NCBI RefSeq assembly: GCF_026339955.1
Contig: NZ_JAPEPW010000001.1
Location: forward strand, 3,064,501-3,128,500
Direction of reading: 5' to 3'
Length of the DNA stretch: 64,000 nucleotides
Source of the DNA: Streptomyces sp. NBC_01549
GTDB lineage: Bacteria; Actinomycetota; Actinomycetes; Streptomycetales; Streptomycetaceae
Shown here: in pieces, positions 1-64,000 of the stretch
Numbering within the stretch: the stretch's first letter is position 1
How the letters are laid out: every line of letters starts with the position of its first letter
Position numbers and translations under genes: made by a program
Notes under the pieces: generated by a model
Told to the model about the DNA's origin: nothing
What the model saw: the letters and a program-made list of their open reading frames with translations, nothing else
Database searches by the model: none

Positions 1-1
1 G

Positions 2-925
2 ATGCTGGTGGGCCGCATCGTCGCCTCGCTCGCCCACGGCGCCTTCTTCGGTATCGGATCGGTCGTGGCCGCCGAGCTTGTCGCGCCGGAGAAGAAGGCC
101 GGTGCGATCGCCATGATGTTCAGCGGACTCACCATCGCCAATGTGGTCGGCGTCCCCCTGGGCACGTTGATCGGGCAGTCCGCGGGGTGGCGGGTCACCT
201 TCGCCGGAGTCGCGGCGCTCGGAGTGATCGGTCTGCTCGGCATCGTCAAGCTGGTCCCCGAGATGCCGAAGCCCGAGGGCGTACATCTCCGTCACGAGCT
301 TGCCGCCTTCAAGAACGTCCAGGTCCTGCTCGCCATGGCGATGACCGTGCTCGGCTTCGGCGGTGTCTTCGCGGCCATCACCTACATCGCGCCGATGATG
401 ACGCATGTCACCGGCTTCGCCGACACCTCCGTCACCTGGCTGTTGGTCCTCTTCGGCCTCGGCATGGTCGGCGGGAACCTCATCGGCGGCAGGTTCGCCG
501 ACCGCGCGCTGATGCCGATGTTGTACGTGTCCCTGGGCGGTCTCGCTGTCGTGCTCGCCCTGTTCACCCTGACCGCGCACAACAAGATCCTGGCGGCCCT
601 CACGATCGCGCTGATCGGGGCTCTCGGGTTCGCGACCGTGCCGCCGCTGCAGAAGCGCGTCCTCGACCAGGCGCACGGTGCCCCCACCCTTGCCTCGGCC
701 GTGAACATCGGTGCCTTCAACCTCGGCAACGCCCTCTCGGCCTGGCTCGGTGGTCTCGTCATCGCAGCCGGCCTGGGCTACACCGCCCCCAACTGGGTCG
801 GCGCGGTCCTTTCCGCGGGAGCCCTGGTCCTCGCCGTCATCTCGGCAGCTCTGGAGCGCCGAGCCGGCGCCACCGTCGCCGCCGTGAGCGCGCCCGTCGA
901 GCAACGGACCACCGTCCACAACTGA
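2..925 (+). CDS. MFS transporter, C-terminal part (start lies before the window)
   Basis: The frame is open from the first bases and its true start lies upstream. The visible 307 residues form about nine hydrophobic helices typical of the second two-thirds of a 12-helix major facilitator drug or sugar efflux permease. A short charged loop near residue 95 (PEMPKPEG) looks like the central cytoplasmic loop, and a Gly-rich segment with FADR resembles the repeated MFS loop motif. The protein ends in a polar Arg/Thr tail. The substrate cannot be read from the sequence. A small GlcG/HbpS-like gene follows 85 bp downstream and may be cotranscribed. Family assignment is firm; specificity is unknown. 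Confidence 0.85.
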   Translation: MLVGRIVASLAHGAFFGIGSVVAAELVAPEKKAGAIAMMFSGLTIANVVGVPLGTLIGQSAGWRVTFAGVAALGVIGLLGIVKLVPEMPKPEGVHLRHELAAFKNVQVLLAMAMTVLGFGGVFAAITYIAPMMTHVTGFADTSVTWLLVLFGLGMVGGNLIGGRFADRALMPMLYVSLGGLAVVLALFTLTAHNKILAALTIALIGALGFATVPPLQKRVLDQAHGAPTLASAVNIGAFNLGNALSAWLGGLVIAAGLGYTAPNWVGAVLSAGALVLAVISAALERRAGATVAAVSAPVEQRTTVHN

Positions 926-1010
926 GCCACTGAGCAGCAGCCACTCCTATGGCTGAGGCCAGCACCCAGATCGGCCACGGCCGAACAGCACCTCAAGGAG
1001 AAAGTCCCTC

Positions 1011-1430
1011 ATGACCACCACCGCCGTTGCCCCGCTGACCATCCAGGACGCCGAGGTTCTCGTCTCCGCGGCCCGCCGTGCCGCTGAGGCCGCCGGGGTC
1101 AGGGTCAGCGTCACCGTCCTCGACGCGGGCGGCCATCTGCTCGCCTTCCGGCGCGACGACCGCGCCGTCCTGATTTCCGGCGAGACCAGCACACGCAAGG
1201 CCTACACGGCCCTTCAGCTGGACTCCGCCACCAGGGAACTGGTCGACGCCGTCCAGCCCGGCGGCCTCTTCCACACCCTGCCCACCGCGCTGGACCGTCC
1301 GCTCCTGTTCATCGCGGGCGGTGTTCCAGTCCGCCGTGACGGCCGTCTGATCGGTGCGATCGGGGTCGGCGGCGGAGCGCCCGACCAGGACCACGACTTC
1401 GCCGTCGCGGCGGTGGAGACGCTCGTCTGA
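1011..1430 (+). CDS. GlcG/HbpS-family (DUF336) heme-binding-like protein
   Basis: A 139-residue single-domain protein of the GlcG/HbpS family (formerly DUF336). The N-terminal segment LTIQDAEVLVSAARRAAEAAG and the later GAIGVGGGAPDQDHDFAVAA stretch are typical of the fold. Some members bind heme or cobalamin or act as accessory sensors; others sit in catabolic operons with no known role. A purine-rich AAGGAGAAAG ribosome-binding site precedes the ATG. No signal peptide is visible, so it should be cytoplasmic. It follows the MFS gene by 85 bp and ends at a strong hairpin. The exact ligand is not predictable. Confidence 0.8.
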   Translation: MTTTAVAPLTIQDAEVLVSAARRAAEAAGVRVSVTVLDAGGHLLAFRRDDRAVLISGETSTRKAYTALQLDSATRELVDAVQPGGLFHTLPTALDRPLLFIAGGVPVRRDGRLIGAIGVGGGAPDQDHDFAVAAVETLV

Positions 1431-1447
1431 CCGCACCCCCGTAGAAC

Positions 1448-1485
1448 AAGCGCCGGTCTCCCGCAAACGTGGGGGACCGGCGCTT
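1448..1485. terminator. Bidirectional terminator hairpin
   Basis: AAGCGCCGGTC at 1448-1458 pairs perfectly with GACCGGCGCTT at 1475-1485, with further C/G pairs inside. It lies between the convergent ends of the GlcG-like gene and the GNAT gene, and the flanking A/T pairs give weak U-tracts on both strands. Confidence 0.8.
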
Positions 1486-1540
1486 CTGTACGCGGTGAAC
1501 GAGTTTCTGCACGATGGATGCGACTGCACCCCGGCGGCTC

Positions 1541-2428
1541 TCAGCCCGCTGCCACCGTGAGCGGAGCGAAGCGTCGCGTCCAGTCCCCGGGCAACTCCGA
1601 GATCCCGTACGTCATCACCGCGTTGAAGCTCACGGACTCGAGACCGTGCTCCTTCGCCCAGAACAGCAGCTCTTCGTGCCGTACGTCGATGTCGGTGCGC
1701 AGCGGTCGGTCGGTGTGGGCGGCGAGCGAGGTGATGAGTGCCTTCGCCGTTTCCGTGTCACGGGCGATCAGGGGACCCACCACATGGGTGTCCATGTTGG
1801 GCCAGGCCGCCGCGTAGCCGATGATCCGGCCGTTCTCCACGGCGACGCGCAGCTGATCGGAGAAGGCGGGCAACCGCGTGATCACATGAGTGCGGTCGGA
1901 GACGAAGACCTCCGCGTCGAGGCGAAGAATCGTGGTGAGGTCCTCGGCGCCGGCCGGGCGCGTGGCCGCCTTCGGTTCCGGCCCACCAGGGACGAAGTGT
2001 CCACGGACCATCTCCGCACGGCCTGTGACCTTGAAGCCCAGCTCCTCGTAGAGCGGTCGGCCATAAGGAGTCGCGTGCAGGGTCAGCGGAGTGGTGCCCA
2101 TCTCCGCCACGACGTGCCGCATCAGGCGTCGGCCGACACCCTGGCGGGCATGGCGCTCGGCGACCAGCATCATGCCGATCGCGCCCAGTTCGAGTCTCTG
2201 CGGCGTTCCGTACTCGGTCACGACGCAGGCGGTGACGAGACCGCCGTCGGGGTCGTCGATGCCGTAGCCCGTCCCGGCCGTGAGGAGCAGACCCCACTTG
2301 TGTTCCTCGCGGGGCCACCCCCGGTCCTCTGACAAATCGGCGCAGGCGGTGAGATCGCGAAGCGTCAGCCTGCGGATGGGCAGAACAGCAGGGGAAGGTG
2401 TCGACACGCAGGTCAGGCTGTCTGACAC
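1541..2428 (-). CDS. Two-domain GNAT N-acetyltransferase
   Basis: A 295-residue acyl-CoA-dependent acetyltransferase. The first domain holds the acetyl-CoA loop (RHARQGVGRRLM, about residues 88-99) preceded by the hydrophobic GAIGMMLV strand. The second half (IIGYAAAWPNMDTHVVGPLIA and following) resembles the C-terminal GNAT-like domain found in YitI-type two-domain acetyltransferases. The acceptor substrate is unknown. I used the GTG at 2428; a downstream GTG at about 2407 is also possible because the first residues are poorly conserved-looking. It converges on the GlcG-like gene across a strong terminator and is divergent from the HAD gene. Confidence 0.8.
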   Translation of the reverse strand: MSDSLTCVSTPSPAVLPIRRLTLRDLTACADLSEDRGWPREEHKWGLLLTAGTGYGIDDPDGGLVTACVVTEYGTPQRLELGAIGMMLVAERHARQGVGRRLMRHVVAEMGTTPLTLHATPYGRPLYEELGFKVTGRAEMVRGHFVPGGPEPKAATRPAGAEDLTTILRLDAEVFVSDRTHVITRLPAFSDQLRVAVENGRIIGYAAAWPNMDTHVVGPLIARDTETAKALITSLAAHTDRPLRTDIDVRHEELLFWAKEHGLESVSFNAVMTYGISELPGDWTRRFAPLTVAAG

Positions 2429-2536
2429 ACACCCCTGATGTCCACTTGTTTACCCAGGGACCTATGTGCTTTTGGCCATGTCACGCCATAGGCGCAGCAT
2501 GCGGACAGCGTCGTTTCCCGCAGCGTGCGGACAGAT

Positions 2537-2550
2537 GTTTCACGTGAAAC
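2537..2550. promoter_or_regulatory. parS site (perfect 14-mer)
   Basis: GTTTCACGTGAAAC, the exact Streptomyces ParB-binding palindrome. It lies 35 bp upstream of the HAD gene start. Confidence 0.93.
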
Positions 2551-2585
2551 GGCGGAGAGAGCCCGGCCCGCTAGCCTCGGCTTCC

Positions 2586-3218
2586 ATGCCACGACTTCAC
2601 CTCTTCGACCTTGACGGAACACTGCTGTTCGGGAGTTCGGCGCCCTTGGAGATCTCACGGCAGATCGGTCTGGAGGCCGAGACCGTTGCGCTTGAGCAAG
2701 CCATCTCGGCAGGACGGATCGGCCCGCCGGAGTACGCCACACAGGTGCACGCCTTGTGGACGGATCTCAGGGAGGAACATGTGGCGGCGGCCTTTGATGG
2801 TGCGCCGTGGCTGTCCGGTATCGAGGACGTCTGGGCGGAGATCAGGGGCAGCGGGGACTACTGTGCCGTCGTCTCACTCTCGCCCTCGTTCTTCGTCGAG
2901 CGACTGACGGCATGGGGTGCGCATGCGGCATACGGTTCCCGCTTTCCCGCTCTGCCCTTCAGCGAGCCCGTTGATCTCGCGGGCATTCTCAGCGCCGCGG
3001 CAAAGGTGCAGATCACGGACTGGCTCTGTGAAGAATTCGGGGTGATGCGGGCCGATTGTGTCGCCTATGGGGACTCGCTGTCCGACAAGGATCTGTTCGA
3101 GACGGTGCCGGTATCCGTCGCGGTCAATGCGGATCGCCATCTGGCGGGCCTTGCCACGCACTCCTACGTGGGGCGGGACCTGTGGGATGCCTATGAATTG
3201 GTTCGACGCGACCTCTGA
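2586..3218 (+). CDS. HAD-superfamily (IB-type) phosphatase
   Basis: A 210-residue HAD hydrolase. Motif I is DLDGT at residues 6-10 (nucleophile Asp and acid/base Asp) and motif III/IV is GDSLSDKDLF near residue 160. The spacing suits the serB-like IB subfamily of small-molecule phosphatases. I start at the ATG giving MPRLHLFDLDGT because motif I must be close to the N-terminus; the frame stays open upstream through the parS palindrome (reading MFHVK), which I regard as non-coding. No good ribosome-binding site precedes 2586. Substrate unknown. Divergent from the GNAT gene. Confidence 0.8.
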   Translation: MPRLHLFDLDGTLLFGSSAPLEISRQIGLEAETVALEQAISAGRIGPPEYATQVHALWTDLREEHVAAAFDGAPWLSGIEDVWAEIRGSGDYCAVVSLSPSFFVERLTAWGAHAAYGSRFPALPFSEPVDLAGILSAAAKVQITDWLCEEFGVMRADCVAYGDSLSDKDLFETVPVSVAVNADRHLAGLATHSYVGRDLWDAYELVRRDL

Positions 3219-3636
3219 TTAGGGCAGTTGAGAGTGGAGTGCCGCATCTTCGGGCGGAAGGAAGGGGGTACTTGTGCGTGGGGCGGCTGCCGGTATGGTC
3301 GACTCCGGTTCGCGTCCGCCGTGATGTACGCACATCTGGTGGGGTGCGAACGCAGGCCAATGCAGCGTAACGGGACGGGAAGATCGAAGAACCGCATTTT
3401 CCGTTATGCGGTCGGGTGTTGACTCGGAGTGGGATGCTGCGGTGAGAGTAGTGCGGCCAATGTCACATTCTCACCTTACTTGTCCGTAGAGAGCGGGAAT
3501 CCGGGTTGAATGTGGCCGCATCGGCCGGTGGGGACTGAACGGGGCAGGAAAGCAAGTCGTCTACGGGGGAAAGTGGGCATCTTCCGACCGCGGAAGTGCG
3601 TAGACCGACCGAAAGATGTTCGAGGCGAGGCACACC
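3219..3636. other. 418-bp intergenic region, no gene seen
   Basis: No convincing coding frame, tRNA or strong hairpin was found. It presumably contains the promoter of the flavohaemoglobin-type gene. The last bases hold a GAGGCGAGG ribosome-binding site for the ATG at 3637. Confidence 0.6.
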
Positions 3637-5202
3637 ATGGACGCTCCGACCACCACGTCGGCCGACAACGGCACTTCCGGAGGCAATGGCGGGGGTGGCT
3701 GGTTCACGCCGCGCAAGGAACCACTGCCGTCGGGTGGGGAGCGGGAGCCGGCCGACGGCCGCCGTCTGGCGGCGATGCGCCCGGTCGGCCGACCCGTCGC
3801 GGGTCGGGGAACGACGGAGCAGGAACGAATATCCTCCGCCCTGGAGGCAGAGCCGACTTCTCACCGGGCCGCACCCACTGAGGCTCCACGTCCCGAGCCG
3901 GAGCCCGCACACGATTCCGCTCGGCCGTTGTCGGGTCCGGCCTGGCCCGACCACGGCTCTGCGCAGTCCGACACCGGCCCGGAGCAGTCCGTGTTCGAGC
4001 GGGAGCGGACGGACCCCGGACGTGAGCAGTCCAACCCCGGCCCGGAGCCGAGGTTGTCCGCCCAGAGGTCCGCCCCCACTCCGCAGCCATCCCCGGACGC
4101 CGTGCTCATCCGCCGGACCATGGCCGAGGTCGGCCCCGTTGCCGACAAGGTCACCTCCTACTTCTACGCGCTGCTCTTCGTGCGCCACCCGGATCTGAGG
4201 CCGCTGTTCCCCGCGGCGATGGACACCCAGCGGGACCGACTGCTCAAGGCGCTGCTGACCGCCGCCGAACACATCGACAACACCCCGGTTCTCGTCGACT
4301 ACTTGCAGAACCTCGGCCGTGGACACCGCAAGTACGGCACCCGCCCCGAGCACTACCCGGCTGTCGGTGAGTGCCTCATCGGCTCACTCAGCCGGTTTGC
4401 CTCGGCGATCTGGGACGCCGAGACCGAGGCAGCCTGGGTTCGTGCGTACACGACGATCTCCCAGGTGATGATCGACGCGGCGGCCTCGGATGAGCTGCGC
4501 GCCCCGGCCTGGTGGTACGCCGAGGTCGTCGCGCACGATCTCAGGACGCCGGACATCGCCGTCATCACCGTCCGCCCCGACCAGCCGTATCCGTTCCTCG
4601 CCGGGCAGTACACGAGCCTGGAAACACCGTGGTGGCCACGGATTTGGCGGCACTACTCCTTCGCCTCGGCGCCCCGATCCGACGGGCTGCTGTCGTTCCA
4701 TGTGAAGGCGGTTCCGGCGGGCTGGGTTTCCAACGCGCTGGTGCACCGCGCGCGTCCCGGCGACATCATCCGGCTCGGCCCGCCGGCCGGATCGATGACC
4801 GTCGACCACACCACCGCCAACGGACTGCTCTGCCTCGGCGGCGGCACGGGTATCGCGCCTATCAAGGCGTTGGTCGAGGACGTCGCCGAGCACGGGGAGA
4901 GGCGCCCGGTCGAGGTCTTCTACGGTGCCCGCACCGATCACGACCTGTACGACATCGACACGATGCTGCGGCTGCAGCAGACCCACCCATGGCTTGCCGT
5001 GCGCCCGGTCGTCGACCAGCAGGCGCATCTGCAGTTGCCCGACGCCGTACGCGAGTACGGGCCGTGGAACGAGTACGACGCCTACCTCTCGGGGCCGCCC
5101 GGCATGATCCGCAGCGGGGTGGACGCCCTGAGGGACGCGGGCATCCCGTCGGACCGCATACGCCACGACTCGGTCGAGGAACTCGTCGCGGCTGGGGACT
5201 GA
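3637..5202 (+). CDS. Flavohaemoglobin-type globin-FAD/NAD(P)H reductase with long N-terminal extension
   Basis: A 521-residue protein. Residues 1-150 are Pro/Ser/Glu-rich and probably disordered. A globin domain spans about 150-285, with the proximal-His candidate in GRGHRKYG near 230. A ferredoxin-NADP reductase module follows, with the FAD motif RHYS near 338 and the nucleotide-binding GGGTGIAP near 402. Such proteins convert NO plus O2 to nitrate using NAD(P)H. Classical Hmp is about 400 residues, so the extra 120 are all N-terminal. I chose the ATG at 3637 because GAGGCGAGG precedes it; ATG 3616 would add seven residues. It stands alone, ending against the Nudix gene. Confidence 0.85.
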   Translation: MDAPTTTSADNGTSGGNGGGGWFTPRKEPLPSGGEREPADGRRLAAMRPVGRPVAGRGTTEQERISSALEAEPTSHRAAPTEAPRPEPEPAHDSARPLSGPAWPDHGSAQSDTGPEQSVFERERTDPGREQSNPGPEPRLSAQRSAPTPQPSPDAVLIRRTMAEVGPVADKVTSYFYALLFVRHPDLRPLFPAAMDTQRDRLLKALLTAAEHIDNTPVLVDYLQNLGRGHRKYGTRPEHYPAVGECLIGSLSRFASAIWDAETEAAWVRAYTTISQVMIDAAASDELRAPAWWYAEVVAHDLRTPDIAVITVRPDQPYPFLAGQYTSLETPWWPRIWRHYSFASAPRSDGLLSFHVKAVPAGWVSNALVHRARPGDIIRLGPPAGSMTVDHTTANGLLCLGGGTGIAPIKALVEDVAEHGERRPVEVFYGARTDHDLYDIDTMLRLQQTHPWLAVRPVVDQQAHLQLPDAVREYGPWNEYDAYLSGPPGMIRSGVDALRDAGIPSDRIRHDSVEELVAAGD

Positions 5203-5248
5203 CCGGACCCACCCGGCCGAGGGGGCCGTGACCCCCGCCCGAAGTCCC

Positions 5249-5731
5249 TCAGCCCAGATCCGGTGCGTGCATCGCCCGTACGCCCTCGATGTTCCCGTCG
5301 AGATAGTGCCGCAGGGAGAGCGGCACGAGGTGAACGGAAGCGATCCCGACCCGGGTGAACGGGACCCGCACGATCTCGTACTCGCCGCACGGCTCCTCCA
5401 TCTCGGGGCCGTGCCGCTGGTCCGGATCCATGGACTCCAGACGGCAGACGAAGAAGTGCTGCACCTTCACGCCGGTCGCGCCGCCGTCATCACCGATGTG
5501 CTCGACGGTGTCGACGAAGCAGGGCACTACGTCGATGATCTTGGCGCCGAGTTCCTCGTGCACCTCACGATGGAGTGCGTCGACGACAGTCGTGTCTTCC
5601 GGTTCGACCCCGCCACCCGGTGTGAGCCAGTAGGGATCGACGCCGGGTTTGGTGCGCTTGATCAAGATCAGGTCGTTGCCATCGAGCAGGATGGCGCGGG
5701 CGGTGCGCTTGACCACGGGTCGGACGGTCAT
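5249..5731 (-). CDS. Nudix hydrolase
   Basis: A 160-residue single-domain Nudix protein. The core box reads GGVEPED...REVHEELG: the catalytic REVHEELG helix is intact, but the upstream glutamate of the canonical G-x5-E-x7-RE pattern is replaced by Thr. The family hydrolyses nucleoside diphosphates linked to a moiety X using Mg2+. The LIKRTKPGVDPYWLTPGGG segment is typical of bacterial MutT-like members. Substrate unknown. It converges on the flavohaemoglobin gene, with only a short GGGGG/CCCCC hairpin (5221-5236) between them. A degenerate parS lies 22 bp upstream of its start. Confidence 0.85.
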   Translation of the reverse strand: MTVRPVVKRTARAILLDGNDLILIKRTKPGVDPYWLTPGGGVEPEDTTVVDALHREVHEELGAKIIDVVPCFVDTVEHIGDDGGATGVKVQHFFVCRLESMDPDQRHGPEMEEPCGEYEIVRVPFTRVGIASVHLVPLSLRHYLDGNIEGVRAMHAPDLG

Positions 5732-5752
5732 GGGAGAAATGTGGCCCGGCTG

Positions 5753-5766
5753 GTTCCACGTGAAAC
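5753..5766. promoter_or_regulatory. parS-like site (one mismatch)
   Basis: GTTCCACGTGAAAC differs at one base from the parS consensus. It lies just upstream of the Nudix gene. Confidence 0.75.
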
Positions 5767-5772
5767 ATCGCG

Positions 5773-5820
5773 GAGCCCCCAGGACCTCAGGAAGGCCTCA
5801 GAAGGCCCCCTGGGGGGCTC
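5773..5820 (-). terminator. Terminator of the LysR gene
   Basis: GAGCCCCCAGG at 5773-5783 pairs with CCTGGGGGGCTC at 5809-5820 with one bulged base. It lies just past the 3' end of the minus-strand LysR gene. Confidence 0.65.
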
Positions 5821-5847
5821 AGGGTGTTCGGTGAGGCGGGGAAGCCC

Positions 5848-6753
5848 TCAGGACCAGTCGGCTGCGGCGTGCAGCAGCCAGTCGTGCGCCCGTGCGATGT
5901 GCGGCATGGCCAGCGTGCCGGTGCGGACCACCAGGAAGTAGGTACGCAGCGGAGGCACCGCCGGGTCGAGCAGCGCGACCACGTCACCCCGCTCCAGAGC
6001 TTCGGCGCACAGATACCGGGGCAGCACCGCGAGGCCCGCACCCGTGGCGGCGCAGGCGAGCACGGCACGCAGATCGGGGACGACGACGGTGCCCGAGGCT
6101 GCGGGGTGGGAGTCGAAGACGGACGCCCAGTAGCGGGCGACGAGCGGCAGCGACTCGTGCACCTCGACCACGGGGAAGTTCTCCAGTGCCGGCGAGCCCT
6201 TGCGGCGGAGCTTCCCGGCACCTATGCGGGCGGCCCAGCGCGGGGCGGCGACCAGTACATGCTCCTCGTCGCAGAGCGGAGTCGCGGTGAGCAGGGTGCC
6301 GCGGGGACGGGCCGTGGTGATGGCCAGATCATGATGTCCGGCGGCGAGTCCTTCCAGCGTTTCCTCGGCGTTCCCGAAGGAGGCGCGCAGCGCGAAGCCC
6401 ATGCCGTCCTCGCCCGTCAGCTCCGTCAGCGCGGGCAGTGCCCGCTCGGCGGTGAACTCCGGTGGTCCGGCCAGATGCAGGGTGCGCAGCGACGAGTCCT
6501 CGTCGAGTCCGGTCTCGGCGATCTCCACCAGAGCGTCGAGATGCGGCGCGGCCTTGTGGGCGAGCTCGTCACCGATCGTCGTGGGCGTCACTCCGCGGGC
6601 CTGGCGCAGAAAGAGCGGTCGCCCCAACTGCCGCTCCAGCGTGCGGATCTGTGAGGTGACGGCAGGCTGCGAGAGACCGAGCAGTGCTGCGGCGCGAGTG
6701 AAGGAACCGGCCCGGTGCACGGTCACAAATGTGCGCAGCAAGGCCAAATCCAT
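5848..6753 (-). CDS. LysR-family transcriptional regulator
   Basis: A 301-residue LysR-type regulator. The winged HTH is in residues 1-60 (MDLALLRTFVTVHRAGSFTR, then AALLGLSQPAVTSQIRTLE). The ligand-binding domain occupies about 90-300. The start at 6753 places the HTH at the N-terminus as in the family; an upstream ATG would add 13 unusual residues. The AT-rich patch CTATAAATAAG (about 6793-6804) lies just upstream and could be promoter or autoregulatory DNA. No divergent target gene is adjacent, so its regulon is not evident. Confidence 0.88.
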   Translation of the reverse strand: MDLALLRTFVTVHRAGSFTRAAALLGLSQPAVTSQIRTLERQLGRPLFLRQARGVTPTTIGDELAHKAAPHLDALVEIAETGLDEDSSLRTLHLAGPPEFTAERALPALTELTGEDGMGFALRASFGNAEETLEGLAAGHHDLAITTARPRGTLLTATPLCDEEHVLVAAPRWAARIGAGKLRRKGSPALENFPVVEVHESLPLVARYWASVFDSHPAASGTVVVPDLRAVLACAATGAGLAVLPRYLCAEALERGDVVALLDPAVPPLRTYFLVVRTGTLAMPHIARAHDWLLHAAADWS

Positions 6754-6888
6754 GGTGCCCCTCCCCTCCCAGCACCTCCGGCCGAGCCCCAACTATAAAT
6801 AAGTCGATAGGTCGCTGTCGCTACTGTGATTGGACACTGACACAGAGTCAACTAGCCTTGTTCGCGCGGTTCTTCGCGCACAGAACCG

Positions 6889-6927
6889 GGACGGTCCGAG
6901 CCACGAGGGGGGAGGCTCGGACCGTCC
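6889..6927 (-). terminator. Strong hairpin downstream of the trans-sulfuration gene
   Basis: GGACGGTCCGAGCC (6889-6902) pairs perfectly with GGCTCGGACCGTCC (6914-6927), an 11-base loop between them. It lies 76 bp past the end of the minus-strand gene at 7003. Confidence 0.75.
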
Positions 6928-7002
6928 GTTGTACGTAGCGAGGTACTAAGCCGACAGCCTGGATATACGGCGCAGCATACTCACCGGTCGTTCAGGAGCG
7001 GC

Positions 7003-8148
7003 TCACTCCGCGGATTCGTCGAGCGCGCGCAGTACGTCCGCCACCAGGTCCTCGGGATCCTCGGCGCCGGCAGAGAAACGGATGAAGCCCTCCGGCACCG
7101 CGTCGCCGCCCCACCGGCCGCGCCGCTCGGCGGTGGACCGCACCCCGCCGAAGCTCGTCGCGTCGTCCACCAGACGCAGCGTGTCGAGGAAACGGTCGGC
7201 ACGCACGCGTGTGGGCAGCGTGAAGGAAACCACGCACCCGAAGCGCCGCATCTGCTGCGAGGCGATCTTGTGCGAGGGGTCGTCGGGCAGTCCCGGATAG
7301 CGCAGCCCAGTCACCTCGGGCCGGCCGCGCAGCGCCTCGGCGATCGCCAGGGCGTTCGCGTTCTGCCGGTCGGCGCGCAGCTGGAGCGTGGCGAGGGAGC
7401 GGTGCGCCAGCCAGGCCTCCATGGGCCCGGGGATCGCTCCGACGATCTTCCGCCAGCGCCGGACGGGCGCCATCAGGCCGGCGTCGAGGGCGGTGACGTA
7501 TCCGAGGAGGATGTCGCCGTGCCCGGTGAGCATCTTGGTGCCGCTGGCGACCGAGAAGTCGGCGCCCAGCTCCAGCGGGCGTTGCCCGAGCGGGGTCGCC
7601 AGGGTGTTGTCGACGGCGACGAGGGCGCCCTGGGCGTGGGCCGCGGCGACGAGCCGTCGTACGTCACAGACGTCGAGCCCCGGGTTCGACGGGGTCTCGA
7701 TCCACAGCAGCTTCGCGCCGTCGAGCACGTCGAGCTGGGCGTCGCCGCCGGTCGGGGCGGTGCGTACCTCGATGCCGTACGCGGTGAGCTGCTCGCGCAC
7801 CAGTGGCAGCACCTGGTAGCCGTCGACGGGCAGGACGACCACGTCACCTGCCTTCAGCTGGGAGAAGAGCACCGCCGAGATGGCGGCCATCCCGGAGGGG
7901 AAGGCGAGCGTCGTGACACCGTCCCGCCCGGGCGCCTCCAACTCGCCGATGGCGCGCTCCAGGAGCGTCCAGGTCGGGTTCTCGTCACGACCGTAGGTGT
8001 ACGGGCCGGTCGGATCGCCCGGCAGATGGAAGTGCGCGGCGAAGACCGGGCCCGGAAGCGTCGGCTCGTACTTGACGGGGTCGGGCAGCCCCGCCCGTAC
8101 CGCTCGCGTGCCGTCGCCGCTTCCCGTGACGAAATCCCCTGACGTCAT
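7003..8148 (-). CDS. Cys/Met-metabolism PLP enzyme (cystathionine gamma-lyase/synthase family)
   Basis: A 381-residue fold-type I PLP enzyme of the trans-sulfuration family. The cofactor lysine is in SGTKMLTGHGDILLG. The phosphate-binding region is FPSGMAAISAVL, and the Asp that contacts the pyridine nitrogen is in LVAVDNTLATP. The N-terminal YTYGRDENPTW loop is typical of cystathionine gamma-lyases/synthases. It probably cleaves or forms C-S bonds in Cys/Met metabolism; lyase and synthase cannot be separated from sequence alone. Its ATG overlaps the stop codon of the upstream LMW phosphatase by 4 bp, implying translational coupling. Confidence 0.88.
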   Translation of the reverse strand: MTSGDFVTGSGDGTRAVRAGLPDPVKYEPTLPGPVFAAHFHLPGDPTGPYTYGRDENPTWTLLERAIGELEAPGRDGVTTLAFPSGMAAISAVLFSQLKAGDVVVLPVDGYQVLPLVREQLTAYGIEVRTAPTGGDAQLDVLDGAKLLWIETPSNPGLDVCDVRRLVAAAHAQGALVAVDNTLATPLGQRPLELGADFSVASGTKMLTGHGDILLGYVTALDAGLMAPVRRWRKIVGAIPGPMEAWLAHRSLATLQLRADRQNANALAIAEALRGRPEVTGLRYPGLPDDPSHKIASQQMRRFGCVVSFTLPTRVRADRFLDTLRLVDDATSFGGVRSTAERRGRWGGDAVPEGFIRFSAGAEDPEDLVADVLRALDESAE

Positions 8149-8636
8149 GCCGCCCGTCCCTCCAGTTCTTGCTGTACTGCGGCGAGCAATCCGTGGCTCG
8201 CCGTCTCCACCATCTCAAGACACTCCCCGAAGCCGTCCATGAGTCCGTAATACGGATCGGGAACGTCCAGGTCGTCGCCCGCGGCGGGGTCGTACGACCG
8301 CAGCAGCCGGACCTTCGCGGCATCCTCGGGAGTGGGCGCGAGCCGGCGCAGGGCCTTGAGGTGGCCGGAGTCGAGGGCGATGACGAGGTCGAGGCGGGAG
8401 AACCACGAGGTGTGGAACTGTCGGGCGGTATGGCCGCTCTCGTAGCCCGCCGCCTCCAGGACGGCGACGGTGCGCGAGTCCGCACCGTCGCCCTCGTGCC
8501 AGCCGCCCGTGCCCGCGCTGTCGATCTCTACCAGGCCGTCGAGTCCGGCCTCTTCTATGCGGGCACGGAAGACGGACTCGGCCATCGGCGAGCGGCAGAT
8601 GTTGCCGGTACAGACGAAACAGACGCGATAGGACAT
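8145..8636 (-). CDS. Low-molecular-weight protein-tyrosine phosphatase
   Basis: A 163-residue LMW phosphatase. The P-loop CTGNICRS lies at residues 9-16 with the nucleophilic Cys at 9, and the general-acid Asp is in DVPDPYYG near 126. Family members dephosphorylate phosphotyrosine; in streptomycetes the PtpA-type enzymes affect secondary metabolism. The gene is first of a two-gene operon with the PLP enzyme (ATGA overlap) and starts 9 bp after the end of the holin-like gene, so the three may be cotranscribed. Confidence 0.92.
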   Translation of the reverse strand: MSYRVCFVCTGNICRSPMAESVFRARIEEAGLDGLVEIDSAGTGGWHEGDGADSRTVAVLEAAGYESGHTARQFHTSWFSRLDLVIALDSGHLKALRRLAPTPEDAAKVRLLRSYDPAAGDDLDVPDPYYGLMDGFGECLEMVETASHGLLAAVQQELEGRAA

Positions 8637-8645
8637 CGGAGACCC

Positions 8646-9026
8646 TCAGTCCTCGCCGTCGGGCAGCACGACATTGAGCGCCCAGGACACGACCGAGATG
8701 ATCAGGCCGCCCAACACGGCGGTCCAGAAGCCCTCCACATGGAAACTCAGGTTGAGCTTGTCGGCCAGCCACGAGGTGAGCAGCAGCATCAGGGCGTTGA
8801 CCACGAGAGTGATCAGGCCGAGCGTCAGAATGAAGAGCGGGAAGGTCAGCACCTTCACGACCGGCTTGACCAGGAAGTTCACCAGGCCGAAGAGCAGGGC
8901 GACCACCAGCAGCGTGCCGACCTTCTTGCCTGTGCTGGTCCCTGTCAGGGTGATCTTGTCGAGCAGCCACACCGCGATGGCCAGGGCCCCCGCGTTGGCG
9001 ATCGTCTTGACTACGAAATTCTTCAT
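8646..9026 (-). CDS. Phage-holin-family (PF04020-like) four-helix membrane protein
   Basis: A 126-residue membrane protein starting MKNFVVKTIANAGALAIAV. It has four hydrophobic helices; the fold is shared with the PF04020 / holin superfamily IV proteins that are widespread in actinobacterial chromosomes and not phage-linked. The segment GLVNFLVKPVVKVLTFPLF is the most characteristic part. The C-terminus ends VVLPDGED. The start is set by the first Met before the first helix. Function unknown; probably integral in the cytoplasmic membrane and cotranscribed with the phosphatase. Confidence 0.85.
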   Translation of the reverse strand: MKNFVVKTIANAGALAIAVWLLDKITLTGTSTGKKVGTLLVVALLFGLVNFLVKPVVKVLTFPLFILTLGLITLVVNALMLLLTSWLADKLNLSFHVEGFWTAVLGGLIISVVSWALNVVLPDGED

Positions 9027-9107
9027 GTGTCTGATCGTGGCAGAAGAGATCGACGGGCGAGCAAGGCTGTGGACACAGCTTTCGGAGCACAGGAGCGGAC
9101 GAGGGCG

Positions 9108-9425
9108 ATGAAGGCATTCCGGCTGGACGAACTGGAGGCGGAACGCGCCGCCAACGACGGTGCCTACCTGCAGTTTCTGCGCGAACGGAACATGTCGGTC
9201 GGCCTGTACGCGCTCGACGCGGGCGCGCCCGACCCGCAGAAGCCGCACCAGCAGGACGAGGTGTACTTCGTCGTGAGCGGCCGCGCTTCGATCACGGTCG
9301 GCCTGGAGACCACCCAGGTCGCACGGGGCAGCGTCGTGTACGTGCCCGCGGGGGTCGCCCACAAGTTCCACCACATCACCGAGGACCTGCGGGTTCTGGT
9401 GGTGTTCTCTCCGCCCGAGAGCTGA
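9108..9425 (+). CDS. Cupin-domain protein
   Basis: A 105-residue single cupin. Motif 1 is KPHQQDEVYFVVSGRA (metal-binding His/Glu positions) and motif 2 is GSVVYVPAGVAHKFHH. The compact all-beta fold suggests a metal-dependent small enzyme or a binding protein, of unknown substrate. The ATG at 9108 is preceded by GGACGAGGG. It is divergent from the holin-like gene, with an 81-bp shared promoter region. Family firm, role open. Confidence 0.85.
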   Translation: MKAFRLDELEAERAANDGAYLQFLRERNMSVGLYALDAGAPDPQKPHQQDEVYFVVSGRASITVGLETTQVARGSVVYVPAGVAHKFHHITEDLRVLVVFSPPES

Positions 9426-9590
9426 CGAGGGTCTCAGGGTTCCCTAGGGGAACGGTCAGGGGAGGACAAGGGGTGCAGGGTCCCCGCTGGCCGCCTCACG
9501 GCCCTAGCATCGGATGCAGGACATCACAGAACCCGGAATCAGAGTCCCGGACTTGGGGCCACGGGCGTAGAGAGGCTAAGGACAAGGGCG

Positions 9591-9803
9591 ATGCGAGAGA
9601 TCTTCGGCGGGATGCCGTGGTGGGTGAAGTGGATCGCGGTGCCGGTCATCGCTCTGGTCGTGTTCGGCACGGTGATAGTCAGCGTGCTCAGTGTGTTGAT
9701 CGGCCTGCTTTTCAAGGTCCTGATCTTCGTCGCCCTCGTCGGCGGATTGATCTACGTAGTACGGAAGTTCATGTCGAGTTCGTCGTCGCGCAGCGACTGG
9801 TGA
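9591..9803 (+). CDS. DUF5326-type small membrane protein
   Basis: A 70-residue protein, MREIFGGMPWWVKWIAVPV at its start, two closely spaced transmembrane helices (about 14-36 and 38-60) and a Ser-rich basic tail SSSSSRSDW. Length and sequence fit the small Streptomyces family I know as DUF5326. It lies upstream of ssgR. No function is known; its conservation suggests a membrane-associated accessory role. Confidence 0.8.
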   Translation: MREIFGGMPWWVKWIAVPVIALVVFGTVIVSVLSVLIGLLFKVLIFVALVGGLIYVVRKFMSSSSSRSDW

Positions 9804-10018
9804 GACACAACCGGGTGAGCAACGGGTAACGGGCATACAGGGAAAGGGAACTCAAGGTTCCCTCGGCCGAGGGAAGTTTTCCGGCGAGGCCGTCTGCATG
9901 CGGTGATGGGCGGTTACAGTCCGGAATTCGACGCGGGGCCGACTCCCCGCGGGCAGCGCACAGCCCCCTCCCGTGTTTCCCCGCACGGGCGGTTCCCCTC
10001 GTGCTTCGGGAGTGCCCC

Positions 10019-10942
10019 TTGGCCACGGTTGACACCGCACCCGCACAATCACCCGCCCCACCCCTGCAGCGGTCCAGCGCTTCGGCGGGGACACGTCTCC
10101 CGCCCGCCCAACCGCGCACCTCACCTGCCGAGGCACGCACCCCCCTGCTGGATGCGCGCACTCCTCCTCTGGAAGCCGTGTCGGCGGAGCCGCATCCCAC
10201 GACGCTGATCGGCTCCGTGCAGCGGGCGATGCGTCTCCTGGAGGCCGTTGCCGCGCGCCAGCACGGCGCCCCGGCGAAGCAGCTCGCCCGGGAGGCAGGG
10301 CTTGCGCTGCCGACGGCGTACCACCTGCTGCGGACCCTGGTCCACGAGGGCTATCTGTGCCGTGACAAGGGACTGTTCTTCCTCGGTGAGGCCGCCGAGC
10401 GGTTGGGCAGCAGCGGAGCGCAGCAGAAACGTCGCAGCACGGTGAGCGAGGCGCTCGCCCAGTGGCGCGATTCGATCGGTGTGCCCGTGTACTACGCGGT
10501 CTACCGTGACGGCGAGATCGAGGTCATGTGCGTCGCCGACACCCCGGGGAATCCGGCGGTGGAGGAGTGGGCGGACTTCCGGGAGACCGGCCACGCCCAT
10601 GCGGTCGGCCAGTGCCTGCTGTCCCAGCTCGATGAGAAGGCCCGCCGGGATCATCTCGACCGCTACCCTGTGCAGTCGATCACTCCGTACACGGTGCGTG
10701 ACAACGCTGGCTTGCTGCGGCGTCTGGAGCGGACGGGACGGATGGAGCCCGTCATCGAGCGCCAGGAGTACGCGCTGGGAACGGTCTGCGCGGCCCTTCC
10801 CCTCACGGTCGGCACAACTGCCGCCACAATGGCTATTTCTCTTCCTATTCACCAGGCCGATCGACTGCTACCTGCGGCACGACAATTGCAATGTGAGATC
10901 GACAGACTTCTGGGGACACTCGCGATCTCTATCAGCATCTGA
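10019..10942 (+). CDS. ssgR: SsgR, IclR-family activator of ssgA
   Basis: An IclR-family regulator, 307 residues from the TTG at 10019, preceded by GGGAG six bases upstream. An N-terminal Pro/Ala/Thr-rich stretch of about 60 residues precedes the winged HTH (SVQRAMRLLEAV, then PAKQLAREAGLALPTAYHLL). The C-terminal effector domain follows. It lies immediately upstream of ssgA in the same orientation. In S. coelicolor the equivalent SsgR activates ssgA and thereby sporulation-specific division; position and family make this the same gene. The exact start is uncertain because the N-terminal tail has no motif. Confidence 0.9.
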   Translation: MATVDTAPAQSPAPPLQRSSASAGTRLPPAQPRTSPAEARTPLLDARTPPLEAVSAEPHPTTLIGSVQRAMRLLEAVAARQHGAPAKQLAREAGLALPTAYHLLRTLVHEGYLCRDKGLFFLGEAAERLGSSGAQQKRRSTVSEALAQWRDSIGVPVYYAVYRDGEIEVMCVADTPGNPAVEEWADFRETGHAHAVGQCLLSQLDEKARRDHLDRYPVQSITPYTVRDNAGLLRRLERTGRMEPVIERQEYALGTVCAALPLTVGTTAATMAISLPIHQADRLLPAARQLQCEIDRLLGTLAISISI

Positions 10943-11041
10943 AAACTCACTCCTTGTGATCTCTTGTGCACTTTGAGCAATATTTCACCAGAGTCAGGGG
11001 GATGATTCCTGGCCAGTCGACGGCAAACGACGGGGTAGGCG

Positions 11042-11479
11042 ATGCGCGAGTCGGTACAGGCAGAGGTCATGATGAGCTTCCTCGTCTCGGAGGAGCTCTC
11101 TTTCCGCATTCCGGTGGAGCTTCGGTACGAGACCTGTGATCCCTACGCCGTGCGGCTGACCTTCCACTTGCCCGGCGACGCGCCTGTGACCTGGGCGTTC
11201 GGGCGGGAGTTGCTGATCGACGGCGTGGGCCGGCCGTGCGGTGACGGGGATGTGCACATCGCCCCCGCCGATCCGGAGGCGTTCGGCGAGGTGCTGATCC
11301 GGCTTCAGGTGGGTGGCGACCACGCGCTGTTCCGGTCCGGTGCCGCGCCACTCGTGGCGTTCCTCGACCGCACGGACAAGCTGGTGCCGTTGGGGCAGGA
11401 GCGTTCCCTCGCCGACTTCGACGCCCACCTCGACGAGGCACTGGATCGCATCCTCGCCGAGGAACAGAGCGCAGGCTGA
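11042..11479 (+). CDS. ssgA: SsgA sporulation/cell-division activator
   Basis: A 145-residue SALP-family protein. I recognise the conserved start MRESVQAEVMMSFLVSEEL, the PGDAPVTWAFGRELL core and the LDRTDKLVPLGQE C-terminal motif of Streptomyces SsgA. SsgA marks future septum sites and localises SsgB, which recruits FtsZ in sporulating aerial hyphae. It lies 99 bp downstream of ssgR, the known activator pair. Length and sequence are close to the S. coelicolor protein, so the call is confident. Confidence 0.95.
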   Translation: MRESVQAEVMMSFLVSEELSFRIPVELRYETCDPYAVRLTFHLPGDAPVTWAFGRELLIDGVGRPCGDGDVHIAPADPEAFGEVLIRLQVGGDHALFRSGAAPLVAFLDRTDKLVPLGQERSLADFDAHLDEALDRILAEEQSAG

Positions 11480-11542
11480 CATTCCTGCACCCCCATAAGT
11501 GGCGTAACGCTTCCTCGCCGGTGACGTGAGCGCGGGGAGGCG

Positions 11543-13105
11543 TCAGTGCTTGCGGCGACGGCCCTTCCCGCCGCGTGCCGGCGCCTTGCTCTCGACAGGC
11601 TCCGCAGCGGCGGCCGGGGCCGCCGGGCGGTCCGCTGAGACCACCAGGGCGGCCAGCAGCGTGGTCACCGGCACCGAGGCGACCAGACCGATCGAGCCGA
11701 CCAGGGTGCGCACGATCTCCTCGGCGACCAGTTCGCTGTTGGCGACCGTGCCCACACTGCTCTGCGCGATCGAGAAGAGCAGCAGCAGGGGCAACGCGGC
11801 ACCCGCGTACGCCAGGACGAGCGTGTTGACGACCGACGCGATGTGGTCACGGCCGATCCGGATACCCGCGCGGTACAGGTCGCGCCAGCCCATCGTCGGG
11901 CTGGCCTCGTGCAGCTCCCAGACCGCCGACGTCTGCGTCACGGTCACATCGTCGAGGACACCGAGCGAACCGATGATGACGCCCGCGAGCAGCAGACCGC
12001 TCATGTCGATGGACGGGTACAGGCCATGGATCAGACCGGTGTTGTCGTCCGTGTTGCCGGTCAGCGCCGCCCACCCGATGAACTCCGAGCCGAGGATGCC
12101 GATCAGCACCAGGGAGAGCAGGGTGCCGAGCACCGCCACCGACGTACGGGCCGAGAGGCCGTGGCACATGTAGAGCGCGATCAGCATGATGGCGCTCGCC
12201 CCGACCACGGCCACGACCAGCGGGTTCGAGCCTTGCAGGATCGCCGGCAGGATGAAGAAGGTCAGGATCAGGAAGCTGATGGCCAGTGCGATCAGAGCCA
12301 TGACACCGCGCATCCGGCCCACGACGACGACGGCCAGCGCGAAGATCCCGGCGAGCAGCGCCATAGGGAACTTCCGGTTCACATCGGTGACCGAGTACTG
12401 CAGATCCCTGGGCGCGGAGGGCTCGTACGCGGCCACGACCTTCTCGCCCTCGTGCAGCTGCCGTGACTGGTCCGGCTGGATGATCTCCGTGAACGTGCGG
12501 CCCTTGTCCTTGCCGGTGTCGATCCGGATCGTCGCCTTCTTGCAGTCGCCCGTCGCCTGTTGCTGCGCGGAGGAGCCCTCGGCGGTGGACGTGTCGCCGG
12601 TCGGGGTCTCCCCCGACGCGTTCACGGACTTGCAGCTGACCTTGTCGACCTTGGTGACCGTGGCCTGCTGGGTCTGCCGGTCGAAGCCGACGCCGGTGCG
12701 TTCGTGGGACGGGGCGCCACCGGGCCAGAGCACCACGAGACCCACAACGACCGCGGCGGCGAAGGGGATCAGAATGGCCGCGATGACCTTGCGCAGATGC
12801 TTGGAGACGGGCACGGCGGGTCCATGGCTGTGGCTGTGCGAGTGCCCCGCCCCGTGCCCGTCCCCAGGCCCGTGCCCATTCCCAGGCCCGTGCCCATTCC
12901 CAGGCCCGTCCCCGGACCCAGGCCCGGGTTCGTCCCCGGCGCCGTGCCCGCGTCCTTCACCCGGTCCGTGCCCATGCCCGCCTCCGGGGCCGTGGCCATC
13001 GCCCGGCCCGTGTCCGGCTCCGGAGCGATGTCCAGGGCCGTCTCCGGGACCGCGTCGGCGCGGCGGCTCGGACGGCGGGAACGGCGACTGATGCGTTGTG
13101 GTCAC
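11543..13105 (-). CDS. YibE/F-family membrane protein with His/Gly/Pro-rich N-terminus
   Basis: A 520-residue membrane protein. Residues 1-95 are an unusual cytoplasmic-looking tail of repeated GPG-x-G-H units, ending in HSHSHSH. One helix at about 105-125 is followed by an extracytoplasmic domain (TKVDKVSCKSVNASG ... QPDQSRQLHEGEKVVAAY), then seven or eight helices carrying the YibE/F signature region. The function of the YibE/F family is unknown; some members were proposed as transporters. The His-rich tail could bind metals, which is inference. The C-terminus is basic (GGKGRRRKH). Its GTG start is divergent from the thiC riboswitch. Confidence 0.85.
   Translation of the reverse strand: MTTTHQSPFPPSEPPRRRGPGDGPGHRSGAGHGPGDGHGPGGGHGHGPGEGRGHGAGDEPGPGSGDGPGNGHGPGNGHGPGDGHGAGHSHSHSHGPAVPVSKHLRKVIAAILIPFAAAVVVGLVVLWPGGAPSHERTGVGFDRQTQQATVTKVDKVSCKSVNASGETPTGDTSTAEGSSAQQQATGDCKKATIRIDTGKDKGRTFTEIIQPDQSRQLHEGEKVVAAYEPSAPRDLQYSVTDVNRKFPMALLAGIFALAVVVVGRMRGVMALIALAISFLILTFFILPAILQGSNPLVVAVVGASAIMLIALYMCHGLSARTSVAVLGTLLSLVLIGILGSEFIGWAALTGNTDDNTGLIHGLYPSIDMSGLLLAGVIIGSLGVLDDVTVTQTSAVWELHEASPTMGWRDLYRAGIRIGRDHIASVVNTLVLAYAGAALPLLLLFSIAQSSVGTVANSELVAEEIVRTLVGSIGLVASVPVTTLLAALVVSADRPAAPAAAAEPVESKAPARGGKGRRRKH
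12826..13060. repeat. Degenerate tandem repeat coding for GPG-x-GH units
   Basis: Two exact 18-bp copies of CAGGCCCGTGCCCATTCC (12865-12882 and 12883-12900) sit in a wider array of related 6-18-bp units, all in frame with the YibE/F gene on the minus strand. Confidence 0.85.
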
Positions 13106-13182
13106 CGACCGATCATCGCAAGAACGGCGAAGGCCCTCTGTTCACCGCGCCAGATATGACGCTAGCGTGGAGGCACCTTTGC

Positions 13183-15158
<1,976 letters not shown>

Positions 15159-15254
15159 GCCGAACGCTCGCCGAGTCGCGCCCGGAGCCGTTCGCCGCCT
15201 ACATCAGGCGTATCGAACGGGTCCCGGGCCGGCTTCTCTCGGCAGACTGGGCGC

Positions 15255-16715
15255 ATGGCATCGACATCCATGAGCAAGGGCGCCAACCTTCCCGTCGCCG
15301 CCGGGGCGGTGCGGGCCGTGCTCGGCTGGAGAGGAGGGGCCGGTGCGCCGGGCGCGGATGCCTCGGCGCTTCTGCTCGGCCGGGGCGGACGTGTGCGGGA
15401 TGACGGGGACTTCGTCTTCTACAACCAGCCGCAGCACGCCTCCGGCGCCGTACGGCATCTCGGGAAGCAGCTGGACGGCGGTGGCACGACGGACACCGTC
15501 GAGGTGGACCTGCGCGCCCTGGAACCGGGGATCGAGCGTGTCGTCCTGTGCGCCTCGGCCGACGGAGGCACCTTCGGCGAGCTGTCGGGACTGACGCTGC
15601 GGCTGCTCGATGCCGGGACCCGGCAGGAGTTCGCACGCTTCGAGATGGAGGCCACGACGGAGACGGCATTCATCGGGGGCGAGCTGTATCTGCGGGGCGG
15701 TCAGTGGAAGTTCCGGGCGGTCGGACAGGGGTATGCGTCCGGGCTGGCTGGTCTCGCCACCGAATTCGGCATCAGCGTGGAGTCCGACGGGGCCGGTGCG
15801 TCCGGGTCGGAGCCGGCGGTTTCGCCCGGGGGCACGGCGACGGTGTCGCCCGCGCTGTCGGCGTCGGGCTCGCGGACGGCTGCCTCCACCGATGCGGGCG
15901 CCCCGCCGGCACCCCCGGCACCCCCGGTGTCCCCGGCCTCCTCCCCGCGTCTCAGCAAGGGCGAGGAGCGGTTGCCCGTGGACATGCGCAAGCGACTCTC
16001 GTTGCGCAAGGAGCAGGTGGCGGTCAGCCTGCGGAAGCACGGGGCGGAGGGGGTCACGGCGCGCGTCGTGTTGATCCTCGACGCCTCCGGCTCCATGTCC
16101 TTCCTGTACTCGAAGGGCGTCGTGGCCGACGTGGTGGAGCGAATGGCCGCGGTGGCGGCGCAGCTGGACGACGACGGGGTGATGCAGGCGTGGACGTTCG
16201 CCTCCCACGCGGCCCAGCTGCCGGACCTGACTCTGGGCGAGCTGCCCGAGTGGCTGAGCCTCCATGTCCGGGTCGGCGAGCTCAGCCTGTTCCGGCGGAG
16301 CAAGAAGCCGCGGAAGGGCCTGCTGCCGGGACAGGTGGACATGCGGTCGGTCGGTATCCAGAACGAGGAGCAGAAGGCGATCGCCGCAGTACGTACGTAT
16401 GTGCGAGAACATCCGGCCGTTGATCCCACGCTGGTGCTGTTCTTCTCCGACGGAGGTGTCTATCGGAACAAGGAGATCGAGCAGGAGCTGAGAGACGCGG
16501 TGGAGGAGCCGATCTTCTGGCAGCTCGTGGGCCTGGGGCGGTCGAACTACGGCGTGCTGGAGCGGTTCGACACGCTGCCCGGCCGACGCGTCGACAACGT
16601 CGGGTTCTTCGCGGTGGACGACATCGGCGGCGTACCGGACCCGGAGTTGTACGACCGGCTGCTCTCCCAGTTCCCGGCCTGGATGACGGCGGCCCGGGGG
16701 CTGGGCATCATCTGA
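15255..16715 (+). CDS. TerD-like domain fused to a von Willebrand A domain
   Basis: A 486-residue protein. An N-terminal TerD-family (tellurite/stress) domain spans about 1-175 (MSKGANLPV, then [18 protein letters not shown]). A Pro/Ala/Ser-rich linker follows (about 176-235), then a VWA domain from about 270, with MIDAS motif DASGS. The architecture resembles TerF-type proteins, thought to act in Ca2+-linked stress or membrane-associated Ter complexes. ATG 15270 gives the family-typical MSKGAN start; 15255 adds five residues. No other ter genes are adjacent. Confidence 0.85.
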
Positions 16716-16786
16716 CGGGGCGCGCCGGGACCGTACGAGAGGGACGAGCGGAGTGGGCGCCGGTGAAGGGGCGGGCGGCGGCAAAA

Positions 16787-16813
16787 GGGCCCACGCCGTA
16801 TCGGCGCAGGCCC
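16787..16813. terminator. Bidirectional terminator between convergent genes
   Basis: GGGCC (16787-16791) pairs with GGCCC (16809-16813), with an inner CGCCG/CGGCG stem. AAAA precedes and TTT follows, suiting both directions. Confidence 0.7.
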
Positions 16814-16850
16814 CTCGTTTCCCGTCACCCCGGTGTCGGCCCACCGGGTG

Positions 16851-17714
16851 TCACTCCGGCTGGTGCTCGGGCCCCCCGAAGTCCGGGCTCGTGAAGTCCG
16901 GGCTGGTGAAGCTCGGGCGCGGGCCGGCCGCGGGCCCGCCGTCTGGGCTGCTGAACCCCGGCCGGTTGTAGCCGAGGTGCGGCATACGACCGGTGGTCGG
17001 CGTCGGTGACGGACGGCTCAGTGCCGCCGCGCCCGGATCGGCGAGGGCCTCCCGGAGGAATGGCATGATGCCGCGCTCCAGCAGGGCCTCGTGCCAGGCT
17101 TCCCTGGCCTGGGCCACCTCCTCGTTCAGCTCGTCGGGCGCTCCGGCCTGGAGCGAGGGCGAGCCGTTGCGCAGAGCGGTCAGCAGCAGCCCGATCGCGG
17201 CGACCAGGATCGCGGCCGCCGTGACCGCGCCGAAGACCCACCCGGTGGTCAGGAGGGTCTGGGCGAACGCCAGCTCGGGGGTGAGGGCCTTCAGGAGGAA
17301 TCCCACGAGCAGGAAGATGGCCGCTGCTGTGCCGGCGAGGACGGGGGCGAGCACCGCGACGACCGCGATGGCGCCGGCTCCGGCGGTCTCGGTGACCTCC
17401 CCCATGGTGGCGGCGAGCCCCACCGCGGTCGTGCCGGGCTCCGCGGAGCCAGCTCCTTCGTTCACGGTTGGGGTGGACGGCGCCGGGCGGCGCAGTTCCT
17501 CGCGGACCTTCACGTAATGCGCGTACTCGGTCGCCGCGGCCACCGTGACGAGTGCGGTGGCGTTGAGCGCCATGGTGCGCAGCTGTTCGGCGTTGAGCCG
17601 CTGGCCGACAGCGGCGAGTTCCGGACGGTGTGGGGCGGAGCGCAGCGCCTCATCGAGGATCCGCTCGTAATCCTGGCGGTCCTCGCTCAGCAGGTGCTGC
17701 GGAACGCTGTTCAT
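16851..17714 (-). CDS. Membrane protein of unknown function
   Basis: A 287-residue protein that I cannot assign. Residues 1-75 are soluble and alpha-helical (LSEDRQDYERILDEALRSAP). Two to three long hydrophobic segments lie at about 105-195. The C-terminal tail is Pro/Ser-rich with repeated FTSPDF units near the end. GGGGG precedes ATG 17714 with 6-base spacing; ATG 17720 is an alternative. It converges on the TerD-VWA gene. Confidence 0.7.
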   Translation of the reverse strand: MNSVPQHLLSEDRQDYERILDEALRSAPHRPELAAVGQRLNAEQLRTMALNATALVTVAAATEYAHYVKVREELRRPAPSTPTVNEGAGSAEPGTTAVGLAATMGEVTETAGAGAIAVVAVLAPVLAGTAAAIFLLVGFLLKALTPELAFAQTLLTTGWVFGAVTAAAILVAAIGLLLTALRNGSPSLQAGAPDELNEEVAQAREAWHEALLERGIMPFLREALADPGAAALSRPSPTPTTGRMPHLGYNRPGFSSPDGGPAAGPRPSFTSPDFTSPDFGGPEHQPE

Positions 17715-17901
17715 GTGCATCCCCCGATGCTCCGTAGGGCTGGTGGCTCGCACGCTGACGAGCCGTCGGGCAGAAACGGAGGGGAGCCTGCTACGGATAA
17801 GCCGATGGTAGAGCGGTGAAGGCACGCCGTGACAGGGGGTTTCCAGAAATTGCCCCCTGGCCAGCGCTGTCCTCCCTGGGGGATGCCTGCCCGAAGAACC
17901 C

Positions 17902-18972
17902 TCAGCTATCCAGGGGCAGTTGCTGGACCAGCAGTTTTCCGGCCATGGTCACGCCACCGTCCATCGCGATGGCCAGTCCGTCGGCGTAAAGATGTGGTCC
18001 CTCGACCACGGGGCCCGCGGCGTCCTCGCCCTCCTCCGAGCCGACCTCGCCCAGGAGGTACGGGATGGGGCTGTGGCCGTGGACGACGCGGGTGCCGCCG
18101 TAGGTGTCCAGCAGGGAGAGCGCGGCCTCGGCGCCCCCGTCGTCGCGGAAGGCGAAGCGTCTGGTGAATTTCCGGAAGAGGTCCCAGCACTCGTCCGCGT
18201 CGTTGCGCGTGAGGGTTTCGCGGATGGTGTCGTTGACCGCTTCGATCGAGTCGCCGTAGTCGAGGTAGGCGGTGGTGTCGGAGTGCACCAGGAGGTGCCC
18301 GTCGACCTGCTCCATGGCGTCCAGGCGTGCCATCCACTGCAGGTGGTGGTCCTGGAGGCGGTCCATGTCGGTCTTCTGGCCGCCGTTGAGCAGCCAGGCT
18401 GCCTGGAAGGTGGCGGTGCCCGCGCCGGAGTGGACGGGGGTGTCGCCGAACCGCTTGGCGCCGAGCAGCAACAGCTCGTGGTTGCCCATGAGCGCCTTGC
18501 AGTAGCCGCCGACCGCTGCCGCCTCGGCGGACAGCCGCATCACGAGGTCGATCACCCCGATGCCGTCGGGGCCGCGGTCGGTGAAGTCGCCGAGGAACCA
18601 CAGGCGCGCGGTGCCGGCGGACCAGTTGCCCGCGGCGTCGACGAGGCCCTGCTCCTGGAGCGCGGCGATCAGCTGGTCGAGATAGCCGTGCACGTCGCCG
18701 ACGACGAACAGCGGGCCCGGCCCGTCGGCGGGCTGCGGGGCCGCCACGGCGGCGGGGTCCACGACGACCTGCACCGTGTCGCCCCGGTTGATGACGGGCA
18801 GGTCGCGCCGGGTGGGCGTGTAGCCCTCGGGCTCCTCGTCGACGCCGACCGCCTCGCCGGGAGGCGTGCTCGGCGCGTACGAACCGGTCTCGTGGATGTA
18901 CGCGGGCACCCGGAAGTCGCGCAACGTCTCCGTCCGCACCACCTCGGGTCCCTGACCGGCCCCCTGAGTCAT
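17902..18972 (-). CDS. Calcineurin-like metallophosphoesterase
   Basis: A 356-residue PPP-type phosphoesterase. The metal-binding motifs are in order: GDVHG (about residue 83), GDFTDRG (about 120), GNHE (about 156) and VHGHSP (about 303). The family dephosphorylates phosphoproteins or small phosphoesters with a dinuclear metal centre. The N-terminal 75 residues form an extra non-conserved stretch. I start at the ATG giving MTQGAGQGP; an upstream in-frame start would add poorly supported sequence. Substrate unknown. Confidence 0.85.
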   Translation of the reverse strand: MTQGAGQGPEVVRTETLRDFRVPAYIHETGSYAPSTPPGEAVGVDEEPEGYTPTRRDLPVINRGDTVQVVVDPAAVAAPQPADGPGPLFVVGDVHGYLDQLIAALQEQGLVDAAGNWSAGTARLWFLGDFTDRGPDGIGVIDLVMRLSAEAAAVGGYCKALMGNHELLLLGAKRFGDTPVHSGAGTATFQAAWLLNGGQKTDMDRLQDHHLQWMARLDAMEQVDGHLLVHSDTTAYLDYGDSIEAVNDTIRETLTRNDADECWDLFRKFTRRFAFRDDGGAEAALSLLDTYGGTRVVHGHSPIPYLLGEVGSEEGEDAAGPVVEGPHLYADGLAIAMDGGVTMAGKLLVQQLPLDS

Positions 18973-19231
18973 CGACCCCTCCACCACCATCGCGCCGCAT
19001 CTGCACCGGATCGGACTGCCTGGTCGCAGCGGCCCGCGGTGTCGTGGGCCCATCATAGGAATGCGGATCGCGCCATGTGATGACCCAGGGGTGGTGAATC
19101 GGAGCAGGAACCCTGTTCGCCACGGTTTTCGCCCGAATTGGGCGGAGCTTTCCCTGGTGGATGCCCCGCCGCACATCTGACGGACGTCAACCTCAGCGTA
19201 CGCCGAGCCACTCCTGCCCGGATGACCCGGG

Positions 19232-20344
19232 CTACCCCTTCTCGGCTGACCGGGGCGGGCTGACCGTCGTACGGGGCGGACGCCGCTCGGAGGAGGTCCG
19301 CACGATCAACTCCGTCGGTATGACCTGCTCGACGGGTTGTTCGGTTTCGGCTCCCTCGATGGCGTCGATGAGGAGCTGGACGACGGCGGTACCGATACGG
19401 CGTGGTTTGAGCGAGAGGGTGGTGATGGGCGGCTCGGTGCTGGCGTAGACGGTGGACTCGCTGCAGCAGACCAGCAGCAGGTCGTCCGGGACGCGCAGGC
19501 CGTAGCGCCGGGCCGCGGCCAGCAGATCGGTGCCGTTGGGGTCGAAGAGGCCGTAGACCGCGTCGGGGCGGTCGGGCCGGGCCAGCAGTCGGTCCGCGGC
19601 GACTGCGCCCGCACACGGGTCGTGGGCTGGGTAGGCCTCGTACACCGGATCCTGTCCGACTCGCTCGCACCAGTGCAGATACGCGGTGGTGGACAGGTGG
19701 GTGTAGGTGTCGGTGGAGGTGCCGGTGAGGAGGCCGATGCGGCGGGCGCCGGCATCCGCGAGGTGGTCGAGGATGTCCAGGACGGCGGCTTCGTGGTCGT
19801 TGTCGACCCAGGCGGTGACGGGGAGGGTGCCGGCGGGGCGGCCGTCGGAGACGACGGGTAAGCCCTGGCGGACGAGTTCGCTGACGACGGGGTCCTGGTC
19901 GGAGGGGTCGATGACGACGGTTCCGTCGAGGGCGACGTTGGACCAGACGTCGTGGCGTGAGGTGGCGGGGAGGATGACCAGGGCGTAGCCGCGGGCGAGT
20001 GCGGCGGAGGTGGCGGCTCTGGCCATCTCGGCGAAGTAGGCGAATTCGGTGAAGGTGAAAGGTTCATCCCCGTAGGTGGTCACGGTCAGGCCGATGAGGC
20101 CGGACTTGCCGGTACGGAGGGTTCGGGCGGCGGCGGACGGGCGGTAGCCCAGCCGGTCGGCGACTTCGCGGACGTGGCGTCGGGTGGCGTCCGGGAGCCG
20201 GCCCTTGCCGTTGAGGGCGTCGGAGACGGTTGTGATGGAGACGCCTGCGGCCGCGGCGACGTCTCTGATTCCCGCCCGGCCCGGTCGACCGCCTCGGCGG
20301 GTAGTCTCCGCCCGGCTCACCTGGTGCTTCCCTGCTGCTGTCAT
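19232..20344 (-). CDS. LacI-family transcriptional regulator
   Basis: A 370-residue LacI/GalR regulator. The HTH is IRDVAAAAGVSITTVSDALN (about residues 26-45) with hinge GYRPSAAARTLR, followed by a periplasmic-binding-protein-like sensor domain to the end. The N-terminal 20 residues are basic and extra. It is divergent from the aminotransferase gene across 488 bp. No sugar transporter is adjacent, so the effector is unclear. Confidence 0.88.
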   Translation of the reverse strand: MTAAGKHQVSRAETTRRGGRPGRAGIRDVAAAAGVSITTVSDALNGKGRLPDATRRHVREVADRLGYRPSAAARTLRTGKSGLIGLTVTTYGDEPFTFTEFAYFAEMARAATSAALARGYALVILPATSRHDVWSNVALDGTVVIDPSDQDPVVSELVRQGLPVVSDGRPAGTLPVTAWVDNDHEAAVLDILDHLADAGARRIGLLTGTSTDTYTHLSTTAYLHWCERVGQDPVYEAYPAHDPCAGAVAADRLLARPDRPDAVYGLFDPNGTDLLAAARRYGLRVPDDLLLVCCSESTVYASTEPPITTLSLKPRRIGTAVVQLLIDAIEGAETEQPVEQVIPTELIVRTSSERRPPRTTVSPPRSAEKG

Positions 20345-20832
20345 GGCGAGCCGATAGTAGGGCTCATGCGGTGGGGTAGTGCGGACGCATATGCACGCGT
20401 TGACAGGCACGTTTCTGCATGATCAAAAAGGTCATTCTACCTTTGAAACCAAGTCAGTTAAACGATCCAATGGCAGTACGTGACGCGTCGGCGCGCATGG
20501 GCCTGCCAAGTGGGTCATGTTTCGAAGAGGTCTCAACTCACCTTCACGGGTGATGCGCGCTACGGCGTGAGCCACCAGCGCACGGTCTTGACGGCGACGC
20601 GCCCCCCATTTCGTACGCCTTCGTACGAGGATGACCACGGGGTCCGTGCGGCGACGACCGCCGGTGAGTATGACGATGATCACCAGGGCGCACGAGGCCG
20701 ATCCCCGGCCCGCGGCAGGGCGTCGCGTGGTTGTCCCCAGCCCATTCGCAGCGGCGCCGAATCCTCATAAGGTGAGAAGTATTGGTAGCCGATGGTGGAC
20801 ATGAGCCAGCGGTGGTCGCGAGGAGGACTGCG
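20345..20832. other. 488-bp divergent intergenic region, no gene seen
   Basis: No coding frame stands out. An inverted repeat AAAGGT-n6-ACCTTT lies at 20427-20444, about 85 bp upstream of the LacI gene, and could be an autoregulatory operator. The AT-rich stretch at 20420-20470 suggests promoter DNA. The AGGAGG at 20821-20826 serves the aminotransferase. Confidence 0.5.
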
Positions 20833-21909
20833 GTGAGCGAGACGAGCCCCAAGCTGCGTGCCGAGCTGGAGGGTATCCCCACCTACAAGCCGGGCAAGCC
20901 CGCCGCGGCCGGCGCGGTGGCGTACAAGCTGTCTTCCAACGAGAACCCCTACCCACCGCTGCCGGGGGTGATGGAGAGTGTGACCGCGGCGGCTGGCACG
21001 TTCAACCGCTACCCGGACATGGCGTGCACGGGGCTGATGAGCGAGCTGTCGGACCGCTTCGGGGTTCCCCTCTCGCACCTGGCGACCGGCACCGGTTCGG
21101 TCGGGGTGGCCCAGCAGCTGCTGCAGGCGACCAGCGGACCCGGCGACGAGGTCATCTACGCCTGGCGGTCCTTCGAGGCGTACCCGATTATCACGCAGAT
21201 CAGCGGGGCGACCTCGGTACGGGTGCCGCTGACCTCGGACGAGGTGCACGACCTGGACGCGATGGCCGACGCGATCACCGACAGGACGCGGCTGATTTTC
21301 GTCTGCAACCCGAACAACCCGACCGGCACCGTGGTGCGCCGGGCCGAGCTGGAACGATTCCTCGACCGGGTGCCCAATGATGTCCTGGTGGTTCTGGACG
21401 AGGCGTACCGCGAGTTCATCCGGGACATCGAGGTTCCGGACGGCGTTTCGATCTACCGTGACCGGCCCAACGTCTGTGTGCTGCGAACCTTCTCCAAGGC
21501 GTACGGGCTCGCGGGCCTGAGGGTCGGCTTCGCGATCGCGCACGAGCCGGTGGCGGCGGCGCTGCGTAAGACGGCGGTGCCCTTCGGTGTGAGCCAGCTC
21601 GCGCAGGACGCGGCGGTCGCCTCGCTGCGCGCCGAGGACGAGCTGCTCGGCCGGGTCGGCTCCCTGGTGTGTGAGCGCAACCGCGTGGTCGAGGCGTTGC
21701 GCGGTCAGGGCTGGACGGTGCCCGAGACGCAGGCCAACTTCGTGTGGCTCAGGCTGGGGGAGCGCACGCTCGACTTCGCCGCCCACTGTGAGCAGGCCGG
21801 GGTCGTCGTACGGCCCTTCGCCGGGGAAGGGGTACGTGTGACGATCGGCGAGGCCGAGGCGAACGACATCTTCCTGAAGGCGGTCGACGGGTTCCGCAAG
21901 GAGCTCTGA
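20833..21909 (+). CDS. hisC: Histidinol-phosphate/aromatic aminotransferase (HisC family)
   Basis: A 358-residue class I/II PLP aminotransferase. The PLP lysine is in [15 protein letters not shown] and the Asp-Tyr pair in [11 protein letters not shown]; the NPNNPTG motif is intact. [13 protein letters not shown] at the N-terminus is typical of HisC and Pat (phenylalanine aminotransferase). The GTG start follows a perfect AGGAGG with 6-base spacing. No his genes are adjacent, so it is likely the second HisC-like/Pat enzyme acting on aromatic 2-oxo acids. The symbol is therefore tentative. Confidence 0.85.
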
Positions 21910-21963
21910 CGTCACACCCCAGGGGCTCGGTACCGCACGCTCCTGGGGCTCCGGTGTCTCACG

Positions 21964-22005
21964 GCCCCGGTGCCGCGGTGTCTCAGGACGCCGGAGCACC
22001 GGGGC
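21964..22005 (+). terminator. Terminator after the aminotransferase gene
   Basis: GCCCCGGTGC (21964-21973) pairs perfectly with GCACCGGGGC (21996-22005) with a 22-base loop, followed by TTTCGT. Confidence 0.7.
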
Positions 22006-22119
22006 TTTCGTCGTCGGCCCGGAGGACACCTTGGTGTGTTCGAGACCTTCCGAGGGGTTGACGCAAAAGGGGACCCCCCTTCGAAGGTCGAAAGCTGGTG
22101 CGTCATAATTGCTTGTGAA

Positions 22120-22135
22120 TGTGAACGCGTTCACA
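22120..22135. promoter_or_regulatory. Rex operator upstream of cydA
   Basis: TGTGAACGCGTTCACA is a perfect Rex-operator palindrome, 85 bp before cydA. In S. coelicolor, Rex represses the cyd operon and is released by high NADH/NAD+ under oxygen limitation. A partly overlapping TTGTGAA half-site lies just upstream. Confidence 0.93.
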
Positions 22136-22219
22136 AGCGTGTCCCGATTGTCCCGCGATGTATGTAGCAAAAGGGGCAAACTGCCGCTGTAACCACGGCG
22201 GCGTAAGGAGACTGACGAC

Positions 22220-23737
22220 GTGGAACTGGCTTTGGCACCGGAGACTCTGGCTCGGTGGCAGTTCGGCATCACCACCGTCTACCACTTCCTTTTCGTCCCT
22301 CTGACGATCTCGCTCGCCGCTCTCACGGCGATTCTGGAGACCGCCTGGGTGCGGACGGGCAAGGAGCACTACCTCAGGGCGACCAAGTTCTGGGGAAAGC
22401 TGTTCCTGATCAACATCGCCATGGGTGTCGTGACCGGCATCGTGCAGGAGTTCCAGTTCGGCATGAACTGGTCCGACTACTCGCGCTTCGTCGGTGACGT
22501 GTTCGGTGCCCCGCTGGCCTTCGAGGCCCTGATCGCCTTCTTCTTCGAGTCGACCTTCATCGGGCTGTGGATCTTCGGCTGGGACAAGCTGCCGAAGAAG
22601 GTCCACCTCGCCTGTATCTGGGTGGTCTCCATCGGCACGATCCTGTCGGCGTACTTCATCATGGCGGCCAACTCCTTCATGCAGCATCCGGTCGGCTACC
22701 GACTGGTGAAGAAGGCGGACGGCACGATGCGTGCCGAGCTGGTCGACTTCCCCAAGGTGCTCTTCCAGGAGACGGCGCTCGTCAACTTCTGGCATGTGAT
22801 CAGCGCGTCCATCCTGGTCGGCGGCGCCTTCATGACCGGCATCGCCGTCTTTCACCTGCGCAAGAAGAGGCACGTCCGCACCATGCGGATGTCGCTGCGG
22901 CTGGGACTGATCACCGCACTGGTCGGCACGATCCTCACTGTCGTCAGCGCCGACACCCTCGGCAAGGTGATGTACGAACAGCAGCCGATGAAGATGTCGG
23001 CCGCCGAGGCCCTGTGGGACTCGCAGCAGCCCGCACCCTTCTCGCTCTTCGCGTACGGCGATGTCGCCAAGGGCCACAACACCGTCGCCATCGAGATCCC
23101 CGGGATACTCTCCTTCCTCGCCAAGAACGACTTCAACGCCAAGATCCCCGGCATCAACGACATCAACAAGTCCGAGCAGGAGAAGTTCGGGCCTGGCGAC
23201 TACCGGCCCAACATTCCCACCGCCTACTGGGCGTACCGCTGGATGATCGGCTTCGGCGGGGTCTCGATGGCCCTGTGCACCGCCGGCCTCTGGCTGACCA
23301 GGCGGAAGCTGTGGCTGGCACCGGAACACTGCACCGGGGACGAGGACGTCCCGAAGCTCATGCTCACCAAGAACACCGAGCTGACGCCGAAGCTCGGCGT
23401 CTGGTGGTGGCGGCTGTCCCAGTGGACGTTGATCTTCCCGCTCATCGGTATCTCCTGGGGCTGGATCTTCACCGAGACGGGGCGTCAGCCCTGGGTGGTG
23501 TACGGCCTGTTGAGGACCCGGGACGCGGTGTCGCCCGGGGTCTCCCAGGCGGAGGTGCTGACTTCGTTGATCGTGTTCACCCTCATCTACGCGATCCTCG
23601 CCGTCATCGAGGTGAAGCTGATGCTCAAGTACGTGAAGCAGGGTCCGCCGGAGCTCACCGAGGCCGACCTCAACCCGCCCACCAAGATCGGCGGCGACCC
23701 CCATGACGCCGACAAGCCGATGGCCTTCTCCTACTAG
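22220..23737 (+). CDS. cydA: Cytochrome bd oxidase subunit I
   Basis: A 505-residue quinol oxidase subunit with about nine helices. The N-terminal WQFGITTVYHFLFVPL contains the heme-ligand His (about 22). GRQPWVVYGLLRT near 422 is the conserved CydA signature. The quinol-binding loop looks of the short type. It reduces O2 to water with high affinity under low oxygen. First gene of cydA-cydB-cydCD, with a Rex site upstream and GTAAGGAG ribosome-binding site. Confidence 0.96.
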   Translation: MELALAPETLARWQFGITTVYHFLFVPLTISLAALTAILETAWVRTGKEHYLRATKFWGKLFLINIAMGVVTGIVQEFQFGMNWSDYSRFVGDVFGAPLAFEALIAFFFESTFIGLWIFGWDKLPKKVHLACIWVVSIGTILSAYFIMAANSFMQHPVGYRLVKKADGTMRAELVDFPKVLFQETALVNFWHVISASILVGGAFMTGIAVFHLRKKRHVRTMRMSLRLGLITALVGTILTVVSADTLGKVMYEQQPMKMSAAEALWDSQQPAPFSLFAYGDVAKGHNTVAIEIPGILSFLAKNDFNAKIPGINDINKSEQEKFGPGDYRPNIPTAYWAYRWMIGFGGVSMALCTAGLWLTRRKLWLAPEHCTGDEDVPKLMLTKNTELTPKLGVWWWRLSQWTLIFPLIGISWGWIFTETGRQPWVVYGLLRTRDAVSPGVSQAEVLTSLIVFTLIYAILAVIEVKLMLKYVKQGPPELTEADLNPPTKIGGDPHDADKPMAFSY

Positions 23738-23757
23738 GCCCAGGGAGCTGCTGAGTC

Positions 23758-24765
23758 ATGGAACTCCACGACGTCTGGTTCGTCATCATCGCGGTCCTGT
23801 GGACCGGCTACTTCTTCCTTGAGGGTTTCGACTTCGGGGTCGGCGTCCTCACCAAACTGCTGGCCCGCGACCGCGCCGAGAAGCGGGTCCTCATCAACAC
23901 CATCGGACCCGTCTGGGACGGCAACGAGGTGTGGCTGCTCTCGGCGGGCGGAGCGACCTTCGCCGCCTTCCCGGAGTGGTACGCCACGCTCTTCTCCGGG
24001 TTCTATCTGCCGCTGCTGCTCATCCTGGTCTGCTTGATCGTGCGCGGGGTCGCCTTCGAGTACCGGGTGAAGCGGCCCGAGGAGAACTGGCAGCGCAACT
24101 GGGAGGCGGCGATCTTCTGGACCTCGCTCATCCCCGCGTTCATGTGGGGCGTGGCCTTCGGCAACATCGTGCACGGAGTGAAGATCGACAAGCACTTGGA
24201 GTACGTGGGCAACTTCGGTGACCTGCTCAACCCGTACGCGCTCCTGGGCGGCCTGGTCACGCTGACGCTGTTCACCTTCCACGGGACCGTGTTCGTGGGG
24301 CTCAAGACCGTCGGGGGCATCCGGGAGCGGGCGCGCAAGCTGTCGCTCGGGGTCGGGCTGGTGACCGCCGTGCTGGCGCTCGTCTTCCTGATCTGGACCC
24401 AGGCCGACAACGGCGACGCGAAGTCCCTGGTCGCGTTGGTCGTGGCCGTGGTCGCCCTCTTCGCGGCCATCGCGGTGGCCCAGACGGGGCGCGAGGGCTG
24501 GGCGTTTGCACTGTCGGGGCTCACCATCGTGGCGGCCGTCGCGATGCTCTTCCTCACGCTCTTCCCGAACGTCATGCCGTCCTCGCTCAACGCGGACTGG
24601 AGCCTGACGGTCACCAACGCCTCGTCGTCCCCGTACACCCTGAGGATCATGACCTGGTGCGCGGGAATCGCCACACCGATGGTCATGCTCTACCAGTCGT
24701 GGACGTACTGGGTGTTCCGCAAGCGGATCGGTACGCATCACATCGCCGCCGATGTCGCTCACTGA
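23758..24765 (+). CDS. cydB: Cytochrome bd oxidase subunit II
   Basis: A 335-residue membrane protein with eight or nine helices. The start MELHDVWFVIIAVLWTGYFFLEGFDFGVG carries the conserved Trp/Glu-Gly-Phe-Asp-Phe-Gly motif. TIGPVWDGNEVWLL near residue 50 is diagnostic of CydB. It pairs with CydA and stabilises its hemes. It starts 20 bp after cydA, so the two are cotranscribed. Confidence 0.96.
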   Translation: MELHDVWFVIIAVLWTGYFFLEGFDFGVGVLTKLLARDRAEKRVLINTIGPVWDGNEVWLLSAGGATFAAFPEWYATLFSGFYLPLLLILVCLIVRGVAFEYRVKRPEENWQRNWEAAIFWTSLIPAFMWGVAFGNIVHGVKIDKHLEYVGNFGDLLNPYALLGGLVTLTLFTFHGTVFVGLKTVGGIRERARKLSLGVGLVTAVLALVFLIWTQADNGDAKSLVALVVAVVALFAAIAVAQTGREGWAFALSGLTIVAAVAMLFLTLFPNVMPSSLNADWSLTVTNASSSPYTLRIMTWCAGIATPMVMLYQSWTYWVFRKRIGTHHIAADVAH

Positions 24766-24820
24766 GTCCGGCCGTATGGGATGAATCCGGCCTCATGGAC
24801 CAAGTCGGATCCAATGGCAT

Positions 24821-24834
24821 GTTTCACGTGAAAC
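24821..24834. promoter_or_regulatory. parS site (perfect, within a 24-bp palindrome)
   Basis: GTTTCACGTGAAAC sits in the centre of a perfect 24-bp palindrome at 24816-24839, between cydB and cydCD. Confidence 0.95.
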
Positions 24835-24854
24835 ATGCCGGATGAGTCAAGGGT

Positions 24855-27800
24855 GTGTTTCACGTGAAACCAATCGATCCGCGTCTGCTGCGGTACGCCC
24901 GTGCCACTCGCTTCTTCCTCATGGCGGTCGTGGGGCTGGGCGCGGCCGGAGCGGCGCTGGTCATTGCCCAAGCGATGCTCATCGCCGAAGTCGTCGTCGG
25001 CGCCTTCCAGCACGGTCACCCGGCCTCCGAACTCCGGACCCCGCTGGTCCTGTTGGTCGCGGTCGCGATCGGGCGGGCGATGGTCGCCTGGCTCACCGAG
25101 CTCGCCGCGCACCGGGCGAGCGCGGCGGTCAAGTCTGAGCTGCGGGGGCGGTTGCTGGAGCGGGCCGCCGCGCTCGGTCCCGGGTGGTTGAGCGGGCAGC
25201 GGACCGGGTCGCTGGTCGCCCTCACCACGCGGGGAGTGGATGCGCTCGACGACTACTTCTCGCGCTATCTCCCCCAGTTGGGGCTCGCGGTCGTGGTGCC
25301 CGTGGCGGTGCTCGCGCGGATCGTCACCGAGGACTGGGTGTCGGCGGCGATCATCGTCGTCACCCTGCCGCTCATCCCCGTTTTCATGGCGCTGATCGGC
25401 TGGGCGACCCGGTCTCAGATGGACCGTCAGTGGCGGCTGCTGTCCCGGCTTTCGGGGCACTTCCTGGATGTGGTCGCCGGGTTGCCCACGCTCAAGGTCT
25501 TCGGGCGGGCGAAGGCGCAGGCCGAGTCGATCCGGCGGATCACCGGCGAGTACCGCCAGGCGACCATGCGGACGCTGCGGATCGCCTTCCTGTCGTCCTT
25601 CGCGTTGGAACTGCTCGCCACGATCTCGGTCGCCCTGGTCGCGGTGACCATCGGGATGCGGCTCGTCCACGGCGACATGGATCTGTACGTCGGGCTCGTC
25701 ATCCTCGTCCTCGCCCCCGAGGCGTATCTGCCGCTGCGGCAGGTGGGGGCGCAGTACCACGCCGCCGCCGAGGGGCTCGCGGCGGCGGAGGAGATCTTCT
25801 CGGTGCTGGAGACCCCGGTGCCGGCCACCGGCTCGCTCGTCGCGCCGGAGGGGGAGATCCGCTTCGAGGGAGTGACGGTCCGGTATCCGGGGCGCTCCGG
25901 GGACGCGGTCTCCGATGTCTCCTTCACGGTCGAGCCCGGTGAGACGGTTGCCCTCGTCGGACCGAGCGGCGTGGGCAAGTCGACGCTGCTGAACGTACTG
26001 CTGGGGTTCGTGGCGCCCACCGCCGGACGGGTGCGGATCGGGGGAGTCGATCTCGCTGAGGCCGATGTGGAGGAATGGCGGTCCCGGGTGGCCTGGGTGC
26101 CCCAGCGGCCGCACCTCTACGCCGGCTCGATCGCCGAGAACGTACGGCTCGCCCGGCCCGACGCCGACGACACGGCGGTGCGGCGGGCGCTGCGTGACGC
26201 GGGGGCGCTGGAGTTCGTGGACGCGTTGCCCGACGGGGTCCGGACGGTCCTCGGCGAGGACGGCAGCGGCCTGTCCGCCGGGCAGCGCCAACGTCTCGCG
26301 CTGGCCCGGGCCTTTCTCGCGGACCGGCCCGTGCTGCTCCTCGACGAGCCGACGGCTTCGCTGGACGGGGCGACGGAGGCGGAGGTCGTGGCGGCGGTGC
26401 GCAGGCTCGCCGTCGGCCGGACGGTGCTGCTGGTGGTGCACCGGCCCGCGCTGCTGGAGGTGGCGGACCGGGTGGTGCGGCTCGAGGCCGGAGCGCCGGT
26501 CGTCGCGGCCGGTTCCGTCCACCGCGAGGGTACGAAGGAGCTCCGGCCGGTCGCCGAGCCGGAGGGCGTGCCCGCCCCCGCTGTGGAAGAGGCCTCCGCG
26601 GCCCCTCGGCGGCGCGGAGGCGTGCTCGCCCGGGTCCGCGCGATGGCCGGCCCCCGGAGCGGCCGTTTCGCGCTCGCCCTCCTTCTCGGGAGCCTCGCCC
26701 TCGGAAGTGCCGTCGGGCTGATGGCCACCTCGGGGTGGCTGATCTCGCGGGCGTCGCAGCAGCCGCCGGTGATGTATCTGATGCTGGCCGTGACGGCCAC
26801 GCGGGCGTTCGGGATCGGCCGGGCCGTCTTCCGGTACGCGGAGCGGCTCGTGTCGCACGACGCGGTGCTGCGGATGCTGGCCGACACCCGGGTCGCCGTC
26901 TACCGGCGCCTTGAGCGCCTGGCCCCCGCCGGACTGCGGACGACGCGGCGGGGCGATCTGCTGTCGCGGCTCGTGGCCGACGTGGACGCCCTCCAGGACT
27001 ACTGGCTGCGGTGGCTGCTGCCGGCCGGCGCGGCACTCCTCGTGTCCGCAGCCTCCGTCGGCTTCACCGCCTGGCTGCTCCCCGAGGCCGGGGCCGCCCT
27101 CGCCGCCGGATTGCTGGCGGCCGGGGTCGGCGTCCCGCTCCTGACCGGCGCCGTGGCGCGCCGGGCGGAGCACCGGCTGTCCCCCGCCCGCGGCGCCCTG
27201 GCGACCCAGGTGGCCGACCTCCTCACCGGGACGGCCGAGCTGACGGTCACGGGCGCGCTGCCCGCCCGTACGGCCGAGGCGCGGCGGGCCGACACCGTGC
27301 TGACCCGCATCGCTTCCCGGGCCGCCACCGCGACCGCGCTCGGCGACGGGCTCACCGCGCTGACAACCGGACTGACCGTCGCGGCGGCCGCCCTCGTGGG
27401 CGCCCAGGCCGTCGCCGACGGGCGACTGAGCGGCGTGGCGATGGCCGTGGTCGTTCTCACCCCGCTGGCGGCGTTCGAGGCCGTCCTGGGGCTGCCGCTC
27501 GCCGCCCAGTACCGGCAGCGGGTGCGCAGGAGCGCGGAGCGTGTGTACGAGGTGCTGGACGCCCCCGATCCCGTACGCGAACCGGAGGTGCCGCAGTCGG
27601 CGCCCGCGTCGCCGTTCCCGCTGCGTGTGCGGGGGCTCAGGGCACGCCATGCCGGACAGGACCGGGACGCGCTCGCCGGCCTCGACCTGACCCTCGAACA
27701 GGGCCGCAGGATCGCCGTCGTCGGCCCCTCCGGCGCCGGCAAGACCACGCTCGCACAGGTGCTGCTTCGGTTCCTGGACGCGGAGGCGGGGACGTACACG

Positions 27801-28370
27801 CTGGGTGGCACGGACGCGTACGGGTTGGACGGCGACGACGTGCGCCGACTGGTCGGGCTCTGCGCCCAGGACGCGCACCTCTTCGACAGCACGGTGCGTG
27901 AGAACCTGCTGCTGGCCCGGAGGGAGGCCACCGAGGCCGAACTGCGCGACGCGCTCGCGCGGGCCCGGCTCCTGGAGTGGGCGGACGGACTGCCCGACGG
28001 GCTCGACACGCTGATCGGTGAGCACGGGGCGCGGCTGTCCGGTGGCCAGCGCCAGCGGCTGGCGCTCGCCCGCGCGCTGCTGGCCGACTTCCCCGTGCTC
28101 GTTCTCGACGAGCCCGCGGAACACCTCGACCTGCCGACGGCGGACGCGCTCACCGCGGACCTGCTGGCGGCGACCGAGGGCCGTACGACGCTGCTGATCA
28201 CGCATCGGCTGGCCGGTCTGGCGGCGGTGGACGAGGTGATCGTGCTGGCGGCGGGCCGGGTGGCGCAGCGGGGCGCGTACGCCGAGTTGTCCGTGGTGGA
28301 GGGACCGCTGCGGGAGATGCTGGAGCGGGAGGCCGCGGGGGATCTGCTGGTCGGGGCGGCGGCGCGCTAG
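24855..28370 (+). CDS. cydCD: CydD-CydC fused thiol ABC exporter
   Basis: A 1171-residue fusion of two ABC half-transporters. Half 1 (CydD-like): six helices in about 1-310, Walker A GPSGVGKST near 368, signature LSAGQ near 472. Half 2 (CydC-like): helices about 600-900, Walker A GPSGAGKTT near 957, signature LSGGQ near 1061. It exports thiols (cysteine/glutathione in other bacteria), needed for cytochrome bd assembly. In Streptomyces the two proteins are usually fused, as here. The GTG start overlaps a parS palindrome, so the protein begins with the residues parS encodes (MFHVK). Confidence 0.95.
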   Translation: MFHVKPIDPRLLRYARATRFFLMAVVGLGAAGAALVIAQAMLIAEVVVGAFQHGHPASELRTPLVLLVAVAIGRAMVAWLTELAAHRASAAVKSELRGRLLERAAALGPGWLSGQRTGSLVALTTRGVDALDDYFSRYLPQLGLAVVVPVAVLARIVTEDWVSAAIIVVTLPLIPVFMALIGWATRSQMDRQWRLLSRLSGHFLDVVAGLPTLKVFGRAKAQAESIRRITGEYRQATMRTLRIAFLSSFALELLATISVALVAVTIGMRLVHGDMDLYVGLVILVLAPEAYLPLRQVGAQYHAAAEGLAAAEEIFSVLETPVPATGSLVAPEGEIRFEGVTVRYPGRSGDAVSDVSFTVEPGETVALVGPSGVGKSTLLNVLLGFVAPTAGRVRIGGVDLAEADVEEWRSRVAWVPQRPHLYAGSIAENVRLARPDADDTAVRRALRDAGALEFVDALPDGVRTVLGEDGSGLSAGQRQRLALARAFLADRPVLLLDEPTASLDGATEAEVVAAVRRLAVGRTVLLVVHRPALLEVADRVVRLEAGAPVVAAGSVHREGTKELRPVAEPEGVPAPAVEEASAAPRRRGGVLARVRAMAGPRSGRFALALLLGSLALGSAVGLMATSGWLISRASQQPPVMYLMLAVTATRAFGIGRAVFRYAERLVSHDAVLRMLADTRVAVYRRLERLAPAGLRTTRRGDLLSRLVADVDALQDYWLRWLLPAGAALLVSAASVGFTAWLLPEAGAALAAGLLAAGVGVPLLTGAVARRAEHRLSPARGALATQVADLLTGTAELTVTGALPARTAEARRADTVLTRIASRAATATALGDGLTALTTGLTVAAAALVGAQAVADGRLSGVAMAVVVLTPLAAFEAVLGLPLAAQYRQRVRRSAERVYEVLDAPDPVREPEVPQSAPASPFPLRVRGLRARHAGQDRDALAGLDLTLEQGRRIAVVGPSGAGKTTLAQVLLRFLDAEAGTYTLGGTDAYGLDGDDVRRLVGLCAQDAHLFDSTVRENLLLARREATEAELRDALARARLLEWADGLPDGLDTLIGEHGARLSGGQRQRLALARALLADFPVLVLDEPAEHLDLPTADALTADLLAATEGRTTLLITHRLAGLAAVDEVIVLAAGRVAQRGAYAELSVVEGPLREMLEREAAGDLLVGAAAR
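24857..24870. promoter_or_regulatory. parS site (perfect) overlapping the cydCD start codon
   Basis: GTTTCACGTGAAAC, 36 bp from the previous parS. It begins on the last base of the GTG start codon of cydCD. Confidence 0.93.
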
Positions 28371-28401
28371 AACTTCCCAGGGGACGCTCCCCGGGGCACG
28401 C

Positions 28402-28437
28402 TCCGACTTTCCAGGTCAATCCGACTTTTCAGGTCAA
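28402..28437. repeat. Tandem 18-bp direct repeat upstream of the sensor kinase
   Basis: TCCGACTTTCCAGGTCAA (28402-28419) is immediately repeated as TCCGACTTTTCAGGTCAA (28420-28437), 17 of 18 identical, 23 bp before the kinase start. It could bind a regulator as a direct-repeat site. Confidence 0.85.
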
Positions 28438-28460
28438 AGGGTCCTGGCTACTCTCGACGC

Positions 28461-30143
28461 ATGTCGGTGGTTCCCGCCTCCCCCTGCCCGGACGGCGGCC
28501 CGGACGTGCCGCGGCTGCTGGAGGCGGTGCGGTCGATCGGGTCGGGACTGGAGCTGCACTCGACGCTGGACCGGATCTGCGAGAAGGCGGCCGAGCTGGC
28601 GGACGCGCGCTACGCCGCCATCGGGGTCGCGGCGGAAGACGGAGAGGGACTCGCGGACTTCGTCTTCCACGGCGTCGACGAGGAGACCGCCCGGCGGATC
28701 GGGCAGCTGCCCGACGGACGCAAGGGGCTGCTCGGGGCGCTCATTCACGACCCGACGCCGGTACGGCTCGCGCAGCTCGACGAGGACGCGCGCTCGTGCG
28801 GATTCCCCGAGCACCATCCGGCGATGCGCAGCTTCCTGGGGGTCCCGATCCGGGTGCGGGGGGAGATCTTCGGGAATCTGTACCTGGCGGAGAAACGGGG
28901 CGGCGGCCCGTTCGGCGACGACGACCTCGACATGGTCCGTGTGCTGGCCGCGGAGGCGGGTATCGCGATCGGCAACGCCCGGCTGTACGAGGCTGCCCAG
29001 CAGCGCGAGCGTTGGATCGACGGGTCGGTGGCCGTGACCCGGGCACTCCTGTCGGCCGACGATGCCGAGGACGCTCTCCAGGTCGTCGCCGAACAGGCCC
29101 GGGGGCTCTCCGGCTCAGCCGCCGGAATCGTGCTGCTGCCCGCCGCGGAGGGCGGCCTGGAGATCAGCGCGGTCGCCATGGACCGCCCGTCCAAGGTGCT
29201 CGGAGCCGTCGTCCCGCCGGAGAGCGAACTGGTCGCCGAACTCCTCGCCGGAGAGGCCGTGTTCGTCGACGACGCGGCCACCGATCCGCGTATGCCCGCC
29301 GACTTCGCCCACGAGTACGGGCCGACCATGATGCTTCCCCTGCAGAGCGGCGGCCGCCTCCTGGGAGCCCTCGTCACCTCACGGGAACGGGGCGGGCGTC
29401 CTTTCGCCGAGGCCGAGCGTACCCTCGCCGCGCACTTCGCCTCGCAGGCCGCGCTCGCGCTGATGATGGCCGAGGCGCAGCGCGACCGGGAGCGGCTCGC
29501 GGTCTATGAGGACCGTGACCGCATCGCCCGTGACCTGCACGACCTCGTCATCCAGAGGCTGTTCGCCACCGGGATGATGTTGGAGAGCGCGCAGCGCAAC
29601 TCCCCCGTGCCCGAGGTGCGGGAGGGTGTCGAAAAGGCGGTCGCCGAGCTCGACGTCACCATCCAGGAGATCCGCACCGCCGTCTTCGCACTCCAACGGG
29701 GCCCTGCCGAAGTGCCATCCGGGCTGCGCACCCGGGTGCTGCGCGAGATCAACATGGCCGCCGTGCCGCTCGGGTTCAAGCCCGCGCACCGCTTTGTCGG
29801 GCCCGTCGACGCGGCGGTCGGCGAACCCACGGGCAAGAACCTCATCGCGGCCCTGCGGGAGGCCCTCTCCAACGCCTTCCGGCATGCCGGTGCCTCCCGC
29901 ATCGACGTCGTCGTCGACACGACCGTCGTCCTGCCGGACGGGCGGCAGGGCGTCCGGCTGACCGTCGCGGACGACGGCGTCGGCATCCCCGAGGGCGGTC
30001 GGCGCAGCGGTCTGCGGAACCTCAGGCGGCGCGCCGAGTCCCTGGGCGGCGACAGCTGGTACGGGCCGGGGCTCGGAGGGGACGGTGCCGGTACGACGGT
30101 GGTGTGGCAGGCGCCGTACGCTCCGCGGGCGGGGCCGCTCTAG
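28461..30143 (+). CDS. Cytoplasmic sensor histidine kinase with two GAF domains
   Basis: A 560-residue kinase of the DevS/DosS type. Two GAF domains lie at about 20-180 and 190-340. The HisKA_3 dimerisation helix follows, with phospho-His in IARDLHDLVIQ near 358, and the HATPase domain with N box REALSNAFRHAG near 466 and DDGVGIP. No transmembrane segment is present, so it senses cytoplasmic or diffusible signals such as gas or redox through GAF. No response regulator gene is adjacent, an orphan arrangement. It follows the cyd operon, which makes an oxygen/redox role plausible but unproven. Confidence 0.9.
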   Translation: MSVVPASPCPDGGPDVPRLLEAVRSIGSGLELHSTLDRICEKAAELADARYAAIGVAAEDGEGLADFVFHGVDEETARRIGQLPDGRKGLLGALIHDPTPVRLAQLDEDARSCGFPEHHPAMRSFLGVPIRVRGEIFGNLYLAEKRGGGPFGDDDLDMVRVLAAEAGIAIGNARLYEAAQQRERWIDGSVAVTRALLSADDAEDALQVVAEQARGLSGSAAGIVLLPAAEGGLEISAVAMDRPSKVLGAVVPPESELVAELLAGEAVFVDDAATDPRMPADFAHEYGPTMMLPLQSGGRLLGALVTSRERGGRPFAEAERTLAAHFASQAALALMMAEAQRDRERLAVYEDRDRIARDLHDLVIQRLFATGMMLESAQRNSPVPEVREGVEKAVAELDVTIQEIRTAVFALQRGPAEVPSGLRTRVLREINMAAVPLGFKPAHRFVGPVDAAVGEPTGKNLIAALREALSNAFRHAGASRIDVVVDTTVVLPDGRQGVRLTVADDGVGIPEGGRRSGLRNLRRRAESLGGDSWYGPGLGGDGAGTTVVWQAPYAPRAGPL

Positions 30144-30168
30144 TCGGTCCTCCCCGGCCGACGCGTTC

Positions 30169-31056
30169 CTACAGCCGCTCGGCGAGGATCTTCTCGATGA
30201 CGACGGCCACCCCGTCCTCGTTGTTGGCGACCGTGCGGCCGGAGGCCGCGGCGATCACGGCGGGGTGCGCGTTGCCCATCGCGTACGAGGTGCCCGCCCA
30301 GGTCAGCATCTCGACGTCGTTCGGCATGTCTCCGAAGGCGACGACCTCCTCGGGGGAGATACCGCGCTCCGCGCAGCACAGTTCGAGCGTGCTGGCCTTG
30401 GAGACGCCGGGGCCGCTGATCTCCAGCAGGGCGCTGGGGCTGGAACGGGTGATGGTCGCGCGGTCGCCGACGGCGTCGCGGGCCACGGTGAGGAAGGCGT
30501 CCGGGTCGAGCTCGTGGTGGAAGGCGAGGATCTTGAGCACCGGTTCGCCGGCGCCGGGGGCGTCCGGGGCCAGGAGCTTCTCGGCGGACGCGAGGGTGTC
30601 GGGCATCTCCATGTGCAGCTTGGGGTACGCGGGCTCCTGGTAGAAGCCGTACGTCTGCTCGACGGCGAACACGGTGCCGGGCGCCGCCTCACGCACCAGT
30701 CGTACGGCGTCGAGCGCGTTCTCCCGCGCCAGCTCCCGGACCTTGACGAACCGGTGGGCGCCGGGGCCGCCGTGCAGGTCGACCACGGCGGCGCCGTTGC
30801 CGCAGATCGCCAGGCCATGGCCGTGGACGTGGTCGCTGACGACGTCCATCCAGCGCGCCGGGCGGCCGGTCACGAAGAAGACCTCGATGCCGGCCTCCTC
30901 GGCGGCGGCGAGGGCGGCGACCGTGCGCTCAGATACGGACTTGTCGTCGCGCAGGAGGGTGCCGTCGAGGTCCGTGGCGATCAGCCGCGGGGGAAGGGTG
31001 GCGGCCGGGGTCTCGGGCTGTCGGGTCGCTGAGGTCACCGGGCCATTCTCGCGCAT
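30169..31056 (-). CDS. Cof-type HAD phosphatase
   Basis: A 295-residue HAD-IIB (Cof) hydrolase. Motif I is [12 protein letters not shown] near residue 27, motif II FVTGRPA, and motif IV GDMPNDVEML near 220. The family dephosphorylates sugar phosphates, FMN or PLP. Start MRENGPV at 31056, with GTG 31038 also possible. It converges on the kinase gene with only 25 bp between. A close paralogue lies at 56,042-56,896. Confidence 0.88.
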   Translation of the reverse strand: MRENGPVTSATRQPETPAATLPPRLIATDLDGTLLRDDKSVSERTVAALAAAEEAGIEVFFVTGRPARWMDVVSDHVHGHGLAICGNGAAVVDLHGGPGAHRFVKVRELARENALDAVRLVREAAPGTVFAVEQTYGFYQEPAYPKLHMEMPDTLASAEKLLAPDAPGAGEPVLKILAFHHELDPDAFLTVARDAVGDRATITRSSPSALLEISGPGVSKASTLELCCAERGISPEEVVAFGDMPNDVEMLTWAGTSYAMGNAHPAVIAAASGRTVANNEDGVAVVIEKILAERL

Positions 31057-31155
31057 ATGCCCGCACGGCCGTGCGGGAGCCCGCACATGTGAGTGGTTGC
31101 CGCTCTCACCAGTACCGTTACACCTCGCTGTCGCCGGCCGCGGCGGCACCGGCTG

Positions 31156-31846
31156 TCAGGCCAGCTGCGCCGGTGCCTCCATGGCGATGCGCTCGAAGAC
31201 CCTCTCGTCGGCGGCGAAGTCCGAGTCGGGGATGGGCCAGTGGATCACGATGTCGGTGAAGCCCAGCTCCGCGTGCCTGCCGGCGAAGTCGACGAACGCG
31301 TCGAGGGACTCCAGCGGACGGCCGCGGTCCGGGGTGAAGCCGGTGAGCAGGATCTTGTCGAGCTCGGACGCGTCGCGGCCGACCGCGGCGCAGGTGGCGG
31401 CCAGCTTCTCGGCCTGCCCGCGAATGGCCTGAACCGACTGTTCAGGGCTACCCGTTTCGTACAGCTTGGGGTCGCCGGTCGTCACCCAGGCCTGTCCGTA
31501 CCGGGCGGCGAGCTTCATGCCGCGCGGGCCGGTGGCGGCCACCGCGAAGGGCAGTCAGGGCCGCTGGACACAGCCCGGGATGTTGCGCGCCTCGTGCGCC
31601 GAGTAGAAGTCGCCGTCGTGGGAGACCGAGTCCTCGGTGAGGAGGCGGTCGAGCAGCGGTACGAACTCGCCGAAGCGGTCGGCGCGCTCGCGCGGGGTCC
31701 AGGGCTCCTGGTCGCTCTTCAGAAGCGTCGTGGCGTCGAATCCGTTGCCACCCGCGCCGATGCCCAGGGTGATCCGGCCGTTCGAGATGTCGTCGAGGGA
31801 GATCAGTTCCTTGGCGAGGGTCACCGGGTGCCGGAAGTTCGGCGAG
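31156..31846 (-). pseudogene. LLM monooxygenase pseudogene, 3' part (split by the island)
   Basis: This stretch encodes the C-terminal three-quarters of a luciferase-like flavin-dependent oxidoreductase, starting at [18 protein letters not shown] and ending MEAPAQLA. The missing N-terminal part is at 47,658-47,882. The junction falls exactly between Ser and Pro of [10 protein letters not shown], judged from the intact homologue at 43,995. A second lesion, TGA at 31554-31556, replaces the Arg seen in the intact copy (RPRLPFAV). It is therefore non-functional. The family uses FMN or F420. Confidence 0.9.
31843..31846. other. Left attachment site (attL core CGAG)
   Basis: The LLM 3' fragment meets island DNA at CGAG. 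The same four bases occur at the right junction (47658-47661). The recombinase gene begins 29 bp inside. Confidence 0.75.
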
Positions 31847-31874
31847 CCCACTGCGTGCTCATACCATCGGTCCC

Positions 31875-32946
31875 ATGCGACGACCCAGGCCCCACGAGCC
31901 GACCATAACCCCAGGTGAGCCTGCGGCTCTCTACTGCCGGATATCCCAGGCGGACGAACGACGACCAGACCGGCGTCGATCGGCAGGAACGCATCTGCCG
32001 GGAGATCGCCGAGCGTAGGGGGCTCACGATCGACCCTGCCCACGTCTTCGTGGACAACAGCCGGTCGGCGTGGAGCCGGGGGCGGAAGAGGCCGGGTTGG
32101 GACCAGCTTCTCGAACGCGCCCAGCGCCGCGAGTTCCGGCACGTCATCGCGTACCACCCGGACCGCCTGATGCGGCAGCCCAGGGACCTGGAGGAGCTGC
32201 TCCAGGTCTCGGACGAGCACCAGATCATGCTGCACGGCGAGGCGAACCGGCGGGATCTGTCGGACCCCGACGACCGGTTCATCCTGCGGATCGAGGTCGC
32301 CCATGCCTGCCGGTCGTCCGACGACACCTCGCGGCGGCTGAAGTCGGCGCTGAAGGAGCGTGCCGAGAACGGTCTGCCGCACTCGGGCAAGCGCCGCTTC
32401 GGATACGAGATGGACGGCGTGACCATCAAGGAGGACGAGGCCGAGATCGTCCGAGAGGTCTTCGACCGCTACCTCAAGGGCCAGAGCCCGAGCGCGATCG
32501 CGCTGGTCCTCCACAAGCGCGGCATCAAGACCGTGTACAGCAAGGAGTGGTCGCAGGGCACGGTCCGCGCGCTCCTCGACTCCCGCCACGTCGTCGGCAT
32601 CCGTATGCACCAAGGCGCGGAGGTCGGGCCGGGCAAGTGGCCCGCGATCATCGACCGGGGCACCTGGGAGGAGACCCGGGCCCGGCGTGAGTACCGCTCC
32701 GCGATCCACCAGACCAACCTGGAGCTGCGCCGCTTCTATCTGCTGCGCGGCCTGGTCATGTGCTCGCGCTGCGGCACGCTCATGTCCGGCACGAAGGTCG
32801 GCGCCGTGCCCTCCTACCTGTGCACGCGCAAGAGTCGCAACGGCGACAAGAAGTGCGTGCGGCGCATCGCCGCGGTGAAGCTGGAGGAGTTCTGGCCGTC
32901 GCCAGCCACGTACGCGGGCTGCTCACCTACCTTTTCCCTCTCGTGA
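31875..32946 (+). pseudogene. Large serine recombinase (integrase), frameshifted and 3'-truncated
   Basis: From the ATG at 31875, the frame encodes the catalytic ALYCRIS segment (Ser at 31944-31946), then loses register at about 31956. The rest (DDQTGVDRQERICREIAE, a recombinase domain, and zinc-ribbon CSRCGTLMSG) is in the +1 frame. Omitting G31956 restores a continuous QADNDDQTGVD. A GTG at 31915 could start the second frame but yields a protein without the serine. The C-terminus stops soon after KLEEF where DUF2637 sequence begins, a deletion joint near 32,893. The normal length is 450-550 residues. Confidence 0.85.
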
Positions 32947-33608
32947 TCGACGGCTTCATCGCCATCGGCATCGTCGCCCTGCTCATCCTGCGTGGGGCTC
33001 CGCTTCGCTCCCGCCTGTACGTGTGGGCGCTTGTCGGCGTGGCCACCCTCACCAGCATCGGGGCCAACGTCGTACACGCCGTCGGCCTCAACGAGGGGAC
33101 CCGCCTCCACCTCAACAACGCCACCGTCGGTGCCTTGTCCGGCATCGCCCCGCTGGCCCTCGCCGGCGCCGTCCACCTCTACCTCGTCATGAACCGCCAC
33201 CTCGGCGGCAATGGCGCCATGGCGGAAGCGACCCCCGCCATGCCACCCGCCGAAGCCGCCACGCCAAGGCCGGACCGCCAGATCCGCCACGGGCAGGCGG
33301 ACGACGCCGACACCGCGTCGCCCGCCAAAGCGAGCAACGCACCCACGCCCGAGGCGAAGCCCGCCACCGCCATGACGCCGACCGCCAAGAAGGCGCCCAG
33401 GACGGGTCAGCGGAAACGCACCGTCCCCGACGAGGAGCTGCTGGCCATCGCCCGCGCTATCGGTGCCGAGGCGGGGCAAGTCCCCCGCCCCGCCTTGGAG
33501 AAGGCGGTCAGGGCCAAGGGCTACACGATCAGTAAGGACGACGCCCAGAAGGCCACCGACATTGTCAGGGCGGAACTGGACGCCGCCAAGAACGCCGTCG
33601 CCGGATGA
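32895..33608 (+). pseudogene. DUF2637 transfer-associated membrane protein, N-terminally truncated
   Basis: The segment YLFPLVIDGFIAIGIVALLI, followed by VGVATLTSIGANVVHA, is the DUF2637 domain found in Streptomyces integrating plasmids. About 35-50 residues, including the first helix, are missing because the frame fuses into recombinase sequence at about 32,893. GTG 32943 is the first possible start. The C-terminal half is an Ala/Pro-rich linker followed by a DNA-binding-like helical domain (DEELLAIARAIGAEAG). Its stop overlaps the next ORF by 4 bp. Confidence 0.7.
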
Positions 33609-33883
33609 GCGCAGAACGCCAGGGTGCCGCCGCCGACCCGCTCCTGGGGCTGCGCTTCTTCGCCCGAACCACGCCAACCTCCAAGGGCCGCCCCGTCGCC
33701 GCCTCTCGCGGCCTTCGCAGAGCCGACTCCGGCTCAGCCGTCCCCGGCTCCACGGCCACGAGTACGGCCCGCATCCCGCACGACTCCATGGAGACGAACC
33801 CCAATGCACGACGGACACCACGAACTCCCCATGCCCCAGCAGGCGATGACCACCACCCCAGCCACGAGCGCAGCAAGCTGTAG
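33605..33883 (+). CDS. Small hypothetical protein coupled to DUF2637
   Basis: A 92-residue frame starting with ATG overlapping the DUF2637 stop (ATGA). It includes DPLLGLRFFARTTPTSKG, then a low-complexity Arg/Ser/Pro tail, and overlaps mobC by 80 bp. No domain recognised. Its translational coupling is the main support; it may not be real. Confidence 0.35.
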   Translation: MSAERQGAAADPLLGLRFFARTTPTSKGRPVAASRGLRRADSGSAVPGSTATSTARIPHDSMETNPNARRTPRTPHAPAGDDHHPSHERSKL

Positions 33884-34373
33884 CGATGGACCGTCCAAGG
33901 GCCGGTCCATCGCGCTTGCCTCCGCCCCGGGGGTGGCGGAGGAGGGCCCACACCAGGAGGCGCGGGACCCGGAAGCCCCGGCCGAGGGCGGCCGGGTGCA
34001 GAAGGGGAAGCGGCCGGCCCGTCGCCGTTCCCGCCAGGACAAGCAGCGCGGCAAGCGACAGACCTTCCGCGCCAGCGAGAGCGAGGCCGCTCAGATCGAC
34101 GCCGCCGCCGAGGCCAAGGGCATCTCCAAGGCCCGCTTCATCGCCCAGGCCGTCCACGCCGAACTCCACGGCCGCCCCCGGCTCGACCAGGACGGCGCCC
34201 TCGACCGCCTCGACGCCGCTCGCGTCCAGCTCGCCCGCGTCGGCAACAACCTCAACCAGATCGCCAAGATCGTGGACTCCGGCGGCGACGCCATCCACCT
34301 CCAGCGCACCCTCGACGACATCCGCCAAGCCGCCACGACCGTCAAGGCCACCGCCCAGAAGCTGGTGAGCTGA
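33804..34373 (+). CDS. MobC-like relaxosome accessory protein
   Basis: A 189-residue protein with a C-terminal ribbon-helix-helix MobC domain: TFRASESEAAQIDAAAEAKG, KARFIAQAVHAEL, and the diagnostic LARVGNNLNQIAKIVDSGGD. The N-terminal half is Pro/Arg/Lys-rich. MobC proteins bind oriT and help the relaxase nick. It lies 5 bp upstream of the relaxase gene. GGAG precedes the ATG by 10 bases. This gene looks intact although its relaxase partner is broken. Confidence 0.85.
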   Translation: MHDGHHELPMPQQAMTTTPATSAASCSDGPSKGRSIALASAPGVAEEGPHQEARDPEAPAEGGRVQKGKRPARRRSRQDKQRGKRQTFRASESEAAQIDAAAEAKGISKARFIAQAVHAELHGRPRLDQDGALDRLDAARVQLARVGNNLNQIAKIVDSGGDAIHLQRTLDDIRQAATTVKATAQKLVS

Positions 34374-34378
34374 ACCCC

Positions 34379-36313
34379 TTGGTCCCCGACGTCTCCCGCG
34401 GCAGCCGCACCATCGGTCTGCTCCACTACCTCTACCGAACCAGCGACATCGAAGCCCACGTCGACCCGCACATCGTCGCCGCCTACGACCCCTTCGTCCT
34501 CGACCCCGGCCGCCACCCCGACGCCACCTTCACCGGCCTCGCCGCCGACCTCGACCAGTGGGTCAACGCCCTCGGCGACAAGGCCCCCGCCAAGCACGTA
34601 TGGCACTGCCCCGTCCGCACCGCGCCCGGCGACCGCCACCTCAGCGACGACGAGTGGGCCACCGTCGCCCGCCGCGTCCTCAACGCCACCGGCATCGCGC
34701 CCGAAGGCGACGACGAAGCCTGCCGGTGGATTGCCGTGCGCCACGCCCCCGACCACATCCACATCGTCGCCACCCTCGTCCGCGCTGACCGCACCCGCCC
34801 CCGCCACCACAAGGACGGCACCCGCGCACAGGCCGAATGCCGCAAGATCGAGAAGGACTTCGGCCTGCGCCGCCTCAAGGAAGGCGACGGCACCGCTGCC
34901 AAACGCCCCACCAGCGCCGAACGCCACAAGGCCGAAGGGTGCAGATCTTTTGAGGGTGTCTGGCACGAGCGTGACCTGCGGGTTCGTGATCCAGCAGGGC
35001 TACGCCGTGTCAGTTACGCCCGGCCGTACGGCGCCGACGCGGATCAACGGGTGCTGTGAGAGACAGACGGGCAGGTCGGCCGCGATGGGCTTCGTGGGAC
35101 GATGAACTCGATCCGTACAAAACCGCAGGTGGGCCAGACCCTCAAAAGATCTGCACTCAAGGCCGAACGCCTCGGCCAGGAAGATGCCTCCCGCGAGCTG
35201 CTGCGCGAACACGTCCACCGCGCTCTGGCCGGGGCAGCCGACGAGGCCGAGTTCTTCGACCGGCTCGCAGCCGAAGGCGTACGCATCAACAAGCGCATCG
35301 CCCCGTCCGGCGATGTCCTGGGCTACAAGGTCGCAATCGTCGGTGACCGCAACGGCGACCAGGAACCCATCTGGTTCGCAGGCTCCACACTCGCGCCGGA
35401 CCTGTCCCTGCCCAAGATCCGCAAACGGTTCACGCACACCGCCGCCGAGGCCGAACATCCCACCCCTGCAACGCCCGTCGGCAGGTCGGCGCCCGCCCGG
35501 GCCCGCCTCTTCGCCGCCGAGGTCACCGAGGACGTCCTGGTGGCGATGGTCTCCGCCGACGACGGGACGGTCGCGGCCCACATGAAGGGGGTCGGTGAGG
35601 TCCTCGACGCGCTCGCCCAGACCTCGCCCGGTCATACTGGCACCGAACTACGAGACGCCGCGCGGTATTTCGAGCGCGCCACCCGCTCCCACATCCAGGC
35701 CCGGGATGCTGAGATGCAGGCCCTGCGCCGCGCGGCCCGTCAGATCGTCCACTCCGGCCCCGCCCTCGGCCGCGGCGCGGACGGAACCGCCGCCGCCATG
35801 GTTCTGGACGTCCTGCTCCTGGCCGCCATGGCCGCCGCCCGCTGGTATGCCGCCCGCGGCCACGCCCAGCAGGCCGAAGCCTCCCAACGCACCGCCGAAC
35901 ACCTCCGCGCCGCCTACAGCGCGGCGGCCCAAGCGCCCATGGCGGTCATGCACGCGAACGGCCAGAGCCTGCCCGCTCCGCTGCAGCGCAGGCACGCGCG
36001 GTCAGTCCTGTCCGTGCTGCCGACGGAGGTGGCCCGACGGCTCCAGGACGAGCCGGGCTGGCCCGCCCTGGCCGCCAGCCTCCACGAGGCGGAACAGGCC
36101 AGCCGCAACGCCGCCGCACTCCTGAAGCAAGCAGTCGACTTTCGCGAACTGTCCACAGCGGAGTCCGTCAGCGATGTCCTCATCTGGCGGCTCAGGCGGC
36201 TTGCGGACCTTCCCGCCCCGATCGCCGCACCTCATCAGCCTGACCAGCGCCCTGCCGCTGCTGCCGCACCGACCCTTCCGCAGCCGAGTCAGGCACCAAC
36301 GCGCCGACGGTAG
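34379..36313 (+). pseudogene. MobA/VirD2-like relaxase interrupted by a MITE
   Basis: The first segment (34379-34936) encodes a relaxase N-terminus with the HUH-type metal motif RHAPDHIHIVATL. The second (35158-36313) continues in the same frame (ERLGQEDASRELLREHVHRALAG...) with a long helical C-terminus. Removing the 221-bp insertion and one 10-bp duplicated target restores HKAERLGQED and a protein of about 567 residues, a normal length for the family. The insertion carries an in-frame TGA at 35057-35059, so only a 226-residue fragment is made. A start in the insertion (35102) could express the C-terminal part. Confidence 0.88.
34937..35157. mobile_element. 221-bp MITE-like insertion with inverted ends
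   Basis: The left end (from 34939) reads GTGCAGATCTTTTGAGGGT, and the reverse complement of the right end (to about 35156) reads the same, followed by (GT)CTGGC. The 10-bp direct repeat CAAGGCCGAA flanks it (34927-34936 and 35158-35167). Too small for a transposase, so it must be moved in trans. Confidence 0.88.
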
Positions 36314-36868
36314 TCACTCCCCGGCAGCGAGCGCAGGGGCGAGCAGCTCCAGCGCCTCCTCCCAGCGGAAGCGGTCGGCGCCGCCGCCGGCCTTGGGCTT
36401 GTGGGGCTCGTAGCTGCCGATCAGGACGCCCATCCCACGCAACCGTTCCAGGCTCTGCCGGTACGCGGGGTGGGCGGCCTGTGCCGCGTTCAGATAGGGG
36501 AGAACGGCGGTGGGGATGCCCATGCCGTACGCCTCGCACAGGATGCCCAGGGCGAGGGTGTCGGAGATGCCGGCGGCCCACTTGTTGACCGTGTTGAAGG
36601 TCGCCGGGACGACGGCGATGGCGTCCGCGGGCGGCAGGGGGCGAGCCTCGCCCGGCGTGCGCCAGGCAGAGCGGATCGGGTAGCCGGTCTGAGCCTCGAT
36701 CGCCTCGACGTCGAGGAAGCCCAGACCCTGCGGAGTGGCGATCACGCCGACGTCCCAGTGCCGTTCCTGCGCCGCGGTGATCAGCTTGCCGACGTCGCCG
36801 GCGATGCCGCACGCGCACACGACGACGTACAGGAAGGGCTGCTTGTCCGGGGCGTTCTGCTCGGTCAC
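36314..36868 (-). CDS. Flavoprotein (PPC-decarboxylase/UbiX-type fold)
   Basis: A 184-residue flavoprotein of the Pfam Flavoprotein family. It has a Rossmann-type N-terminus (LYVVVCACGIAGDVGKLI), a FMN-contacting loop PATFNTVNKWAAGISDTLALG near 100, and the conserved IPTAVLPYLN. Relatives include phosphopantothenoylcysteine decarboxylase and peptide-cysteine decarboxylases. The substrate is unknown. Its ATG overlaps the stop of the XRE gene (4 bp), so the two form an operon. It converges on the relaxase with no gap. Confidence 0.8.
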   Translation of the reverse strand: MTEQNAPDKQPFLYVVVCACGIAGDVGKLITAAQERHWDVGVIATPQGLGFLDVEAIEAQTGYPIRSAWRTPGEARPLPPADAIAVVPATFNTVNKWAAGISDTLALGILCEAYGMGIPTAVLPYLNAAQAAHPAYRQSLERLRGMGVLIGSYEPHKPKAGGGADRFRWEEALELLAPALAAGE

Positions 36869-38136
36869 GCGGGGACTCCCAGTCGGCGGCTGAAGTGGTG
36901 TAGTTCCGGCAGCGTACGACGGCGGTCGCGGGCAGCCATGTCGGCGACCAGGTCGCGAACGGCGGGGCGGCGGACGTCCTGGGCGGCACAGGTCTCGGCG
37001 ATGCGCAGGGCCTGGTAGCCGTCAGAGAGGCGGCCCTGCTGGCTGTAGGCGCGGGCAGCCTCCACCCAAAGAGCAGCCCGACGCTCCGGAACGGGGATGT
37101 GCCGGCGCATGAGTGGGCGAGCCGCCTGGAGGGCGAGGCCCGCATCGCCGAAGGCCACCAAGGCGCTGAGCTCGTGCAACGCGACGTTCGTGGGGCTGGA
37201 GTTCGCCCATGCGTCGGGGCGGTCGAGGGACACGTACCGGGCCACTTCCTTGGCTTCGGCGAGAAACTCCTCCGTGGCAACGCGGTCGCCACCACCGCTG
37301 GCCGCCGTCACGCCGCGCAGCAGCAATAGCCCCACGGCCGCGAGGTACTTCGGAGAGCGCCGATCGTAGGAGCCGGTGAGCTGATCGGCCGTGTGCCGGA
37401 CGAGGGTGACGGCCTGGGTGGTGTGCTTCTCGCGGGCCAGGACGTGGGCCTGGACGCGGACGCTGGAGGCGAGGACCACCGGGTCGCCGGAGCGTTCGGC
37501 CTCGGCCATCGCCCGGCCGACCGCGAGCCAGGCGTTGCCTTGGTCGTGCTGTTTGAGCAGCAGGCTGGTCGAGGTCTGGTACGTCGTTGCCAGCAGCGCG
37601 CACAGCACATGCCCGTCCGACGAGCCGCTGGAGGCCAGCCGCAGGTCGGCGATCAGGCTGGGCAGGGTGCGTTCCAGTTCCGTGTAGTCGCAGGTGTAGA
37701 AGAGCCTGCGGGCCATGCCGACCCGCTCGCGGAGAACTGCCGTATCCAAGGGGGCGCCGGTGCTCGCCGGGCTCAGGCCGGGCAGGAGGGCTTGTACGAG
37801 GTCGTTGTGGGCGGCGGCTGCGCCGGCCGGGGTCGCGAGCGCAGCAATGCTCGCGGCGAGGAAGGTACGGCGGTGCATGTCCTCTGCTTCGAGATCGGCG
37901 GCGGAGGCATCGGGCGCAGCGGCGAGGCCCAACTGCTGGGGCGGAATCCTGAGTTCCTGCGCGACGGCGCGTAGGACGCGGATGTCCTCTGTCCCACGGC
38001 CGCTCTCCAGGCGGCTCACCTTGGACTGGTGATATCCGAGCGCGGCGGCGACATCCTTCTGCGAGCGCCGCTGTAACACCCGCGTCTGACGGATCGCTTC
38101 GCCGATCCGTCTCGCTTCGCTGTGTGCTTCGGCCAT
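36865..38136 (-). CDS. XRE-family transcriptional regulator with TPR-like C-terminus
   Basis: A 423-residue regulator. A cro/C1 HTH at about 10-60 (RRSQKDVAAALGYHQSKVSRLESG) is followed by a DUF5753-free helical C-terminal region resembling TPR repeats. Such large XRE proteins are common in Streptomyces islands, often paired with small ATP-binding proteins. Here it is translationally coupled to the flavoprotein gene and divergent from a broken HATPase gene. Start chosen at MAEAHSEARRIG because the HTH follows at the expected distance. Confidence 0.85.
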   Translation of the reverse strand: MAEAHSEARRIGEAIRQTRVLQRRSQKDVAAALGYHQSKVSRLESGRGTEDIRVLRAVAQELRIPPQQLGLAAAPDASAADLEAEDMHRRTFLAASIAALATPAGAAAAHNDLVQALLPGLSPASTGAPLDTAVLRERVGMARRLFYTCDYTELERTLPSLIADLRLASSGSSDGHVLCALLATTYQTSTSLLLKQHDQGNAWLAVGRAMAEAERSGDPVVLASSVRVQAHVLAREKHTTQAVTLVRHTADQLTGSYDRRSPKYLAAVGLLLLRGVTAASGGGDRVATEEFLAEAKEVARYVSLDRPDAWANSSPTNVALHELSALVAFGDAGLALQAARPLMRRHIPVPERRAALWVEAARAYSQQGRLSDGYQALRIAETCAAQDVRRPAVRDLVADMAARDRRRTLPELHHFSRRLGVPA

Positions 38137-38311
38137 CTGCCACGGCCCCTTCCGCCGTCGCCGATCCTGCCTGCTCAACCGAGCGTAGATCAGCCGTACT
38201 TCGCCGTGATGCAGCTCCTGCATAACCGATGCAGCGTCGGCACCTGGGCTAACCACCCACCGCGACGAGCTGGTTGCGTGAGGTGGCCGCACCAACCTCG
38301 GGAGGCCGCTC

Positions 38312-38645
38312 ATGGCAGCGCACCAGCTCACTCTCTCCGTACCCGCCACACCCACCGCGGTCACGATGCCCGGCACCAGGCCGTGGGCGCGATAGCGGGC
38401 TGGAAGGTGGAGCTGGACGACGAGGTGGTGCACACGGCCGAGCTGGTGATCAGCGAGCTGGTCACCAACGCGGTCCGGCACGCCGGTCCCGGCCAGGTCT
38501 CGATGACCGTGCGGCTCATCGAGACCGTCCTGCGCATCGAGGTCTTCGACTCCAGCCCTGTGCTGCCCCGGCTCGGCCTGAGCGTCGGCTCGGCGCCGTA
38601 GCGGTCGGCCAGAGCGGCGACGAGGAACAGGCCGCGGCCCCGCAC
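38312..38645 (+). pseudogene. Anti-sigma-type HATPase pseudogene with frameshift and internal inversion
   Basis: ATG 38312 has a GGAGG ribosome-binding site and begins MAAHQLTLSVPATPTAV, but hits TAG at 38393. The rest (DARHQAVGAIAGWKVELDD ... AELVISELVTNAVRHAGPG) is in another frame. The expected C-terminal motif RGRGLFLVAALADRYGAEP is present on the opposite strand (about 38,590-38,645), so the 3' end is inverted. This is a broken RsbW-like ATP-binding protein, the usual partner of XRE regulators in streptomycetes. Confidence 0.75.
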
Positions 38646-38655
38646 GGCAACGCAC

Positions 38656-39391
38656 CGGCGACATCACCTTCGCGCTCGTCGCGGGCGCGCTGATCCTGTG
38701 GGGCCTGATCGACCTCGGCCACTACCTCCACGACCACACCGGCCTCGGCGTCTTCGGCGAACCGCTGCTGCTCGGCCTGGTCACCCTCGCCCGCGTCATC
38801 GTGCTCGTCGCCGGCGCGACGGTGATCTGGGTGCCGATCGGCGTGAAGATCGGCTTCTCACCGCGACTGACCCGCATCGCCCAGCCCGTGGTGCAGGTTC
38901 TGGCGTCCTTCCCCGCCAACTTCCTCTTCCCGCTGGCCGTCTGGTTCTTCCTGAAGACCGGCCTGTCGATCAACGTCGGCGGCATCCTGCTGATGGCACT
39001 CGGCGCCCAGTGGTACATCCTCTTCAACACCATCGCCGGCGCCATGTCGATCCCGTCCGATCTGCGCGAGGCGATGGACGACCTGGGCGTACGCGGCTGG
39101 CAGCGGTGGAAGCGGCTGATCCTGCCCGGCATCTTCCCGTCGTACGTCACCGGCGGCATCACCGCGTCCGGCGGCGCCTGGAACGCCTCGATCGTCTCCG
39201 AGGTCGTCGTCTTCGGCGGCACCACCCTGACCGCCACCGGCCTGGGCGCGTACATCGCGAAGGCCACCGCGAGCGGCGACTTCCCACACCTGATCGCAGG
39301 CGTGGCGGTGATGAGCCTGTACGTCGTCGGCCTCAACCGCCTGCTGTGGCGCCGCCTGTACAGGCTCGCCGACAGCCGCTACGCCCTCTGA
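38656..39391 (+). pseudogene. ABC-type anion transporter permease, N-terminally truncated
   Basis: The reading frame is open from about 38,656 (GDITFALVAGALILWGLIDLGHY) with no start codon there; GTG 38801 is the first good start. The segment APGIFPSYVTGG-type region, here LPGIFPSYVTGGITASGGAWNASIV, is the EAA-loop of NitT/TauT-like permeases. Family members of this duplicated type are near 550-600 residues; only about 245 remain. The left edge coincides with the inverted HATPase scar, so one rearrangement probably truncated both. Confidence 0.75.
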
Positions 39392-39426
39392 ACCCCCACA
39401 GACTTCCCTCCCTTCTGGAGAGCGCC

Positions 39427-40818
39427 ATGGCACTGAAGACCCTCCGCAAGCTCCGCGCCGCCACCACGACCACCACCCCCAAGCCGCCCCGCGCCGCCGA
39501 CGGCGACGTCCTGCTCGAAACCGTCAGCCTCACCAAGACGTACGCGGGCGCCGACGGTGAACTGCCCGTCCTCGCCGGCATCGACCTGCAGATACGCGCC
39601 GGCGAAGTGGTCGCGCCGCTCGGCAAGTCCGGGTCCGGCAAGTCCACGCTGCTGCGCTGCCTGGCCGGCCTCATCCCGGCCAGCTCCGGCACCATCTCCT
39701 ACCGGGACCAGCCGCTGACCGGGGCGAACCCCGGCAGCGCGATGGTCTTCCAGACCTTCGCGCTGCTGCCCTGGCTGACCGTGCAGCAGAACGTCGAACT
39801 CGGGCTGGAGGCCCAGGGTGTACCCGCAGACCGGCGTGCCGAGGCCGCCGTCCAGGCCATCGACCTGATCGGCCTGGACGGCTTCGAGTCCGCCTACCCC
39901 AAGGAGCTGTCCGGCGGCATGCGCCAACGCGTCGGCTTCGCACGGGCACTGGTCGTCGAGCCGGACGTCCTGATGATGGACGAGCCGTTCTCCGCGCTCG
40001 ACGTTCTCACGGCCGAGAACCTGCGCGGCGAGCTGATGGAGCTGTGGGAGTCGGGCCAGTTCCCCACCCGCGCCATCGTGCTGGTCACCCACAACATCGA
40101 GGAGGCGGTGCTGATGGCGGACCGGATCGTCGTCCTCGGCTCCCGCCCCGGCACCATCAAGGCAACCTTCGAGGTCGGCCTGGAGCGGCCCCGCGACCGC
40201 AACGCGCCCGCCTTCGAGGACCTCATCGACCGCGTCTACCGGGTGATGACCGGCCGCGCCAAGGAAACCCGCATCCCGGGCCGCCCCGACGGCATCGAGC
40301 TCGACAAGCGCACCACTGCCAACACTCCGCTCCCTGTGGCCAGTGTCGACGGGCTCTCCGGCCTCGCCGAGATGGTCGCCCACCGCGACGGCCGCTGCGA
40401 CCTGGCCGATCTCGCCGACGACCTCGGCCTGGAGATCGACGACGTGCTGCCGCTGGTCGATGCCCTCGAACTGCTCGGTTTCGCCAAGATCAGCGACGAC
40501 GACCTGCTCCTGACCGAGCGCGGCACCGCCTACGCCGGAGCCGACGTCCAGGACTCCAAGACGATCTTCTCCGAGGCGGCCCTGGGAACACCCCTGGTCA
40601 AGCTGATCACCACCAGCCTGCGGCAGAACGCCGAGGGCACCCTGCGCGCCGGGTTCTTCCGCGACCTACTCGCCCACCACTACACGAGCGAGCAGGTCAC
40701 CCAACAGTTGGAGACGGCGACGGACTGGGGCCGATACGCCGAGTTGTACGCGTACGACGCCGACCCGCAGGAGTACCGCCTCGACAACGGCGGGGTCACT
40801 CCTGCACCGCAGTCCTAG
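39427..40818 (+). CDS. ABC transporter ATP-binding protein with C-terminal AAA-associated domain
   Basis: A 463-residue ATPase. The NBD occupies about 30-280: Walker A GKSGSGKST near 66, signature LSGGM near 160, Walker B LMMDEPFSALD near 179, and H-loop THN. The C-terminal AAA-associated domain (about 315-455, KISDDDLLLTERG) is typical of partners of the duplicated nitrate/sulfonate-like permeases. Its permease upstream is truncated, so the transporter is probably defective unless another permease substitutes. It overlaps the ArsR gene by 4 bp at the 3' ends. Confidence 0.88.
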   Translation: MALKTLRKLRAATTTTTPKPPRAADGDVLLETVSLTKTYAGADGELPVLAGIDLQIRAGEVVAPLGKSGSGKSTLLRCLAGLIPASSGTISYRDQPLTGANPGSAMVFQTFALLPWLTVQQNVELGLEAQGVPADRRAEAAVQAIDLIGLDGFESAYPKELSGGMRQRVGFARALVVEPDVLMMDEPFSALDVLTAENLRGELMELWESGQFPTRAIVLVTHNIEEAVLMADRIVVLGSRPGTIKATFEVGLERPRDRNAPAFEDLIDRVYRVMTGRAKETRIPGRPDGIELDKRTTANTPLPVASVDGLSGLAEMVAHRDGRCDLADLADDLGLEIDDVLPLVDALELLGFAKISDDDLLLTERGTAYAGADVQDSKTIFSEAALGTPLVKLITTSLRQNAEGTLRAGFFRDLLAHHYTSEQVTQQLETATDWGRYAELYAYDADPQEYRLDNGGVTPAPQS

Positions 40819-41234
40819 TGCTCGGTGGCGGGTCGAGGAGCGCGCGCCACCCGCCGCGAACGCGCGGGCCCTTCCTGTGCGACGGCCGCCGGCACGGACC
40901 CCGCGTCGAGGTCCTCCCCGGCAGCCTGGTCCACGGAGGCGTTGGCCACCAGCGTTGCCTCCTCCAGCAGGCCGCGCACCCGGGCGGCCGCCCGGTAGTA
41001 GATGCGCGTGCCCTCCCGCCGGGAATCGACCAGACCGGCCGCCCGGAGCCTCGCCAGGTGCTGGGAGGTGGCGGCGACGTGGGCGCCGATCATCTCCGCG
41101 AGCGCGCTCACCGGCAGTTCCTGCCCGCTCAGCGCCCACAGGAGCCGGTAGCGCGACGGATCGGCCACCGCTTTGAGCACGGCGACCGCCCGATCGGCTC
41201 CGGCGGCGTCCCATGACCTAACTTGCGTCTCCAT
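40815..41234 (-). CDS. ArsR-family regulator
   Basis: A 139-residue winged-HTH repressor of the ArsR/SmtB family: AVLKAVADPSRYRLLWALS, VSALAEMIGAHVAATSQHLARLRAAGLV, and REGTRIYYR wing. The C-terminal tail is Ala/Arg-rich. It lacks an evident ELCVCD-type cysteine site, so metal sensing (if any) uses other residues. It is divergent from the CorA gene, and a 6-8-6 inverted repeat overlaps its start, which suggests it represses itself and CorA. Confidence 0.85.
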   Translation of the reverse strand: METQVRSWDAAGADRAVAVLKAVADPSRYRLLWALSGQELPVSALAEMIGAHVAATSQHLARLRAAGLVDSRREGTRIYYRAAARVRGLLEEATLVANASVDQAAGEDLDAGSVPAAVAQEGPARSRRVARAPRPATEH

Positions 41235-41240
41235 GCAAGT
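41221..41240. promoter_or_regulatory. Likely ArsR operator
   Basis: The inverted repeat ACTTGC-n8-GCAAGT covers the ArsR start codon and lies 52 bp before the CorA start. Position fits autorepression and control of the divergent gene. Confidence 0.65.
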
Positions 41241-41291
41241 ATCGTAACCGGCAGTACGCGCACCAGGCCGCGCCCGTCGCGAGGAGACGCC

Positions 41292-42335
41292 ATGACGGCC
41301 AGCAGTACACCATCGACACCCCCGCCCCGGCCGAACCCGGACTCCGTGGTCGACTGCGCCCTGTACGAACACGGCAAGCGCCGACCGGGCCTCCTCCCCC
41401 TCGACCAGGCCATGCACGCCTGCCGTGCCACCTCGGACAGCTTCGTCTGGATCGGCCTGCACGAACCCACCGAAGACCAGCTCCAGACCGTCGCGAGCGC
41501 CTTCGGCCTGCACCCCCTGGCCGTTGAGGACGCCCTCGACGCACACCAGCGCCCCAAGCTCGAACGCTACGACGACACCCTCTTCCTCGTCCTGCACACC
41601 GTCGTCTACGTCGAGCACGAACGCCTCACCGCCACCAGCGAGATCGTCGACACCGGCGAGATCATGGTCTTCATGGGCGCGCGCTTCATCGTCGTCGTAC
41701 GCCACGGCCCTTCCCCGGGACTCACCGGCGTCCGCCGCGCCCTGGAGAGCCGCCCGGAACTGCTCGCGCACGGCCCCGCCGCCGTACTGCACGCCATCGC
41801 CGACACCGTCGTCGACCAGTACCTGGACGTCGTCACCGCCGTCGAGACGGACGTGGACGAGGCCGAGGGCGACACCTACAGGCCCCATCAGTCCTACGAC
41901 ATCCGCCGCATCTACCAGCTCAAACGCGAACTCCTCCAACTACGCCGCGCGGTGGTCCCCCTCACCGGACCGATGCGGGAACTCGCCGGAGGCCGGCTGC
42001 CCGGCGTGGACAAGGACATCGCCACATACCTCCGCGACGTCCACGACCACCTCACTCAGGCCGCCGAACGCATCACCGCGCTCACCGAGGTGACCGACAC
42101 CGCCCTCTCCCTCGCCCTCACCCAGACCGGTGTCCAGCAGAACAACGACATGCGCCGCATCAGCGCCATCGCCGCCCTCATCGCCGTACCCATCGGCATC
42201 GTCGGCGTCTACGGCATGAACTTCGACCACATGCCCGAACTCCGCTGGACCTACGGCTACCCCCTGGCGATCGGCGGCATCATCGTCATCTGCGCCGTCA
42301 TCTACCGAGCCTTCCGACGCAACGGCTGGCTGTGA
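41292..42335 (+). CDS. CorA-like divalent cation transporter
   Basis: A 347-residue CorA-family channel. A long cytoplasmic alpha/beta funnel precedes two C-terminal helices, with the signature YGMNF (GMN motif) after the first. The family imports Mg2+, Co2+ or Ni2+. The gene is divergent from ArsR, implying metal-dependent control, which is unusual for a housekeeping Mg2+ channel and suggests Co2+, Ni2+ or Zn2+ handling. An IS256 element inserted 25 bp past its stop. Confidence 0.9.
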   Translation: MTASSTPSTPPPRPNPDSVVDCALYEHGKRRPGLLPLDQAMHACRATSDSFVWIGLHEPTEDQLQTVASAFGLHPLAVEDALDAHQRPKLERYDDTLFLVLHTVVYVEHERLTATSEIVDTGEIMVFMGARFIVVVRHGPSPGLTGVRRALESRPELLAHGPAAVLHAIADTVVDQYLDVVTAVETDVDEAEGDTYRPHQSYDIRRIYQLKRELLQLRRAVVPLTGPMRELAGGRLPGVDKDIATYLRDVHDHLTQAAERITALTEVTDTALSLALTQTGVQQNNDMRRISAIAALIAVPIGIVGVYGMNFDHMPELRWTYGYPLAIGGIIVICAVIYRAFRRNGWL

Positions 42336-42359
42336 CACCGAAGCGACCGGGCAGAACCC

Positions 42360-43833
42360 GGGAGTGTCATGAATTAGGTGGGAACTTCACCGGAAGGGAC
42401 ACCTGATGACGATCCAGAAGACTCACTCTCTCGAGACGGTGGGCGGCGTGTCGCTTGCCACTGACGGGGCGGCCGCGGACGGTGCGGGCATGAGGAGAAC
42501 GCAGGAGTCCGTGGACGGGCTGGGCCTGGACCTGCTGGACGCGCTGACGCTGCTGGCCCAGGACAGGGTCCGCGGTGGTGGGCTGAGGCTGGTCGGTGAG
42601 GACGGTCTGCTGCCCGCGATCACGCAGCACCTGATGCAGGCCGCCCTGGAGGCCGAGCTGGATGAGCATCTGGCCGCCGAGGCCGAGCGCGGCGGCGGGC
42701 GGGGCTCGCGTTCGGGCGGCAACGGCCGTAACGGGTATCGCACGAAGAAGGTGATGAGTGAGGTCGGGCCGATCACGCTGCAGATCCCCCGTGACCGGCT
42801 GGGCACTTTCCGGCCCCGCATCCTGCCCAAGGGTGCCCGTCGCACCGGTGCTCTGGACGAGATGGTGCTCTCGCTGACCGCCCGCGGCATGACCTCCGGG
42901 GAGATCGTCGCGCACCTTGAGGAGGTGTACGGGATGAAGACGTCCAAGGAGACGATCTCCACGATCACCGACAAGGCCCTGGACTCGATGAACGAGTGGC
43001 GCACCCGCCCGCTCGACGCGGTCTACCCGGTCGTCTTCGTCGACGCCATCCACGTCAAGATCAGGGACGGGCAGGTCGCCAACAGGCCGATCTACGTGGC
43101 CATCGCGGTCACCGCCGACGGCTACCGCGATATCCTCGGCCTGTGGGCCGGCGACGGTGGCGAGGGCGCCAAGTTCTGGCAGCAAGTCCTCACCGACCTG
43201 CGTAATCGCGGGGTCAGAGACGTCCTCATGCTCGTCTGTGACGGGCTGTCCGCTCTGCCGGACGCGGTCGCGAACGTGTGGCCCCAAACCGTTGTGCAGC
43301 GCTGCGTCGTTCACCTGATCCGGCAGAGCCTGCGCTACGCCTCCCGGCGGGACTGGCCCGAGGTCGCCGCCGACCTCAAGCCCGTCTACACCGCCGTCAA
43401 CGAGGCCCAGGCCCGCGAGCGGCTCGACGAGTTCGACGCCAAGTGGGGCCACAAATACGGCTCGATCGCCACCGTCTGGCAGCGCGCCTGGAGCGAGTTC
43501 GTACCCTTCCTGGCCTTCCCCGACTCCATCCGCGAGGTCGTCTACACGACCAACAGCATCGAGTCCCTCAACGCCCGCTACCGCCGCGCGGCCACCGCCT
43601 GCGGACACTTCCCCAACGAACAGGCAGCACTCAAGAGGATCTACCTGGCCACCCTCGCCCTCGACCCCTCCGGCCGGGGACGCAAACGCTGGAACAACAA
43701 GTGGAAGGCAGCATTGAACGAGTTCGACCAGCTCTTCGACGGCCGCCTTACCGCCGGACGGGTATAAGCCAGTCGGACCAACCAAAAACCACTAGGCCAA
43801 AGGGCCTAAAAACACCTAAATCATGATAGACCC
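42360..43833. mobile_element. IS256-family insertion sequence (1474 bp)
   Basis: Left end GGGAGTG then TCATGAATTAGGTG; the reverse complement of the right end gives GGGTCTA then TCATGATTTAGGTG, matching at 17 of 21 positions. CAGAACCC flanks both sides (42352-42359 and 43834-43841) as an 8-bp target duplication. One intact transposase gene lies inside. Confidence 0.93.
42406..43767 (+). CDS. IS256-family transposase
   Basis: A 453-residue DDE transposase. The catalytic Asp candidates are in VVFVDAIHVKI (about 211) and VCDGLSALPDA (about 277), and the Glu in YTTNSIESLNARYRR (about 385), the IS256 signature. A zinc-free N-terminal region with Gly-rich ERGGGRGSRSGGNGRNGYRTKK is typical. The frame is complete and the ends are well preserved, so the element may still be active. 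Confidence 0.95.
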   Translation: MTIQKTHSLETVGGVSLATDGAAADGAGMRRTQESVDGLGLDLLDALTLLAQDRVRGGGLRLVGEDGLLPAITQHLMQAALEAELDEHLAAEAERGGGRGSRSGGNGRNGYRTKKVMSEVGPITLQIPRDRLGTFRPRILPKGARRTGALDEMVLSLTARGMTSGEIVAHLEEVYGMKTSKETISTITDKALDSMNEWRTRPLDAVYPVVFVDAIHVKIRDGQVANRPIYVAIAVTADGYRDILGLWAGDGGEGAKFWQQVLTDLRNRGVRDVLMLVCDGLSALPDAVANVWPQTVVQRCVVHLIRQSLRYASRRDWPEVAADLKPVYTAVNEAQARERLDEFDAKWGHKYGSIATVWQRAWSEFVPFLAFPDSIREVVYTTNSIESLNARYRRAATACGHFPNEQAALKRIYLATLALDPSGRGRKRWNNKWKAALNEFDQLFDGRLTAGRV

Positions 43834-43994
43834 CAGAACCCCGTGAACCGTGGTGGCGGTTCTGGTTGCAGCACCCCACCGAGTCGGCAGCGTCATGGCA
43901 GCGGGACCGGACGGAACGAGACGCCGTCGTGTGTCGGGTTGGGGCCCGGCCGGAGTTGTCAGACCGCCCTTGGTGCGGCCGTAGGCTTTGAGTC

Positions 43995-44915
43995 ATGAGT
44001 CTGCGTCTGAGCACCGTGATCCTGCCGTACCGCCGCTGGCACGAGGGGAGTCGTGCCGCCTGGCAGCGTGCGGAGGAGCTCGGGTTCCACACCGCGTACA
44101 CCTACGACCACCTGTCCTGGCGTTCGTTTCGGGACGGGCCGTGGTTCGGCGCGGTGCCGACGCTGACGGCCGCCGCGAGTGTTACCGAGCGGATGCGTTT
44201 GGGCACCCTCGTCACGTCGCCTAATTTCAGGCACCCGGTGACCCTCGCCAAGGAGCTGATCTCGCTCGACGACATCTCCGGCGGGCGGGTCACCCTCGGC
44301 ATCGGCGCGGGTGGCACCGGCTTCGACGCGACGACCCTCCTGAAGAGCGACCAGGAGCCGTGGACCCCGCGCGAGCGTGCCGACCGGCTCGCCGAGTTCG
44401 TGCCACTGCTCGACCGGCTGTTGACCGAGGACGGTAAGGACGGGGTTTCGTACGAGGGCGACTTCTACTCGGCGCACGAGGCGCGCAACATCCCCGGGTG
44501 CGTGCAGCGGCCCCGGCTGCCTTTCGCGGTGGCCGCCACCGGCCCGCGTGGGCTGCGGCTGGCCGCGCGGTATGGACAGGCGTGGGTGACCACCGGCGAC
44601 CCGAAGCTGTACGAGAACGGCACGCCGGAGCAGTCCCTCCAGGCACTGCGTGGACAGGCCGAGCGGCTCGCGGACGTGTGCGCCGAGCACGCGCGGGACG
44701 TCAGCGACCTCGACAAGATCCTGCTCACCGGCTTCACCCCGGACCGTGGCCGTCCGCTGGAGTCCCTCGGTGCCTTCGTCGACTTCGCGGGCCGGCACCA
44801 GGAACTGGGCTTCACCGAGATCGTCGTCCACTGGCCGATTCCCGACTCGGACTTTGCCGCCGACGAGAAGGTCTTCGAGCAGATCGCCATGGAGGCACCC
44901 GCCCAGCTGGGGTAA
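43995..44915 (+). CDS. Luciferase-like (LLM) flavin-dependent monooxygenase, intact
   Basis: A 306-residue LLM-class oxidoreductase, [19 protein letters not shown] to AMEAPAQLG. It contains the [18 protein letters not shown] flavin-binding loop and the C-terminal [17 protein letters not shown] barrel strand. Its closest relative in the window is the split pseudogene that flanks this island, with about 80% identical residues by eye over the N-terminal 75. It uses FMNH2 or F420H2; substrate unknown. It is intact and in the opposite orientation to the pseudogene, 161 bp downstream of the IS. Confidence 0.9.
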
Positions 44916-44994
44916 GCGGCCATTGACTCTCACCCGTGGGTCTCACTGGGGCATTCCGCCCTCAGCGCAGCCTCGTTTTCGCAGGTCACATTGT

Positions 44995-45021
44995 GATAGG
45001 CGAAAAAGGCTTGACTGAGGT
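44995..45021. repeat. Internal copy of the island's right-end attachment sequence
   Basis: A 27-bp sequence starting GATAGGCGAAAAAGGCTTGAC matches 47,637-47,663 at 26 of 27 positions. It continues GAGGT and then GTGCC a few bases later, as in the LLM gene at the real right junction. It lies 80 bp after the intact LLM gene. Confidence 0.85.
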
Positions 45022-45110
45022 GAACTTGTGCCTCCTCGCTCCCTGATCTGGATGGTCCACCTGGGGCTCAAGGTGGCGGTCATATCTCGTTCAGGTCGTT
45101 GACTGAAGCG

Positions 45111-45215
45111 TTACGCCCAGACCCTGGTGAGTGCCGCGATGAGGTCGGTGCCGGCCGGTGCCACGGGCCACCATCCGCCCTCGTCGTCCCGGAGGTGGGA
45201 TACCAGCAGCGCCAT
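45111..45215 (-). pseudogene. Possible C-terminal remnant of an unknown gene
   Basis: The minus-strand frame reads ALLVSHLRDDEGGWWPVAPAGTDLIAALTRVWA and stops. The Trp-rich, non-repetitive composition looks like a true protein end rather than chance, but only about 34 residues remain and no domain is recognised. A small CCACCT-n8-AGGTGG hairpin (45057-45076) lies beyond the stop. The rest of 44,916-45,255 holds no gene. Confidence 0.35.
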
Positions 45216-45255
45216 GGCCGCCCGGTGTCATCCCGAGGGTCGCTAGTGTTGCCCC

Positions 45256-45567
45256 ATGGGTGTGGTGGATACGGTCGTGCTTGAGGCCATGATCGAAGAG
45301 GCGACTGTCGACGCCTACAACGAGGACGAGCAGCTGACCGGTCTGTTCACCATGCTTGAGGAACATCTCGGCCTGCCCTTCACCACGGCGGTTCTCGGCG
45401 GCGAGGTAACCGTGGACGGCATTGACCTCACGCCGGACGGACGGATCGTCGCTCTGTGCTCTCGCGGCGGCATTCGGCAATCGATCGGAATCCTGGAGCT
45501 GCCGTTGCCCAGCCCGGCGCCCGAGGGCGCGGAGTGGATCGAGGCGTACCGTCACTGGGCCGGTTGA
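45256..45567 (+). CDS. Small acidic protein, putative calcium-binding-like
   Basis: A 103-residue acidic protein, MGVVDTVVLEAMIEEATVDAYNEDEQLTGLF. Streptomyces homologues with the same IEEATVDAYNEDEQ and WIEAYRHWAG segments are often annotated calcium-binding (PF11535-like). I have no motif-level proof of metal binding. It lies between the internal att copy and the unknown 400-residue gene. Confidence 0.65.
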   Translation: MGVVDTVVLEAMIEEATVDAYNEDEQLTGLFTMLEEHLGLPFTTAVLGGEVTVDGIDLTPDGRIVALCSRGGIRQSIGILELPLPSPAPEGAEWIEAYRHWAG

Positions 45568-45617
45568 GGCCGAGCACCTCACACCCCACGCGGAACCGGC
45601 TTGTGTGGAAGGGCAAC

Positions 45618-46820
45618 GTGGCTGACGTCGTACAAGGCTGGCATCAGGGCGGCGGCGAACCGTCGCTGACCGACCTCATCGAGCGCAGTGCCGAGTTGAA
45701 AGGGCAGCTGGTCGCCTTCGGGCAGAGCGCCCGCTTTGACCGGTGGTTGACGCCCCTCCTGCTGGAGGCCGCAGGGCCTGAGCGGCAGTTGGACGAGGGC
45801 GAGGCGATCCGGATCATCGACCACTTCATCCTGCGGTACCGCCTGCCGGACGGTTCGACCGTGGTGGACCGCTTCGTCGCTGGACGGAAGGACTTGACCG
45901 CGGTCGACCGGGAGATGCTGCTCGGTTGGCGGGACGCGGTGGAGGGCATCTTCGAGATCCAGCGTAAGGAAGGGGATGCCGTCGTCCTGCTGAACTTGGT
46001 CGACGACCTGGAGTACCGCACGTACTCGAATGTCGGGCGGGCGGCGTTCCATGGAGTGTCCAAGGGAGGCTTCCTCCACACCTGCCTGGTACCGGTCCAC
46101 TCGGCCGGCGGGGCGTGGCTGGTGTCCGGGGCGATGTCGAGCTATCCCAAGTCCAGCGCCACCGAGATCGCCCAGGCCGCTCTCCACCTGACCACCAGTC
46201 GGCCCGAACTGGTTTTCCGCAATCCCGAAAAGCTTGAGCAGGGATGGCAGCGGATGCGGGAGGACCGGGCCGCGTTTGTCGAGTTCTGCGGCGGCGACGA
46301 ACTGGTCCTTCCGCCTGCCGAAGCTGAGGACCTCCTCAATGGCTACTACCGCCAGCGCCAAGAGGCAGCCGTCGCCGGACAGCCCGACCGTACCTGGGGC
46401 AGGCGGCTTCCCGGCCTGGACCTGCCGTTTTTCGAGCTGCCGCGAGAACTCGCGGAGTCGGACACCATCGGCGTCATCTACGACGAGGTCGACGGGCTCA
46501 ACTTCTACGCGGACTACGGGATGCTGCGGGACCTCTTCGCGGATCCGGCTCTCGCGGGCCGCAGGCAGTACCAGGACCTGTTGCGCGCGTACCTGCGCGA
46601 GGAGTCGATCGCGCCACTGCCGATCCGCCGACTGGCCGCCGCCCATCCGGAGACGGCCGACGCGGTGTTCCGGAAGCTGTTGAGGAAGCCCGGATTCACC
46701 TGGAGCGAGCACGGCGAGGCGCTGCTGCGCCGACGCAAGCCGTGGTACTACGCGAACGAACCCCGCCCCGGTGTCTCCGTGATCGGGGACCGCCTCAGTG
46801 CGCTTGCCGTCGGCCGCTGA
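45618..46820 (+). CDS. Unknown 400-residue protein
   Basis: I do not recognise a domain. The protein is soluble, acidic and without signal peptide. It begins MADVVQGWHQGGGEPSLTDL and has a mixed alpha/beta pattern with conserved-looking runs (AIRIIDHFILRYRLPDG, VSGAMSSYPKSS, SDTIGVIYDEVDGLNFYADYG). The last 120 residues look alpha-helical. GTG 45618 is chosen because GGAAGG precedes it; a GTG 15 bp upstream lacks such a site. It sits in the 2.6-kb unit between the two att copies. Confidence 0.7.
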   Translation: MADVVQGWHQGGGEPSLTDLIERSAELKGQLVAFGQSARFDRWLTPLLLEAAGPERQLDEGEAIRIIDHFILRYRLPDGSTVVDRFVAGRKDLTAVDREMLLGWRDAVEGIFEIQRKEGDAVVLLNLVDDLEYRTYSNVGRAAFHGVSKGGFLHTCLVPVHSAGGAWLVSGAMSSYPKSSATEIAQAALHLTTSRPELVFRNPEKLEQGWQRMREDRAAFVEFCGGDELVLPPAEAEDLLNGYYRQRQEAAVAGQPDRTWGRRLPGLDLPFFELPRELAESDTIGVIYDEVDGLNFYADYGMLRDLFADPALAGRRQYQDLLRAYLREESIAPLPIRRLAAAHPETADAVFRKLLRKPGFTWSEHGEALLRRRKPWYYANEPRPGVSVIGDRLSALAVGR

Positions 46821-46929
46821 CAGTCACCGATTCCCGTTGAGGCCCCGGCCGCCGCAGGCCGCGGCCCATCGGAGCGGAGGAACCGCAGGTCGGAATGACC
46901 TGGTGCGCATATCGCAGTATGCTCACGTC

Positions 46930-47178
46930 ATGGCTGACACGACTCGTATCACGGTGACGCTGCCGACCGAGCAGGTCGCCGAGCTGAGGAAGCTCACCGA
47001 CAACGTCTCCGGTTATGTGGCCGAGGCGGTGGCGCGTCAGTTGCGCCACCAGCTGCTCGGTGCCGACCTGCAGCGTCACCAGGAGGAGCACGGGGCGTTC
47101 ACGGAGGAGGAGCTGGCTGAGGCCCGCTCAAGGATCTTCGGGACGGCGGACGCCGACGGGTCGGCGAGCGCGGCGTGA
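46930..47178 (+). CDS. Antitoxin of a PIN-type toxin-antitoxin pair
   Basis: An 82-residue protein with an N-terminal ribbon-helix-helix pattern (TRITVTLPTEQVAELRKLTDNVSGYVAEAVARQL) and an acidic helical C-terminus. The first part would bind DNA as a dimer and the second would neutralise the toxin. The stop overlaps the toxin ATG by 4 bp (ATGA), the standard operon arrangement. Small size and pairing make the call strong. Confidence 0.85.
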   Translation: MADTTRITVTLPTEQVAELRKLTDNVSGYVAEAVARQLRHQLLGADLQRHQEEHGAFTEEELAEARSRIFGTADADGSASAA

Positions 47179-47576
47179 ACGACCACGTCGAGACCGTCGT
47201 CCTGGACTCCCAGGGGGTCTCCGCCTGGATTGCCCAGGACCGCAAGATCCTCGCGATGTTCCAGGTGTTCCACAGCATGGGTGCCGATTTCGTCATCGGC
47301 GCCAACACCATCGTGGAAGTCAGCCATGCGCGGGTGAACATGCCCCGACTGCGGTGGGTGCTGTCCCGCGTCAAGGTCGAGCCGGTGACCGAGAACGCAG
47401 CGAAAGCGTCCGCGGAACTGCTCAAGGCCGCAGGTCTGCACGGCCACAAGTACGCGATCGACGCGACTGTTGCCGAGATGGCACTGCGCCAGCCCGGGCC
47501 AGTGGCCATCCTGACGTCCGACGTCGACGACATGGCCCGACTGTGCGGTGACCGAGTCCGGCTCATCGGCATCTGA
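47175..47576 (+). CDS. PIN-domain (VapC-like) toxin
   Basis: A 133-residue PIN-domain protein. The acidic residues expected at the nuclease centre are visible: Asp in VVLDSQGVS (about 11), Glu in NTIVEVSHA (about 48), Asp in YAIDATVAEM (about 97) and Asp in LTSDVDDM (about 116). PIN toxins cleave RNA. It ends 60 bp from the right attachment site, a position that can stabilise an island. The PIN fold is a motif-level inference. Confidence 0.8.
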   Translation: MNDHVETVVLDSQGVSAWIAQDRKILAMFQVFHSMGADFVIGANTIVEVSHARVNMPRLRWVLSRVKVEPVTENAAKASAELLKAAGLHGHKYAIDATVAEMALRQPGPVAILTSDVDDMARLCGDRVRLIGI

Positions 47577-47636
47577 GCAGGGAAGTGCTGTTGCTGGCAC
47601 GCCGGCCCAGCAGGGAATCCTCCCAGGTCAGGCTGC

Positions 47637-47663
47637 GATAGGCGAAAAAGGCTTGACCGAGGT
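47637..47663. other. Right attachment site (attR)
   Basis: GATAGGCGAAAAAGGCTTGAC is island DNA, followed by CGAG (47658-47661) and the LLM 5' coding sequence. The matching core CGAG is at the left junction. A second copy lies at 44,995. Confidence 0.8.
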
Positions 47664-47882
47664 CACGAGGGTGCCCAGGCGGAGCTGCTCGGTTGCGGCG
47701 GCCGCGGCGGTGAGTGTGGGGACGGCACCGAACCAGGGGCCGTCCCGGAAGGTCCGCCACGACAGGTGGTCGTACGTGAACGCGGTGTGGAAGCCGAGCT
47801 GCTCGGCACGCTGCCAGGCGGCACGCCCGCCCTCGTGCCAGCGGAGGTACGGCAGGGTCACAGTGCTCAGACGCAGACTCAT
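47658..47882 (-). pseudogene. LLM monooxygenase pseudogene, 5' part
   Basis: ATG at 47882 starts [19 protein letters not shown] and runs to LRLGTLVTS, where island DNA adds VKPFSPIAA and a stop. It continues at 31,846. The intact homologue shows the two parts join at Ser-Pro. Together the parts form one gene between the HAD gene and kptA, the original chromosomal order. Confidence 0.9.
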
Positions 47883-47959
47883 GCATCGAGCGTAAGCGGA
47901 GTCGCGGGGTGGTCGTGGCCGGCGCATGATCGCTCCATGACCGGACGGGCGGCGGACGA

Positions 47960-48520
47960 TCAGTGCGGGCCGGGGAAGCGCAGGTACCCCGGTGGTACGG
48001 CCTCGGTGAGCCACACCCCGTTCGCGCTCACCCGGAATACATGGCCGTCGCGGTGCATGGCGGCGGCGTCCACACCGAGCACGACGGGGCGGCCGCGGCG
48101 GGCGCCGACGCGGGTCGCGGTCTCGCGGTCGGGCGAGAGATGCACGTCGTGCCGGTTCATGGGCCGCAGGCCCTCGGCCCGGATCGCGTCCAGGTTGCGG
48201 GCCACGGTGCCGTGGTAGAGATACGCCGGCGGAGTCGCCGGGGGCAGCCCGAGGTCGACCTCGACGGAGTGGCCCTGGCTGGCGCGGATACGGGTGCCCG
48301 CCACGGCGAAGCGTCGCTTGTCGTTCGTGGCCACCACATGGTCGAGCTCTTCGCGGGTGATGCGGAAGCCGTGCGCCGCCGCTGCCGCGATCAACGCGTC
48401 GATCTCGACCCAGCCTCCCTCGCCGAGCGTGAGCCCGATCCGCTCGGGCTGATGCCGCAGATGCTTCGAGAGGTACTTCGACACCTTCACGGTGCGTCTT
48501 TCATCCATCGGTTCGTTCAT
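47960..48520 (-). CDS. kptA: RNA 2'-phosphotransferase
   Basis: A 186-residue KptA/Tpt1 enzyme that transfers an RNA 2'-phosphate to NAD+. The conserved basic residues are in KYLSKHLRHQPERIGL, TNDKRRFAV, YLYHGTVARNLDAI and MNRHDVHLSPD. Length is normal. ATG 48520 has GCAGG directly upstream, while ATG 48505 (MDERRTVKVS) is an alternative. Its role in bacteria without tRNA splicing is unclear. It was next to the LLM gene before the island inserted. Confidence 0.93.
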   Translation of the reverse strand: MNEPMDERRTVKVSKYLSKHLRHQPERIGLTLGEGGWVEIDALIAAAAAHGFRITREELDHVVATNDKRRFAVAGTRIRASQGHSVEVDLGLPPATPPAYLYHGTVARNLDAIRAEGLRPMNRHDVHLSPDRETATRVGARRGRPVVLGVDAAAMHRDGHVFRVSANGVWLTEAVPPGYLRFPGPH

Positions 48521-48576
48521 CCTGCCAGCGTGCCTGGCGAGAGGCGGATCACGCATTTGATTTTGCTTCGGAGGTT

Positions 48577-48630
48577 TGATCCACAAGCAAGTCCGGTTAT
48601 CCACAGGTGAATTGACGAATCTGTGGACAA
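48577..48630. promoter_or_regulatory. Cluster of three DnaA-box-like sites
   Basis: TGATCCACA (48577-48585), TTATCCACA (48597-48605) and TGTGGACAA (48622-48630, reverse of TTGTCCACA) lie between kptA and the MerR gene. Confidence 0.65.
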
Positions 48631-48642
48631 CTCGCAGGAGAT

Positions 48643-49587
48643 TTACGGTGTTTCGTCAACAATGTTGTGATTGTTGTGATTTGAGGTGAGGTGGTCCAAG
48701 GTCCTTGCCTGGACCTCCCGTTCCGCAGCCGCCGTGACGAAGGCCGCCACCTGCCCGGCGCCAACCAAGGCCTCCACAGCCAGCGTTGTGGCGACGGGGA
48801 GCGCCACGGAACGTTTCCCGTCCGTAGGGCCGTGGGGTTGCCGAGTTCCCAGGTGATCACGCAGGTGCCGGTTCGCGAACAGTCGCATGGCGCGCGCCAG
48901 TTCCGCGTCCACCGTCTGCCGGGCGAGCGGTCGCAGACGGCGTACGAGGGAGGCCGCCTCGGTCGCTTCCGCGTCGCTCGGCGGATGCTCACCGAGATAG
49001 CGCGCGAAGACATGCTCGGTCGTGAACTCCAGGAAACGCGAGGCGATGTGCTCGACCTTGCCCCGCAACTCCCGCAGATGGCCCGAGATCGCGGACAACG
49101 GAACGCCCGCCGCGTACAACTCCGCCGCAACGGCGAGCTCTTGGGGACTCGGGACCAGATACACCTCGGCGTCGCCGGGGACACGCTCCAGGACACCGAG
49201 CTCCACCGCCTCCGCCACCGCCGCGTCGTCCGGGCTGCCACCGAACCGCTCGTCCAGCTCGGCCCGCGACATCCGCACGGCCTCCTCGTCGGTCCACGGT
49301 CCGTCGACCTCCGCGACCAGACCGAGGATCCCGCCCAGACCCCGGCCCGCGTCCCAGGCCTCCAGGAGCTCCTTGATGGACGCCAGTGTGTAGCCGCGGT
49401 CCAGGAGGTCGGCGATCTGCCGCAGCCGGGCCAGATGCGCGTCCGCGTACACGTTGGCGCGACCGCGCCGCTCGGGACGGGGAAGCAGCCCGCGGTCCTG
49501 ATAGGCGCGGATCGTCCGTACCGTGGCGCCGCTGTGATGCGCCAGATCCTCGATGCGGTACGCGACCCCGACCGGCTCGTCGTTCAC
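48643..49587 (-). CDS. MerR-family transcriptional regulator
   Basis: A 314-residue MerR regulator. The winged HTH (YRIEDLAHHSGATVRTIRAYQDRGLLPRP) is at about 10-38, with wing and dimer helix to about 120. The C-terminal 190 residues form an uncharacterised all-helical domain, longer than in small metal-sensing MerR proteins. No cysteine cluster is visible, so it probably binds a small organic ligand or partner. It has no obvious divergent target. Confidence 0.87.
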   Translation of the reverse strand: MNDEPVGVAYRIEDLAHHSGATVRTIRAYQDRGLLPRPERRGRANVYADAHLARLRQIADLLDRGYTLASIKELLEAWDAGRGLGGILGLVAEVDGPWTDEEAVRMSRAELDERFGGSPDDAAVAEAVELGVLERVPGDAEVYLVPSPQELAVAAELYAAGVPLSAISGHLRELRGKVEHIASRFLEFTTEHVFARYLGEHPPSDAEATEAASLVRRLRPLARQTVDAELARAMRLFANRHLRDHLGTRQPHGPTDGKRSVALPVATTLAVEALVGAGQVAAFVTAAAEREVQARTLDHLTSNHNNHNIVDETP

Positions 49588-49754
49588 GCTGCCTGCCTCC
49601 CGACCCCCTGGGTACTACGCGACGGTCCCGCGCGGCGAGCCCTCCTGCGAGGGATGGTACGACCGCCGCGGACAGCGGGACATGGCCGTGCCGAGCTCCT
49701 CCTGGAGGGGCAACAGGCCCTTGCGTACGGTCCTGTTGCGGACGGCGGCGAACC

Positions 49755-51515
49755 TCACAGCGGTGGCTCCATCCGTGCGATCGCGCGCAGCGCCCTGGGT
49801 GCCAGGCGGGACATCAGGCGGGCGCCGCGCGCCTCGGGGGTGACGGGCACGACCGCCTGGTTGCGGACCACCGCGCGCAGGATCGCGTCGGCCACCTTCT
49901 CCGGCGGGTAGTTGCGCAGCCCGTACAGCCGCGCCGACTTCTTCTGGCGGCGCTTCTCCTCGGTCGCGTCGACCCCGGCGAAGTGCGCCGTCGAGGTGAT
50001 GTTCGTGTTGACGAAGCCCGGGCAGATCGCCGAGACGCCGATGCCCTGCCCGGCCAGCTCCGCGCGCAGGCACTCGCTGAGCATCAGCACGGCCGCCTTG
50101 GAGGTGCTGTAGGCGGGCAGCGCCTTCGAAGGCTGGTACGCCGCCGCCGACGCGGTGTTGACGATGTGGCCGCCCTGGCCGCGCTCGGCCATCTGCCTGC
50201 CGAAGAGCCGGCAGCCGTGGATCACGCCCCACAGGTTGACGTCGAGGACCTTCTTCCAGTCCTCCGGAGTCGTGTCGAAGAAGGACCCGGACAGCCCGAT
50301 CCCGGCGTTGTTCACCAGCACGTCCACCACGCCGTACTCGTCGGCGACCTTCTCGGCGAGCTTCTCCATGGCCTGCTCGTCGGAGACGTCGACCGTTTCG
50401 GCCCACGCTTCGGGGGAGCCGATCAGCCGGGACATCTCCGCCGTACGGGCCGCGCCCTGCGCGTCCCGGTCGACGGCCACCACGCGCGCGCCGGCCTCGG
50501 CGAACGCGAAGGCGGTGGCCCGCCCGATGCCGCTGCCGGCGCCGGTGACCAGCACGAGCTGTCCGCCGAACCGGTCGGCATACTTGCCCGTCGCCAGGGT
50601 GCCCCGCACCGGCACACCGTCCTCGTTGGCGTGCACGAAGTCCGTGATCCAGGCCGCCAGTTGGTCGGGCCGGGTACGCGGGATCCAGTGCTTGTCCGGG
50701 AGGGTGCGACGCACGAGCCGCGGGACCCACTCCTCCAGGCCGTCGTAGAGCCGCTCGGAGAGGAACGCGTCCCCCAGGGGTGTGACGAGCTGCACGGGCG
50801 CGTGCGCGTAGGCGTCCGGGCGTGGCCTCTTCAGCCGGGCCCGTACGTTGTCGCGGTACAGCCAGGCGCCGTGCGCCGCGTCCGTCGGCAGCGAAGCGGT
50901 CGGATAGTCGCCCGCGGGTACCTTCTCGACCCGCCGCAGGATCTTCGGCCACTGCTTGCCGAGGGGGCCGCGCCAGGCGAGCTCGGGCAGCACGGGCGTG
51001 TGCAGCAGGTACACGTACCAGGACTTGGCGCCCTGACCGAGGAGCTGGCCGACCCTGCGCGGGGTGGGCCGCCGTACCCGCCGCTTGATCCAGTGGCCGA
51101 AGTGGTCGAGGGACGGCCCGGACATCGAGGTGAAGGAGGCGATCCGGCCCTGGGTGCGCGCGACCGTGACGAACTCCCAGGACTGCACCGAACCCCAGTC
51201 GTGCCCCACCAGGTGCACCGGCCGGTCGGGGCTCACCGCGTCCACGACGGCCAGGAAGTCGTCCGTCAGCTTCTCCAGGGTGAACCCGCCCCGCAGCGGC
51301 CGCGGGGCCGTCGACCCGCCGTGGCCACGGACGTCGTAGAGCACCACGTGGAAACGCTCGGCCAGGCGGGTCGCGACCGCGGACCACACCTCCTTGGAGT
51401 CCGGATAGCCGTGCACGAGCACCACCGTGGGCCCGGCCGGATCGCCCAGCTCGGCGACACACAGCTCGATCCCACCCGTCCGCACCCGGCGCTCGCGCGC
51501 GCCTTCGAGAGTCAC
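49755..51515 (-). CDS. Alpha/beta-hydrolase (epoxide-hydrolase-like) fused to SDR dehydrogenase
   Basis: A 586-residue fusion. The hydrolase covers about 1-290: HGYPDS oxyanion region and nucleophile motif GHDWGS (Asp) near 105, typical of epoxide hydrolases and haloalkane dehalogenases. The SDR covers about 315-575: cofactor loop TGAGSGIG near 323, NNAGI near 402 and catalytic YSTSK near 470. The pairing may open an epoxide and oxidise the alcohol, which is inference. GTG 51515 follows AGGAG by 10 bases. Such fusions occur in actinobacteria. Confidence 0.9.
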   Translation of the reverse strand: MTLEGARERRVRTGGIELCVAELGDPAGPTVVLVHGYPDSKEVWSAVATRLAERFHVVLYDVRGHGGSTAPRPLRGGFTLEKLTDDFLAVVDAVSPDRPVHLVGHDWGSVQSWEFVTVARTQGRIASFTSMSGPSLDHFGHWIKRRVRRPTPRRVGQLLGQGAKSWYVYLLHTPVLPELAWRGPLGKQWPKILRRVEKVPAGDYPTASLPTDAAHGAWLYRDNVRARLKRPRPDAYAHAPVQLVTPLGDAFLSERLYDGLEEWVPRLVRRTLPDKHWIPRTRPDQLAAWITDFVHANEDGVPVRGTLATGKYADRFGGQLVLVTGAGSGIGRATAFAFAEAGARVVAVDRDAQGAARTAEMSRLIGSPEAWAETVDVSDEQAMEKLAEKVADEYGVVDVLVNNAGIGLSGSFFDTTPEDWKKVLDVNLWGVIHGCRLFGRQMAERGQGGHIVNTASAAAYQPSKALPAYSTSKAAVLMLSECLRAELAGQGIGVSAICPGFVNTNITSTAHFAGVDATEEKRRQKKSARLYGLRNYPPEKVADAILRAVVRNQAVVPVTPEARGARLMSRLAPRALRAIARMEPPL

Positions 51516-51620
51516 GTGGTCACTTCTCCTTCGCCCAGCGCCGCACGGTACGTGTCCGTAACGTGACACTGGCGAATGTGACAGTTGTTAGAGGATGCGT
51601 CAATAGACCTGCGCGGCGCC

Positions 51621-51647
51621 TGTGGACAACCGGCTCGATGTGGATAA
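51621..51647. promoter_or_regulatory. Pair of DnaA-box-like sites
   Basis: TGTGGACAA (51621-51629, reverse of TTGTCCACA) and TGTGGATAA (51639-51647, reverse of TTATCCACA) lie 18 bp apart in the divergent SDR/ABC intergenic region. Confidence 0.6.
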
Positions 51648-51766
51648 ACCCTCGCCGGTTGTTCGACTTCAGGGGGACCCCTACGGGCCCGTACGACTCG
51701 AGGCTGACGCGGATCCAGCTCCGTGGGTTGACGACCGCTGTGGCGTGCGCCACTACCTTCGACAAC

Positions 51767-52756
51767 GTGACTGTGATCGCGACCGAAAGCCTGAGCAAGC
51801 GGTACCCCCGGGTGACCGCTCTTGACCGGCTCTCCGTGGACGTCGGGCCCGGTGTGACCGGACTCGTCGGAGCCAACGGAGCCGGCAAGTCCACACTGAT
51901 CAAGATCCTGCTGGGTCTCTCCCCCGCCACCGAGGGCCGCGCCCAAGTGCTCGGTCTCGATGTCGCCACCCAAGGCGGCGCCATCCGCGAGCGGGTCGGG
52001 TACATGCCCGAGCACGACTGCCTGCCCCCCGACGTCTCGGCCACCGAGTTCGTCGTCCACATGGCACGCATGTCCGGGCTCCCGCCGACCGCGGCCCGCG
52101 AGCGCACCGCGGACACCCTGCGCCACGTCGGACTGTACGAGGAGCGCTACCGCCCCATCGGTGGCTACTCGACTGGCATGAAGCAGCGCGTCAAGCTCGC
52201 GCAGGCCCTCGTCCACGACCCCCAGCTGGTCTTCCTCGACGAGCCGACCAACGGCCTCGACCCGGTCGGCCGCGACGAGATGCTCGGCCTCATCCGCCGT
52301 ATCCACACCGAGTTCGGGATCTCCGTCCTGGTGACCTCGCACCTGCTGGGCGAGCTGGAGCGCACCTGCGACCACGTCGTGGTCGTCGACGGCGGCAAGC
52401 TGCTGCGGTCCAGCTCCACCACGGACTTCACCCAGACCACGACGACCCTGGCCATCGAGGTCACCGACACCGACGAGCACCCGGACGGCACCAGCGCGGC
52501 CCGCGAGGCGCTCCACGCGCGCGGGGTCGAGACCCACGACGGCAGCGGACTGCCGGGCGCCGGACACATCCTGCTGCTGACCGCCGAGGGCGAGGAGACC
52601 TACGACCTCGTCCGCGACGTCGTCGCCGACCTCGGCCTCGGCCTGATCCGGATGGAACAGCGCAGGCACCACATCGCGGAGGTCTTCCGCGAGGAACAGA
52701 CGGACGCGACGGACGCGCAGGGCGTACGGAAGGAGGCAGTGAGCCATGGCAGTTGA
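51767..52756 (+). CDS. ABC transporter ATP-binding protein (first pair)
   Basis: A 329-residue ABC-2 type ATPase: Walker A GANGAGKST near 38, signature YSTGM near 136, Walker B LVFLDEPTNGLD near 158, and C-terminal DUF-like regulatory tail. It pairs with the ABC-2 permease that overlaps its end by 11 bp. The substrate is unknown; drug or lipid efflux is common. GTG at 51767 (VTVIATESLSKRY) is chosen; upstream in-frame codons run through DnaA-box DNA. Confidence 0.88.
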   Translation: MTVIATESLSKRYPRVTALDRLSVDVGPGVTGLVGANGAGKSTLIKILLGLSPATEGRAQVLGLDVATQGGAIRERVGYMPEHDCLPPDVSATEFVVHMARMSGLPPTAARERTADTLRHVGLYEERYRPIGGYSTGMKQRVKLAQALVHDPQLVFLDEPTNGLDPVGRDEMLGLIRRIHTEFGISVLVTSHLLGELERTCDHVVVVDGGKLLRSSSTTDFTQTTTTLAIEVTDTDEHPDGTSAAREALHARGVETHDGSGLPGAGHILLLTAEGEETYDLVRDVVADLGLGLIRMEQRRHHIAEVFREEQTDATDAQGVRKEAVSHGS

Positions 52757-53651
52757 GCAGTCCCTCACCCCACGCGGTGAGCAGACCCGGATCCACGACA
52801 TCGGCTACCGCCACTACGACGGCCCGCGCCTGGGCCGCGGCTACGCCCGCCGCTCGCTGTACTCGCAGTCCCTGCGCGGCTCCTACGGCCTGGGCCGCTC
52901 GGTCAAGTCCAAGGTGCTGCCGATGCTGCTCTTCGTGGTGATGTGCGTCCCCGCACTCATCATGGTGGCCGTCGCGGTCGCCACCAAGGCGAAGGCCCTG
53001 CCGGTCGACTACACGCGCTACGCGGTCATCATGCAGGCCGTCATCGGCCTGTACGTCGCCTCCCAGGGACCCCAGTCCGTCTCGCGCGACCTGCGCTTCA
53101 AGACCGTACCGCTGTACTTCTCACGCCCCATCGAGATCGTCGACTACGTACGCGCCAAGTACGCGGCGCTGGCCTCGGCGCTGTTCATCCTGACGGCCGC
53201 GCCGCTGATCGTGCTCTACGTAGGGGCACTTCTGGCGAAGCTCGACTTCTCCGACCAGACGAAGGGCTTCGGACAGGGGTTGGTCTCGGTGGCACTGCTG
53301 TCACTGCTCTTCGCCGGGATCGGCCTGGTCATCTCGTCGATCACCCCACGCCGCGGCTTCGGCATCGCGGCCGTCATAGCGGCGCTGACCATCTCCTACG
53401 GAGCCGTGTCGACCGTCCAGGCCATCGCCTACGAGCAGTCCAGCTCCTCGGCCGTCCCCTGGCTCGGCCTCTTCTCTCCCATCACGCTCATCGACGGGGT
53501 GCAGACCGCCTTCCTCGGCGCCACCTCCGCCTTCCCCGGCGGGGAGGGCCCCTCGTCCGGGCAGGGAGTCGTCTTCCTCGTCGCCGTCCTGGGGCTCATC
53601 GCGGGCTCCTACGGTCTCCTGCTGCGCCGCTACCGAAAGGTCGGGCTGTGA
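52746..53651 (+). CDS. ABC-2 type permease (first pair)
   Basis: A 301-residue permease with six helices after an 60-residue soluble N-terminus (RYARRSLYSQSLRGSYGLG). VKSKVLPMLLFVVMCVPALIM is the first helix and the C-terminus ends LLLRRYRKVGL. It overlaps the upstream ATPase gene by 11 bp and the next ATPase by 4 bp, so the three are translationally coupled. It forms the membrane part of an efflux pump of unknown substrate. Confidence 0.88.
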   Translation: MAVEQSLTPRGEQTRIHDIGYRHYDGPRLGRGYARRSLYSQSLRGSYGLGRSVKSKVLPMLLFVVMCVPALIMVAVAVATKAKALPVDYTRYAVIMQAVIGLYVASQGPQSVSRDLRFKTVPLYFSRPIEIVDYVRAKYAALASALFILTAAPLIVLYVGALLAKLDFSDQTKGFGQGLVSVALLSLLFAGIGLVISSITPRRGFGIAAVIAALTISYGAVSTVQAIAYEQSSSSAVPWLGLFSPITLIDGVQTAFLGATSAFPGGEGPSSGQGVVFLVAVLGLIAGSYGLLLRRYRKVGL

Positions 53652-54559
53652 CCACGCTCAACATCGACCATGTCTCGCGCTGGTTCGGCAACGTGGTGGC
53701 GGTCAACGACATCACGATGACGATCGGCCCCGGCGTCACCGGCCTGCTCGGCCCGAACGGCGCCGGGAAGTCCACCCTCATCAACATGATGGGCGGCTTC
53801 CTCGCCCCCTCCACCGGCACCGTCACCCTCGACGGCCGGCAGGTCTGGCGCAACGAACAGATCTACAAGCACATCGGCATCGTCCCGGAGCGCGAGGCGA
53901 TGTACGACTTCCTCACGGGCCAGGAATTCGTCGTCGCCAACGCCGAGTTGCACGGCCTGGGAGCGAAGGCCGCCCAACGGGCGCTCGCCACGGTCGAGAT
54001 GGAGTACGCGCAGGACCGCAAGATCTCCACGTACTCCAAGGGCATGCGGCAGCGCGTGAAGATGGCCTCCGCCCTCGTCCATGACCCGTCCCTGCTGCTG
54101 CTCGACGAGCCCTTCAACGGCATGGACCCGCGCCAGCGCATGCAGCTCATGGACCTGCTGCGCCGCATGGGCGACGAGGGCCGCACGGTGCTGTTCTCGT
54201 CCCACATCCTCGAAGAGGTCGAACAACTCGCCGCCCACATCGAGGTGATCGTCGCCGGACGCCACGCGGCCAGCGGGGACTTCCGCCGCATCCGCCGCCT
54301 GATGACCGACCGTCCGCACCGCTACCTGGTGCGCTCCAGCGACGACCGGGCACTGGCCGCCGCGCTGATCGCCGATCCGTCGACGTCCGGCATCGAAGTG
54401 GACCTGGCCGAGGGCGCGTTGCGCATCCAGGCGGTCGACTTCGGCCGGTTCACGGCGCTGCTGCCGCGCGTCGCGCGCGAGCACGGCATCCGGCTGCTCA
54501 CGGTCTCGCCGTCCGACGAGTCCCTCGAGTCCGTCTTCTCGTATCTCGTCGCGGCGTAG
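53648..54559 (+). CDS. ABC transporter ATP-binding protein (second pair)
   Basis: A 303-residue ATPase: Walker A GPNGAGKST near 40, signature YSKGM near 133, Walker B LLLDEPFNGMDP near 155, and SSHIL H-loop. The C-terminal 80 residues vary. The GTG start overlaps the preceding permease stop (GTGA). It shares only about 40% identity in key motifs with the first ATPase by eye, so the locus holds two distinct pumps or a heteromeric one. Confidence 0.88.
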   Translation: MTTLNIDHVSRWFGNVVAVNDITMTIGPGVTGLLGPNGAGKSTLINMMGGFLAPSTGTVTLDGRQVWRNEQIYKHIGIVPEREAMYDFLTGQEFVVANAELHGLGAKAAQRALATVEMEYAQDRKISTYSKGMRQRVKMASALVHDPSLLLLDEPFNGMDPRQRMQLMDLLRRMGDEGRTVLFSSHILEEVEQLAAHIEVIVAGRHAASGDFRRIRRLMTDRPHRYLVRSSDDRALAAALIADPSTSGIEVDLAEGALRIQAVDFGRFTALLPRVAREHGIRLLTVSPSDESLESVFSYLVAA

Positions 54560-54569
54560 GAGGCCAAAG

Positions 54570-55289
54570 ATGTACGACCCCACAGTCGCCCGGCTCACGT
54601 ATCGAGCCCTGCTCGGCCGCCGCCGGGCCCTCATCCTCTGCGCACTGCCCGTCCTGCTCATCGTGATCTCCGCGGCCGTACGCGGCTTCGCCGGAGCCGA
54701 CGACCAGGTGGCCTCGGACCTGCTCGGCGGCTTCGCGCTCGCCACGATGGTGCCGATCATCGGCGTCATCGCCGGCACCGGCGCGATCGGCCCCGAGATC
54801 GACGACGGCTCGGTGGTGTATCTGCTGGCCAAGCCCCTGAAGCGGCCGACGATCATCTTCACCAAGCTGATCGTCGCGATCGCCGTCACCATGGCGTTCT
54901 CCGCCCTGCCGACGTTCATCGCGGGCATGATCCTGAACGGCAACGGCCAGCAGGTCGCCGTCGCCTACACCGTGGCGGCGCTGGTCGCCTCGATCGCGTA
55001 CGCCGCGCTGTTCCTGCTGCTGGGGACGGTCACCCGGCACGCGGTGGTCTTCGGGCTCGTCTACGCGCTGGTCTGGGAGGCCCTGTTCGGGTCGCTGGTG
55101 TCCGGCGCGCGCACGCTCAGCGTCCAGCAGTGGGCGCTCGCCGTGGGCCACAAGGTCACCGGCGGCGACCTCGTCACCTCGGACGTGGGCCTGCCCACCG
55201 CGACGGTGTTCCTGGTCGTGGTCACCGTGCTCGCCACCTGGTACGCCGGGCAGCGACTGCGGTCGCTGACGCTGGCCGGCGAGGAGTGA
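54570..55289 (+). CDS. ABC-2 type permease (second pair)
   Basis: A 239-residue permease with six helices. It begins MYDPTVARLTYRALLGRRRAL and includes GPEIDDGSVVYLLAKPLKRPT. It starts 10 bp after the second ATPase and ends just before a strong terminator, so the four-gene operon closes here. Substrate unknown. Confidence 0.87.
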   Translation: MYDPTVARLTYRALLGRRRALILCALPVLLIVISAAVRGFAGADDQVASDLLGGFALATMVPIIGVIAGTGAIGPEIDDGSVVYLLAKPLKRPTIIFTKLIVAIAVTMAFSALPTFIAGMILNGNGQQVAVAYTVAALVASIAYAALFLLLGTVTRHAVVFGLVYALVWEALFGSLVSGARTLSVQQWALAVGHKVTGGDLVTSDVGLPTATVFLVVVTVLATWYAGQRLRSLTLAGEE

Positions 55290-55299
55290 GCCGGGGGCT

Positions 55300-55354
55300 C
55301 CACGCGCGTGTACTGGTCGTCGCCACGTACGCGCGCGTGGCGCCCCCCTTTTTT
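55300..55354 (+). terminator. Rho-independent terminator after the ABC operon
   Basis: CCACGCGCGTGTAC (55300-55313) pairs with GTACGCGCGCGTGG (55327-55340), one G-U pair, followed by CGCCCCCC and a TTTTTT run. A TTGACA box follows directly (55356-55361). Confidence 0.88.
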
Positions 55355-55422
55355 CTTGACAGTGGCTTCACCTCTGGCCCGGCACACTGGGCCGAGGGGA
55401 CGCGCGGCTAGGAGGAACGGGG

Positions 55423-55656
55423 ATGGCGGAACCGCAAGGCGAAGGACAGAGGGAGACCGAGGACGTCTGGGACGACCTCGTACTGGACGAGAGCTTCATA
55501 CGCTCGGCGGAGACGACCGAACCGTCCGCCCGCGCCCGTATGCTCGCCGCCCGCTGGCGCGAGGGGGGACCCGATCCGCAGCCCTGGCGCTCCGACGAGC
55601 CGCCCGCGGGATGGTTCTTCAGCAAGGCCCGTCGGCGCAGGTGGCGCCGCCGGTAA
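55423..55656 (+). CDS. Small acidic/basic hypothetical protein
   Basis: A 77-residue protein. The N-terminal half is acidic (ETEDVWDDLVLDESFIRSAE) and the C-terminus is strongly basic (KARRRRWRRR). The two-part layout with Trp/Phe anchors resembles small conserved Streptomyces proteins of unknown function near serS. AGGAACGG-type ribosome-binding site 8 bases before ATG. No domain recognised. Confidence 0.65.
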   Translation: MAEPQGEGQRETEDVWDDLVLDESFIRSAETTEPSARARMLAARWREGGPDPQPWRSDEPPAGWFFSKARRRRWRRR

Positions 55657-55769
55657 CCCCCTTGGGGAGCGGCTTTATTCAGTGGCGCCCAAGTCGGCGT
55701 ACGGGCACAGTAGTTATGTCCACGTCGCCGCATCGAGCCGGCGCTACGTTCTGGGAGAGGAGCGCGACG

Positions 55770-55832
55770 ATGCCCATCAGTAGCAGTCCGTCGAGCTCCC
55801 TACAGGGCAGCCCGCGGCAGGCTCCGGAGTAG
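55770..55832 (+). CDS. Possible 20-residue peptide gene
   Basis: ATG 55770 is preceded by GAGAGGAG at an ideal distance and encodes MPISSSPSSSLQGSPRQAPE before TAG. The strong ribosome-binding site and the Ser/Pro-rich composition are the only support. It could equally be part of an untranslated transcript running toward the tRNA. Confidence 0.3.
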   Translation: MPISSSPSSSLQGSPRQAPE

Positions 55833-55917
55833 TTACCTCTCCGTGGAGCCCGCCCGCACGGGGGGCTGCCCGGGGCGGCCGCTTCGAGCGCGCGTACGCC
55901 GCGCGGGCCGCCCACCC

Positions 55918-56002
<85 letters not shown>

Positions 56003-56041
56003 CGAGACGTTGTCACTGGAACTTGGCAGAGTCGGGGTGTT

Positions 56042-56896
56042 CTACGGGGCACCGGGCGCCGCGGGCTGCGCCCTCACCCGCTGACCCAGCAACCGCTCCA
56101 GCACCACCGCGATGCCGTCCTCCTCGTTCGAGGACGTCACCTCGTCCGCGACCGCCTTGAGATCGTCGTGGGCGTTCGCCATGGCCACGCCGTGGGCCGC
56201 CCACGCGAACATCGGGATGTCGTTGGGCATGTCACCGAAGGCGATCGTGTCCGCGGCCTTCACACCGAGGCGGCGGGCGGCGAGAGACAGCCCCGTGGCC
56301 TTGGAGAGGCCGAGGGGGAGGAGTTCCACTATCCCCGCGCCCGCCATGGTGACGCCGACGAGACCGCCCGCGACCTCCGCCGCCACCGCGGCCAGCTCGT
56401 CGTCGGAGAGCGTCGGGTGCTGCACGTACAGCTTGTTCAGAGGGGCCGACCAGAGGTCCGCCGCGTCCCTGATCGGGACGACCGGCAGCTGTCCCTCCAG
56501 CCGCCGGTAGCCGGGGCCGACCAGCACCTCACCGTCGAGGCCGTCGCGGCTCGCGGCCAGCAGCAGTGGGCCGACCTCCGCCTCTATCTTGGCGAGCGCG
56601 AGCCCGGCGAGCTGCCGGTCCAGCGTCACCGAGGTGAGCAACCGGTGTTCCCCCGCGTCGTACACCTGCGCGCCCTGGCCGCACACCGCGAGACCCTCGT
56701 AGCCGAGGTCGTCGAGGATGTGCCGGGTCCAGGGCACCGCGCGCCCGGTGACGACGATGTGCGCGGCGCCCGCCGCGGCGAGTGCCTCACGCGTGCGCTC
56801 CGAGACCGTCTCGTCGGAACGCAGCAGCGTGCCGTCGAGATCGGTCGCGACGAGCTTGTAGGGGAACGAACCGGTCGACCCGGCGGCGGCGGTCAC
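56042..56896 (-). CDS. Cof-type HAD phosphatase
   Basis: A 284-residue HAD-IIB hydrolase. Motif [13 protein letters not shown] near residue 18, motif II VVTGRA, and motif [12 protein letters not shown] near 213. It is a paralogue of the enzyme at 30,169-31,056, sharing the same arrangement of motifs. Substrate is a phosphorylated small molecule of unknown identity. Its ATG overlaps the stop of serS by 4 bp, so it is translated with serS. Confidence 0.88.
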
Positions 56897-58170
56897 TTGG
56901 AGATCGGCTCCAGGACCTCACGGCCGCCCAGGTACGGACGCAGCACCTCGGGCACCCGCACGGAGCCGTCGGCCAGCTGGTGGTTCTCCAGGATCGCCAC
57001 GATCGTGCGCGGGACGGCGCACAGCGTGCCGTTCAGCGTCGCCAGCGGCTGGACCTTCTTGCCGTCGCGCATGCGCACGGACAGGCGGCGGGCCTGGAAG
57101 CCGTCACAGTTCGAGGCTGAGGTCAGCTCGCGGTACTTGCCCTGGGTCGGGATCCACGCCTCGCAGTCGAACTTGCGGGACGCGGAGGCACCGAGGTCGC
57201 CCGAGGCCACGTCGATGACCTGGAAGGGCAGCTCGAGGCCGGTCAGCCACTGCTTCTCCCAGTCGAGGAGCCGCTTGTGCTCGTTCTCCGCGTCCTCGGG
57301 GTCGACGTACGAGAACATCTCGACCTTGTCGAACTGGTGCACACGGAAGATGCCGCGGGTGTCCTTGCCGTAGGTACCGGCCTCGCGGCGGAAGCACGGC
57401 GAGAAGCCGGCGTAGCGCAGCGGCAACTGGCCGGCGTCCAGGATCTCGTCCATGTGGTACGCCGCGAGGGGGACCTCGGAGGTGCCGACCAGGTAGTAGT
57501 CGTCCTTCTCCAGGTGGTACACGTTCTCCGCGGCCTGGCCGAGGAAGCCGGTGCCCTCCATGGCGCGCGGGCGGACCAGGGCCGGGGTCAGCATCGGGGT
57601 GAAGCCGGCCTCGGTGGCCTGCGCGATCGCGGCGTTGACGAGGGCGAGTTCCAGGAGCGCGCCGACACCCGTCAGGTAGTAGAAGCGCGAGCCGGAGACC
57701 TTGGCGCCCCGCTCGACGTCGATGGCACCGAGCGCCTCGCCGAGCTCCAGGTGGTCCTTGGGCTCGAAGCCCTCGGCGCCGAAGTCGCGGATCGTGCCGT
57801 GCGTCTCCAGGACGACGAAGTCCTCCTCGCCGCCGACCGGGACGTCCGGGTGGACCAGGTTGCCGAGCTGGAGGAGCAGACGCTTGGTCTCCTCGTCCGC
57901 CTCGTGCTGTTCGGCGTCGGCGGCCTTGACGGCGGCCGCGAGCTCCCCGGCCTTCTTCAGCAGCTCGGCCTTCTCGTCGCCGGAGGCCTTGGGGATCAGC
58001 TTGCCGAGCGCCTTCTGCTCGGATCGGAGCTCGTCGAAGCGGACGCCGGACGACCTGCGCCGCTCGTCGGCAGAGAGGAGGGAGTCGACGAGGGCGACGT
58101 CCTCTCCACGGGCGCGCTGGGAGGCGCGAACACGGTCGGGGTCCTCACGGAGCAGGCGAAGGTCAATCAC
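56893..58170 (-). CDS. serS: Seryl-tRNA synthetase
   Basis: A 425-residue class II synthetase. The N-terminal coiled-coil tRNA arm spans about 30-110 ([44 protein letters not shown]). Motif 2 is [31 protein letters not shown] and motif 3 region contains [12 protein letters not shown]. It charges tRNA-Ser and, together with the adjacent tRNA-Ser gene, forms a local serine-translation cluster. Length is normal. Confidence 0.97.
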
Positions 58171-58406
58171 CCCTCAAGGCTACCGGTGCGCGCTTCCGGC
58201 CATCGACTCGATATTCCGCTCCGTCGGTTCTGTGGCGTTATGAGTGAAATGCCGGACCGAATTTTTCTTGATCGCCGACGCTCGTCAATGATCGCCCATC
58301 AGAGTCGGTCCGCGTCAATAAAAGGGACGGTACTCCCTGAAACGGGGCAGACGGTAACCAGGAGGTTGACTGGATTCCCTTGTGAAGAGCGGTACTTGAG
58401 AAGAGG

Positions 58407-58717
58407 TTGTCCACAGGGTTCACGCTCCCGCAGAGTTATCCACAGGCTGTGCGGAAGATCTGTGGACTTCGGAGGTGATCCTTCCGAAAGCCGCATGCGG
58501 GACGAAGAATTCCCGGGTCAAACCATCCGTACACCCACGTTCGAGTGGAAATGCTTCGCTCCAAAGGATTGATCAAGGGAAAAGAGTGGACGAGGGGTGA
58601 CGTGCGGGGCTGTGGACGAACTTGGGCCCTGTAGGCCGATTTGTCGATGATGTAGTGCTTCGTTGTCGACTTGTCCCCAGGTCGAGAAGCACACCTGTGG
58701 ATAACATCTGTGGATGA
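58407..58717. promoter_or_regulatory. DnaA-box-rich intergenic region (serS-pheA)
   Basis: Box-like nonamers are TTGTCCACA (58407), TTATCCACA (58436), TGTGGACTT (58461), TGTGGACGA (58611), TTGTCCCCA (58671), TGTGGATAA (58696) and TGTGGATGA (58709). Two match consensus exactly and one is an exact reverse. No gene is visible in the 619-bp gap 58,171-58,789. The region must also hold the promoter of serS. Confidence 0.75.
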
Positions 58718-58789
58718 GGAAAATCTGCAGGTAGGACCAGTGCAATGGGGCCTGGAACAGGCCCGGAGCCACAGAAAGCCTGGAACGGC

Positions 58790-59725
58790 CTAGAACCGTC
58801 CGTCCTGGCAGCGCGCCAGCCAGTCCGATGCCGCCGAGAAATCGCCGTCCGATGTTCCGGGCCGCAGCGGCCGTACGTCCTTCAGGGCGACCCCGGCCCG
58901 CGGATAGGACCCGAGAAAGCGCACCTGGGGGCTGATGCGCTTGAGGCCCATCAGTGCCTCGCCCACGCGGCGGTCGGTGATGTGGCCCTCCGCGTCCACG
59001 GAGAAGCAGTAGTTGCCGATGCCCTGGCCGGTGGGCCGCGATTCAATCCGCATCAGGTTGACGCCACGCACGGCGAACTCCTGGAGGAGTTCGAGCAGTG
59101 CACCCGGGTGGTCGTCGCCGAGCCAGATGACCACGGACGTCTTGTCGGCGCCGGTCGGGGCCGCGGGCCGGGCCGGACGGCCGACCAGCACGAAGCGGGT
59201 CTCGGCGTTCGCCGCGTCGTGGATCTCGGTCACCAGTGGCTCGAGCCCGTAGGTCGCCGCCGCGAACTCGCCCGCGAAGGCCGCGTCGTACCGGCCCTCC
59301 TGGACCAGGCGGGCGCCGTCCGCGTTCGAGGCCGCCGACTCCCACACGGTGTTCGGCAGGTTGGTGCCGAGCCAGTTGCGTACCTGCGGCTGGGCGACCG
59401 GATGGCCGGTGACCGTCTTGATGTCCTTCAGGGCGGTGCCGGGCCTGACCAGCAGGGCGAAGGCGATCGGCAGGACGACCTCGCGGTAGATCATCAGCGG
59501 CTCGCCCTTGGCGAGCTCGTCGAGGGTGGCGGTGACACCGCCCTCGACCGAGTTCTCGATCGGGACGAGCGCGCCCGCGGCCTCGCTCCCGCGCACCGCG
59601 TCGAGCGCGGCCGGCACGGACACCATGGGCACCAGCTCCCGTGTCGCGGCTTCCGGGAGCGTGCGGAGGGCGGCCTCGGTGAACGTTCCCTCGGGGCCGA
59701 GATAGGTGTAGCGCGTCGCCGACAT
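58790..59725 (-). CDS. pheA: Prephenate dehydratase
   Basis: A 311-residue PDT with a C-terminal ACT domain. The catalytic region holds ALVPIENSVEGGVT (conserved Thr) and the TRF-type motif ETRFVLVGR near 185. The ACT domain (DHPGALLELLQEFAVRGVNLMRIESRPTG) binds Phe for feedback control. It makes phenylpyruvate from prephenate. ATG 59725 (MSATRYTYLGPEGTF) is the family-typical start. Confidence 0.95.
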   Translation of the reverse strand: MSATRYTYLGPEGTFTEAALRTLPEAATRELVPMVSVPAALDAVRGSEAAGALVPIENSVEGGVTATLDELAKGEPLMIYREVVLPIAFALLVRPGTALKDIKTVTGHPVAQPQVRNWLGTNLPNTVWESAASNADGARLVQEGRYDAAFAGEFAAATYGLEPLVTEIHDAANAETRFVLVGRPARPAAPTGADKTSVVIWLGDDHPGALLELLQEFAVRGVNLMRIESRPTGQGIGNYCFSVDAEGHITDRRVGEALMGLKRISPQVRFLGSYPRAGVALKDVRPLRPGTSDGDFSAASDWLARCQDGRF

Positions 59726-59760
59726 ACTCGTCACCCTAATAGGGCCCGCTCTGCCCGGGA

Positions 59761-61080
59761 TCACCCTTCCAGCAGCCGCTGCCCCACGTACTCCCCCTCC
59801 GCCGCCCCGCCCGGCACCGCGAACAGCCCGCTCGCCTCGTGGCGTATGAACGTCGACAGGGCGTCGCCGCGGTCGAGCTTGCGCTGCACCGGGACGAAGC
59901 CGCGCAGCGGATCCGCCTGCCAGCAGACGAAGAGCAGGCCGGCGTCGGGCACCCCGCCCGTGTCGAAGCCGTCGTGGAAGGAGAACGGGCGGCGCAGCAT
60001 CGCGGCGCCGCCGTTCCGGTCCGGCCGGGTGATCCGGGCGTGCGCGTTGAGAGGAACGACCAGGTTGGCGTCGGCGTCGGTCTTGTCGAGGTTCATCGCG
60101 GTCGTCTCGGTGCCGCCGGTCAGCGGCGCCCCGGTGGACTTCTTCCGCCCGATGACGTCCTCCTGGGCCTTGACCGAGAGCTTCTCCCAGTCGTCGAGAA
60201 GCATCCGGATCCGGCGTACGACGGCGTACGAGCCGTTCGCCATCCACGCCGGGTCGCCGGCGGCGGGCACGAAGATGCGCTGGTCGAAGTCGGCCTCGGA
60301 CGGCTTCGGATTGCGGGTGCCGTCGATCTGGCCCATCAGGTTGCGGGCCGTCATCGGCTGGGCCGTGGCGCCGGGCGAGCGGTTGAAACCGTTCATCTGC
60401 CAGCGCACCCGGGCAGCGCTGCCCGCGTCCTTCTGGAGTGTGCGCAGGGCGTGGAAGGCGACCAGGGCGTCGTTGGCGCCGATCTGCACCCACAGGTCGC
60501 CGTTGCTGCGTGACTTGTCGAGGTGGTCGGAGGAGAAGTCGGGCAGCGGGTCGAGGGCGACCGGGCGCTGCTTCTCCAGGCCTGTCCGCGCGAAGAAGCT
60601 GTTTCCGAAGCCGAAAGTGACCGTCAGGGACGACGGTCCGGCGTCACGGGCGACGTCCGTGTCGTCCTGCGTGGCGGCCTCGCCCGCCATCAGCCGCTGG
60701 GCGGTCGTCGACCAGCGGCGCAGCAGTGCGGCGGCCTCCTTGCGGCCCGCGCCCGCGGCCAGGTCGAAGGCGACGAGGTGGCCACGGGCCTGGAGCGCGG
60801 TGGTGATGCCGGGCTGATGTTTCCCGTGAAACATCACCGTGTCCGCGCCGAGCGAGGTCAGGGGCGCGGCCTTGTCGGTGGACGGTGCGGCCGCGTAACC
60901 GGCGGCACCTCCGGCCGCGCCCAGGGCGAGACCGGTGGCACCGGCGGTGCCGAGCAGTCGGCGCCGGGAAAAGACTCCTCCAGAAGAGGGCTTCTGGGAA
61001 ACAGAAGAGGGTTTCTGGGAAACGGCCTCTCCTGAAAGGGCATTTTCCGAGGTGGCTTCCGGAGTGGACTGGTCAGCCAT
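59761..61080 (-). CDS. dtpA: Dyp-type peroxidase with Tat signal
   Basis: A 439-residue heme peroxidase. The Tat signal SRRRLLGTAGATGLALGAAGG is at about 38-60. The DyP fingerprint GxxDG appears as GQIDGTRNP, and heme-pocket residues are in the C-terminal half. It is exported folded, probably as a lipoprotein-like or cell-wall enzyme. In S. lividans the matching DtpA works with Sco and ECuC in copper delivery for GlxA and development; the gene order here is the same. A degenerate parS lies within the gene. Confidence 0.9.
   Translation of the reverse strand: MADQSTPEATSENALSGEAVSQKPSSVSQKPSSGGVFSRRRLLGTAGATGLALGAAGGAAGYAAAPSTDKAAPLTSLGADTVMFHGKHQPGITTALQARGHLVAFDLAAGAGRKEAAALLRRWSTTAQRLMAGEAATQDDTDVARDAGPSSLTVTFGFGNSFFARTGLEKQRPVALDPLPDFSSDHLDKSRSNGDLWVQIGANDALVAFHALRTLQKDAGSAARVRWQMNGFNRSPGATAQPMTARNLMGQIDGTRNPKPSEADFDQRIFVPAAGDPAWMANGSYAVVRRIRMLLDDWEKLSVKAQEDVIGRKKSTGAPLTGGTETTAMNLDKTDADANLVVPLNAHARITRPDRNGGAAMLRRPFSFHDGFDTGGVPDAGLLFVCWQADPLRGFVPVQRKLDRGDALSTFIRHEASGLFAVPGGAAEGEYVGQRLLEG
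60819..60832. promoter_or_regulatory. parS-like site (one mismatch) inside the Dyp gene
   Basis: GTTTCCCGTGAAAC differs at one base from consensus and lies in coding sequence. Confidence 0.65.
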
Positions 61081-61088
61081 GGTGAGGT

Positions 61089-63179
61089 TCAGCCGATCTT
61101 CGCGTTCTTGGTGACGGTCGTCTGGTCGATATCGGAGGTGCGTACGGTCACCGCGATCTCCCAGTCGCCCGCCATCGGGATCTGCACCCCGATCGCCGAC
61201 CAGTGGCCGGTGGCGATGCGGTCGGGGGTCACCGGCAGCGGGCCGATCTTCTTGGCCTCCAGGGTGAAGGCGACCTTCACCTCGGGGATGTCGAAGGCCT
61301 TGCCGTTCGGCCGTTCCACGTAGACGTGCATCTCGTTGCCGCCGACGCGGGCCGGGTCGAGGGTGACCTCCGCGGTGCCCTTGCCGTCCTGGCCGCCCGT
61401 GTCGAACGGGAGCTTCAGTGAGAGGGACCCGGACCGCTGTGAGGAGGACGTGGTGGACTGCTGGGCCGTCTCCTCCGTACGCCCCGGCTCGGTGGACGTC
61501 AGTACGGTCGTCACGGCCAGCAGGACGACGGCGACGCCCGCCTCGGCGAGCACCGAGCGACGCAGGCCTGCCCGTGCCGGGTCGGCGTCGCGGAGGCGCT
61601 TCTGACGCGCGGTGGCCACGGCAGCCTGTTGCCGGGCCAGTTGAGCGGCGCGCCGGGAGTTCCCCGAGGTCGAGCCCCCCGAGGTCGAGCCCCCGGAGGT
61701 CGAGTCCTTGGAGCTCGAGTTTCTGGAATTCGCGGGCACCTTCGTCGACTGCTTCGTCCGCTGTCCGGCGTAAGCCGTCGCTCCGGCCGTGGCCCCGGCC
61801 GTCGCCATGGCCTTCGCCTCGGGTGCCTCGAACAGCTGCGCCGTCCAGCGCCGCGAGATCCACCCGATGCCGATGAGGACGGCCACCAGGCCGACCTTGA
61901 CGAGCAGCAGCTGCCCGTACGACGTTCCGGTCAGGGCCGACCAGGAGCCGACCTGGCGCCAGGACTGGTAGATCCCGGTCGCGGCCAGCACGGTCACGCT
62001 GCCGAACGCGACGCGTGAGAAGCGCCGTACGGTCGCCGCCTCGATCTGCGCCTCGGCGGGCGCCCGGAACAGCGCGACCAGCAGCGTCGACAGGCCGCCC
62101 AGCCAGACGGCGACCGCCAGCAGGTGCAGCACGTCGACGGGCATCGCGAGGCCCGGCTGGATACCGGTGGAGGCGTGCTCGGCCATCGCCCAGCTCGCCG
62201 CCAGGCCCGCCGCGACGACGGTGCCGCCGATCGCGAGCCCGAACGCGAGATCCTTCCTCTCGACATCGGCGTCGCCTTCGCCGGACACCTCGCGCTCGCC
62301 CTCGCCGGACAGCGCGCCCTTGTCGGTCGCCTCGGCCTCATCCGACGTGTGGGCCCCGTCGCGCCGCGCGTACGCCCCGAAGAGCACCGCGATGAACAGC
62401 GCGCCCGCGGCGAGCAGCAGCAGCCGTGAGACCAGTGCCGCTCCCGCCTTGGTCTGCAGCACCTGTCCGAGCAGTGTCAGGTCGAAGATGTCGCCGACCT
62501 TGCCGGAGCCGACGTAGGAGCCGCGCAGGAGCAGCAGTGCGAGGGTGGCGCCGGTCAGCGCGAGCCACCCGGAGACCACGAGTCGTTGCACCGGACGGAC
62601 GCCGGCGCCGCGCTGCCAGCAGGTCAGTACGAAGGCCGCGCCACCCACCAGGAGGATGAATCCGGCGTACGAGACATACCGTCCGATCCCATAGAGTGCG
62701 CCGACGACTCCGCCGCCCACGGCGGGGTCGGAGAGCGCGACGGAGGTCTGCGAGGGTGCGCCGATGGAGAAGGTGAAGGCGCCGGATACGGGATGGCTGT
62801 CCGCCGACACCACCTGGTAGGTGACGGTGAACGTGCCGTCGGGCAGCCCCGAGTGGAGCTTCACGCCATAGGTGGTGCCGCCCAGGTCGACCGCTTTGCC
62901 GGTGTCGACGCGCTTGCCCTTGGGGTCGAGCACGCGCACCGAGCCGTCGGACAGGGCGACCCTCTCGGAGAACGTCAGCGAGACCTGGGTGGGTGCTTGG
63001 TTGACCACCGCTCCCTGCTGGGGGGTGCTGCCCGTCAGTGCGGCGTGCGCGGAGGCGGGCGTGGCGCCGGCCAGGACCGCGCCGGCCACGGCGAGGAGCA
63101 GCAAGAGCAGTGCCCGTACCCGAAAAGCGACCCCTCCAGTGGTGGTGGCAGGCGCATGGGGAGCGATGGTCTGTGTCAC
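61089..63179 (-). CDS. CopC-CopD fused copper-resistance protein
   Basis: A 696-residue membrane protein. A signal peptide (about 20-45) ends at ASAHA, giving mature His1, the CopC copper ligand. The CopC domain follows (AALTGSTPQQGAVV ... VTYQVVSADSHPVSG). CopD then contributes eight helices. A low-complexity STSGGSTSGGST linker precedes a last helix and an extracytoplasmic immunoglobulin-like YtkA/FixH-type domain. It binds or imports extracellular copper. It lies between PCuAC and the Dyp gene and is cotranscribed with them. Confidence 0.9.
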   Translation of the reverse strand: MTQTIAPHAPATTTGGVAFRVRALLLLLLAVAGAVLAGATPASAHAALTGSTPQQGAVVNQAPTQVSLTFSERVALSDGSVRVLDPKGKRVDTGKAVDLGGTTYGVKLHSGLPDGTFTVTYQVVSADSHPVSGAFTFSIGAPSQTSVALSDPAVGGGVVGALYGIGRYVSYAGFILLVGGAAFVLTCWQRGAGVRPVQRLVVSGWLALTGATLALLLLRGSYVGSGKVGDIFDLTLLGQVLQTKAGAALVSRLLLLAAGALFIAVLFGAYARRDGAHTSDEAEATDKGALSGEGEREVSGEGDADVERKDLAFGLAIGGTVVAAGLAASWAMAEHASTGIQPGLAMPVDVLHLLAVAVWLGGLSTLLVALFRAPAEAQIEAATVRRFSRVAFGSVTVLAATGIYQSWRQVGSWSALTGTSYGQLLLVKVGLVAVLIGIGWISRRWTAQLFEAPEAKAMATAGATAGATAYAGQRTKQSTKVPANSRNSSSKDSTSGGSTSGGSTSGNSRRAAQLARQQAAVATARQKRLRDADPARAGLRRSVLAEAGVAVVLLAVTTVLTSTEPGRTEETAQQSTTSSSQRSGSLSLKLPFDTGGQDGKGTAEVTLDPARVGGNEMHVYVERPNGKAFDIPEVKVAFTLEAKKIGPLPVTPDRIATGHWSAIGVQIPMAGDWEIAVTVRTSDIDQTTVTKNAKIG

Positions 63180-63192
63180 GGTGATCCCTCCC

Positions 63193-63678
63193 TCAGTGCC
63201 CGGTCTTGGGGTTGTACGTCGCGGACTTCACCGGCATGGAGACCTTCACCGCGCCCGCCTTGGTGAAGTGGAGCGTCACCGACACCTTCTCGCCCTCCAG
63301 GGGCTTGTGGGTGAGCTTTTCGAACATGAGGTGGTTGCCGCCGCTCGCGAAGTCCAGTGACCCGTCGGCGGGCACGGCGAACGACTTCCGCTCCTCCATC
63401 GCGCCCCCCTTGGTGGAGTGCAGCGTGACGTCGGAGGCGAGGCCGCTGGTGACGGAGGTCAGGGTGTCGGCGCCGCCGGAGTTGGTGACGGTGAAGAAGC
63501 CGGCCGCCATGGTGTCCATGACGGGGGCGGGCATATAGGCGCCGGTGATCTTCAGTTCGGGCTTGTCCGCGCTGTGCGAGGAGGAGTCGTCGGAGCCGCA
63601 GCCCGCCAGCGCCAGCGCTGTGGCGGTCAGCGCCACGTATCCCGCGAGACGCCTCGAAGGGGCTCCGGATCGGCTCAC
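63193..63678 (-). CDS. PCu(A)C copper chaperone lipoprotein
   Basis: A 161-residue exported chaperone. The lipobox is ALALAGC near 25-31. The PCu(A)C metal motif H-x(n)-M is visible: M in [16 protein letters not shown] in [10 protein letters not shown], and NHLMFEKL with HF near the C-terminus. The family passes Cu(I) to Sco or to cytochrome oxidase CuA. In S. lividans the equivalent is ECuC. The GTG start overlaps the stop of the sco gene by 4 bp (GTGA). Confidence 0.9.
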
Positions 63679-64000
63679 GGATTCTCTCCCTTGATGAGCT
63701 TGGGGAGGTCCTTGGTGTAGTCGTCGACGGTGGCGTCCTCTCCGTAGATCACGTAGCCCCCGTCGGTCTTCGGTGAGAACGCGATGACCTGGGTGCCGTG
63801 CACGGAGACGAGCTTGCCGTTCTTGTCCTTCGTCGTCGGCTCGATGGAGATGCCGAGAGTGCGGGCGCCCGCCTGGACGGTGGGGAAGTCGCCGGTGAGG
63901 CCGACGAAGGCGGGGTCGATCCCCTTGAGCCACTTGCCGAGCGCGGCGGGAGTGTCGCGCGCCGGGTCGGTGGTGACGAACACGACCTTGAACTTGTCCT
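63675..64000 (-). CDS. sco: Sco (SenC/PrrC-family) copper-binding protein, C-terminal part
   Basis: The gene continues past the window end; about 108 C-terminal residues are visible. The pattern [16 protein letters not shown] followed by [21 protein letters not shown] is typical of Sco thioredoxin-like proteins, with the copper-ligand His in SVHGTQV. The CxxxC motif lies upstream of the window. Sco delivers Cu to cytochrome oxidase. It is the first visible gene of the sco-ecuC-copCD-dtpA operon. Confidence 0.88.

Follow-up and report, generated by a model that had tools for sequence, protein, structure and literature searches.

A relaxase gene of Streptomyces sp. NBC_01549 is interrupted by a MITE with ISKra4-type ends

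The window analyzed here, a stretch of 64,000 nucleotides from Streptomyces sp. NBC_01549, contains a relaxase gene on the plus strand that is split into two fragments by a short insert. The N-terminal fragment (34379..35059) comprises 186 relaxase residues and a 40-residue tail encoded by the insert, 226 residues in all, and ends with the TGA at 35057-35059 that the first-pass annotation had pointed out together with the open frame on both sides of the insert. Residues 67-163 of this fragment match positions 38-132 (of 132) of the PF03432 profile, and the motif RHAxDHIH is kept in 12 of 12 sequences. The C-terminal fragment (35159..36313) is open for 384 codons and, when read from an ATG at 35102 within the insert, forms a 403-residue frame. 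Directly before the relaxase in gene order is a gene for a mobilisation accessory protein that is NikA-like and has a MobC match (33624..34373, plus strand), and upstream of that is a serine recombinase gene (31915..32946, plus strand) that perhaps belongs to the same integrated mobilisable element. With these two neighbors, the locus resembles an integrated mobilisable element. The window also has an IS256-family element (42360..43833, plus strand).

The insert is a MITE without a transposase gene (34937..35158, plus strand; 222 bp), as delimited by its inverted ends, a second copy and an alignment of 11 copies. Its two arms, 34939-34957 and 35138-35156, are 19 nt long and 100% complementary, and they form the only inverted 19-mer pair less than 600 bp apart in the window, no such pair having occurred in 20 first-order Markov windows. 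Two additional bases outside each arm extend them to 21-bp terminal inverted repeats (left, 34937..34957, plus strand; right, 35138..35158, minus strand) that are paired at 20 of 21 positions, the single mismatch being G34938 against T35157. The base homologous to 35157 is C in all ten other aligned copies, indicating that T35157 is the derived base, and therefore that the locus consists of a 222-bp element with a 9-bp duplication instead of 221 bp with a 10-bp duplication, as had been annotated. Thus, the insert reported in the relaxase gene is real and its 19-nt arms are as described, but its boundaries required correction, whereas the total added length of 231 bp, a multiple of three, is unchanged. 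We rejected the 10-bp duplication since the other perfect duplications are of 9 bp and a single changed end base, along with a chance C, accounts for the shift. At 222 bp the element, whose forward frames were translated across the aligned copies, is too short to encode a transposase; short length, terminal inverted repeats and no transposase are all features of a MITE.

The two copies of the target duplication, AAGGCCGAA, are at 34928..34936 and 35159..35167 (plus strand). The empty site was examined using the relaxase pieces that flank the MITE as separate queries, the relatives being 11 loci (L164-L174) with the best genus-wide matches to the N-terminal piece, own genome aside. The closest of these has 95% identity in the N-terminal piece and 83% in the C-terminal piece. 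The relaxase was uninterrupted in all 11, with contiguous N- and C-terminal matches that overlap by exactly 9 nt, corresponding to the duplicated KAE codons, and the target sequence is accordingly single at the empty site. Among plasmid records, seven were common to the best 15 of 281 and the best 15 of 94 matches, and each of the seven has the 9-nt overlap. The contiguous gene in the relatives and a near-identical second copy having its own duplication support the original proposal of a MITE insertion into the relaxase gene. A lack of further copies and of any matching IS in Streptomyces would have refuted the first-pass annotation, but further copies and an IS with closely matching ends were both found. 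Perfect 9-bp duplications were present in eight of the 21 elements examined and absent from 13: they flank five of nine solitary MITE copies, one of two intact composites, one of three sister-subfamily MITEs and one of six ISKra4-type ISs with both ends located. The first base of all eight is A, which makes up 15% of the window, when the duplications are read in the orientation of the window copy; the five that have T as their last base begin with A on both strands.

The second copy is on a different contig of the same genome (12.6 Mb in 15 contigs) at C9:859587-859808 (L012 2088-2309). It is identical to the window copy over 220 of 220 aligned bases and differs from it only at base 221 of 222. 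Its ends are GGGTGCAG...CTGCACCC and AATGCGAAA on both sides represents its own 9-bp duplication. This copy sits where a glutamate-synthase-like frame (PF01645) of the opposite strand has its 5' end, and the listed ORF starts inside the MITE. The presence of several copies per genome is also a MITE feature, although the NBC_01549 genome has only two of this subfamily. A scan of genome contigs for the exact 19-bp end, which possibly did not include the records of the window's own genome, identified 13 stretches, eight in Actinacidiphila oryziradicis, four in A. soli and one in Streptomyces sp. NBC_01669. When up to three mismatches were allowed there were 17 end sites in A. oryziradicis (G392; a count that includes composites and single ends), eight in A. 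soli, three in Streptomyces sp. NBC_01669 and one in another genome (G057), versus none for the reversed control. Nine two-ended solitary copies were compared: the window copy, the second copy, L041, L044, L047, L049, L051, L052 and L079. Perfect 9-bp duplications flank the first two and L049, L051 and L079, while the other four match at 3 to 6 of 9 bases. Eight full-length copies are 222-224 bp. The one-ended L045, L048, L053 and L021 were omitted from the solitary-copy count, as was L050, a MITE with 8 of 9 matching duplication bases and part of a composite alongside.

Outside these genomes the family appears sparse. A search with the whole element of 392 Streptomyces genomes produced matches at E<=0.001 in 20, in 18 of which the match was 59 bp or less and was dropped as chance. 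Besides G000, the only match longer than a short piece was in G057 (91% over 179 bp), where one end is damaged and the other was not found. The 19-bp end with up to two mismatches was found at 24 places in 14 of the 392 genomes, compared with one place in one genome for the reversed control. Those in G203, G084, G251 and G254, together with one of the two in G175, are without the outer GGG and look like chance; like others, they had no partner end within four mismatches in the fetched flank. Phage records had no match to the element and plasmid records had one, of 98 bases at 91%. A sister subfamily, recognizable by its TTCTGAGGGT ends, has one copy in the NBC_01549 genome itself (C11:200178-200411) and further copies in G209 and G025, of which only the G025 copy has a perfect duplication. 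Its members (L013 1979-2212, L156 1072-1304 and L157 1026-1257) are 232-234 bp, and a subterminal GACCTGCG motif, noted by eye, is common to them and the window element.

The first-pass annotation had also stated that no transposase with matching ends is in the window, and the likely partner does lie elsewhere. Most likely it is a transposase of the ISKra4 family of the Mutator superfamily. The NBC_01549 genome has four matches to this transposase family, three of which are over the cut-off, including a 516-residue protein that scores 299.6 bits against NF033572 (transpos_ISKra4; cut-off 205). MITE-like ends adjoin two of those three genes, and the third copy has ends that are GGGTGC-type but otherwise, by eye, clearly different. 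A complete IS of 2186 bp in another Streptomyces, G062 (L154 1487-3672), has a transposase that is 91% identical to the NBC_01549 protein, ends GGGTGCAGATCTTCTGAGGGT and GGGTGCAGATCCAATGAGGGT, and a perfect 9-bp duplication, ATCCTTGAT. The MITE end is identical to the ends of this IS at 20 of 21 bases (the left repeat against one end) and 18 of 21 bases, and at 19 of 21 to the remaining end of an IS at C9:436 kb of the NBC_01549 genome. That nearest own-genome copy (C9:434530-436074) is without its first ~169 bp, and a complete-looking copy at C9:266020-268213 has three mismatches per end, no duplication and a transposase in two frames. None of the complete ISKra4-family ISs found has ends identical to those of the MITE; the G062 IS, with one and three mismatches, is the best candidate for the partner judged from these sequences. 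The similarity between MITE and ISs ends after ~25 bp and their cores are unrelated, which indicates that the MITE did not arise by simple internal deletion from any of these ISs.

According to PMC3942029, the inverted repeats of prokaryotic Mutator-type elements, among them ISKra4, are 18-39 bp long and their duplications 8 or 9 bp, and the 9-bp duplications reported here are consistent with that. Besides the inexact ends, the unrelated cores and the defects of the own-genome relatives, two further observations count against the assignment: a perfect duplication is absent from five of the six ISKra4-type ISs with both ends, and the window insertion is inside a coding sequence, whereas PMC3942029 and PMC9208149 report for several ISKra4-group elements a preference for positions preceding sigma-A promoters or at 50-250 bp from genes. 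On balance, we estimate a probability of roughly 0.9 that the insert is a non-autonomous ISKra4-group MITE whose ~21-bp GGGTGCAGATCTTNTGAGGGT ends are recognized by a transposase provided in trans that makes a 9-bp staggered cut. An ISKra4-family transposase would act on those ends, the MITE would insert by the staggered cut, apparently at A-initial sites. In the window the insertion has split the relaxase gene. The structure of the element, its near-identical second copy, the 9-bp duplications, the uninterrupted gene in relatives and the agreement of a complete ISKra4-family IS in ends and duplication length are observed directly; the mobilization in trans and the identity of the transposase responsible are what we infer.

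Other explanations were considered for the origin of the insert. Possibly the MITE was moved by the abundant IS256-family transposase of this genome. IS256 is likewise a Mutator-type family with local elements starting GGG, 31 matches to it occur in the genome, 12 of them above the cut-off, and PMC3942029 gives duplication lengths of 8 or 9 bp for the superfamily as a whole. However, the ends of the window IS256 (GGGAGTGTCATGAATTAGG...) differ from those of the MITE, as had been noted initially: they are GGGAGTGTCATGAATTAGGTG / GGGTCTATCATGATTTAGGTG, and all eight near-identical copies of this element in the genome, of which the window copy is one, have 8-bp duplications. A MITE-like end with up to five mismatches was absent at 29 of 30 IS256 loci scanned, the sole exception (L188, C15) being an ISKra4-type end fragment directly beside an IS256. 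IS256 was therefore rejected both as partner and as the parent family, the ends not matching, and we regard its involvement as highly improbable. At the C15 site (L017 3053 / L188 2680), where the end fragment abuts the IS256 copy, no ISKra4 transposase gene was matched. Still harder to sustain is a reading of the insert as a structured RNA gene or functional palindrome instead of a transposable element. Compared with shuffles, the whole strand does fold very much better (RNA, z -5.7; DNA, z -5.1; 0 of 200 shuffles in each case), and among the 39 inner pairs predicted there are three in which one or more of nine copies have both bases changed. Without the 21-bp ends, however, the inner 180 bases fold ordinarily (z -1.09; 30 of 200 shuffles equally good), showing that the strong fold of the whole element comes from its ends. 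In addition, the covariation term is only -1.07, Rfam gave nothing at gathering score (the lone match up to E=1 had 15.3 bits versus 38.3 required), and target duplications demonstrate transposition. A conserved RNA was rejected given the fold, covariation and Rfam results.

A different question is whether the insertion is adaptive or regulatory, either through a working split relaxase composed of the nuclease domain and a protein started at ATG 35102, or through precise excision that restores the gene. In its favor, the PF03432 match with its conserved motif is wholly inside the first fragment (67-163 of 186), the downstream frame is open, and the frame is preserved by the 231 added bp. The annotated combination of a retained frame and a stop codon is factually correct but has no particular significance, as the second copy, located elsewhere, has the identical TGA, which means that the stop arrived with the element rather than arising afterwards. 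As the full-length copies are 222-224 bp, retention of the frame had about a one-in-three chance, and open frames are expected after a recent insertion without selection. The start proposed at 35102 does open the 403-residue frame and expression of the C-terminus from it is possible, although no support for this was found. A scan of 34800-35300 detected no sigma-70-like promoter, a result of little weight as shuffled DNA this rich in G+C is expected to give 0.0 sites, and visual inspection revealed no well-spaced ribosome-binding site for 35102. An ATG is at the 35102 position in ten of 11 aligned copies, within the conserved end region. The right end also has one terminator-like site, on the minus strand (35170-35153), which is no more than chance would give (shuffle mean 0.4). 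Expression of the C-terminus, which is unproven, is not needed to explain anything, and we consider an adaptive or regulatory role unlikely. The event is a recent, ordinary MITE insertion causing insertional inactivation. The nuclease domain of a relaxase alone may still nick DNA, but would lack portions that efficient transfer requires. The matched nuclease domain is retained in the first ORF and the C-terminal part is lost, so that the mobilisable element is probably transfer-defective, making it an example of such an element probably losing transfer through a single recent insertion.

Relatives of the MITE in Actinacidiphila form composites. In A. oryziradicis a 1270-bp unit (L042 2804-4073) has 143-bp inverted ends that are 97% alike, with a 204-bp MITE on one side, a MITE end on the other, no transposase and a perfect duplication, AGGTTCGAT. 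Its passenger is a 218-residue frame with a start that by eye is lipoprotein-like, and which had no Pfam match when scanned minus its first residue. A second intact composite in A. oryziradicis (L043 465-1739) has a duplication matching at 8 of 9 bases, while the A. soli copy (L048) is incomplete and shortened. Potentially, these composites reflect a previously undescribed ISKra4-dependent MITE family that spreads through the Streptomycetaceae and builds composite gene cassettes, a broader proposal for which we see about even odds. The family is of a known kind, but may itself be undescribed: our literature search found no account of an ISKra4-type MITE or of such MITEs in Streptomyces, an absence that is unproven as ISfinder, supplements and most subscription journals were outside its scope. 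What this analysis adds is a likely family for the partner, precise ends, a target pattern and the composite relatives. With the first three of these, the copies in Streptomycetaceae can be annotated and can serve as markers for recent insertions.

The IS256 element in the window is like the MITE in belonging to the Mutator superfamily and having a GGG end, yet differs in its inverted repeats and 8-bp duplications. The ISKra4-family (p-MULT 4) ISs of PMC3942029 share with it GGGTGCAGATCT... ends and 9-bp duplications, and 20 of 21 end bases are those of the complete Streptomyces member; those ISs are ~2.19 kb, however, whereas the MITE has 222 bp, no transposase gene and no similarity past ~25 bp of the end, and it interrupts a gene instead of lying upstream of a promoter as reported there. 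According to that paper, four ISKra4 elements carry extra genes beside the transposase, unlike the Actinacidiphila composites, which have no transposase. Another parallel is in the TIMEs and TIME-COMP elements, the Tn3-family MITEs and composites outlined in PMC4133298, which are likewise miniature elements moved in trans. Transposition has been shown for TIMEs, and for our MITE it is deduced; TIMEs and TIME-COMPs belong to the Tn3 family with 5-bp duplications and 38-bp ends, compared with the ISKra4-type ends and 9 bp reported here. The TIME-COMP layout of a MITE relative bounding a passenger gene, with a target duplication, is that of the 1.27-kb Actinacidiphila composite, and if the broader proposal is true these units would be the first ISKra4-type counterparts of TIME-COMP elements.
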